Shown here: positions 1 to 64,000 of the stretch, piece by piece
How the letters are laid out: the number at the start of each line of letters is the position of its first letter
Numbering within the stretch: position 1 is the stretch's first letter
Source of the DNA: Branchiostoma lanceolatum
Taxonomy: Eukaryota; Chordata; Leptocardii; Amphioxiformes; Branchiostomatidae
DNA: 64,000 bases
Direction: 5' to 3'
NCBI RefSeq assembly: GCF_035083965.1
Contig: NC_089738.1
Coordinates: 17,803,734-17,867,733 of the forward strand
Position numbers and translations under genes: made by a program
Notes under the pieces: generated by a model
Databases searched by the model: none
What the model was told of the DNA's origin: nothing
The model's input: the letters and a program-made list of their open reading frames with translations, nothing else

Positions 1-35
1 CCATAAACAGTTATTCTGCTTTGAACACTATACAG

Positions 36-384
36 GGCTCGAAATTCATTTTTGGAAATAGGTGCACTGGTGCAACCAACCAAGAGAATTAGGTGCACAG
101 AAAGAAATTTGGGTGCACCACATAAAATAAAGTTGAATCATGTCAGCAAATTTAATGCTCTTATAATTGTAATGAAGACCTTCAAGTAATACATCAAATA
201 AAGAGTGCAACAAATGGTTCTATTGCTTTTTCCGATACTGTTTACTAGTGTACCTTTACCCTATACTCGGCTATAGCCTACAAAAATATCTAGGTGCACT
301 GGTGCACCCACAGTCAAAAATTAGGTGCAAAGCTCCAATTTTGGGTGCACACGGGTGCACATGCACCCAGTGTTTCGAGCCGAC
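36..384. repeat. Small non-autonomous element with inverted GGCTCGAAA-type ends
   Basis: The left end reads GGGCTCGAAA and the right end is its inverse (TTTCGAGCC). The interior is built from repeated GGTGCAC motifs, seen in two similar blocks at about 50-120 and 290-370. Flanking octamers (CACTATAC and GACTATAT) could be a decayed 8-bp target duplication, which would suggest a hAT-type MITE. That assignment is inference. The element lies in the intron left of TAF5 coding exon 2. Confidence 0.35.
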
Positions 385-404
385 TATATTATATACGTAC
401 GCAC

Positions 405-1332
405 CTTGCCAGATCCCCTTCACTCTCGTAAGCAGACAGAACCGACGACACCTCCCCGCTCGTGGCGACCCGGGATGACCCAGAGGAGTCTCCGTTCCCG
501 TCCGGCAGCTTGGCCTCGCGTCTCAGCGCGGCCTCGGCGTCCTTCAGTTTGTTGTTCTTGAGGAACTGTAAGACGGCTGCAAGGGTCTGCTGGTCCATCT
601 TACTAGGGTCTGTCCTGTAGGGAAGATGGCAGGGTGTTGAAACTAAAGGAAAGTACAACTTAATGAGTTGTCTTTCTTTGTCTTTCCCTAAATTCTTTTT
701 CCTTTCTTCAACCTCTGTCCCTTTACCCCTCTCTCCTTCACTCTCTCTCTCTCTGGCTTGCTCTGACCATACACTGGGATTTGAACCCACTACCCTGTGA
801 TCCAAAGGTAGGCTTCTGACTGTTAGACCAGTCCACAGTGCATAGATGGTAGCTAGGTTTTGATGCCTGCACTAAACGATTATCAAGAGCAACAATATCA
901 TACTGTAATCATGGGCGCCCTCTAGCGAATCAGGTGATACAACAGGTTCCCATAAGTTACTGTATAACGGCTATCAAATTCTTCCCTTCTCTACACCCAA
1001 AGAACGCATCAGACACACATACAAGCATGCCGTACCAAGTATATTAAAAAGTCATGAAGCTGTGATTAGCATTCTAGCGCGATAATTTACGAACGCAAGC
1101 GACGACAAGTCTCAAGTTGTGAAGCGATTTTCTGGCGGGCTTGCATTAGCAAACACACAAAATGGCCTGTACTGTAGTCTGCACTGAACACAACATCTCG
1201 AAACTCTACCAAAACTTACCCTGCTCCTTTCTCCCCCTTTGGTGAGCTCTGCACGCCCGTAGCCGCCCCAGAAACGGTGCTAGCGTCGTTTGAACCATCG
1301 GTCACTACAACGGTGCGGTTTGGGTCCGCCAT
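405..1332 (-). CDS. TAF5: TAF5 (TFIID subunit 5), N-terminal two coding exons; gene continues off the left edge
   Basis: TAF5 is a scaffold subunit of the general transcription factor TFIID and, in many animals, of SAGA-type complexes, acting in the nucleus. Coding exon 1 is 1332..1220 (minus) and begins MADPNRTVVV. Coding exon 2 is 614..405. The GT-AG junctions (donor at 1219-1218, acceptor ending at 615) keep the frame, giving KGEKGAG-TDPSKMDQQTL. Exon 2 carries the LisH-like helix pair, with QTLAAVLQFLKNNKLKDAEA and then LRREA, followed after a Ser/Gly linker by VLSAYESEGD. This is the same order as the start of vertebrate TAF5. Exon 2 ends at a GTGCGT donor (404-403). The NTD2 and WD40 exons must lie left of the window. 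The leader is much shorter than the Gly/Ala-rich human one. Recognition is from memory of the family motif. Confidence 0.8.
764..842 (-). repeat. tRNA-derived SINE head in a TAF5 intron
   Basis: Read on the minus strand, this stretch has an A-box-like TGGTCTAACAGTCAGA and a B-box-like GGTTCAAATCC at about tRNA spacing, followed by a CT-rich tail (725-760). It does not fold into a clean cloverleaf with paired ends, so it is called a SINE head and not a tRNA gene. Confidence 0.4.
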
Positions 1333-1838
1333 TTTGTTTCGGCAAGGTTGGGGGAGATCCGTTACTCACCATATCTTCATAGGGGTGCAGCCATATCACG
1401 AGCATTGTCCTCTTGTAAGCAAGAATATTACAATGATAATCACATAGATAAGTAGTATGGAGCTATTGTGTTTAATTTTTTCTTTAATCACGAGAGTAAT
1501 ATGAAATCTAAAATCTATTGCATCATCAAAGTATAACGAATATGGGTCGCCCCTATATTTTTGTCCCCTGGGTATTTCAAGGCATCAGAATGTAAATAGA
1601 GCACTGCGCGTAGAAAGCAACTCCTCGTGCTGTATGCTAATTTTAGTGTCTTAGAAATGATAAACAAATGACTTAAATACTTCTGTAGACGATTTATTTA
1701 TTCATTTTCACTTGATTGCTTATTGTGTGCAATATAGATCATGTTATGTGGTTGCGTTTCTTTCTCTACATGGGTCATCGAAAGGTCACAAAATAGAGAG
1801 AGAGGGGGGGAGAGAGCGAGAGCGAGAGCGAGAGCGAG

Positions 1839-1888
<50 letters not shown>

Positions 1889-2338
1889 TGGAAGAGAGAA
1901 AGAGAGAGTGGAAGGACAGAGAGAGGGGGGGATTTTCTTCCTAGGTCATGGTCGGTGAAGTAATAAATATTGTTGTATTGGAACAAATGGTTAAAGTCGA
2001 ATCCCTTGTTCAAGTTGAGGCTTAAGCCAGGCCGGTTTACACCAACTACTCTGTTTCGATCAGCGGACACGCAAATCAAACTTACTCGTGAAATGTTCTG
2101 AGCCGAATACAAACAAACAAAAAACAAAGAGCGTAAGTTGAAAGACAGGTTCATTTCAACCTTGGCAGGACTGTCTGGCGAGATATAGCAAAACTGCATC
2201 TCGTTCGTCCTTTGACCCGCGGTGACCCCACACGCATGACGTAGTTACACAACATATGACTGCAGCAGACGCAAAATCACGCGGACGAAACTAAAGGAGC
2301 GTTTCATCACTGCGTTACCGTCTCAGGATAACGTCTTT
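1333..2338. other. TAF5 upstream region with a (GA)n microsatellite
   Basis: The sequence upstream of the TAF5 start has no coding signal. A GA/GAGC microsatellite runs from about 1795 to 1925 and creates meaningless Arg/Glu or Ser/Leu open frames in several phases. The segment just right of 1333 is the natural place for the TAF5 promoter, but no TATA box or other diagnostic element was seen. Confidence 0.5.
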
Positions 2339-2384
2339 ACGAAGGTGAGAAGACAGGATACTGTGCGTACAAGCCGGGAACATA

Positions 2385-2637
2385 GAAGTATCTCGGAAGT
2401 TAAGCAACGCGCGGTCCGGACAGTGCTTGGATGGGGGACCAACCAAGGACGTCCGGATTGCTGTAGCCTCACGAAGCTTTCCACGAAATCGTCTTCCGGG
2501 AGGGACGTAAAACGGGGGTCCCGTGCTCGAGGAGGTGCCTCGAACACGTTAAACAGCCTCATTACCCTACACATTGGGTACCTGCCTGTGGCACTGGCTG
2601 CAAATACACCTGATATTATTATTATTAAAACGTCGAT
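2385..2637 (+). repeat. 5S rRNA-derived SINE, copy 1
   Basis: The head matches the internal promoter part of 5S rRNA: TCTCGGAAGTTAAGCA, then GTGCTTGGATGGGGGACC, then TTGCTGTAGCC. A body follows with CGTCTTCCGGGAGGGACGTAA, GGGGTCCCGTGCTCGAGG and CAGCCTCATTACCC, ending in (ATT)n. This head/tail organisation is that of 5S-headed (SINE3-type) retroposons. The body is shared with the copy at 26371 and, in part, with tRNA-headed SINEs at 21455 and 39700. Confidence 0.75.
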
Positions 2638-2658
2638 TTCGTAGTTTTTGTGTGGCTA

Positions 2659-3752
2659 ACGGGGGGTGTCCATAGTCCGGTAACTGTTCTAAGTGAATGC
2701 GCATGTCTTTTGTCATCGTACATTTCGCCCTGAACCCATCAAAAACAAGCTTAGATCTTGTAACAGGCATATAACTGTGATTAAAGCTACACAGACATAG
2801 TTTTCATTTAAACAGTAGCGTTCCGCACTTTGGTTTTATAGCACACAAAGGTCACGGCACTTTTGAGGTTTGCATTCTAGTGGAACCTTCCAACATAGAA
2901 AGGGGGTCCAAACTCCGGTAAGGTGACGAGCAGGTCATTACTGTTCATGTTTAAGCATCCCATGTGAATAGAATTACACTAAAGCCTTGCAATATCAATT
3001 TTTTGTCGCACACATGTGCCATATTTTGTATTACAGTAATTGTTCAAATACGCTGAGGTAGAAATTTCCCCTCTCACGGCGAGATCAACCTGCCGCCGGC
3101 AAACAAAATGGCGGAACATTGTTACGTTGCCTGCGATCGTATGCCTTTACGCTTTCGGATTCCTTGATGGTCTTTTCAACCTTGTTATTGGCAGCAGCAA
3201 TATCTATGGGATTTTTTAGTCGGTAGGGTTAAATTTTCTGGAATGGTCGGCGCTCTACCGGCGGGTTGACTAATTTGAATTGTGTAGGGCACCTCTTTTG
3301 GCTGCCGTCATACGTGATTGGTAAAGATGGCGGAGCAACAGGATGAACACTGCGGCGTTATTTTAACTCTGATTATCCAACTTTAAAGGCAAAGATGGTA
3401 TATAGGTTTGTTTTTAGAGGAAATATAATTAATGTCCTTTCTATATGTGGTGGTATCTTTTTACCTGTTGTATTCTACGATGAACAATTAAAGAGTTTCG
3501 AAGGGCATGTTCACGATGCATTCGCTCGTCAACCTGCACGGAAGGCGTCAGACTTGTGCAATTTTTAAAATCTTTATCCGTTGGGGCTTACCAACTTCAA
3601 CACATACTCCAACTTTGTGGTGATTAACATGAAGGTTTAGTCCATAACTAGGTGTACTTATCATGTGCAGCTACCCATCCATATCTCCTCAACAACGATT
3701 TTAAAAAACCTTACCGGACTATGGACCTTACCGGATTATGGACACCCCCCGT
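2659..3752. mobile_element. Non-autonomous DNA transposon, ~1.1 kb, TA target duplication
   Basis: The left end ACGGGGGGTGTCCATAGTCC is matched inverted at the right end (GGATTATGGACACCCCCCGT). Each end is flanked by TA (2657-2658 and 3753-3754). A second inverted partial copy of the tip (CCGGACTATGGACC) lies just inside the right end. No open frame of interest is present inside. A TA duplication fits Tc1/mariner or ISL2EU-type mobilisation, but the superfamily cannot be fixed from the ends alone. Confidence 0.6.
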
Positions 3753-4355
3753 TAGGGCAGGGGTGACCTAGTTTTCCAACGTGTATGCATGCAGCCATTT
3801 AATTTTATAACGGTAACTCTAGATTTATAGATTTCTGTGTCGCTGAGTGTGTGTTTTGTAATGCAGGTAGGATAGCTTGGAAGATCCACGCTGGATATCA
3901 TCGTGACCAGACCACGCTGCTGTAAAGCAAATAACCTTGGGCCCCAATCTCGGACCGGTTGACCGTTCGACTAGCTATGACCGGAAGACACCGGAATACA
4001 CCGGTTGCTATATAAAATTAAATATAGTATATCATATGGCCGTGGAAACAACAAAAAAATCACACACACACGATGCGATGTTAACTCATCAAAGTATACT
4101 GCATTTCGGTTGGGGTTACCTTATTTTTGTGTATTCCGATGTATGCCAGTAAATAGTCGGACCTCTTGGGCTGAAGGAGCGAATGAATGAATGAATCAAT
4201 GAATGAATCAATGAATGACCTTTATTTAAGTAAATGATTTGCCAGAAGAGTAAGACAGCCTAAGAAGGTCATAGGATATGATAGAGAAACCGGCCTCCAG
4301 TTATGAATGCCGTTTTCTACAGATTGCATCCTTCTACTAAAAGGACGACAGTGTG
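3753..4355. other. Upstream flank of the SLC16 gene, with a (GAAT)n tract
   Basis: No coding evidence. A short GAATGAATGAAT/CAATGAATG microsatellite lies at about 4168-4216. The SLC16 start codon follows at 4356, so the promoter or an untranslated first exon probably lies here, but no specific element could be recognised. Confidence 0.4.
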
Positions 4356-5708
4356 ATGAAGGATGTGCAGTACCGCCAGGAGGCGCCAGATGGCGGTTGG
4401 GGCTGGTTCGTCGTCCTGAGCAGTTTTCTCTGCCACCTCTGTATCGTGGGCGTCGCCAAGTCGTTCGGGGTCTTCTTCCCGTACTTTCTTGAGACGTTCG
4501 GAGAAGACGCCAGAAGTACATCTTGGGTGAGCTCCATCCAAGGGGCCACCTGTCTGTTTGGATGTAAGTTTTTCCTATTTGCCTTCTCATTGTCTATCGG
4601 TATGGCTCGTGTCTAACGGTATATCACACGAAGAAGCGATATTAATTGCATTGGGGCATTTCGTTCTCCATTGCTTCAGAAATGAGCGAAACAGAACATA
4701 TCCACTTTTTCTTCAATTATCATGCGAACAGGATAGCCACTATAACAATATTGTACTATAAATCCATCATTGGCGGATTTTGCCGGTGCCCTTACGAAAC
4801 TTTCTCCTAGAAAACTCCTCTAGATTCGAACCGAGTGGAGTTTAAGGGCGCGGGTTCGAATCTGCGTAGGAGAATGTTACCAACGTATTTGACTGAATTT
4901 TATTCTCTATTGCTTCCAAAAGAAGCGACATATCTAGTAGTTTTGCTTCATTGTGCCATCTCCATTCCCATTTTCTCCTCCCCAGCGGTATTTGCGGGCG
5001 CACTGACTAACATCTTCGGCTGCAGGGCGGTGGTGATGGCGGGAAGTCTGATCGCAGCTTCCGGTCTGGTCTCCAGTTTCTTCGTCACCAGCCTAGCTGC
5101 CATGTACGTCACCACGGGGTTTATCACAGGTAAGCCACAGCTCACAACTTTGGTAAGGGGCACGGTCAAGTCTTAAACACTGTACAGACTACAGACCAGT
5201 ATCTTTTGCCCGATACTAGCATCTCCTTTTCCACTAGACGGCGATTACTGAGCGGCCAAAAGTAGATTAGTGTTGCTCTTGATTTTATAATACATTGTAG
5301 GGTGTACTATGAAAAGTATGATTTGAAAGACACAAATGACACTTTATTAATCAAATAGTTGACCGTTCAGCCGCTAGTGGAATGTGGTTTCATATTACTA
5401 CTATCACCTTTGAAGATTTACATGCCAGTAACCTGCAGTTTGAAAAGAAGCTGCTAGGGGTGGGTACCATGGGATGGGGATGATTTCATTGCAGTAAGAC
5501 TCAGTTTACTGGATCATTTATCCTGGTAGGCCAACGTGCAAATAGATATATAAAGCATTTTTGATATCCGGCCTCCTTGGCAGAAGTACTAGACCCTAAA
5601 GATCCCTAAAGTCATATTTATAAACTTCTCTCTTTTTTTCTTACAGGTGTTGGCTTCTCCCTAATGTACACCCCGTGCCTGACTATGGTGGGGAGGTATT
5701 TCAAGAAC
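4356..5708 (+). CDS. SLC16-like monocarboxylate transporter, 5' part (exons 1-3a), exon 3 interrupted by a transposon
   Basis: This is a major-facilitator, twelve-helix plasma-membrane transporter of the monocarboxylate family. Exon 1 (4356-4563) carries the family signature at the first helix, APDGGWGWFVVLSSF, then SFGVFFPYFLETF. Exon 2 (4986-5129) encodes FGCRAVVMAGSLIAASGLV. Exon 3 starts at 5647 with GVGFSLMYTPCLTMVGRYFKN and stops being host sequence at 5708. Phases (1, 1) are consistent across all introns. The frame is cut exactly inside the conserved motif before helix 5 (YFxxRRxLAxG), and resumes at 18257. Joining 5708 to 18257 gives YFKN-RRALANGLG and a total of 465 aa over four exons, the usual SLC16 length. 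The substrate cannot be predicted. In this haplotype the gene is expected to be inactive. Confidence 0.85.
5704..5708. repeat. Target-site duplication AGAAC, left copy
   Basis: AGAAC directly precedes the left terminus of the large transposon. The same five bases follow the right terminus at 18252-18256. One copy belongs to the SLC16 codons for Lys-Asn. Confidence 0.85.
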
Positions 5709-6277
5709 CACGGGGTATAACGTACGTCACGGGATGGCCAGACACATTCGGTGGTCGCAGAGATCTATCAGCCGAAACGCGCAGACACATTCAACGCGCC
5801 GCAGAAAAATCAGCCGTCCGCGCGGACCAATCAGCTGCAACGCGCAGACAAATTCGACACCGCGCGAACCAATCAGCCGCTCGCGCAGAAATTTCAGCCG
5901 TGGGACAGCGCCACCAGCTGTCTCACTACTGCCTCCAGAGAGCGCTTGAAGGCCCGCGCCAAGGTAGGTCCTCCACAATTTCCTTCTCTAGCGTCATATA
6001 GAGACATCGACTGGTCATCCAACTAGGCCTATCAGGTGACAGACTATCTTAGGGTCATCCGGAGCCAAAAATAATCGGCAGGTCTTCAATTTAAATCGAG
6101 ATATAGGGAGAACAGTTGTAGAACAGTGACATCACACATCAAAGTTATCAAGGTAAACAAACGCCAAACACCGCATTTTGGGCCATTAGAAGTAAAGACA
6201 TCGTCAGAGTTGACTATATTTACTGAAATTGGGTGCCTAGAGCAACGTAACATTACTTTGGAACCGACATTATATGC
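5709..6277 (+). repeat. Left terminal inverted repeat (569 bp)
   Basis: It pairs with 17683-18251. The outer 200 bp are CpG-rich and contain a 63-bp tandem unit (starting at 5768, 5831 and 5894) with TCAGCCG/TCAGCTG motifs at 5768, 5810, 5831, 5873 and 5894. Two of these sit within CCAATCAG. Such subterminal repeats are typical transposase-binding arrays, and CCAAT boxes could also serve as promoter sites. These functions are inferred. Confidence 0.85.
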
Positions 6278-6299
6278 AGGATATGCCTAAATTGCGATA

Positions 6300-8362
6300 G
6301 AAGTCTTCAACTTATACTACTTCAACTTATACTACCCCCAGATAACCCCGCGAGGGGCAAAGTAGGGGGGGAGGAGGTCCCAGGCTAAGGCGGGCAGGCC
6401 TCCAGCCTGGCGCGGAAAGACTCAACGGTGGGAGCCGTAACAACCGCGCCAGGCAGGGCGTTCCACTCGGGTATGGTGCGGGGGAAGTATGAGTATTTGT
6501 AGGAGTCTGTTCGGGCGTAGAGTGGTTGAAATTTGAGCGTGTGGCTTCCCCGGGTGCGCCCCTGGGCTGGTTTCAGTAGACTATCTGTATTAATATTGAT
6601 ATGGTTATTAACTAGCTTATAGAAAAAGGTGAGGCGGGCGTTCCTCCTCCTTTCAGAGAGAAGGGTCCACTGCAGGTCATTGAGCATTTGTGTCACGCTG
6701 CTAGTCTGCCGGTAGTCATTCAGAGTCACTCGGGCGGCCCTGCGCTGGACGGCCTCCACCGTCTGTATCCCTTTGGTGGTGTACGGGTCCCAGACGGTGG
6801 CACTATATTCCAAGTGGGGCCGCACCAGCGCTTTGTAACAAGTGGCCTTGACCCTAGATGGACAATGGGTCAAATTGCGCCGAATGACCCCTAGTACCCT
6901 GCCGGCTTTGCTAGTGGCGTAGTTGATATGGGTGTCCCACCGCAGATCGTCGGACAGTTGTACTCCAAGATAGGGGTGGGACTTGACACCGGTGAGGGCT
7001 TCTCCACTTAGGGAGTACTGGGTTAGAATGGGGTGCTTTTTACGGGTGATATGGAGGATGTGGCATTTAGAGGGATTGAACGACATAAGCCAACGATTTT
7101 GCCAATCTGTTAACGCATCAAGATCAGACTGTAGACCTTGTGCGTCAGAAGGCGTGCTGATAGTTCGATAAATCAAGCAATCATCGGCAAATAATCGAAC
7201 GTGTGAATCTACGGAGCTGGGGAGGTCGTTAATATACAGTAGAAAGAGCAAAGGGCCTAACACTGTACCCTGAGGGACTCCAGAGGTGACCCTGACAGCT
7301 TTAGATGTTCCGCCGTCAAAGACAACCCTCTGGGTTCTCTCTGTTAGGAAGGCCCTAAACCAAGACTGAAGAAGGTCAGAAATGCCATAGTGCTCGAGCT
7401 TGCTCAGCAGCCGCTCGTGGGGCACGGTGTCGAATGCCTTGCTAAAGTCAAGCACCGCGACATCGACCTGTTTGTTATGGTCAAGATTGTTGGCCAAGTC
7501 TTGGAGGGTGAGTACCAGCTGGCTCTCACAGGACAGACCCTTCCTGAAACCGTGCTGCGCCGGGGACAGAACGCCATGAGTGTCAAGATGTTTCATCATG
7601 TGGCTGTGCACGATGTGTTCGAGCACTTTGCCACAGACCGATGTCAAAGACACCGGCCTATAGTTGGAAGGCATTGTTCTGTCACCCTTTTTGAAGATTG
7701 GAGCGATGTTAGCTGTTCTCCAATCCTCAGGTACGTCTCCCGTAGATATTGATTGGGAGAATATTGTCTGTAGTATTGGCGCAATTTGCTCGGCAACAGT
7801 TTTCAGGAGGCGAGGTGGTATTCCGTCTGGTCCTGTGGACTTGCTGGGATTAAGGCTAGAGAGCTGTTTGGCTACCCCCTCCACTGAGATGTTAAGGGAG
7901 GGGATAGTTGGAACTACGGATTCGCCAAGGGTAGGAACGGTAGATTTATCCTCCCTGGTAAACACTGACTCAAACTGGGCTCCCAGTGCATCAGCCTTTT
8001 CCTGGGGGTCAGATGTTAGCACCCCCTGGTGTCTAAGGGCTGATGCACCAGTAGAGTCCTGTCTGAGAGATTTGACATAGCTCCAAAAGGCCTTGGGATT
8101 ATCCTCGATGTTTGTCTCAAGGTAGTTGGAAACATAATCCCTATGGGCCTTCCTAACTCTCTGCTTAACTCCCTTCCTACACCTCTTGAACTTTGCCCAG
8201 GCTTCATGGGAGTTGGATCTCCTAGCCTTGGAAAAAAGTTCAGACCGCTTACGAAATGCTTTGCGAATCTGGGGTGTTATCCAAGGTTTGCTAGATTGTG
8301 GCCTCACTCGTTTCCTGGGAACATGCTTATTGGCAGCACCATTATTGCTTATTAAGTCAGAT
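6300..8362 (-). mobile_element. 5'-truncated non-LTR retrotransposon (LINE, CR1/Jockey-like) nested in the transposon
   Basis: The element lies just inside the left TIR, in minus orientation. Its 3' end, at the left, has a short direct repeat (CTTCAACTTATACTA twice, 6311-6340), the kind of simple tail seen in CR1/L2-type LINEs. Sequence right of about 8363 resembles the stretch just inside the right TIR (a CGCCCCCCTCCCCC tract, then GTGTAGAGC), so the LINE seems to have landed inside a formerly longer inverted arm. The apurinic endonuclease domain is absent, as expected for 5' truncation. No clear target duplication was found. Confidence 0.75.
6385..8307 (-). CDS. LINE reverse transcriptase (C-terminal 640 aa of ORF2)
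   Basis: The open frame encodes a reverse transcriptase with the block order of non-LTR elements: STGPDGIPPRLLK, then KKGDRTMPSNYRPVSLTSV, then QHGFRKGLSCESQL. LDFSKAFDTVPH carries the first catalytic aspartate, SGVPQGTVLGPLLFLLYIND follows, and LFADDCLIYR is the FADD catalytic box. The C-terminal thumb region contains HLEYSATVWDPY and NDLQWTLLSERR. The FADD box and these blocks fit the Jockey/CR1/L2 group. The frame is uninterrupted over 640 codons but lacks the N-terminal endonuclease, so the copy could not retrotranspose independently. The open frame implies recent insertion. It is nested in the larger transposon and read opposite to the YqaJ gene. Confidence 0.85.
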   Translation of the reverse strand: MRPQSSKPWITPQIRKAFRKRSELFSKARRSNSHEAWAKFKRCRKGVKQRVRKAHRDYVSNYLETNIEDNPKAFWSYVKSLRQDSTGASALRHQGVLTSDPQEKADALGAQFESVFTREDKSTVPTLGESVVPTIPSLNISVEGVAKQLSSLNPSKSTGPDGIPPRLLKTVAEQIAPILQTIFSQSISTGDVPEDWRTANIAPIFKKGDRTMPSNYRPVSLTSVCGKVLEHIVHSHMMKHLDTHGVLSPAQHGFRKGLSCESQLVLTLQDLANNLDHNKQVDVAVLDFSKAFDTVPHERLLSKLEHYGISDLLQSWFRAFLTERTQRVVFDGGTSKAVRVTSGVPQGTVLGPLLFLLYINDLPSSVDSHVRLFADDCLIYRTISTPSDAQGLQSDLDALTDWQNRWLMSFNPSKCHILHITRKKHPILTQYSLSGEALTGVKSHPYLGVQLSDDLRWDTHINYATSKAGRVLGVIRRNLTHCPSRVKATCYKALVRPHLEYSATVWDPYTTKGIQTVEAVQRRAARVTLNDYRQTSSVTQMLNDLQWTLLSERRRNARLTFFYKLVNNHININTDSLLKPAQGRTRGSHTLKFQPLYARTDSYKYSYFPRTIPEWNALPGAVVTAPTVESFRARLEACPP

Positions 8363-8630
8363 CGCTATGCCGCCCCCCTCCCCCCTCTTGTTGTGTGTAG
8401 AGCTATTAGTTACGGCCTTTTCCCGATAATAACGTACATATATAGGGTACCTACCAGCTGAGGTTTAATGTGAACATAAGTCCTGAAGTCTTTGTTACTT
8501 TTATTGTTTTGCTACAATTTCTGCAAGGATGTTCTTCATACGTGTATTCATAATGGCACACTCGTAATGCCCTGGTTTGCCACTGCAAATATTCTCATTT
8601 TACATATATCTACCTTGACTTTTTTCAGAA

Positions 8631-11600
8631 ATGCCTCGTCGACTTAGACTAACACTATACCCACGTAAAACGTGTAAAAGCAAATCAGGAGCACAAAAAG
8701 CAAACGCACAACATACGAATGATGCAACATGCGATGATGGCTGGGTAACAGAGGAAGAGGATGCATTTCCTGTTCTTGAGAGCACGGAAAAAAGTCCCTA
8801 CTCACCATGCAGGAAGAGAAGTCGAAAGAGCCTCTATTCAACCCCTCGCAGGAAAGCAAAACGGAGCATACAGAGTCCCATCACTCCTGTGTCTCAAAAG
8901 AGCAGAGTACGAAAGAAAATACGATTTGGGACACCAGTGAAGTCTGATGACGTGGGCGTCGACTTATTTGAGTTCGATGAAGTGTCAAGAACCAAAGAGA
9001 AGGAAACACAGACATCTGCTGGAGATGTTCGGGACGGTATGGATGCAGACTCTACAGCGTTAGTTGATGAGGTTTTGAACGAGATGATAGACTTACTTCC
9101 AAAAGTAATTCTGGAACTAAAGCATGCAGATTCCAGTAAAAAAGACATTCTGCTCCGTTTCTGTCGCCTAGTTGAAGAGGGTGAGTTTCCGCTGGACAAC
9201 ATTTCCTTCCACCTCTGGTGCGAAGTAGTTCAGTGGTATGGCTTGGACACAAGCTCTGAAATGAGATATTCTCCTGTCACCAAAAGTTTCTGGAAATTAG
9301 GATGGCGTTTGTTTGGCGGTAGGTTCCTGAGACTCATGAGTGGAAGCAGAGGAATAGGGCAGGTGGTGTCAGGAGAGGCCAGTATTGGACTCTGCCACAC
9401 AAAATCATCAACGATCAACTTTGCTGTTCCAAGTGTTGCAATGCTGTCCAACTTCCAACCATACGGAAACTTTCCCAACACTATCAGCCCAGGATTCATT
9501 GAGCAAATGGTAGTCTTGGCTAATGAAACACTCAAAGGGAAGTCCTGTTGTTTAGCCTTTGATGGCAAGAAGATAGCCCCAGGACTAACTCAGAACAGTG
9601 GTGATATCGACCTGCTAGGCCATGAACAGCTTCCAGAGAAATCTCTTAAGGAAAGGAAATCAGCTTTGAATGAGGACATTCAAAAGGTACAGTCTTTGAT
9701 GGATCTGGTTTGCACAATTCAGTCACAATCAGGTATTACAAGTAGTGACCAGTTGGACGACCACTCAAAGAGAGCATTGTTTGATGAGCTATACAGCTTG
9801 TTTCAGCTGCTGAGCATGAAAAGTGCTGAGTTAAGGCACCTGAAGAAAAAGAAGGAATTCGCATTAAAGTCATTCAAAGCAAGAGGGGGCAGTGACTGGA
9901 GAAAGTCGAAATACATCTATGTAATCAGTGCATTACACACAATGCTCAATCAAGTGCAAGAGTGCACATTTACGTGGACAACTGTCAGAGAGAAACTATG
10001 TCATTGGTTGGCAATCTTAAACAATGCTGGAACCACATTCATGCCTGGAACTGTGGTACGACTGACAGAGCAAACCAACTACATCAGTCTACAGAACATT
10101 GAAGAACTACATGACAGACATGGAGAGCCTCTAGTTGAGTCACTGCAAGATGGCGACATACAGACGAAGGTTGATACCAGAGAGATTCCACAAGGAACAC
10201 CAGAATGGCACACAATCAGATCGTCAGCAAGAGTGACAGGTAGCCAGCTGCACAGGGCTCTTGGCTTGGAGTCATTGAAGGCACAAAAAGAGTACTTTGA
10301 TCGTGCAATCAAGAAAGTCATCAACCCTCCTTCCTTTTCAGAAGAACAGGAGAGAGCAATGGCTCATGGCATTGAACATGAAGTAGATGCAGCTGCAACA
10401 TTGGCCTCAAAGGTCCTTCCAGCACTGGAACCTAATCTGCAGGTGTATGAAGAAGGTTGTATCATCATGAAGCAGGACAATAAACCGTTTCTAGTTGTTT
10501 CCCCTGACAGGAGCCTTAGATCTTCAAGAAACTGTACGGTGAGTGCTGTTGAGATCAAATGTCCATATACAGCAGATGTACATGACAAGATTCCATTCAG
10601 GTACTTAAGTCAGCTACATGCTGAAATGGCAGCACTGCAGTGCCCTGTTCTACTGTACTTATCATATAAAGCAGACTGCACAAATGTCTTCAAGGTCACT
10701 GCTGATACAGGACTATGGGCAGACATATGGAGTGCAGCTGTCAGTCAGTATGGTGGAAGTAAACCAGTAAAGCCCACACATCTGACCCCCGAGTCAAAGT
10801 CACTGAAGCAGATGCTGAAGGAGAAAGCAGAGACAGTTGAGTTCCTTGGTGAGTTCCCATCAGTAACTGCAGTAAGGGAACCTCATCTATCATCCACTGT
10901 GACCTCTGGTTCTGTCAGGGTGAACACACTGGCACTTGAAGAACTATCCACTCTACTAATGTCGGTGGAAAGGCTAATAAATGAACACTATCAGTTGAAC
11001 AGAAAGAAGGCATCTGAAGTGGTTGTGCAGATTGTTGGGAATCTGGACAGAGAATGGTCAATGGAGCAAACTCATGGTTTCCCAACAAACTATTTCCTAA
11101 AGGGGTATAGCCTGACTTCAGAAGTAATGAGAAGCATAGTCGAGGAAAATCACCAGAAGTGTCATGACATTGGAATCCACATTCCATGCCGGTCATTTGA
11201 TGGGCAGTGGAGGCAGCTTCTTGTACGAGACAAGAATGGCAATCCACTCACTCTTCTACAGTTGCAGAAAGACATCTGGAAGGAGGTGTGTGGTCAGAAG
11301 AAAAGGGCAATTGTAGAAGACTTGAAAACCATTCCAGCCCTGGAATGGGTGGTAGAGAAAGATGGACAAACAGGAAAATCTGTCATCAGAGTAAGGATGC
11401 AGAACAACCTTCCCTTTCCCACTACAGCTGCTGTGGGATGGAAGACCCAAGATACCAGCACATCACAGGAGTCAAGTGTCAGGGCTGACACTACTGATGA
11501 TGACACCTCCCTCTTACCCATGTTAGACACATTACCTCTGGAGTCTGGATCCCCTTCAGATAATGCGGCAGGCAACAGAGACGCAGCCTTCAGTGCATTG

Positions 11601-14207
11601 GATGAGATTTCAAGGGAATTACAGAATAATGATGCTGATGCTGATAATGTTGGCCATGTGCACAGCCAACAGCCAGACACCAACAATGAGGAAGAGATAG
11701 AGCAGACGGACACTGATGAAAGTGTGTATGCAGAGCCTGACCAGCCGCAGACAGAGGAGCTTGATTGTGAACAAACACACATGGCTGATCAGCAAAATCA
11801 TCAGCTAAGTGAATCTGAATTCAGAGAAATCCTGGAACAACTGATACAAGATGAAAAGGCTAATGTTGATCAGCGATGGAACAATCAGAATCTTGAAGAC
11901 TTCAAAGAGAAATTTACATCTGCTGCAGTACTTGACTCTTCATTCCGAAATGTTGACCTGAACTGTATAGTGGAGTGTTTGAAATCAGATGTAAAAGAAT
12001 GTGAAGCGATCATGCGGAGCTGGCCTAAATACAGGAAAGTAAATGCATTGTCGGATATTCTAGCAGATGGCTCACATGTTGAAGTGAAGAAGAGGAGGAC
12101 CAGAGTAACTATGCCATTGTCAGTCCTGTGTGAAAAAGTACTCCTGTCAAATCAGTACCCCAAGCAAGCTCTTAATGTAACCTTATCAGAATATAAGTAT
12201 GCTGTAAAGCAGAAAGAATGGGAAGAAACAAGTGCTATCAGCAATGATGTAAAAGTGGAAGGAACAAATGACCCTGCAGCATGGTTCTACAAGCCTGAAT
12301 TCAGTTCTGAAAGATCCCAGCTTGAGGTAAGCTGCATTGATGGTGACCACCTTCTGACCCGATGGCGAGCACATTGTGCCAGAGGAAATGTGAAGAGAAT
12401 CAAAAGGGATGCCTGGATCCAAGTTGCCAAGGACAGAACAACAAACCTTAACATTAGCATGGTGGAGGACATGTTGGATGCACAAAGTGTGCCTATTGCA
12501 TGCACATTCTTCAGTAGGCAAGTTGAAGAGAAGATGGTACACATGGGATTTGACAGGGAAGCATGCTTTGTCAGACACATCAGGGAAGGTTTGATTGTGG
12601 CACATGATGATTCTGGCATTTCTTCATCAGACCGAGTAAAGATGCGTTTCAGACTAAGGACATACTTGATGGTGGGGGTTAACTTCCACAGATTCCCACC
12701 TCCAGGAAGATACATATCAAGTCTAGGGTGTCCATGGCAACTATGGGAAGATACTATTGCCAGCATTGATGCACACATGCTGCTGTATCCACTTGTGCAA
12801 CAAGGTAGCTACAATCAAAGGGCATTCTCCAGCTTACTTTGTGAACAATTCTTCAGCGAAATGACAGGGGATGACAAAACGGGACATCAAGGGACACTGA
12901 CAGCTGGTGAACTGACACGTCACTTTGGAGCTACCTGTGAGGTGCTTGCAACCAGGCTGAATCCACATCGGTCGGTGGCTTTCATTTTTATTATACAGAT
13001 TAGTACTGTACTTTCCTTCCTGTACATCATCCCAATGTTTTTGTTGACTTGCAGGGATTCCTCTATTGACAGCATTTCATGCAATATATGACTTTTTGTT
13101 CATGATATAAATTCAGGAATACAATGTCAGCACCTATTAGTACAGTTTCTATCATACCGGTTTGTATGTAGTCAACGAATTGTAGGAAATCTTTAAGTCT
13201 TGAAATATACATCCTTCACTTCAGCATATTAAAAAAATACAGCTAAACATTGGGCTATGATTAGTATGAAGAACTTGATTATTACAATTAATCAGATTCA
13301 ATATGCCCAATACTCATTTTTTTCCAGGAAGTGGGACATGAGAACAAAGAAGTCATCTGTGTATCCAGTGGTGACTGCTGAGCCCAGACATGCCTGCTCC
13401 TCCATGAAGAAAGACACATGCCTGTCCCTGGACAAGAAGCACATACTTCAAATCAGACCAAGGTAAGACTGGCCAACATCAGGTCAATAATGCTCTGACT
13501 TGCAAGTAATGACTTCTCCCTGAAGAAAACACAACATTGAAGGTAAAATGTTTCAAGAGACCTGATTAGATGCCTGGCAGACTTTGAAGAAATGCATAAA
13601 AATGCCCATTCCACCTCAGTCTATTTTGAAGGGTCAGTATCTTGTCTGTACTTGCTTCTAAATGGAGTGTATATGGGGGCCTTCAGGCATTTTTGTTCCC
13701 CATGGTGCATTGTGTGGTGCCTGGTTGTTATCTGTTATTGTTTATTTTGAAGGGTCAGTATCTTGTCTGTACTTGCTTCTGAATGGAGTGTATATGGGGG
13801 CCTTCAGGCATTTAGTTCCCAATGGTGGCTTGTGTGGTGCCTGGTTTTTATTTGTTATTGTTGTGATGTCAAGCCACATGCCCTTTGATAGTCCTGTTGT
13901 AAGAGTTTGTGCTACATATGTATAATTTTATTTACACTGAAAAATGGCTAGAATCTGACAGAATGATGCAACCATTTTTAAACTGAAAAATGGTTAGAAT
14001 CTGACAGAATGATTTAACCACATTTGCATTCTCTATTTCCACAGGAATCATGTGTTTGACCTGATAAGAAGGAGAAAAAGCCAGCGAAAATCAGGGCACA
14101 TATCAGGTCCAAATGAGCCAGCACGTGGGGCACGTGGGGTTCGACAGCATCATCGCATTGACGAAAGCAAATTGCTGCCTTCAACAAGGGCTGGGATTGG
14201 ACTTTAA
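8631..14207 (+). CDS. Transposon-encoded giant protein with YqaJ/lambda-exonuclease domain (1545 aa, 3 exons)
   Basis: Exons are 8631-12970, 13328-13462 and 14045-14207; donors and acceptors are GT-AG and all phases (2, 2) agree. An AG acceptor (TTTTTTCAG) just before the ATG suggests a spliced 5' leader. Residues ~1-160 are basic, Ser/Lys-rich and nuclear-looking. At ~200-260 lies an SPVTKSFWKLGWRLFGGRF block. At ~305 CLAFDGKKIAPG followed by GDIDLLGHE may hold a first catalytic Asp. Residues ~520-690 form a YqaJ nuclease: GTPEWHTIRSSARVTGSQL, AMAHGIEHE, VVSPDRS, VEIKCPY and YLSQLHAEMAAL, so the Glu, Asp and Glu-x-Lys residues are all kept. At ~855 comes SFDGQWRQLLVRDKNG, then a long acidic linker, and at ~1404 LLCEQFFSEM, a candidate final Glu. 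Recombinase or transposase function is inferred from context. I do not recognise the family beyond the nuclease core. Confidence 0.8.
13626..14030. repeat. Short tandem duplications in the third intron region of the transposon gene
   Basis: A unit of about 122 bp occurs twice (13626-13747 and 13748-13870; it contains GGGTCAGTATCTTGTCTG and GGGGGCCTTCAGGCATTT). A ~48-bp unit follows twice (about 13935-13980 and 13981-14030; AAAATGG, TAGAATCTGACAGAATGAT). Both lie in the intron between the second and third exons and break no coding sequence. Confidence 0.7.
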
Positions 14208-14669
14208 CTTTTATAGGATTATTTTTTATAACCAGTTGTAGATATCAAGCATCAAGGACACCTTTTCTGGACTGCAGGAGCTCCGTTGATATGAAAGGCA
14301 AAGGAAACCATACAATGTACAACTGGAATATTGATTTAACTCGGTATTTTCAGTAGAAATCTATATTCATCGGTATTTATTGAAGAGGGTATTCATCAAT
14401 TGCTGTGATAATACATTTAAGTTTGCATGTTTTTTTTTTAAATTTTGTGTTAGGCAGGAAATGGTGGTTTTAAGTTCGAAATAATCATAGCGCTTTTATG
14501 GTATACAGCCATATGCGGCCAAAAAGTACAAACATAAAACCACCGCGAACGCTTCTGTACTTACAGTATCTGAAATCGCACATGATATTAGATGAAGACA
14601 TTGAAGATGATATTTGTCAGGTTGTCATATTTACAGATTTAAGGAATGGACCATCTCAGCCTTGCATCA

Positions 14670-15110
14670 TTTTGCTGAATTGTAATGCGATGTTCTTGTT
14701 CTTGTTATATATCATGTGACAAAGATGACAAAGATGACTATACAGTAATCATATTGCACGGTAGCTTGATTCATAGCTATTAATTACAAAATATCTTCTG
14801 ATTGTTTACAAAATATATTTTTGTTGAATTGTAATGCGATGTTCTTGTTCTTGTTATATATCATGTGACAAAGATGACTATACAGTAATCATATTGCACG
14901 GTAGCTTGATTCATAGCTATTAATTACAAAATATCTTCTGATTGTTTACAAAATATATTTTTGTTGAATTGTAATGCGATGTTCTTGTTCTTGTTATATA
15001 TCATGTGACAAAGATGACTATACAGTAATCATATTGCACGGTAGCTTGATTCATAGCTATTAATTACAAAATATCTTCTGATTGTTTACGTTCTTGTTAT
15101 ACAAATATGT
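14670..15110. repeat. ~140-bp tandem repeat, three copies
   Basis: Unit starts lie near 14672, 14821 and 14961. Each has TGAATTGTAATGCGATGTTC, then ATCATGTGACAAAGATGACT, CACGGTAGCTTGATTCATAG and AATATCTTCTGATTG. Copies two and three are essentially identical; the first has an extra short GACAAAGAT duplication. The array lies between the two convergent transposon genes. Confidence 0.85.
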
Positions 15111-15319
15111 TTGCTGAATTTTAATGCCATCTTCCTGATGTTGTTGTATAGATCACCTGAGAAATGGTTATATTGCAATCAAAAGGCACTGTAACTTGAC
15201 TCTCGAAAAAAATGAACAAAGTCAACACCAGTTGAATACAAAGTCTCAGCGCTGTCACTTTCCTGAATGCTAGAGACGAAAATATGGCACTGTACAAAGC
15301 ATAACCAAATTAACCAGAA

Positions 15320-15605
15320 TAACTACCTCATCTACATATTGTCAGGTGCATAACGCACAAGGTATTTCTTCTTGTAAAACTAACAAACGTAACTAAGCAA
15401 GCCAGAATTACACCTTATCTACATATTGTCAGGTGCATAACGCACAAGGTATTTCTTCTTGTAAAACTAACAAACGTCACTAAGCAAGCCAGAATTACAC
15501 CTCATCTCCATTTTGTGAGGTGCATAACGCACAAGGTATTTCTTGTAAAACTAACAAACGTAACTAAGCAAGCCAGAATTACACCTCATCTACATATAGA
15601 CAGGT
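15320..15605. repeat. ~85-bp tandem repeat, three to four copies
   Basis: The unit contains CTACATATTGTCAGGTGCAT, AACGCACAAGGTATTTCTTC and GTAACTAAGCAAGCCAGAA. The last copy runs into the 22-bp array at 15600. Confidence 0.8.
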
Positions 15606-15720
15606 GCATGATTACATGTGGACAGGTGCATGAAGATTACATGTGGACAGGTGCATGATTACATGTGGACAGGTGCATGATTACATGTGGACAGGTGCAT
15701 GATTACATGTGGACAGGTGT
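15600..15720. repeat. 22-bp tandem array abutting the zinc-finger stop
   Basis: About six copies of GATTACATGTGGACAGGTGC-AT. On the minus strand the first copy encodes the last codons of the zinc-finger frame (Pro-Val-His-Met-stop), so the array appears to have been seeded from the end of finger 8. Confidence 0.8.
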
Positions 15721-17367
15721 GTGATGATCAAGTTCTTCCTGTCTATGAAACTTGTGTCCACATTTGTCACAGACATAGTTCTTTACTCTCGGATTGTCAT
15801 GGGTTTTGCGGTGACGTTGCATTACTTCTTTTGTCTTGAAAGATTTTCCGCACAAGTCGCACAAATGATCCCTATCGGAGTGAACTCCCATGTGTTTCTT
15901 CAGATACTGCCTGCACTTAAATTCTTTTTGGCACACAGGGCACTCCTTAGGGGACTCGACTGACTTTCCTACAGCATGGACGTGTTTGAGATGTGTTGTT
16001 AGTCCTCTCCTGTACCTAAATAGCTTACGGCAGATGGTACACTGGTGTGGAGTGGCTCCAGAGTGGACAGCCTGATGATCCTTCAATTTAGCATCTGATG
16101 TGAAAAACTTGTGGCACTGTTGACATTTATGACCATCAGGGTCATGTATTCTCCTGTGAGCATACAAGCTTGACTTATGCACATATCGTCTACCACACAC
16201 TAAACAGGCAAATCTTTTCTCCCCTTCGTGACTAGCTACATGATCATGAAAATCCCTTGCGTAAATAAAGTCCCTATCGCACAATCTACACTGATAGGAT
16301 GGTCCTTTACCAGTGCCATGGCATCGGCGTTTGTGTTCGGCTAGTGAGCTGCTGTTTGCATAGCTCTTGCCATGGGTGCACAGACTGCACTGTAGTCCTT
16401 TGCGTTTGGGGACATCAGCCACACTAGGAAGGTCATTGTACCCGTTAGATTCTTCTGAAGATGTTGACCCTTCACTGGTACTGGAACTTGTACTGGATCC
16501 GCTATTGCTGGAACTTGAAGACCAAGCCCCATCCCCACGGTGTGAGATGTCAGTTGGAGGTGCTGGTTCCACGAGCACAGCTCTGTCTCCACGGTGTGAG
16601 ATGTCAGTTGGAGGTGCTGGTTCCACGAGCACAGCTCTGTCTCCACGGTGTGAGATGTCAGTTGGAGGTGCTGGTTCCACGAGCACAGCTCCGTCTCCAC
16701 GGTGTGAGATGTCAGTGGGAGGTGCTGGTTCCACGAGCACAGCTCTGTCTCCACGGTGTGAGATGTCAGTTGGAGGTGCTGGTTCCACGAGCACAGCTCC
16801 GTCTCCACGGTGTGAGATGTCAGTTGGAGGTGCTGGTTCCACGAGCACAGCTCTGTCTCCACGGTGTGAGATGTCAGTTGGAGGTGCTGGTTCCACGAGC
16901 ACAGCTCCGTCTCCACGGTGTGAGATGTCAGTGGGAGGTGCTGGTTCCACGAGCACAGCTCCGTCTCCACGGTGTGAGATGTCAGTGGGAGGTGCTGGTT
17001 CCACGAGCACAGCTCCGTCTCCACGGTGTGAGATGTCAGTGGGAGGTGCTGGTTCCACGAGCACAGCTCCGTCTCCACGGTGTGAGATGTCAGTTGGAGG
17101 TGCTGGTTCCACGAGCACAGCTCCGTCTCCACGGTGTGAGATGTCAGTTGGAGGTGCTGGTTCCACGAGCACAGCTCCGTCTCCACGGTGTGAGATGTCA
17201 GTGGGAGGTGCTGGTTCCACAAGCACAGCTCCGTCTCCACGGTGTGAGATGTTAGTTGGAGTAGGTGGGTCCACATCATGTGAGATGTCAGTTGGACTAG
17301 GTGCCTCCTGGAGGCTTGGTTTGTTGGGTAGAACAGGTTGTGTCACATTTGTGGTCAACTGTACCAA
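15703..17367 (-). CDS. Transposon-borne C2H2 zinc-finger protein with 14-copy 18-aa repeat
   Basis: The C-terminal ~270 residues hold eight C2H2 fingers, e.g. CLVCGRRYVHKSSLYAHRRI-H, CPVCQKEFKCRQYLKKHMGV-H and CDLCGKSFKTKEVMQRHRKT-H. The N-terminal half is an array of the 18-residue unit PTDISHRGDGAVLVEPAP (14 copies, some with Arg for the second Gly), followed by a Ser-rich linker. DNA binding in the nucleus is the expected role; its placement in the transposon suggests end recognition or regulation of the element, which is inference. The open frame reaches upstream to 17367 without an ATG, so an unseen 5' exon is likely. CAG-ending acceptor candidates lie at the upstream edge, next to a stem-loop at 17317-17390. 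Confidence 0.75.
   Translation of the reverse strand: MVQLTTNVTQPVLPNKPSLQEAPSPTDISHDVDPPTPTNISHRGDGAVLVEPAPPTDISHRGDGAVLVEPAPPTDISHRGDGAVLVEPAPPTDISHRGDGAVLVEPAPPTDISHRGDGAVLVEPAPPTDISHRGDGAVLVEPAPPTDISHRGDGAVLVEPAPPTDISHRGDRAVLVEPAPPTDISHRGDGAVLVEPAPPTDISHRGDRAVLVEPAPPTDISHRGDGAVLVEPAPPTDISHRGDRAVLVEPAPPTDISHRGDRAVLVEPAPPTDISHRGDGAWSSSSSNSGSSTSSSTSEGSTSSEESNGYNDLPSVADVPKRKGLQCSLCTHGKSYANSSSLAEHKRRCHGTGKGPSYQCRLCDRDFIYARDFHDHVASHEGEKRFACLVCGRRYVHKSSLYAHRRIHDPDGHKCQQCHKFFTSDAKLKDHQAVHSGATPHQCTICRKLFRYRRGLTTHLKHVHAVGKSVESPKECPVCQKEFKCRQYLKKHMGVHSDRDHLCDLCGKSFKTKEVMQRHRKTHDNPRVKNYVCDKCGHKFHRQEELDHHTPVHM
16528..17262. repeat. 54-bp minisatellite, ~14 copies, in frame
   Basis: The unit is 54 bp (18 codons) and contains CCACGGTGTGAGATGTCAGT and GCTGGTTCCACGAGCACAGC. 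Copies differ at two recurrent positions: CTCTGTCT or CTCCGTCT, and CAGTTGG or CAGTGGG. Because 54 is a multiple of three and the unit lacks stops in several phases, long false open frames appear on both strands. The strand with zinc fingers downstream is taken as the coding one. Confidence 0.95.
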
Positions 17368-17390
17368 CCTGTTCTACCCATCAAACGAGA
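17317..17390. repeat. Stem-loop at the upstream edge of the zinc-finger frame
   Basis: TTTGTTGGGTAGAACAGGTTG (about 17318-17338) is followed after roughly 25 bases by its near-perfect inverse CAACCTGTTCTACCCATCAAA (about 17366-17388). The loop contains GTCAACTGTAC. It may affect splicing or transcription of the zinc-finger gene, or be a residue of a small palindromic insertion. No function is proven. Confidence 0.7.
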
Positions 17391-17682
17391 ACTCCATGAC
17401 TGAAATGCAAATTCCAATAATAAATACCATTGTCTGGATAAACATTAATGACTATCCATCTTCATTTAAGTTACCACAACTATGTCTATAATAAATTCTA
17501 AGCATTGAGCTGCATGTTACCAAAATAAAGCTATAAAACAAAAACAACATTGACTCTTATGTCTTTTGGAACTGTTATAAGATATGTTACCATCGCTCTA
17601 CACGCACGTGGCTCGTACCGAAAAATGGGGGAGGGGGGCGATGTATACCGGTATCATTTCTCCACATATATTTTCATTGTAG

Positions 17683-18251
17683 GCATATAATGTCGGTTCC
17701 AAAGTAATGTTACGTTGCTCTAGGCACCCAATTTCAGTAAATGTAGTCAACTCTGACGATGTCTTTACTTCTAATGGCCCAAAATGCGGTGTTTGGCGTT
17801 TGTTTACCTTGATAACTTTGATGTGTGATGTCACTGTTCTACAACTGTTCTCCCTATATCTCGATTTAAATTGAAGACCTGCCGATTATTTTTGGCTCCG
17901 GATGACCCTAAGATAGTCTGTCACCTGATAGGCCTAGTTAGATGACCAGTCGATGTCTCTATATGACGCTAGAGAAGGAAATTGTGGAGGACCTACCTTG
18001 GCGCGGGCCTTCAAGCGCTCTCTGGAGGCAGTAGTGAGACAGCTGGTGGCGCTGTCCCACGGCTGAAATTTCCGCGCGAGCGGCTGATTGGTTCGCGCGG
18101 TGTCGAATTTGTCTGCGCGTTGCAGCTGATTGGTCCGCGCGGACGGCTGATTTTTCTGCGGCGCGTTGAATGTGTCTGCGCGTTTCGGCTGATAGATCTC
18201 TGCGACCACCGAATGTGTCTGGCCATCCCGTGACGTACGTTATACCCCGTG
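17683..18251 (-). repeat. Right terminal inverted repeat (569 bp)
   Basis: This is the reverse complement of 5709-6277, differing by eye at three bases and ending CCCCGTG at 18251. It carries the same 63-bp subterminal repeats in opposite orientation and is directly followed by AGAAC. Confidence 0.88.
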
Positions 18252-18256
18252 AGAAC

Positions 18257-19691
18257 AGACGCGCCCTCGCGAATGGCCTCGGCGTGACAGGAACCGGACC
18301 GGGAACCTTCATTCTCCCGCCTTTTTTCCAGTACATCATCGACCACTACGGCTGGCGGGGTTCCCTACTTATAACCGCAGGGGTAGCCCTCCAGGGTCTC
18401 GTGTTCGGCGCTCTGTTAAGGCCTATTTACCTCAAGGAGGACGTCGAACGTCATGACGTCAATGCACCTCAAGACAAAAGAATATGTTCGACGCGTTTAT
18501 TTGACTTTTCCCTCTTTAAAACGCCGATTTTTGTGATTTTTACCTTTTCGAATCTTTTCTTGTTCTTTGCTAACTTTATTCCGTACGTGCATCTCGTCGC
18601 CCACGCAAGGCATGTCGGGATAGATGCCCAGAGCGCCGCTTTCTTGATTTCTATCATCGGTATCGGTGATGGACTCTCAAGAATAGCGTACGGATGGCTT
18701 TCTGATCTAGGTCTGTTCATTCGCCTGCGTGGCTACATTGTATGTCTACTTGGATTCAGTCTGAGTCTGGTGTGCTTGCCTGTAGCGAAGTCGTACCCGG
18801 CCATGGTGGTGTGCTGCCTGTGTTTCGGGGTGTTTGCCGGGTGCTACACGACCCAAACGGCGGTGTTCCTGGCGGAGTTCTGCGGCGTGAAACGACTGGC
18901 CAGCGCACTCGGGCTGCTCTTCGGCCTGGGAGGGTTCCCAACGCTGTTCGGACCTCCAATCGCAGGTAAAGAACGTACCCAACACACTTTTTGATTAGAT
19001 CAGTTATTCCATGATGAGCGATGTCTCAAACCTCTGAAACGCGTTCCCTTAAGAATACTATTTTGCTAGGTTGGGTAGCCCTGTCTGCATGTAAAACATG
19101 TGTTGTAAAAGAAAACACGACATAAAAATGTGCAACAAAGAGAGGGACGATTAAGCCCTCAAATCAGTTTGTGGGTGAAACCTCTCTTTCTTGTATGTTG
19201 CCTTGAGTCAAAAAGGCAAATCACTTCTCGCATATTAAAAGTTAAGCATATCACTTCAGTAGTTCTTGTGTACATCTTTTCTGATGCTAATCATGTTTTT
19301 AAATGTTCCATACATTGTTAGTATTTTGCCACTACAGTAGTTTTAAAACCTCAATGCCATTTCTGCTATCATCTGTATCTGGCTTAATATAATTTTATAT
19401 TTTCCCGCGTCAACAGGTTATTTGTATGACGTGACCGGAAACTACAACGTGTCGTTCTACGTGGCCGGAAGTGCTGCCTTCTGCAGCGTGCTGCTCATGA
19501 CGTCAGTGGAGGTCCATCTAACCAGAACTGCGCATGCCCGGGGCGATCACGAAAGATGCCCGATGACCTTGAACATTTCCGATGACCTTGACGCGTCCGG
19601 GACAGAAAAGGGCTTAGAAGAGACTTCTAGGTTAACTGAGGATATGAGAAACTGCAAGGTCCCGTTTCTTGTACACGAGACAACGGTGTAA
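18257..19691 (+). CDS. SLC16-like monocarboxylate transporter, 3' part (exons 3b and 4)
   Basis: This is the continuation of the transporter interrupted at 5708. Exon 3b (18257-18965) starts RRALANGLGVTGTGPG, the second half of the SLC16 helix-5 signature. It runs through YGWRGSLLITAGVALQGLV, the central cytoplasmic loop, LFDFSLFKTPIFVIFTFSN (helix 7) and SRIAYGWLSDLGLFIRLRG. It ends FGPPIAG at a GTAAAG donor, phase 1. Exon 4 (19417-19691) reads GYLYDVTGNYNVSFYVAGSA, then the last helix and a polar cytoplasmic tail, stopping at 19691. Domain order and length fit a complete C-terminal half. The first bases after the duplicated AGAAC are in frame with exon 3a. Confidence 0.85.
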
Positions 19692-19784
19692 CGTCTTCTG
19701 TGTACTCTTCTGGCTTCAGTCAGTGTTTAACTTATCATTCAGAGCAGGCTCTGAAATGTGCGGTCTTGTCTTGTTTTGTCAATG

Positions 19785-20113
19785 AAGGTTAGACATCCAG
19801 GTAATAAGATACGCCAAATAGCAGTTACTCAAGAAACCGGATAGAATTTGGAAACGGTCAGACTTTTCAGGTAACATCTACTACCTTTCGTCAGTGACAC
19901 TGAACAAGACCTTTCAAACAGCAGGTTTTTAACCACGAACTATGAATTGATATGCTAAATAAGGTGAAGACAAATTTTAGGTAGTCCAACTTGCCGTGAC
20001 AGATCTTGCTCAGTGTCACTGACGAAATGTAGTGGATGCTACCTGAAAGGTCTCACCGTTTCCAATTCAAGTATCCAGTTGCTTGAGTAACTGCTATTTG
20101 GCGTTTTCTTGTT
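19785..20113. repeat. Palindromic repeat built from Penelope-element tail sequence
   Basis: The left arm (CGCCAAATAGCAGTTACTCAA, then CCGGATAG) is mirrored at the right (TATCCAGTTGCTTGAGTAAC, then TGCTATTTGGCG). The core includes CACTGACGAAATGTAGTGGA and TGCTACCTGAAAGGTCTC, variants of the hammerhead-like tail seen intact at 35396-35453. It looks like two inverted tail copies of a Penelope-like element. Confidence 0.6.
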
Positions 20114-21454
20114 GTTGTTTTCTTGCTGAGCACGTACAATATGTAGGCATCTTCAGTGTTCCAACTGCGCATGCGCAGCGAGATGAATTTGGGGTAGTAT
20201 GTCAAAATTGAAAGCCCCCAACGTGTAAACAACTTGTCCAGACCGTTCTTAATGCGTGTCCAGATCTGGTTGTTCATGCATCGGGGCCTTCACCATTGAC
20301 ATATTGTCTACAGTGCATCTCGTATGCACATGCGCAATTGGAACCATGGAAATGCTTATTTCCGATTGCTGCTGCCTTGTTAGTTGTTACCGACTCTTGT
20401 AATCGAGGGAAAAGCTATTCCATGACGCCACACGGAAATGAAAATGACCAATGTTACTTAAGAATACGACTTTGCTGACTCATCATTATCAGACTGTTCA
20501 AAGACAAATCAGGTATTCTCTTAAGCATGTGTAGATGGTTAAATTATTTATTTACTTCAAAAACGAAATCATGGAAATACTCGTGTATTGAATATTCTTA
20601 TTGATGTCACAATTAAACATAAAACCACTTAAGATTTTGTTGAACAGTGCACATTTGTTTTTGTCCTGCAACTTAGTAGATGACACGCACGAAAACTGTA
20701 AGACGAAACACATGTCCTTGGTAAAACTTTATTCAGCACGGACCATGGTTGCGATTCCTCACCCTTTCCGCCAGGGGTCGCTTGTCAACCCGGTTCACTT
20801 TCCTATGATCCTGGGAGAGAAAAATATATCACTTTTAGAAATACCGAAGTCAAAGTTTAAGGGATTGATAAGGTTTTTCTCTGACATAGACCGAAGTTTT
20901 TTTTCACACCAACCATACTGTATTTCAAACTCTAGTATTGCAGTTCCAATTTAAACCTGACAAAAACGTTTGGAAACTGAACTTCTGGCGTCGCGAAGTG
21001 GAAAACTGCCATATTTGATCCTTCCATCGTAAAGTGAAAGATATGAAAACCGAGAATTCTACTACAGTACCATAGATAGTGGACAGGGGGTCATATTTGA
21101 ACTTAACCTTTGCTTTGACGACACCTACCCATATACCGAATATAATACGGGTCTATCCACTACCTTTGAGTTATGCCGTCCACAAACAAACACACATACA
21201 TACACACACACTCACACACAGACACAGTGAGAGAGAAACAAACACATTCACACAAACAGACTTACATAGTCACACGCACAGACACATGCGCACGAACACA
21301 CACATACAACTACACACACACACACAAACCGCACGCACGCACACATACATACATACATACACCTACACACAGACACACAAACAAAACTCACGCACACACA
21401 TACAGACCAACGGCACCGAAAACACCGTTTTCACGGAGGTAAATGTCCCTGTAC

Positions 21455-21690
21455 TAGCTGTAGCTCAATTGGTAGCGGCTTCGCAGTTGAGCCTCCTGTT
21501 TCCAATTAGTTGGATCCGGGAGACCCCGGATCGAATCCCGGGAAGGGTATCCTTGTCGGAGCTGCACTGTCTTTCGGAAGAGACGAAACATGGGGGTCCC
21601 GTGTTCGAGGAGGTGCCTCGAGTGCGTTACAACAGCCTCATTACTCACATGGGTACCTACTGGCTGAAATAATACAACTTGGTGAATAAA
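21455..21690 (+). repeat. tRNA-headed SINE with the shared conserved tail, copy 1
   Basis: The head has TAGCTCAATTGGTAGCGGC (A box) and GGATCGAATCCC (B box). The body TCTTTCGGAAGAGACGAAAC, GGGGTCCCGTGTTCGAGGAG and CAGCCTCATTACTC is the one that follows the 5S head at 2385. It ends near GGCTGAAATAATACAAC. It directly abuts the 3' edge of the Sushi exon at 21707. Confidence 0.75.
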
Positions 21691-21706
21691 ATAAATAGGT
21701 GCATAC

Positions 21707-22563
21707 TCACGGCTGACAGATGAAGGCCCCTCCAGACCAGACACCGTTGGGCAGACAGGTGCTTGAGGTGAAGAAGGATGCCGGCACGTACCCCGACCAG
21801 CAGCGGAACGTACACACGGTCCCGTGGTAGTACGGAGGGAAGCAGTTCGGCCAGGCAAAGTGAGTTATTGGCGGGCCGCATGTGCCTTGGTTCACGTCTG
21901 AAAAAGAAATTAAAGCATGATACAAATTGAACAAGGTCATATACCAGGGGGCCCAAAATCGACCTTGATGTTCGGCTTGACAACACCCACCCACATACCA
22001 AATCTCATCATAATCCATCAAGAGGTTCTTGAGTTATGCTGACTGGAGTATTTTGGAAACACAAACAGACAGACGGACACACCCAAAACTATATCTCTAT
22101 TTTTCATGGAGATAACATTAACAAGCGACGCCAGACGCTTCAGATCTGTTACGATTTCGGCAATGACATAGACGTATGAAAAGCTCAAGCTATTTAGCCC
22201 ATTTAGTTAGTTCGGAAAAGTATTACTAGTAAGTAATTTGAAGATTCCCTTATTAGTGATTTAATGAGTTAGAGGAATGCTAGCTCATTAAATGACTAGT
22301 AAGGGTTTTGAAGATCCTCTTACTAGTGTTTTAGTGAGTTAGAGGAGTGTTAGCTCATTAATTAACTAGTCGGCTGCAAATTTATTGTGTTACTTGCACG
22401 ATAAGTCACTAGCACAACTTTTTCACTTCGTCCTTTGGCATCTTTTACTATACTATTAAACTAAATAAATGTGCTGAATAATCAGATCTGTATGAAACAT
22501 ACCTTGTGACGAAGACGGCCAGATGACCACAGCCGTGATCAAGAGGAACGCATATGTCCACAT
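21707..22563 (-). CDS. Small secreted single-Sushi (CCP) protein, 83 aa
   Basis: Exon 1 is 22563..22503 (minus) and encodes a signal peptide, MWTYAFLLITAVVIWPSSSQ. Exon 2 is 21897..21707, joined in phase 1 via a TTTTTCAG acceptor. The mature part is one complement-control-protein module: GTCGPPITHFAWPNC, then YYHGTVCTFRCWSGYV, TSSTCLPNGVWSG and FICQP. The four CCP cysteines, the C-terminal Trp and the Gly are present, with one extra Cys pair (PNC, TFRC). Secretion and a binding role in complement or immunity are family-level expectations only. The last codons are CAGCC followed by GTGAGTATG, which is both an in-frame TGA stop and a perfect donor consensus, so a longer multi-CCP isoform is possible. 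No further CCP exon was found to the left. Confidence 0.65.
21937..22125 (+). repeat. Dispersed non-coding repeat (second full copy at 50745-50970)
   Basis: Shared landmarks are ATACCAGGGGGCCCAAAATC, GACCTTGA, CATAATCCATCAAGAGGTTC, TTGAGTTATGCTGACT, an (ACAG)n stretch and a terminal TTTTTCATGGAGATAA. A diverged third copy precedes the CA tract near 21087-21185. This copy lies in the intron of the Sushi gene. Family unknown to me. Confidence 0.65.
22225..22370. repeat. Two-copy ~78-bp tandem repeat in the Sushi gene intron
   Basis: Each copy has ACTAGTAAG, TTGAAGATYCY, TTAGTGAGTTAGAGGARTG and TAGCTCATTAA. AT-rich, non-coding. Confidence 0.6.
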
Positions 22564-22821
22564 CTTTACCGTCTGTTGTGTTGAGTACAGAATACTGTGA
22601 AGTATGTGTGGGTATTGTTGCGAGTGCTGCAATGTGTATACTGTATCTCAAGGCCATGGGAACCACACAGCTGACCAGTAGGACAGGCGACATTTCCTGA
22701 GATTGGACCGGAGGTATTGACCTCAAGCGAGCGCAAGGAAGGCTAATCAATGTGACGTCATGCACACGCCGAAAATCGCCAGTTAGACGTGAAAATACGA
22801 CCATGTGCGGCAAAATTTGAA

Positions 22822-23095
22822 GTGCGTAGTCCAGTGGTTAGCGATCTTGCCTCTGGCACTATATAGAAGCCCCGGGTTCGATCCCGGCTGTGTCGCTCAC
22901 CCGACATGCACGCTACCGGAAAGGGTCGCAGTTCTTAGGACGGGACGTTAAGCCGTGGTCCACTGTTCATTGTGCTTGTCGAAAAGAGCTAGGGGAATGT
23001 CCCCGGTACAATGAACCTGTAAATACTGTACATAGCGTCTGTCTTCTCTGTCACGACCAGTGGAAGATTAGCTCATCTGTTCATTGAGTTCATTT
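22822..23095 (+). repeat. tRNA-headed SINE, second family
   Basis: The head has GTAGTCCAGTGGTTAGCGAT (A box) and CGGGTTCGATCCCGGCTG (B box). The body contains CGGGACGTTAAGCCGTGGTC and later GTCTTCTCTGTCACGACC. The GGACGTTAARCCGTGGTC core resembles the deeply conserved metazoan SINE tail domain known from several phyla; that identification is from memory. Confidence 0.65.
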
Positions 23096-23099
23096 GAGC

Positions 23100-24400
23100 T
23101 AAACTGGTTCGAGATCCCTTTCCTTTTTAAGTATGTGAAATGGACGTATTTCATCCTCGAAAGATAACAAAGTGCATTCCCCAAGGCAAGGGCACTGCAT
23201 CGGGACCTGTCAGGGGTTTGAACATGGAACCTCTTGAATCTAGCGCAAACTTTCTAACTATTACACCACAATATGCTTTATTTCTGAATATCATCATTCA
23301 TTACTGTACCTCTACCAACACTCCTATGTCAAGTTTATGTATTCAATTGGTGTCCTATAAGTCCGTATGGGCTGGGCGACTTTATTGAGCCGCAGGACAC
23401 GAAAATAAAACATTCATTCATTCATATGCCTCAGTATGACCGTTCTGAGACGTCGAAGTCAGCAGATCTAGATACATTGCTGTAGGCCACCGAAACAAGG
23501 GAAGATACAGAACATCTAGATCTTGAAAAAATGGAATATAGTTCTCAATCAGTTGCTCATTCTATATTGCCACTGTTAGGAAAACGTAAGATGAGCTAGT
23601 CGACTAATACGCCAAAACAAAGTTAAAGGACCCCTCTCCCGCTCCTGCAATATTCCTCCTAGTCCATCCCTTATAAGGACACAACGACCGCGGCGACAGA
23701 ATCTCGTGCCAACATGACCCTTTTAAAAGTTGTGTATCCAAACTGTGCTTTTACTCAGCTGTCAGCTATGCTGTAACAATGGAACAGTATTTTCCCTACG
23801 TAGGCGTTTGTTTGAGTGGCCCGCACCTGAAACCCGATACCCCTGTACGTCACGGCTTGTCGTGCCCCACTTGTTCGAAAGAAAAACAGGCCTGTTTCTG
23901 TGTCAGACGACTTTTTAATAGTCACACCGCGGTAAAAAAAAGTGGGGGGGGCGCTAATCTACAAGCAAATGTACGAGCTTTGCCTACTTTTCGGCTTTGT
24001 TTGGACGTCTTATCGCTTGTTTGGACGCATTCAGGGCAAGACGTCTGGTGAAAAATAAGCCGCAACTTTGACGTCCTAGAAAAGGTGACGTCGCACTTCT
24101 GCTTGGAGATTGCGGAAGTGTGTCGTCACTCCCACGCGACCTTGCCCCAAAACTGATGACATCACGGCATGGATACCTGCCAAGAAGGCCTTTAATTCAA
24201 TCTGTCAAAAATCAGGAGGAAAGATTTGTGAATTAGCCCACAAATTGGGCCAGATATGACTTTGCAACACTCTCTAATAAGCTGAACTTGATAGAAAAAA
24301 TGTTAGAATTGTATTCTACTATCATCGGCTAAAAACATTTGTTTCTGTACTCTGTATTGTTGTGGAGTTGATTAAAACATGTTCTTGTCAAGTCTTTTCC
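23100..24400. other. Intergenic region upstream of the PLK gene
   Basis: No exon was recognised. 23155-23270 resembles another dispersed retroposon fragment (CATTCCCCAAGGCAAGGGCA, GGTTTGAACATGGAACCTC). A CATT microsatellite lies at about 23411-23426. The ~340 bases before the PLK start at 24739 are CpG-rich and are the likely promoter and 5' UTR. Confidence 0.4.
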
Positions 24401-24738
24401 TGCTGCTAAGGCGACTTCCGGAAGACTGTCCTGATTGTCGTCACGTGGGTTCGACTAGCCGGTGATTCTGGAGTCCTGGAATTTCCCGCTGAAAAACCGT
24501 CGCGAGCGGAGCTTCCTTCTGCGTTTTGCTGTCTTCTGTTCGTTTCCCGATTTCTTGACCTCTTATTTTCGCTTCTTCGAGGTACAATCTGGTTTATAAG
24601 ATCCCCAGTGTGTAGTTTTAAGCGAGAAGTACTCAAGAAATAGTTAGAGAGAACATTCAGTTCTTTGTCAGACCCGGCGGGAGATTTAAACGTTCAACCA
24701 GACTTCCAGCCGACGTCGTTACCCCGACCGTACCCCGG

Positions 24739-38660
<13,922 letters not shown>

Positions 38661-38666
<6 letters not shown>

Positions 38667-38960
38667 CCATGGGAACGGAGCGTCGCAAAGCAACCATGCC
38701 TGGGGAGACAGGGTGCTCCCAACTTGTAGAGAAACCTGTAACCATGGAATTGAAGTGTCGCATAGCAACCATGCCCGGGGAGACAGGGTATTGCCAACTT
38801 GGAGAGAAACTTGTAACCATGGAAATGGAGTGTCGCATAGCAACCATTTTTGGGGAGACAGGGTTTTGTCAACTCTTGGACAAAACTCTTGGAGACTCTT
38901 GTTTGTAACCATGGGGAGTTCAACGGAGTGTCGCATAGCAGCAGACTCTTGCCAAGTATG
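38661..38960 (+). repeat. ~70-bp minisatellite starting at the PLK stop codon
   Basis: Three to four units contain TGTAACCATGG, GTCGCATAGCAACCATGC and GGGGAGACAGGGT. The first unit starts within the stop (CTGTAACCATGGG), so the array is in the 3' UTR. Intervals are about 70-75 bp. Confidence 0.75.
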
Positions 38961-39620
38961 CAAATTAGCTAACTTATGAAATTTTGTGGCAATGATAGCG
39001 ACAATATCGCGAAACAAATAGATTTCTTTGTCGTTCCCTCACAAGTGCAAAAATGTTTCACGCATTGTTGCAACTGAATGTTAACAGAGAAATCGGATAT
39101 GTTAAGGAAACAAGAGTAAGACGCAAACGCCACAAGTCGCCCGACATGAATGCGCGTTCGACAATCAATCTAAGCTGCTATTTCTGTACAGTATTTTTCA
39201 ATGACATTGTCGAAGCCTTTGCAACTTTGAGAAAATTGAAAAGACAATCGAATAGAAAGCGTGTTAAGATGAAATAACATTAAATTGTTGCAATGATGTA
39301 ATCTAACAATGAAATAATATTGCTGCAATTTGTATACAAGCCGCCAGAGTGCATGGCTGAGCCATGAGAAGCAAAGTGCCCACTTGTAGTGTGTACGTGC
39401 AATGTTACGACAATGACGTTTAATTTATTTATTACAATCTCAAAATAGAAATGAAAAACTACGGCAGCAAATACGAATATTTCAACAGTTCCTGTCTACT
39501 TCGTGTGGAAGTTGCTGCTTGTTCTTAGATATTTTCCACGCTCCTACTGTACTCGTATTTATAAGTTAATGAATTTGAGAAATAAAAGATATTAAAAGCC
39601 AACATGCTCTGTGGTTTATG
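38667..39620 (+). terminator. PLK 3' UTR and polyadenylation signal
   Basis: After the minisatellite, AT-rich sequence runs to AATAAA at about 39581 (GAGAAATAAAAGATATT), the best polyadenylation signal downstream of the kinase. This would give a 3' UTR of roughly 0.9 kb. Confidence 0.5.
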
Positions 39621-39699
39621 ATATGTCTCATACACGTTTCTTGTGTTCTCATATTCGTCTAATTTTTTTATTTTCTATTCTTTTTTTTAGTGATATGAT

Positions 39700-39935
39700 A
39701 TTTCAGGTAGTGGCTTCACAGTTGTGTCTCCTGTTTCCAACTAGTTGGTAACTAGGAGACCCCGGTTCGAATCCGGGGTGGGTATCCTTGTTGGAGCTGC
39801 ACCGTCTTTCGGAAGAGGCGTAAAATGGGGGTCCCCTGTTTGAAGAGGTGCTTCGAGCACGTTACAATGTTCAGCCCCATACTCAGATGGGTAACGTTAC
39901 ATACTGGCTGTAATAATACAACACGATGAATTATC
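39700..39935 (+). repeat. tRNA-headed SINE with the shared conserved tail, copy 2
   Basis: The 5' end is truncated within the A box. It has GGTTCGAATCCGGGGTGGGT (B box), TCTTTCGGAAGAGGCGTAAA, GGGGGTCCCCTGTTTGAAGA, and an end GGCTGTAATAATACAACACG. It is the same family as 21455-21690. Confidence 0.7.
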
Positions 39936-40613
39936 ATCGGTAATTATTTCTAGCGTCTATCTAAGCATCGCACATTTTCAAGACTTCGGCAGTCTTTTTT
40001 AACCAAAAAGAGAAACAACATATTTAACCGCCCTAATCTTAACATCGGGGAATAGAATATCCTGTACAAACAAGGCGTTCTTATCATACCTTGCGGTTGG
40101 CTGCGGTTAACCCGAGGTCACTCGATGACACAATGGCCACCTGTGGGAAAAGCGGAACCTGTAGGCGGTTCCTGAAACCTCGCCTAGCTTTTCGGGGAAG
40201 TCCCTCGGTCCAGTGGGAACACAACCTTGACAAATGAATGTTGGATAAAACCATTGCTTGACATTTCGAGGGGTAGTGTATATGTTATAATTTTCTAGAT
40301 AAACAAAAGAATTATGTCTTTTCCTCTACGGTATTTGGCTAGGTGTACATTTTGGTCTAGTCCAACACACCTGTTAAATTAGTGAATGTTATGAATAGTC
40401 TCGCAGACAAATACACAAATGTTGAAACCACATGCTCACCCCTAATGTCTATCTTATAGAACAGTCCGATTTTGCCAAACGACTTTTTCGGGAAACCCCC
40501 GAATCTGGGCCTCTCTGTCTCAAAGCGTCCCAACGCTGAGCCAAGGCTGCAGAGACGGCTGCTCCGGACTGAGGCAACTATTTTCTGATCCTGATCGAAG
40601 AGGGAGAAGAAAT
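39936..40613. other. Intergenic spacer
   Basis: No exon, RNA gene or clear repeat was recognised. It is probably the promoter side of the gene starting at 40614. Confidence 0.35.
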
Positions 40614-41064
40614 ATGACCAGCTGTCTTGGAGAAAATGTGACTTTATTTGACGAGATGGCGGCAACCGTTGATTGTTTGAAATCCATCCAGCATCTTCAG
40701 CTCAGGGCTGAAGGGTTCTTGTCACTTCGACCCTCACGAGACAGGTCTGACCTTTTTGTTACATGTTGTACTCAGGTACTTGTTGTAGCCTCATTCCAGC
40801 CGTTAATTTTCTTTAAATTTGTTCAGTTCCTACGTTTCTATCTGTGCTAGAAATAACGAATCATGTCTTTGGTAGATATCCTTTATCACGGAATCCGTTT
40901 TATTTAAAATTTAGTTGCATTGTATGTATATCTGTGCGTGTGGAGTGTTTTTTTTTCAACAGGAATGCAACATTGAATCGGTGCTGAACTACCTGAGTCG
41001 ACACTTTGCACACACCTTTGGAGCTGCAACTGCTTCAAGTACGCAACAGCTTGCTAAAATCAAG
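40614..41064 (+). CDS. Unrecognised gene, first two coding exons (partial)
   Basis: Exon 1 (40614-40775) reads MTSCLGENVTLFDEMAATVD, then CLKSIQHLQLRAEGFLSLRP and SRDRSDLFVTCCTQ, ending at a GTACTT donor in phase 0. Exon 2 (40963-41064) follows a long T-tract and CAACAG, and reads ECNIESVLNYLSRHFAHTFG, then AATASSTQQLAKIK, ending at a GTTAGT donor in phase 0. The two exons join in frame. The helical, Leu-rich character suggests an alpha-helical protein, but I do not recognise the family. No further matching exon was found before 43.9 kb, so the gene may continue unseen, or be a broken copy. Confidence 0.4.
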
Positions 41065-43600
41065 GTTAGTGTCGTATTGCTTGAGAATCGGAGAGGGAAA
41101 ATGTCTTTAAATGTTGTTCGATCTGGTTGCAAGGACATTCGAGACGTTTTGTTGCAACCGCCATCTTTGTGTTGTGATGAATTGTGATTGGTCAACAGTG
41201 CTGACCAGGGCATATTTGAAATGTACAATATCATCATGGTATCAAGATATGTTTAACCTCTTTGGTGGCATTACTAAATCTTACTTGTATCTTAGATGTA
41301 TTTGAAATTACTTCTTCTAAGATTTCTAACGTAAACAATCTTGATGATTCAGCATTGGGAAAACCCCGAACTATTGTGTAACTCGCCCACGCTTTGCGAA
41401 AAGCAGAAGTTCATGCGTTGTAGTATGCCATTCTGATCGCCAAGCGGCGCTGCTGAGCCGTGACTCGGAGGGAGCTATAAATGTTCACCATATCTGACAG
41501 GCTATGCGTTTTGGTAGCAGTTCTTCAATTATCTATCTATTTATTTATTTATTTATTCAGTTTTACCACATTTGTGGAAGGATTGACACAACAGGTGAAC
41601 TATCACCTTTACAAGATGTCAACCCAGACCAGACTGTAAGGTTTGGACCATCGCACACCGGGGCATGCCCCTACTCTTTTTCGAAAGGTGTGGTGGGTTC
41701 TTTTACGTGCGCGGTCTTCTGCAAAGATATCTCCTGCATGTCTTTAAATTTTATACCCAACTGTCTTTGACATTTTCTTACGGCCTTTACTGGTTAACGT
41801 TTCTGCTGAAAAAATAAGAGAAAAATTCGCAAGGTAACAGTTACTCAAGCAACTGGATAGAATGCGGGCTTGCTTGGCCTTTGGGTAACTTTTACCTTGC
41901 GTATCTTATTACCTGGATAGCTAACCTTCATCGACGTATCAAGTGAAAAATTCGTTTTTCCGGATCCCACCCTCAAACTGCGTTCTCCAAATGACTATAG
42001 CATGGGACCAAGATTTTAAAACAAGCCCCTTTCTTTGCCTGCAATGATATCGTTCGCTGCTAGACGGCGCTTTTGCTACCCACCTGTTGACGCCTTGTTC
42101 CCCTTTGACAAACGACGTCAACAAAAAGCCGCCCAAAGGTCGCCGCGCAACAAAAGTCCCCCGTACAAAAGTCATACCCTGCACCCGTTATCAAGTTCAC
42201 TTAGCTCCTATTGTTACAGACTGGCCTTGGGAATTCTTTTGAATGTCGTACAAGCAAACTCATGACACTTTTGGCAGGCCGTCAAATTGCAAAAGGGACC
42301 TTTAAAAACTCTGGTCTGGGTGCTTCGGAGGTCATTAACCTGTAGGACGTCTTGAGTCTACCACCAATCTCCAAGCAGATGTTAGGAGAGAAAATTGTTT
42401 AAGTTTTCTGACACAGAACCGAGTAACCTCCTTCGCAGTACGATCAACTGTTTGGATACCGTGGTATTTTCGATGAAAAGAACAACAAAAGATCAGAATC
42501 TTCTTTTATCACCTCAAAGGACCCGGATCGAGCATCATTACCGAGGAGTGCGAGGCATGTGGAGTTGCCACTAACCTCGCTCCACAGGCGCCCACTGAAG
42601 ATGCGGAAAGTGCATGACTAATTGCAAAGAATCAGTTCGTTGAGCTAGCTAACGTTAGATGAAATACATATTCACTTAGAGGATCCAGGAAAATCGGAAA
42701 ACCTCATGTGCAATTTTCATGAACCTTCGGAAAACGATAGAAAACCGTAATTTTGTTCGTACCCGGCCTCAAGGTCTGCCTACCGAGACTAACATTCTCC
42801 AGACGGCTACCTTTGTTGTAGAGCACAGAGACGGTCCGGAATGCGACCATTGATCGGTAATTGGCGAGCGATATTTTGGAGTCGAGCCAGCTGGACAAGG
42901 TTTGGACGGGAGCCCAAAGAAACAGCGGTATTTGTCTGCGAGAAACATTCTTGCGCCTGAATGCGCTGGAAGTATTATTGAAGCCTGGTTGTGTGGACTG
43001 TGACCGTGCATTTTACACGGCGGCAACGTCAACAACTTCCCTCAGAGTCAACACGTTGAAACATGAACTTGAGATAGCATCGACGTCCGGCTTTCTGGAC
43101 TATGTTTATTGGCCAAAATTGGCCAAAAATAGTCTATAGGAGACTCCGTGGGGTGCTTAACGATCAACGAGCCTGGTTTGCTAAGATTATGAAAATAGCC
43201 CGAGGGTTGATCTAAACAAGCAAGAAAGTTGAGTATTTTAGTCATCGCCGTGGCTAGTGTAACTCCCAAACCCGTGTTACATCGCTCGTTTTCTTCGCGC
43301 ATGACCAACCCCACAAAGCCTGCTAATGGTTGGGTCACATTTTCAATCCGGGGCCCGGCCGGGCAGTGTTTGGGAAAAAAAATGTATGATATAAAAGACA
43401 ACAAAAAACACAAAACGTACCAAAAACTATTCAAGAGCATAGCTTGTGCATATCTATTGATATACATTTTAATTTTTCGTTTCCGCAAACAGCCCGGCCG
43501 GGTCCCGGCTGGGAAATGTGACCCAAGCATAAGGAGGCTAGCACTACTCACACAGACTGTTCGAAAACAACCAAAGCCTTAATAAGTCTAATAATCTTGT
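41065..43600. other. Region without recognised genes between the 40.6-kb exons and the TNF cluster
   Basis: A dispersed element at about 41600-41760 has CAGACTGTAAGGTTTGGACC and GGGTTCTTTTACGTGCGCG, a core seen in many marine-invertebrate repeats. At 41835-41935 lies another Penelope-tail copy (CAGTTACTCAAGCAACTGGA, TTATTACCTGGATAGC). Other open frames here have neither family similarity nor splice context. Confidence 0.45.
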
Positions 43601-43906
43601 CCACCACAAATATTTTCAGTGTGGTTGGCATGTTTCTACAGAACCTAACCGTCTTTGTGCGCGTTTGAATCCGCGCCGCCGGCCCGCCATGACCATTTTC
43701 GTCGAAAGTTCCCAGAAGGCCCGTTTTTCTCGGAACGAAAGTGACACGAGCTGTTGTTTGCCTACCTGCCTGCGCACCTGAGGGGGAGGGGCTTAACGCC
43801 GCCGTTGTTTTGACGTATCCGGCGGGAGGCAGCTACACGTACGTGCGGCCCCAAAGTTTGCGAACACGCCCAGTTGATCCATGTACCCTGCACCGCCGAT
43901 AGCACG

Positions 43907-46900
43907 ATGGCGCTGGAAGCTTCCCCGAACCGGGGCGAGGGGGAACTCGTGGTGATTCCCCGCCGCAGCTTCTACGCAGTGATTTTCGCGGTGACTCTCC
44001 TTGTCCTCACGACCCTCGCGCTCGGAGTGGGCGGGTTCGTGTACCTGTTGCGTCAGGTGGAGCAGCTGAGGGAGACCAGGTGTGCGTGCGCCCCCATGAA
44101 GCGGGACGTGCCACCGAACCTTACGGGGGAGGTGGAGCCTCACGCCGACTGGCATGTCGCAGCAGCCGCGGAACAGGTGAGTCGAGAAAAGTTGCTGGGT
44201 GAGAATTTGGGTTGCTTCAATGGCGCCGCGTAACCTTTGGCCTTACTCTACAAGCACGCCTTCACGGGGTGAACCGAAATGTCAGTCTTGACGTGGGTAG
44301 TTAGAAAACGAGCACTCTCTGACAGTAGTTGTTTACACCTAAAAAGTACAATGCGAGCATATTTCTGAAGCAGACGAACTAGATGTCTTATTGGGATGAC
44401 ACACTGCAAACGGTGAAATGAAGAAAAATTACATAAGGATGTTATAATGTAGGTTAGGTATTCAAAGCAATACAGATCGCAAGGCAATAGGGGGGGAAAA
44501 AACGACAAAAATGCACTCCGGGGTTGTGTTAATAGCTCATTATGGTACAGAAAAGGTATGTCACATACCGACAACACATTTTAGAGGGGCGGGGTCACAT
44601 ACCTTTTAGTACAGTAGCAGTTGGAAATGAGGACTTGTTTTTGCTTATTGTATACAGTCAATTCAGTATGAAGTGACGACTGAATGAACTTGAAGAAAAC
44701 ATAAGTGTCACACAATAGACAGGTCACTCTAGACAGGATTCTTTATGCTTGGGTCAATGGGGAAATTGTCTAAGGGACCACAGAAAGTGGACCTACAGAG
44801 GTAGTCACTGGACAGGATTGACATATCTTGATCCACACAAAGTTGTGTTCACTATCATAGCTTTTCCTCGCGTCTCTTTCTTTCGTAGCTCTCTGCTATC
44901 CTCAGGAACGGCAGAGACAAACGGAACCTACCCTGGCTCGACGTCGATGAAGAACTACCGGACGTTGTACTGGAGAGCCTCGGGCTGGAAGCCGAGGAGG
45001 CCCGAGAGGAGAGCGACTCTGTACCCGAAGGTGACCCACCCTTAAGCCGAACAAAACGGGGTGGAGGTTAGTCACTAGTCTACAGCAGAGTCCTTTAGTG
45101 ACCGAGAATGTAGCAGAAATCAGTGGCCAAATGAGGTAAACACCTCAGGCAAATCACTGACAATTTGGCCAATTTCTACTATATTTTCAGAGACTAGAAG
45201 GACCCTGGTAGAGACTATAGGTGGTGATGATAGATAACAGAGTATCTAGAGAGAAATATGCGATGACAAGGCGTTCATGTTGAGTATTTCCATTGTTTCA
45301 TCACTGTGGAAAAATTCTTTATACTGTATTGTCTTCCGTGAAATACATTCTTATGATATCCATATGTACTTCCAGGTGGCAAGAAAGGTGGACGTGGCAA
45401 GAAAGGTAAGACTCTAAATGCTTGCCTCTTTTACCGAAGTACATCTGATACAATTTTCTGAATGCTTTAACATCGACTCTCATTACTTTGCCTGATACCC
45501 TGAGCACCTAGCTTTGTTTGGAGTGTGGGCGCACCTAGCCTCCGATGCAGACTCCTCCCGGTTGTTTTCTTTTTCAAGTTTCAGTTTTTATACTATTACA
45601 TTTTTTTCTTATTGCTGGCCCGGCCAAATAAAAACTGTAACTTGAAAAAGAAAACAGCCGGGAGGAGTCTGCATCGGAGGCTAGGGCGCACCGGCCGTGC
45701 ATCTAGACATTTTTGTAGGCTATAAGGTAGAGGCACTATTGTACACTGGTATACAAAACTTTATTGAAATTTAAGTATCTGAAAAGTAATATGACCGTTG
45801 TTATATTTTTTTCATACCATACATGTGGGATTATGATATTTGTCGTCATAGGTATCATTCCTAATGACAAGCTATTTTTTCTGTCGCAGGCTCGGGTCTG
45901 AAGGCGGCGCACATACAGGGGGCCGGCGACGGCAAAGAGGCGCATGCGGTGCCGGTCGGAGCCGGTAATCATTTACTCTTGTCTCTATTAGATAATTGTA
46001 GAATTCGCAGTCAAAGCGTGTCTGACTTTCTAACACAATCGAAGCCTTCAATCTGTTATACTAACACACATATGCTTTAATAGAGAATGATTCATTATAG
46101 TTTACATTTTACTTGCATCATATTCTGTCTGGGTGTGCTTCTTCGTTTCATGCCTACATCAGCAAAACTAGTATCAAAGCCACAAAAAAATTAGTTATCA
46201 TGATATTTTTCAAATCTTATTCACTGACTTTGGTTGGTATTACAATGATCATTTCCCCCCACACATCCTTCCCACCCTCTGCCGCTGACCCCTCTCCCAT
46301 TGCTTTGACCCATTATCTCTACTAACCGACGAGGTTTGATTTTAAACCTTGTACTGACCTGCCCCCTCCTCTAGATGCTGATTTGGTCATAAAACAAAGT
46401 GCTAACGTGGGCGAGGTCATACCGTCTAAGAGGGACGAGGTCGCGAAAGAAAGTAAGGAAACTTTTACTTACTTTCCTTTTTTGTTTTTATTTACTCGTA
46501 AACAGAAAACGTGGACCGATTCGGACCCGCTCGAAGGTTCAAGTTCAAAGGTGAGAGGTCAGTCTATTGTCTATCCTAAAAGTTAGTAAACTTGTTTTCT
46601 CTGCCGCAAGCTTCGCGGGCTCGTCTGACCTAACTGCCAATCCCCAACACGTGATGGGCTCAAACAACATCATATATTTCATTGACGTTTTGCTGAAATG
46701 TGTACTTTTAGATGGACAAATCAACCACTGGAAGTATGCCAGCTGGATGGGCAAGGCTGAATATTTAGAGCACAGGGATGCATTCTACCTGGACCCACTG
46801 GACGGCTCGCTTATGGTGACCGAGGCAGGACTTTACTTCGTCTATAGCCAGGTACTGCAGGTATTGTGGCATGGATCAAACTGTAGCTAGATCCAATACA

Positions 46901-47602
46901 GAAAGGAATCTGGGCTTTTACCGGACCCAAATTTTCACTGTGCAGTCACAGCTTTAATCAATGTAGGCAAAAATAAGATAACTTTTGTTTGGTTTCCTAC
47001 CTTCAAAAGGCTGAAGTTGCAGAGCTCAAAATTAGTACCTCTAATCGCCTTACAGTTTTGGATAACACAGTATCTCTTTCGTATGGTGCTGACATGATCG
47101 CCCTTCATACAAGGTAGTAGAATGACTGCTCTGGAATTTATTTTATCTACATTTTACCGATGTATACACACATGGCAGAAAAGAACCCAGCTGCTGCTTT
47201 GCGTGTCGGAAAAGAGAGAATTTTGACGCATCATTACAGTGGTTGTCTATACGTGTTTTAATCAGTTTTTTCTTTAATTGCCCTTCGCAGGTATATTACT
47301 ACGACGGCTCACACGCGTTCCTCAGCCACATCATCAAAGATTCCGGGGAACGAGAGTCGTTCCTGCAGTGCATTCAGAGCCCTGCGAACGAGAGTAGGAA
47401 GTACAACACCTGTTTCACAGCTGGAGTGTTCCACTTGGACGAGGGGGACAAGATCGTGGTCCAACTTCAGCAGAAAAATGGGGTAGTGGACGTGAGTCCG
47501 GAAACATCCTTCTTCGGAATGATCAAGATAGCGGAGCCACCCACGAAGAAACGCGTTAGAAGACCTAAGAACAAAAACAAAGAAAGAGGATCATCGGGGT
47601 GA
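43907..47602 (+). CDS. EDA-like TNF-superfamily ligand, gene A (375 aa, 8 exons)
   Basis: A type II membrane cytokine. Exons: 43907-44176, 44889-45066, 45376-45405, 45890-45964, 46375-46452, 46506-46550, 46712-46851, 47291-47602; phases 0,1,1,1,1,1,0. The start was chosen at the first ATG before the membrane segment (FYAVIFAVTLLVLTTLALGV). The stalk has a furin-like SRTKR and then GKKGGRGKKG, a collagen-exon remnant. The TNF homology domain spans KAAHIQGAGDGK, NHWKYASWMGKAEYL, SLMVTEAGLYFVYSQ, VYYYDGSHAFLSHI, FLQCIQSP, YNTCFTAGVFHLDEGDKIVV and SETSFFGMIKIAEPP-like ends (PETSFFGMIKIAE). The Cys pair flanking the E/F loop is that of EDA, BAFF, APRIL and TWEAK. An unusual basic tail, TKKRVRRPKNKNKERGSSG, follows the domain. 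A receptor cannot be predicted. Confidence 0.88.
45536..45683. mobile_element. 148-bp MITE, copy 2, in gene A intron 3
   Basis: Same TAGCCTCCGATGCAGACTC ends and hairpin layout as 27045-27191, with a diverged centre. GGGCGCACC is duplicated on both sides (45527-45535 and 45684-45692), confirming the 9-bp target duplication. Confidence 0.9.
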
Positions 47603-49870
47603 ATAAAACAAAAAAATCGTCATTTCAAATTTGGAAAGACACAAGACTCTTAAAAAAAATTTAGAGCCCTAACATTAGACTGGCCCCCTCTGTAGTGGTT
47701 GCACAACAGTGTGGCACAAGGGCTGAAGAAACGGAGATGGGCACCACCCTATACACCGATAGGTTTTGTAACAAAGTAACAATGATCCCTACAACTATGC
47801 ATTGAATAACAAACATAAATAATACAGACTAAATACACATTCAGTAACAAATTGAAGTAGGGCTACATTGAAATTTGGATTATGCCTTTCCAAACTGAAA
47901 ATGACATTTGTAAAGTGCTAGAGTATTTTTCACCACACCGCTGCCACCAGTGTTACACAGTGGTACAGAGAACCGCCCCTTACAGACGAGCTGGAGATAT
48001 GAACAGCCTGGGCCATTCTGTCCTGTCTAACAATGCAACTGTAATAAGATACATGTACCAATGCACCGATGTAATCTACATGCATGATGACACTATATAG
48101 CTTTTTATCGATGTTGGAAAATAATGTGTATGAAATAGGAACAATTGAAAACAAAGTTGTTCTAGTTAAAAAGGAAGGGAGCTAATGCAAATTAAGGGCA
48201 ACAACACAAGTAACCACTAGATTCTTAATCTAGGTGAAAGGTGTTTTTTACATTATATACATGCATATATTGTTGTCATCATACTTTGTTTGACTTGTAT
48301 ATCCATGTATGCATTTTATACAGAGGTATAAGCACATAACATGTACTATGACACATGACTTAAAACACAAGTCAAGAGAAAAGGCAGTCATTATCCTCGA
48401 CGTACCAGTCGATTCTTAAGTAAAAAAAGGAGGTGCAGAGAGATTGTATATGTATATCTATAATATCGATTAGCTAGAGTTAATAAGAGTAGAACGGATT
48501 GTTAGTTATAATTATATTATTGGTGGTGGGCATAGATTTGGTCTTTAGACCGAATCGTTCGCTGTACATAGTAAGTAAGACATATTGTTGATTTGCTTCA
48601 ATTCACTGTTCGGTATAAATGTGTGGTGTATGTGATCCTCCGTGAGTTACTGCAGTATCCCTGTTACAAACAACGTGCTTGTAATATTGGTTAATCAACT
48701 GAGTCAATGTTACACACAAGGCTGTATTGTTGCTATGGTTGCCATGTTTCGATCCCACAACGGTTTTAGAATTCCGATTCAAAGGATCACGTCTACTTAG
48801 TAGTTGAAATGGTGTACTAACTAAATGAAGTACCAAAAGCAATTGAGCTAAGCGAGTACAAGTGTAGCGGGTTATTGCAGTAATAAATAGAGGGTCATCT
48901 ACATGGTTATGGTATTGACTAAGTCACAATGAGTAATTTCAAACCTTTTTTGTTACTATTTTATATTCGTACATTGCATAGCTATTTATGTTTAGCCATA
49001 CCTAGTATGGCTCAACATATTGTTTTTGTTCACGTTCTTCTTCTTCTCCTTCTTCTGCCAAATCTTCAAATTGATTCAACTCTGCCATTTTTTAATCAAC
49101 CGACCTGAAATTTGGCATGGAGGTAATGAAGGCAAATACCCTCATGCGATTTTTTCATTTTTTTGAAACAGGCCTGAAAATCATTTTTATGGAGGTTTTT
49201 TGGGGCATTTCTAGGCAAAAATTACAATTTGGTCTCCTGTGGCCTGGTTTTACAAGTAAATGACCTGACATTCGGTACAAGGTCGCCTTGAACATGTCCC
49301 TACAGGATTTCAATCACAATTCTGGTGTACATCACTTCAAAATGCTTCATTTTTGGGACTTTTGGACCCATTTCAGACCAAAAACAGGCCAAAAGTGGTA
49401 TCCCCGTTCCATGTTCTATTTGCTGCTGGCCAAAGAATCCATGTTCTATCTAAGGATCCCCGCGTTCCATTTGCTACTGGCCAAAGAACACGTGTTCTAT
49501 TTAGGTTACGGTTACCTGAGGTCATATTGCAGGAACACACGCAAGACTTTGCAGTAAGAAGCTCTTGGGGTCTCGCAGAACTTGTAGAGAGAATTGTTTT
49601 GCACGGGTGATTTTGCAACAGTCAATTTATGCATCGGGAGGGAGATTGGCGAAGTATGATGCTCTCGCAAATATTGACTTTCTACATGCAGTTAATATTT
49701 CGATTTGCCCAGGTGTTATTTTGGGACAGCACACTTCTTGCATGGGGAGGAGTATGGCTAAACATGCTGTATTTGCTCAGGGGCAAATGGCGGCCTTTCT
49801 AGTTACACTGTCTTTATTATGTGGAATATTTATAGGAAGAGATGAATAAAAAGGGAGAAATGTCATTTTG
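47603..49870 (+). terminator. 3' flank of TNF-like gene A with polyadenylation signals
   Basis: AATAAA occurs directly after the stop (about 47604) and again near 49847 (GATGAATAAAAAGGG). The interval is AT-rich without exon signals. At 49390-49500 a short internal duplication is present (CCATGTTCTATTTGCTGCTG, GGCCAAAGAA repeated). Confidence 0.4.
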
Positions 49871-50744
49871 TCTGTTTTTATTTTTGTCGTATTTCGACGT
49901 GTTTGTATTAAATTGTGTTGCTATCTACGCACAATGTTATTCTGGCTGTCTTCATGAGATATAAAAGACATCTACATGTACCCTGACTAAATCACGTTTC
50001 TATAGTGGCCGTTCCACTGGTCAGGCCACTAGAAGCTTGGTGACCAACACACGTGCAGGAGGATTAGAAACTGTCCGTTACCATGGTGTTGGAGACTGTG
50101 GTTACTAGTTGCCATAGAGACAGAGCATCCTGAGCTCCCATTGGACTGATTTTCATGGTGACTGAATCTCCTTTTCAAAACAAGAGTTCCACGACCTCAT
50201 ATCTCCATGAACAATTCTATTCATGCAAATGACTTACATATTTGCATAATATATGCTTGGTCATAAACTCTAACTTACACATGTTGCAATATTGACAGTC
50301 CTATAATTTTCCAATTAGATGAATTATGGTGTTTTTGCATTAATTATGCAAATTAGGAATTCATTTGTATAATTAGTATCTGTTGATGCTCCACTTTCCA
50401 TAAACTACATTACGTTACATGTATTTGAGTGTGATAATGGAAAACACTGCAAATATAGATTTTCCTCATTAGCTATGCAAATTAAGTCCCAATTAGCATA
50501 ATTTGCACTTCATTGTTTATATATCTATCTAAGCTACCTGCATACTAAATATCATGGAAAACCGTTGTTCCTTTGTTCAGTTATTCTCCTTAGAAGATTT
50601 TCACAAAAACGCCCCTGCAGTTCCAGAGGAAGCTGCTAGGGGGCCCAAACCTACACCACTTCTTTATTACATTACAAGCTATCAAAAATGAAGACCACAG
50701 CACGTCCAGGTCAAAAGATACAAAAATTGAAGTTCTGCTGCAGT

Positions 50745-50970
50745 ACCAAGGTCACATACCAGGGGGCCCAAAATCGACCTTGAACTTTGGCTTCACAACA
50801 CCTGCCCACATACCAAATATCATTGTAATCCATCAAGAGGTTCTTGAGTTATGCTGACTACAGTAGTGCGGAAAACACAAACAGACAGACAAACAAACAA
50901 ACAGACAAACACACACACAGACACACCCAAAACTATATCTCCATTTTTCATGGAGATAATCATCAAGTCT
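50745..50970 (+). repeat. Dispersed non-coding repeat, second full copy
   Basis: CATACCAGGGGGCCCAAAAT to TTTTTCATGGAGATAAT, matching 21937-22125 with an expanded ACAG/ACAA stretch in the middle. Confidence 0.65.
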
Positions 50971-51837
50971 CCTGGTTTACTGGGATGACTGTCAAAAACT
51001 GTAAAACTCGGAGGGACTCCGAGAAATGGACAGGGAGAGTTTCATGGTGGTGCACAAACTAATCAACACATAGTTCACACAGACACATATGGCGGATATC
51101 AAAATACAATTGGCCTACAGTCCACGGCGCTAGGAGGAGAGTGTTGGCGTTGGGTAGTCGTGTAAGATAGAATCCTTGAAATCGAGGGAGGCACTTTTTA
51201 AAGTTTCTGCACTGTCAGTTAATCCGATCTGCTATGAAATCAGAATATCATGTGTACGGATGTATGCTATCTTAGATGTACGTTTCCATTAATTCCGCAT
51301 CTTTCTTCTAAGCCGAAGAAAGCAAATTTACGGCCGATCATATTGAAATTATGTTTTTCAGCAATTTCAAGAGGAGATGGTAGCATGCCTGTAGTATCAC
51401 CAACTCTTGCGGGTGACCTTGAGAACTCTAGCTACAGCTGTGACGACGAAGGATACATTATTTCTATTCTTTACCACTTTGGAAGCCACTCTGGAAGAAA
51501 ATACAGCTGGTCAGAAGAAGCCATTTGTTCCTCTAGTCCCAGCTGAAAGTATGATGAGAGTGAGTCTATCACATGGCTGCCTTGTGAAGTGGTGAGTCGG
51601 CATGATATGGCCACACCGTGGACTGGCGGCCACACCATAACAGCTGTATGAAAACGTACCCTCGGCTTCTAACATACCTGGTACGAAAATGGTTTGTAGG
51701 GATTTCTTATTTCTTTGTTTCTCATACTTTTAAGATGTCCGAAAGTTAGTTTTTACTTCATGTGTCTAAAATTACGCGTCGATTGGTTCTTAATCAATGT
51801 TAGAAGTTAGCGTACGTTTACTTTCACTTTTGTTCAG

Positions 51838-53408
51838 CGCCATGTTGGAACTGTATTTACCGAAGGCGAGTCCGTGACCATATCTACAACAGAGGCACGA
51901 CAAGACGAAATAATGTGGTGCCATGACAAGAAAGTACTGTTAGGATACGGTCTGGTACATATTTTAATAATTTTCATAAGTTTCTTTTGCATAATTTGAA
52001 ATCAAACCCAAGAACAACTAGAGTGTCTCCAACAAGAATACCCGCATTATATCATTATCAGCCCCCGGTCTGGTTTATAAGAAAGCATTATACTATAATC
52101 ATAACAAGACAGCCAATATCTCTTCTAAAATTGATATTAGATATTCTCTTCAATATGACTTAGACGTATCGAATTTTTGTAGAAATACATCACCTCTTAG
52201 TAACTTCTGAAACAGCTATGTAGTGTCCCATACTTTGTTTCCGATAATCGTTATGTCTAAACGTTTTAATTTGATGTATTATACCAGATGCAGGAGCTAG
52301 GAGGATGGCCAATTGGACTTATACAATACTAAGTGTTTATCCTGACTGGTTGAATTGTATACAGCACCTGTGTGATACTCTCTACTCGACATCTTTACGT
52401 ACCTGAGATGCAAGAAGAAATATCAACACACATGTGATCAAGCGGTTCAGAGGACATTCACCCGGAAGAAATTCCTGAGAGAAAAACACACGGCAACTTC
52501 TAACGTTCCAGTCACCGAAACTTTAGGCTGTAAGTCCTCTTCAGTGCGCACTCCATACTCCTCACACCTTCTAAAGTATACGTCTGTCTCTACTCCAGTA
52601 ACTTCGGTAGTATAGCTGAGTTTGCTGAGGTAGAAGGCAGAGGTGCGTCCAAGCCACCTTACCTTACCTGACCACTCGGCCTTTAGACCGACCTGAGGTA
52701 TCGGGTTGCGTCTTTCCTAGAAGGGTTCGAAAATTCCAGGAAAATCTGGATCGATACTGGTTGCTATGGAGACAGGCAGGTGAAACTGACCACATGTGTG
52801 AAGTCCTGTAACAGGTTGACAACAGTACGGGAGACACCCGTACATTCTTTCTAAAGATGGAACTGGCTTTCTTGGAATTGTCCATCAATATATTATCATC
52901 TTGTTGGAGTCAAAAAAATAGTGCAATCATAGTTTGATGCAAGTTAATGTAGTATACGCGTAGTTGTACTGTTTCAGTGCTATTTTTTGACGGTAGGGAG
53001 AGAGCTATCCGGCCTTTGAATTGTTTGTGCTTTTGTAGAAGATCGTTGAAGTCCATGACAAATATAGTTATTATCAGCCGAATAGATATAAACTGTCATA
53101 TGTGGAAAACACATTTCAAGTTAGTTTTAAAAACTTTCAACCATGGCGATTCCTTCAAATTTCACAGACTCCGGTAAGATACATGTAGGGAAAGTATATC
53201 ATATCTATATTAGATAACGTTATGTCACTATAGTGACTTTTCCTATTTTTCAAAAAATTTTGCATCTCTAGGAACCGCATTTCTTGTGGAACGTCTGGTT
53301 AAAGAAGAAACACTGTTGGCTGAGAACAAGAAATGTTTACTTCTGACGGTGAAGCATAAGTGCTCTAGATGCACGAGTGATAATGAAGAACTCTGGCGGG
53401 CTGGTTGA
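51838..53408 (+). CDS. Two phase-compatible exons of an unrecognised gene, or remnant
   Basis: The first candidate exon (51838-51949) follows TTTTGTTCAG and reads RHVGTVFTEGESVTISTTEA, then RQDEIMWCHDKKVLLGYG, ending in phase 1 at GTCTGG. The second (53272-53408) follows TGCATCTCTAG and reads TAFLVERLVKEETLLAENKK, then CLLLTVKHKCSRCTSDNEEL and WRAG, ending in a stop. The phases agree. The first looks Ig-like (GESVTI followed by MWCHD). The second is helical with a closing CSRC. An earlier open stretch at 51362-51546 (DGSMPVVSPTLAGDLENSSY) may also belong. This could be a remnant; the family is not recognised. Confidence 0.3.
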
Positions 53409-54994
53409 CAAGCTAGGGTTATGAACCCGGAAATAAGTTTCTAAAAAAACAAACCGGTGACTTCTGACGTCTCAAAACGACACAGGTGGGTATGGATGAC
53501 CTTGTTATTCCCCGTTCCATACTTTGAACAATGTTAGAAGTATAGTCCCGTGACGAGTTGTTTAGAATTCGGCTGTATAGTTAAGGTGTTGAAGTTAGAA
53601 GTAAGTTATGCCAGCGGCCATTTTACCGGCCTCGGCGCCATGTTGGAAGTCGGTGTGAAATAATGACGCGATTGGACGTATGAACCGCTTTCAAGCATAT
53701 TTCTAGTTTAATACTCTGAATTCGTCTTTGATTATATCCTATTTCGTCTTTGGGTTAGGAGAAAGATGAGATAGCTTGAAAAGTCACATTCTCTATAATG
53801 TAAGGTGCACTTGGTGTACTCTATGTATATATGTATATATGTGTGTCTGTGTGAATGTATGTATATGTGTGTCAGCGTGTGTGTCTGCATGAATGTGTGT
53901 CGGTGTCTGTGCGTGCGTGCTTTTTGGCGGCCACTGAGACGGAGAGTTACGCCTGAGGAATTATGAAGGAGCACGTGACCAACAAAGGTATCGTCTTTCA
54001 TCACAAGGGCCCGGTCGTCCTTGCTTTTACTGACGTTCAATGGGGCCAAGGTCACTATTGGGTCAAGGTCACTACTGGGACTGTAGGCACCGCGAACTAA
54101 TACATGAATGACACGGGAGTGAAGTTATGAAGAAATCATACTGAGCATTGATGAAGTAATACTGGTTATTCGCGTCATTCTGTGTTGTTTCCAATGCTCT
54201 TTTCATCAGTCAGGTGGTTCCCACTGCACTGAGCAGTTTTGACAGGGACAGAGAGGGGATGGGGGAGAGAAACAGAGGGATACATACATGTACAGAGAAT
54301 CAGTTAGCTTTGCCGTACGATTAGGCCCCAGTGACAGTAATTATTCTGTTTTTTTTTTCAAACGAATACACAGGACACACAGGTGATGCACTCTAGCATG
54401 TAGCTGATATCAAAGTAATCAAATATCACCTCTGAAAATAAAAATTACAGCTGAAAAAGACAATAATTTTTCTCAAGCCCCTATTCCTTTTTGCTGAGTT
54501 CTCTGGAGTCATGCCCAGAGTTGATTTCCCACGGACAGTCGTTACTGACAAGCCCAAACAAACATGAACCACCTCGGAACAATAGTCTGAGGTAGCCTTG
54601 GCTGACGAAGTGTGAAGTTGAAATGTAGACCGCCGAAACACAGATCCAGTCCGCATATCGACAAACAAGAAGTTTATTGACATGACAAAGGCACTTAGAC
54701 TTTCACAAGGTCACTTACTACAATTTACAAGTAGTTAACAATGAAAACATAACATTAGAACAAAGTATACGTGTATGTTGTACCAGTAGGGGTTGAATAC
54801 GAACCACAGTGGCGTTAGACATGTCGTCTAGGGGTGTCAGGTGGCTGTTCGTTGTACACAAGGACGATATCCCACAATAATCAAACTCAAGTTAGTAATA
54901 CAAACGGCTACATAACATACACACTGGCTCAGCTGTCTGCTTTGTTCAGGCAAGGCCTTGGCTTGTCGGTTCAACCAAGGCTCCTTGGTTCAAC
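53409..54994. other. Intergenic region before TNF-like gene B, with a (TG)n tract
   Basis: A TG/TGTA-rich microsatellite lies at about 53820-53920. No coding exon was recognised. The ~250 bp before 54995 are the likely promoter/5' UTR of gene B. Confidence 0.4.
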
Positions 54995-57758
54995 ATGTCG
55001 CCGCCGAGCGAGAAAGTCTCCCATAGTAGTAACGATACCAACAGTTCTTCGTGTGATTATGGCAGGTGTAAGTTGCCGTCTCGGGACAGGTTATCTGCTG
55101 TTGTATCGTGTGCTGTTCCAGTGTGTGTGCTTGTGTGTCTGTGTCTCTCCTGCTGGACGTACGTTCGGATTGTTGAGCTGCAGACGGAGCTGTCGAAGTG
55201 CCGATGTGTCGGACCGAAGGAAAAATGGCGGGAAGGGCAGGTAAGTTGTTATACAACTGCGCCATTTTGTATAACATTGTAACAGGTGGGTTATAACTAA
55301 AGGGAACTGTCGTGCTTTTAGTCCCTATATAACTGCCTCTATGTTGACCACCCAAACGACTTGATGAAACTGGCAACAATGGACAGGTGGCCGTTATAGA
55401 CAGGACTCTTAATGCTTGAGTCAATGGGGGAAATTACCTAAGGGACCATCTGAAAACTGGTCACAATGACGGTCCTTATGTAGAGGTGGTCGATGGTAAA
55501 GTACAGGTTTGACTGTATCAATGGCCAGGTGGTCCTTTTGTAAAGGTGGTCACCTGTACAGGTTTGACTGTATATCAATGACCAGGTGGTCCTTATCTAG
55601 AGGTGGCCACTAGCACCGGTTTAACTGTATATCAATGACCAGGTACCGGTGGTCCTTATATACATGTACATTGTAGAGGTGTCCACTACTACAGGTATGA
55701 CTGTGTATCAATAGCAATGTGGTTCCGATGCAGAGGGAGTCACTAGTACAGGTTAATTTGAATTGTACTTAAATGATGCCTAAGTTGCCCAACTTACAGT
55801 TACTAGAGGTTATAGCGTAGCTACTGTATTTTACTGCATTGTACTGTTGTGAAACTGGCAGGTTTAAGTCACTGTACACCAGGGCACCGTGACCAGGGCG
55901 TACCTGTACTCTTGTCGATAAATCTGCTGATCCCTGCTACATACTTGGGTGTGGCTCTACTTGGACATGGAACAGACAGTTTAAGTTGCCCACAAAAGGC
56001 TCCGACACCTATCATTAGCATTAGTAATCGTCGAAATGCACGCCACATACTTTGCGTTCTTCAAAACACTGTGGTAAATAAAAACAGGTTTTGATATGGA
56101 CACATGAGCTGCAAATTGGCAAATACAATAGTGATGACTTGGCACTGGGAGAAACGTTGTTCCACTGGCGATCGAAACCGTCGATATGCACCAGTGAGCT
56201 GTGAGTTGTATGTTCCCACGGCAATGTATATAGTGCCAAGAATAGAACATGGATAAATGCCAAATGATCCGTAAGTTAGTAGTCACAGTTTTATGCATTG
56301 TACTAATCTCCAAGCAGATGTTGCAAGAGAAAATCGTTACATCTCTGGCCTCTCCGCTTGTCTTACTCAAGTGTTGAGTGTCTGAACAACATAGAAACTG
56401 GAAAACGTTACGATTTCTCCTCCAAACATCTGCTTGGCGATCAGTCTGTTTATGTTTCCCTACCAAAGGTGTTTTCAGAGGGGAGCGAACGACGTAAAGG
56501 TCAAAGTTCAGTTGGCGCCGTGCCAGCAGACCATGTGTACTCTGCAGGTGAGAAAAACTTCGACCTTGCAAAGACAATTCTGAAGTCAACTAGCTCTATT
56601 AATACATACATTAACGTTGTTACAAAAATAAATATGCTATGATATCGAGTGGATCGTGTACTTCCAATCGACATGTGAAACATCAAGTGGCGAGTTAGAA
56701 TGCAGTGTTCAAACATGGTGACCTTGAAGTTTTGACAATGGCGTCCTGGATTTATCTTATAATGACAAGTTTTATGTTAACATTTTCTTAGTAAACATAA
56801 CTAAACCAGTACTATTAGTCCTATTATCATCATTACTATCATCATCATCAGTTTTACTGTACTTGTTTACCTTATCTTTATAGGGGAAGACGACGAGAAC
56901 ATCTACCATGACAACAGCTTTGATTCCATTGGTTACCAATCGTCCAACTCTTCTGTCAATCAAAAGACGTTCAGAAGGCTCCGCAGGGATGAACGGAGGA
57001 TCACAGGAGATCAGCGTGAACTGGAAAACATCGGTTTGATACTAAGCCTGGTGACGGGCTTCTTTTATTCAAATTAAGACGAATACAGGAAATCTCTTAA
57101 GGTGGACCAAAGAGCTAATAACTGCGTTGCGAACATAACCCACAGCTAGACTACTTTTGAAATGTTTGCGGATGTATCTGAATGAGAACTTAGTGGTAAG
57201 AAAATGTTCCCATGTTGTTTCCAGGGCAAGAGGACAAAAACAAGAAGGGAAAACGACGGAGGTGTCGAAGAAAAGGTGTGGCGCTCCTTGTTATTTTCTG
57301 CCTTGTACCTCCGCAACCGAAGTCAGGTACCCATTTTAACAGCTGGGTGGAGTCTGAAGTGAGAAAATTTGTGTAACGTACTTTCCCAACAACACTAGCC
57401 AGGTGTAGAAACCAGTCCATGATTTTGTGTCCGCTAGCTTAGTCACTACCAACATGACCGATTCCATATCCCTCCTCCCCCCAGGCCGGAGACAGAAGGC
57501 CCAGCCGCACGTTCATTACGAAGCTGCAGAGTACTCCGTCGTGAACGTGGCCGGCACAGGTAAGAGTGACGTCATGCATCTGTCAGCGTAACCTACAAGG
57601 CAGTAGCTCAGGTGGTTGAGGAGTTGTACAGGGTGGTAGAAGTTTAGGATGCCCTGCAAAATGCACAGAAATGTTAGAGTTACTGGGGGAGGGAGGAAGG
57701 AAGAGAGGGGAAGGGAGGAACGGAGGTAGAGAATGGGCGAGAAATAAATGGAATGTGT

Positions 57759-57796
<38 letters not shown>

Positions 57797-58892
57797 CAGA
57801 CACATTGCGAAAATGAGCGAGATAGGGTATGTATGTGCACATGTGTGTGAATTATGCGCTTGTGTGTATGCGAGTGGCTATGTATGTGAGTGTTTGTATT
57901 TTACACAATGTTAAGCACAGACTGCACAATGTTAAACATAGACTGTAAACAACTGATGCAAGAAAGTTGCTACATCTCCACCCTTAGTATCGTTCTGGCA
58001 GCTGTCTGATTGGTTCGCTCCTGAAGGCTGCTGGTTCGTGCTGAAGAATGGTCACGTGAGAGTCAAGGAGGCGGGAGTCTACTGGATATACGCACAGGTA
58101 CGGTTATAAGAAAAGTTCTCTAAATAATCGTTTAACTCCAAACCCTTCCCGTATACTTTGAGCATAGCTAAAGAAAAAGAAATCCACGGAAATGAGGGCT
58201 CATGGGTAAAACAAGGGCTCCCTTGGAAATCAGTTATATAGTTAACTGAAGGGACCGCCCTTAAGATAAATAAATAAGTAAAAGCAGAAAGGGTAAAGTT
58301 GAAAAACAACGAAACCCTAGGAAGATATTCAATCGTTTATGCAGCTGACGTTATCTCTGATATATACTACGATGTATCAGGTCAATGGATAGAGTAACAT
58401 TACCCAATGATTGTATACACATCTTAACTAACGCCTATGAGACAAGGTCGCCTTGTATAGTTAGATTTCAGGCCCATGGGCGAGTGTTGAGAAGGTCTGC
58501 TTTCAGTTTATTCCCTTGCATCATCTTTACTTTTCTATTTCTCCCTTTTCTTTAAAACTTAAAGAAGGCATCATCTCCTTACATCAGTAGATACCGTGAC
58601 ATTTCTGTTTTTTTCTCGTCTCCTTGGCCAGGTAACGTTTGAGGACCGTAAGGACGCGGTGCTTGCCCAGGTGCTGCTCGGGGGTAGAGGCGACCGGCCC
58701 CCGACGCCTGTCCTGACGTGCGACGGTCACCACCAGGACGCCGCCGTACCGACCGGGAGGAGAACCCGGACTTGTTTCGTGGCGGGGATCAGGAGACTGG
58801 ATCGGAGCGACAGGATCACAGTAGAAGCCTGGGGCGGCGTCAAGGCGTCACCGGACTATACTTACTTCGGCCTACTTAAACTGGGGATATAA
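54995..58892 (+). CDS. EDA-like TNF-superfamily ligand, gene B (323 aa, 7 exons)
   Basis: Exons: 54995-55240, 56469-56547, 56884-57033, 57225-57275, 57485-57559, 57988-58097, 58632-58892; phases 0,1,1,1,1,0. A short cytoplasmic part is followed by the membrane anchor VVSCAVPVCVLVCLCLSCW. The stalk is Ser/acidic with a furin-like FRRLRRDERR. A very basic exon (GKRRRCRRKG) stands where gene C has collagen triplets. The TNF homology domain reads HYEAAEYSVVNVAG, FWQLSDWFAPEGCWFVLKNG, VKEAGVYWIYAQ, VTFEDRKDAVLAQVLL, LTCDGHH, TRTCFVAGIRRLDRSDRITV and YTYFGLLKLGI. The Cys pair of the EDA/BAFF branch is kept. The exon 2 acceptor (CCAAAG) and exon 3 donor (GTTTGA) are weak, so the stalk model is less sure than the domain. 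Confidence 0.82.
55315..55770 (+). repeat. Tandem/dispersed repeat in gene B intron 1
   Basis: About five irregular units of ~75-85 bp contain GTCACTAGTACAGGTTTGAC, TGTATATCAATGACCAGG and TGGTCCTTATNTAGAGGTGG. Related single units occur in intron 1 of gene A (44715-44825) and in PLK intron 5 (29955-30010). Confidence 0.7.
57740..57800. repeat. (GT)n microsatellite
   Basis: An uninterrupted GT run of about 40 bp within gene B intron 5, preceded by a GGAGG-rich stretch. Confidence 0.9.
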
Positions 58893-60038
58893 GCTATAAC
58901 ATACTCCGGCCTACTAAAACATCAATTCAAGCTATACAGACATCGGCCTACTTGGCTTAGACTAGGGATATAAGGATTAAACGTTACCTAATACGTACTT
59001 CGGCTTACTTAAACTGGGGATATAATGATGCAACTGACCTTTATTTGCATGTTCTTGTCCACATGGGCTGAATGCAGTAGTTGTACTATCAGATCAAACA
59101 CTTAACAAAACATTATTACCTGTAGTGTTGATAGTGAACAATGGGGGGGGGGGGGGGGGGTGGAACAGTTAAGCATATAAATCTATGTTGTCACTAATCT
59201 ATCGCCAAAAGTTAAACATTTAAAGCTATAAAGATTCATTCTTGAATCCAAGAAATGGGGGAAAGTACGTAGGTATCGAGGAAACAAGGAAAGTCCATAA
59301 TGGACCTCCTAGGAGCTTGCTACGGTACTGCAGCAGAACTTGATATCTTTTTAAGCGCAGGAACTATTTTTTTACAACATTCATACCTTTACGTCTTTAA
59401 AGTGATATGCGTACCTTTGACTGGTCTCCTGATCTCTACTTGGAAGTAAGGAGAAATAAAGCGTACATGTGACAAAGCAAGATGTTGAAAGTGAAAGTAA
59501 AATTTGGTGCAGAGGGAGGGTGCTACTTATTTCCTTTATATCTCAAACGGTGAAAGTAACGAAGCTAGTTCTTTTTGCTGTATAGATTTTCACTTGTCTT
59601 CACGCTGTTTTGTATATGAGACTTTATCAATAAAAGTGTCACCGTTGTTGACCTTTTCAATGGCAGGCGAGTCTGTGTGTATGTTGTAAGAAAGTGTAGT
59701 ATTACTCGGGTACCGTCTAGTCTCAATTCCGTGCAAAGCGTTAACTGATATTCAAGAATGAAGGACACGTCCTTGTGGTTTCGCTCTAGTGCTTAAGTCC
59801 GTCGCCATGACAACGGGAGGTCTTGGCCGAGTCTCCAAGTCTTTACTGCTCAGTTTCGTTCTGGGAAATTTCCCGGGGTGCATCGCGGTTCCGTGCACTT
59901 TGGCGCCAGTGCACGGGCATTGCGGACGGAGGGGAGAGAGTCGGCCTGCTGGTCCGTTCATGAAACCACCTCCGTGCGACGCGTAAACTAAACTGCCCTT
60001 GCACGAGTTCGCGCTTCTTTCGCCAGCAGGTGTCGAAA
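58893..60038 (+). other. Gene B 3' flank and gene C upstream region
   Basis: Directly after the gene B stop the segment ACTTCGGCCTACTTAAACTG, GGGATATAA is repeated twice more (about 58985-59025 and a partial copy), i.e. the last codons are tandemly duplicated. A ~20-bp poly-G tract is at 59141-59160. AATAAA at about 59629 is a likely polyadenylation signal. The 280 bp before 60039 are GC-rich and probably hold the gene C promoter. Confidence 0.5.
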
Positions 60039-62851
60039 ATGAAGCCGCTAGCGTTAGACGGGCAGCGGGGAGAGGACGGTTGGGCGAGCGGGGACCCGAA
60101 ACCGTGGCGCGAGCGCCTGACGTTCCAGGGTTTGTTTAATGGCGCGGTTTGCGTAGCTTTCGTGCTTTTGATCTTCGCCTGTGCGGGGTTGTTTTGCCGG
60201 GTGACTCAGATGGAGAGAGAGCTGTATGAGCTGCACCGCGCATACACACCGCTGTCAGCAGACGGCGCCAAGGCCGTGGGCGCACCGACGGACTCACCAC
60301 CAGACGGCCCGGCCCACCTGCCGCAACAAAACAACAACAATAGACAGGTAAGTGTACCTGGCGGGTATGTCTGGGCTGGGGCACCGCTGGCAAGCTGCCA
60401 GGATGGCGCTCTCTATTTTCTGCCACATTTGCAGAGCGTTGCGAAATGTGGCAGTGTTGTGACACGAGATACACCTGTCAAAGGTGTGCGTAGTGAGGAA
60501 CAATGTCGGTTGCGTCACGGTGTGTACCTGCGTTTACCTTTGTACCTGAGTAGAACGTGTTTACCGGGTTCACGGGCACACGCGGTAGGAATGTGTGCGG
60601 AGTAATGTTTATTAATGATGCTGGGGGAATATGGGGGAAGGAAGCAGGGTCTAGGGGTGCGGCCAGTAAAGGTGGCCAAGTGAGGAGTTGGTAGGGATAG
60701 GTATTAGTGAAATGTTTAAGAAATACGGAAAGGGCAAAAAACTAAACATATCCACAGGCATCATGTGGATATCAGACCCGAACTTTAAAAATATCGACCG
60801 TTACTAATATTAAAGTACGTAGATAAATACATTGGCCCCGCAACTACATTGAGGGAGAAACGGGACAGCAAGTGAGCTGAGAGAGAAGTATAGAGCAGTG
60901 TGTACCTTAAACGTCGAGTGTAAAATGTCGGTAGAAGTTTTTTGATGGGGCAGGGGCGGTCTTTCCTTTTTTCTGTAACGTTATGAGTGCACCACGACAG
61001 ATATTTCATAATTAAGGGCGTGGTTTCCGTTCTGTTATCAGGTGCACGGCGTACGTAGAAGGGACGCAGAAGGAGGACCGACCGAAGCACCGAGGAAAAG
61101 GAGACGCCAGAGGGGGAGTCGTAAAGGAAATAAAAAGTGTCCCAAGAACTGTAAAGGTAAGGCTTCAAGACATGGATGAAAACGAAAATGAAACGAGGAC
61201 AATTGTCGCTTGTTCGAGTTGTTGCTTCTTTCATAGGCGTTCATACAAAAGTTGCAAATAGTGATCAAAAGTTATAAGTTATTTTGAATCTGATTTACTT
61301 TTGCTGTGCCACAGGACCTACGTCATTCTGTTATTCTCCATGTAACTTTTTGTTACTTTTATGTCGTCTTCCGCTGCCTAAAATGAAGAAGTCAAAGCCA
61401 ACAGAACTAGCATCATGTACACTTTAGAATGTAGCATAACATTAGATATAGCCCTTAATATCAGTGCATTTTTCATCATCATCTGTCTTGTTTGTACTTG
61501 CAATTAGCCCTCGGGCATGTATTTGCAATAAACTTTGATGTATCATTGCCTTTTTGCTTTGTTTTGTGGCCCTAGGGCACACTGACAATCGTCAAGCTGA
61601 CGACAATGGTTTTCCCTGGTTAAATATGAAATAAATGAAATGGATTTTTTCAGGTAAGAAGGGCGACGCTGGTCCAGCCGGGCCACCCGGGGAGAGAGGC
61701 CCTCCAGGCCCGGCCGGGAACTTCTCATCGACCTTCGCCCACTTCAAGAGCAGCGGCGGACGGGCAGAGCTGGAGACAGGTGAGGGCCGCCATCTTGTGT
61801 CAGAGGTCAAGTCATGTCAGAAAGTTTTAGAACACAGTGGTGTCAAATTAAAAAGAGAGGCAACCGAAGATGACAGACTTCAGCACATTAATCATACTAT
61901 ATGTACCGTGCGACAAAAATAGCAGCACCGAGGACGTATGGCAACTCATATTGGGAATCACAGAAACACAGACAGACTGACAAACCATCCTCTGGGAACC
62001 CCAAAACTGATGCGAGCGTGCGAATAAAATAAAGGTTTGGCCACAAAAATAAAAACAATACTTCAGTCACTTGGTGTGAAGTAATTAAGTGTTAGCAGAC
62101 ATCGATATCAGATGACATCATTGAGATGGATATTCCGACTTTCTCTATATTTCCCAGACACTCTGAACAACTGGATCCTGGCAGACTGGGCCAATGAAGA
62201 AGGTTTTCCCGTGGCGAGTAGCGGAGAGATTACTGTGGAGAAACCCGGCATTTACTTCATATACAGTCAGGTGAGATTATCTACAAACCCTTTTCCTACA
62301 GTCCTCCAAACACCTTACCAGCATACTATATCTTTCTCCCCCCCCCACACACACACACATTTTCGAAGGTGTCCTCAACGTTGTATTTTGATATGGGCCC
62401 CTCTGAATTTAGAAACTCACATTCTATGTACTTCAAAGCACCGTGGCCATTTCAATCTATCTTTTCATGTACCGCACGGCTTTGTGTATTACAGTTACAG
62501 TTTTGTATGGGGAAGTTTCGGCCGATAACTCGGTGCATGAGGGATAGTATGGTGGTGAGTTTAACATTTACTGGCGTCCTATTCTCTCAGATCGTGTTCT
62601 ACGAGAAGCATCACCTGCTGTCGTACCAGGTGTGCGTGGACGGCAGCCCGTTCCTGACGTGTAACGAGAGCGTAGAGAACGCCACGTCTGACGTCACGGG
62701 GCGCTACAAGACGTGCTACGTCGCGGGCCTTGCGCCGCTACAGGCCGGGGCGAAGATTGAGGTCCGCCTCCCCGAGAACATGTTCGCGCTGCTGTTCCAC
62801 GATACAACGTACCTGGGCCTGATCAAAGTGGCGGATCTTCCGTCAGCTTAG
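60039..62851 (+). CDS. EDA-like: Ectodysplasin-like TNF ligand with collagen-like stalk, gene C (307 aa, 5 exons)
   Basis: Exons: 60039-60347, 61042-61156, 61654-61779, 62158-62270, 62591-62851; phases 0,1,1,0. ATG 60039 precedes the anchor GAVCVAFVLLIFACAGLFC. Exon 2 is strongly basic with RKRRRQRGSRKG, a furin-type site. Exon 3 gives seven Gly-X-Y triplets, GKKGDAGPAGPPGERGPPGP-AG, and then the first strands of the domain. The TNF homology domain continues NNWILADWANEEGFPVASSG, KPGIYFIYSQ, IVFYEKHHLLSYQV, FLTCNES, GRYKTCYVAGLAPLQAGAKI and TTYLGLIKVADLP. Furin site, short collagen and EDA-type Cys pair in this order match the architecture of vertebrate ectodysplasin, whose collagen stretch is longer. 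Signalling through an EDAR-like receptor is a family-level inference. Confidence 0.9.
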
Positions 62852-64000
62852 TCTAAATGTATTCTAAATGTTTTGCTTTTTTCTTACTTTTGAGTAGCAA
62901 TTTCAATAACAATTTACGAATAGTTTTGACATGTTGTAAAACTGCAGCATCAAACCTACTAGCTATAGTGTTCCGGTCTAGATATGGTACGCAATCCGGA
63001 ATAGATGGTAACCGTCGTAAGTGGGCATTCTTAAAGCGGCAAATCTGCCTCCAGCTTAGTCTGATTGATTGTATAAAGGCAACAATACACAAGACAGCAA
63101 ATTTCCGTCAGAACAGCGGCGCTATTTACATGGTGCAGTTTGAGAGAAAGCCGCCAGGGGGTATCTTATCTAACAGTTGAATATTCCTTTCAGATAATTC
63201 TATGAATTCATGATTTATAATTTCGTAGGTCTGGTTTCGCCCACCAAGATTTAGATATTATAATCCTCTGTACATTATTTTGTTGTCAAAGAAGCCTTCC
63301 ACTCTGTCAAGAATTCAACCAGCCGGGACATCAGGCCCCATGTAGATATCAAACAACAATTGACTTAACATTTTTTTACTGTAGCTAAACAAAGCGGCCA
63401 GCTATAACCACTGCCAGTGGAACTTTTTTCATAGCATGTAGATAACTTTTATTGTTGACTTTAATCTAAAAACATTTTATCTAATTCTGTGCAATTTTCC
63501 TCACAAGAAAAGCATTTCTATCAAAGTATTGAAGGTGAATGTAGAGGAATATGGGTGTGTTGAATTTTTAGTTCAGGTGAACACGGAATATTTTTCTTTT
63601 TGTTTCACGTCTTGTTTTGTACAGTTTCTAACGTTACGACACTTGCCGTTATGGGCAAAGTACACATTCATCCATTAACGCATTGTATATATACTTATAT
63701 TTGGCGTCTAGAAAAGCTAATAGTATATGGATATTGTACATAAGGATGCATCTTATATCATATCAATCGGTCAAACCTTTGAATAGTACGCATTAATCCA
63801 TTAATACGATCTCCGATTTAAAACTTCTGTCGTTGTTTTGTGCCAGATTGTTTAATTCAAAGTGTCGCTTAAGTTTTCTAACAAAAAAGATTTCAACTAG
63901 TTGCGTTAGAGCAGGGATAATCGCTGACTGTACATACCGCCTTTTCAAACTTAATAAACATCAATTTGACTGACATGTTTATCTTGTATGCTATCTGTTC
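62852..64000 (+). other. 3' flank of gene C to the window edge
   Basis: AT-rich sequence with no recognised exons. AATAAA near 63953 (CTTAATAAACATC) could be the gene C polyadenylation signal, giving a long 3' UTR. No repeats were identified with confidence. Confidence 0.4.

Follow-up and report, generated by a model that had tools for sequence, protein, structure and literature searches.

Which kind of mobile element splits an exon of a transporter gene in the lancelet Branchiostoma lanceolatum, and to which transposon group does the giant protein that it encodes belong? Herein, we address both questions in a 64-kb stretch of contig NC_089738.1 (the window, in what follows, meaning this whole stretch), moving from the ends of the insertion to the architecture of its largest protein and, finally, to its possible mode of action.

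The insertion and its history

The exon is interrupted by a genuine transposon, with terminal inverted repeats and a 5-bp target site duplication, delimited as follows.

5709..18251: transposon of 12,543 bp, inside a transporter-gene exon
5709..6277, plus strand: left terminal inverted repeat, 569 bp
17683..18251, minus strand: right terminal inverted repeat, 569 bp, 3 mismatches to the left one
5704..5708, no strand: target site duplication AGAAC, left copy, 5 bp
18252..18256, no strand: target site duplication AGAAC, right copy, 5 bp

The two repeats align without gaps, and the element starts with CACGGGG and finishes with CCCCGTG. A 5-bp match arises by chance at a frequency of 0.00118 (200,000 random junction pairs drawn within the window). 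Deleting the element together with one AGAAC rejoins the flanks as GFSLMYTPCLTMVGRYFKNRRALANGLGVTGTGPG and restores the reading frame, and the right part of this rejoined host sequence matches MFS_1 (E 2.5e-22). The 22-bp tip (up to 3 mismatches allowed) occurs just twice in the 64-kb window, namely at both element ends, with no third copy there and none in 100 shuffles. Longer repeats within the arms did not exceed chance, the local alignment score equaling the best of 20 shuffles. An earlier note on this DNA had described a 12.5-kb element with CAC ends, 569-bp inverted repeats with about three differences, a duplicated AGAAC, host codons rejoining across the insertion, and two convergent genes, with a protein of 1545 aa, and all of these points are borne out.

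The terminal repeats also look like CpG-rich promoters, judging from their composition and motifs, and a nested LINE lies just inside the left one.

5709..5963, plus strand: putative CpG-rich promoter and 5' exon in the left repeat
17997..18251, minus strand: matching putative promoter in the right repeat, with a donor at 17997
6308..8484, minus strand: nested LINE, with a reverse transcriptase open reading frame (ORF) at 6385-8307

The left repeat has CCAAT boxes at 5827 and 5869 and a splice donor (AAG|GTAGGT) after 5963. The LINE ORF matches RVT_1 (E 8.1e-35), and a possible 8-bp duplication, GAAGTCTT, surrounds the LINE at 6300 and 8485 (chance level 6.6%). As the LINE makes up about 2.2 kb of the 12.5-kb element, the element without it would measure about 10.36 kb, given boundaries of the LINE that are themselves suggested ones. 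The same earlier note had called the insertion fresh. This may hold for the present copy but not for its lineage, as the strong CpG depletion of the element body argues for a long history.

Two genes and a split RNase H match

The coding content of the element consists, next to the LINE, of two genes that point toward each other.

8631..12970, plus strand: transposase gene, first coding exon, 1447 codons
13328..13462, plus strand: transposase gene, second coding exon (proposed)
14045..14207, plus strand: transposase gene, third coding exon with stop (proposed)
15703..17367, minus strand: C2H2 zinc-finger ORF, convergent with the transposase gene

Joined together, the three exons reproduce the 1545-aa protein, in an exon model built from the sequence alone with splice sites picked by eye; a splice acceptor, TTTTTTCAG, ends at 8628, upstream of the first coding exon. 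This exon is uninterrupted over its whole length despite a CpG observed/expected ratio of 0.29, which is consistent with selection on the transposase protein. The zinc-finger ORF encodes 7 fingers together with an 18-aa repeat present in 13 copies; its coordinates are ORF bounds rather than a settled start codon, and its acceptors, too, were read by eye.

The domains and candidate residues of the giant protein are distributed over its first exon.

9498..9641, plus strand: split RNase H match, first segment, residues 290-337, with candidate catalytic Asp311
9642..10991, plus strand: proposed insert in the RNase H fold, about 450 residues (338-787)
10203..10631, plus strand: YqaJ nuclease domain, residues 525-667, motifs SPD, EIK, and QLHAE
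10992..11285, plus strand: split RNase H match, second segment, residues 788-885, with candidate catalytic Asp857
12339..12350, plus strand: DGDH, a D(2)H-type motif, residues 1237-1240
12843..12845, plus strand: candidate catalytic Glu1405 in CEQFFSEM, by motif and spacing only

That the giant protein carries a YqaJ domain, as had been claimed before, is confirmed by Pfam (E 1.5e-12; 48.4 bits against a cut-off of 22). The domain shows the D...ExK-type motifs (SPD, EIK) of the YqaJ/lambda-exonuclease family, and NCBIfam TIGR03033 also responds with an E of 5.6e-10, yet under its own cut-off.

The second recognizable part is the Pfam family PF21787, the RNase H N-terminal domain of P-element/THAP9-like transposases, with a curated cut-off of 24.6 bits. 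Against the intact protein it scores 17 bits (E 0.0078, residues 790-859), thus below the cut-off, whereas fusing residues 290-337 to 788-885 raises it to 31.2 bits (E 3e-7). Across seven joined versions, the junctions of which were altered after scores were known, it reached 24.6, 29.9, 24.7, 23.1, 31.2, 18.8, and 28.8 bits. The 18.8-bit version brings no gain, the 23.1-bit version stays below the cut-off, and those at 24.6 and 24.7 are level with it, their best listed stretch spanning the second segment alone. An unbroken match, from profile position 20-23 to 126 and including the first Asp, is found in four of the seven (29.9, 23.1, 31.2, and 28.8 bits). By comparison, all 16 control chimeras (6/6 and 10/10) remained at 17.4-19.5 bits, and the second segment by itself scores 19.1 bits. 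In short, a P/THAP9-type RNase H core is recognized once the insert is skipped, while the intact protein and two of the seven junctions fall below the cut-off. Because the score rises upon joining, about 450 residues, including the YqaJ (lambda-exonuclease-type) nuclease, appear to sit within the RNase H fold, between the first and the second Asp.

Along the protein, Asp311, Asp857, DGDH (1237-1240), and Glu1405 follow each other in the P-like order D, D, D(2)H, E, as read in this single protein. For these candidate residues, the D(2)H-to-E distance of 168 is similar to the 192 of the Drosophila transposase (D339-E531) and the 199 of human THAP9 (D414-E613); two further [CD]xxH words occur in the 1545-aa protein, at 1146 and 1482. 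Pfam gave no match to the P GTP-binding domain in residues 1124-1446 or 1230-1460, none to the P C-terminal RNase H domain in the pieces tried, no THAP domain in the whole ORF (E up to 1), and no family at all in residues 1-490 (E up to 10). AlphaFold2 without an alignment yielded mean pLDDT values of 35.1 (residues 190-890) and 34.7 (1085-1446), too low to interpret.

Affinities of the element

Taking these observations together, we consider it probable that the element is an autonomous cut-and-paste DNA transposon with a P-superfamily-like (P element/THAP9-like) RNase H transposase engine. The earlier note had instead inferred a different, possibly undescribed superfamily. Taken to mean a superfamily without a known core, that claim is not supported as stated: since PF21787 matches with the 450-residue insert skipped, the evidence favors a divergent, P-related lineage over an unrelated new superfamily.

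The likeness to the P superfamily (Drosophila P element, Galileo, and zebrafish Pdre2/THAP9) lies in the RNase H N-terminal profile match and possibly in the order and spacing of the candidate residues, and Galileo is described as having long terminal inverted repeats as well (PMC4168063). Nonetheless, the 5-bp duplication still separates the element from this superfamily, for which duplications of 8 bp (P and Pdre2) and 7 or 8 bp (Galileo) are given. It further differs in that an N-terminal THAP domain was not detected, in the YqaJ-bearing insert that separates the first Asp from the second, in about 340 additional residues that set D(2)H apart from the second Asp, and in its second, zinc-finger gene.

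These differences leave some room for a separate DDE superfamily that would share with P, Kolobok, Dada, hAT, and MuDR no more than the general RNase H fold and the C/DxxH motif; PF21787 would then respond for want of a Pfam model of the nearer superfamily. The duplication length, the undetected THAP domain, and the two inserts in the transposase fit such a reading, and the C/DxxH motif, being common to five superfamilies according to the account in PMC9587614, does not single out P. We nevertheless hold it to be rather unlikely, as PF21787 was the sole transposase model that Pfam listed for the whole protein or for the pieces scanned, and exceeds its curated cut-off with the insert skipped.

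Alternatively, the giant protein could be an accessory nuclease or cargo, the true transposase being lost or acting in trans. There is a precedent in ISL2EU (PHIS superfamily), likewise an animal DNA transposon bearing a YqaJ nuclease, where PMC4482050 describes this domain on a second, separate ORF beside the transposase. Here, however, the other scanned proteins are the LINE reverse transcriptase and the zinc-finger protein, and the ISL2EU target A|AT|T, ends that are usually GG, and average size of about 4.8 kb (as given in that source) stand against CAC ends and a 5-bp duplication, making this improbable. ISL2EU identity itself was rejected on the 5-bp duplication, the CAC ends, and a PHIS-type transposase ORF missing among the ORFs scanned. 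KolobokP, reported in three Branchiostoma species, also combines a DDD/E transposase with a nuclease and has its second gene on the opposite strand, but there a separate gene encodes the nuclease, a His-Me finger, and Kolobok duplications are TTAA (all as described in PMC9587614).

The searches for closer relatives remained without success. With the giant ORF, tblastn returned nothing at E up to 0.01 from 50,697 phage and 72,556 plasmid records, and a pattern search for related loci gave 2 viral-contig and 9 genome-contig matches with no relative among them. Back-translated motif scans yielded 55, 3, and 6 loci (two other such scans were empty), with a best tblastn E of 0.88 for the 1545-aa protein against all 64. 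The collections searched being prokaryotic and viral, these misses say little about spread in animals. A PDB sequence search listed lambda-type exonucleases, with E values from 0.16 to 0.87, plus an unrelated chain (E 0.72); three fragments gave one irrelevant weak match apiece. The two matches in PHROGs were weak (E 0.034 and 0.78), PADLOC had no match at E up to 0.01, and the giant protein found nothing better than E 3.5 in the remainder of the window.

Transib/ProtoRAG elements start with CAC, make 5-bp duplications, and carry convergent genes, all of which recur here. A RAG/Transib (ProtoRAG-like) identity was nonetheless rejected and is very improbable: neither protein has a RAG1- or RAG2/Kelch-like Pfam match at E up to 1 (upholding the earlier remark that the giant protein has no RAG-like core), and a P-type match is present instead. 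Finally, a large inverted duplication or assembly artifact mimicking a transposon, conceivable for a single copy in a single sequence, is hardly credible given that the repeat ends are exact and meet the 5-bp duplication, and that the empty exon reads in frame.

A possible mechanism and its meaning

For the P-like transposon that we favor, a working scheme can be outlined. Each 569-bp repeat would have two roles: the transposase would bind there, and the repeat would act as a CpG-rich CCAAT promoter for one of the two genes, transcribed inward from a 5' exon terminating at the donor within the repeat. The 1545-aa protein would cut both element ends using Asp311, Asp857, and Glu1405 and would join these ends to target DNA at positions staggered by 5 bp. 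Lying between the strands bearing the first and second Asp, the YqaJ nuclease would adjoin the active site, where its most likely role would be to trim or resect a single strand, either at the donor break or at the ends of the transposon, and so to steer gap repair. The zinc-finger protein may be an end-binding accessory factor or captured cargo; the former is suggested because no DNA-binding domain was recognized at the transposase N-terminus.

Only tentatively do we go one step further and propose an animal transposon superfamily, as yet unnamed, whose RNase H fold took up a phage-type exonuclease beside the active site, so that one polypeptide both excises the element and processes the broken strands. 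Such an origin, if true, might fit both the large size and the 5-bp stagger. An embedded nuclease of the kind outlined here would couple DNA cutting to strand processing in one protein, at a place in the fold other than in the cases presented in PMC7776569 and PMC8230255. This would provide a testable model in which the transposon could itself steer how the gap left behind is repaired, and some of the YqaJ domains counted as viral in animal genome papers (e.g., in the account of PMC7826175) may have their explanation here.

Boundaries of the element and the interrupted exon

Our analysis bears out the transposon that the earlier note had placed at 5709-18251 inside a host exon, with its 569-bp terminal inverted repeats (arms) and duplicated AGAAC. 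The features needed here are listed below.

5709-6277, left arm, 569 bp
17683-18251, right arm, 569 bp, aligned end to end with the left arm with 3 mismatches
6385-8307, minus strand, reverse transcriptase ORF (RVT_1, E 8.1e-35)

AGAAC is present in both flanks as a 5-bp target duplication (the chance of a 5-bp match at random junctions is 0.00118), and the open exon GRYFKNRRALANG is regained once the element and one AGAAC are taken out. The right part of this exon matches MFS_1 (E 2.5e-22); the host gene is a putative SLC16, as the earlier note proposed, and the motif agrees with this. Within the window, the tip of the arms (outermost 22 bp, up to 3 mismatches) has no further copies beyond the element's two ends.

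The candidate RNase H core and its inserts

The proposed transposase starts with a plus-strand ORF of 1486 codons at 8631. Joining it at consensus splice sites to two downstream exons yields 1545 aa, and this three-exon join reproduces the protein length reported previously. Pfam places a YqaJ nuclease at residues 525-667 of this giant protein (E 1.5e-12). On the intact ORF, residues 790-859 also give a sub-threshold match to PF21787 ("TNP-like, RNase H N-terminal domain"), which scores 17 bits where the cut-off is 24.6 and spans only model positions 64-126 out of 137.

As a test for the absent first half, the region before YqaJ, around LAFDGKK, was fused to the second region with the middle omitted. 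Seven fused versions, whose junctions were varied with scores already known, gave 24.6, 29.9, 24.7, 23.1, 31.2, 18.8, and 28.8 bits; one thus fell below the cut-off at 23.1 and one showed no gain (18.8). In four of the seven (29.9, 23.1, 31.2, and 28.8 bits), the match extended over the profile without a break, starting at position 20-23 and reaching 126. In control chimeras the first segment was shuffled or swapped for another stretch of the giant protein, and these scored 17.7-18.5 bits in all six of a first set and 17.4-19.5 bits in all ten of a second, built on the best-scoring junction. Since the controls and the second segment by itself (19.1 bits) stay low, the additional 12 bits or so must be owed to the first segment in its proper position.

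According to PMC8230255 and PMC7776569, the catalytic residues are D230, D303, and E531 in the Drosophila transposase, whose D(2)H motif lies at D339, and D304, D374, and E613 in human THAP9, with D(2)H at D414. The giant protein offers candidates in the same order, namely D311, D857, DGDH at 1237, and E1405. Its D(2)H-to-E spacing is 168 (192 in Drosophila, 199 in THAP9), whereas 546 residues separate the first two aspartates (73 and 70) and 380 the second from D(2)H (36 and 40). These longer spacings would imply two inserts, the first carrying YqaJ and the second an acidic region at 931-1065, where Asp and Glu make up 24% of the residues. Motif order and spacing count as supporting evidence only, because the protein has two more [CD]xxH words and the C/DxxH motif is common to five superfamilies (PMC9587614). 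In the protein pieces tried, Pfam did not list the GTP-binding domain of P or its C-terminal RNase H domain.

The YqaJ domain, which may be active, retains SPD, EIK, and QLHAE; residues of this type coordinate metal in lambda exonuclease. Among PDB sequences, a lambda-type exonuclease matches best, at a non-significant E of 0.16.

The element probably works like a P-type cut-and-paste transposon. It is not filed as a P element because its target duplication is 5 bp, versus the 7-8 bp described for P, Pdre2, and Galileo, and Pfam detected no THAP domain in the giant protein. ISL2EU transposons carry YqaJ as a separate ORF, according to PMC4482050 and PMC9179366, and the searches made of open-licence PubMed Central text yielded no account of YqaJ within a transposase fold. 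A catalogued entry in Repbase or Dfam is quite possible.

Gene organization and the nested LINE

An ORF on the minus strand encodes seven C2H2 fingers and 13 copies of an 18-aa repeat, the latter in a 54-bp tandem repeat at 16417-17418. A 35-bp inverted repeat (17306-17399, 83% complementary) lies at the upstream end of this ORF, and tandem arrays with units of 140, 87, and 22 bp occupy 14726-15728 between the convergent genes.

In its outer 250 bp, the repeat has a GC content of 0.60 and a CpG observed/expected ratio of 1.35. CCAAT occurs at repeat positions 119 and 161, and a splice donor, AAG|GTAGGT, at 255. On the left side, the acceptor TTTTTTCAG lies two bases upstream of the transposase ATG. 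The repeats are putative promoters, each directing a single gene inward; the LINE would then fall in the transposase's first intron, where its insertion would be tolerated. The reverse transcriptase ORF belongs to this nested LINE, without which the element would measure about 10.36 kb. The target duplication of the LINE may be the 8-bp word GAAGTCTT, found at 6300 and 8485, but for a shared 8-bp word in such stretches the chance level is 6.6%.

Elsewhere, 32107-35311 is a candidate Penelope-like retroelement: its minus-strand reverse transcriptase ORF (32245-34596; RVT_1 E 9.5e-6, below the family cut-off) is flanked by inverted, 100% complementary arms of 733 bp.

CpG depletion and age

The transposon body (8631-17400) is strongly CpG-depleted with raised TpG/CpA, and the outer part of the repeat is CpG-rich. 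Mean CpG observed/expected is 0.33 and TpG/CpA 1.49 over the eight kilobase bins of 9001-17000, compared with 0.83 and 1.14 over the 49 bins outside the element; the nested LINE has 0.62 and 1.06. A CpG-poor patch (0.27) also occurs outside, at 50001-51000.

Near-identical arms of such a transposon, unlike retroviral ends, give no insertion date. That both exon halves are still intact speaks for a recent insertion, and the CpG pattern points to a lineage in which the body, but not the ends, has long been methylated while the reading frame was kept.
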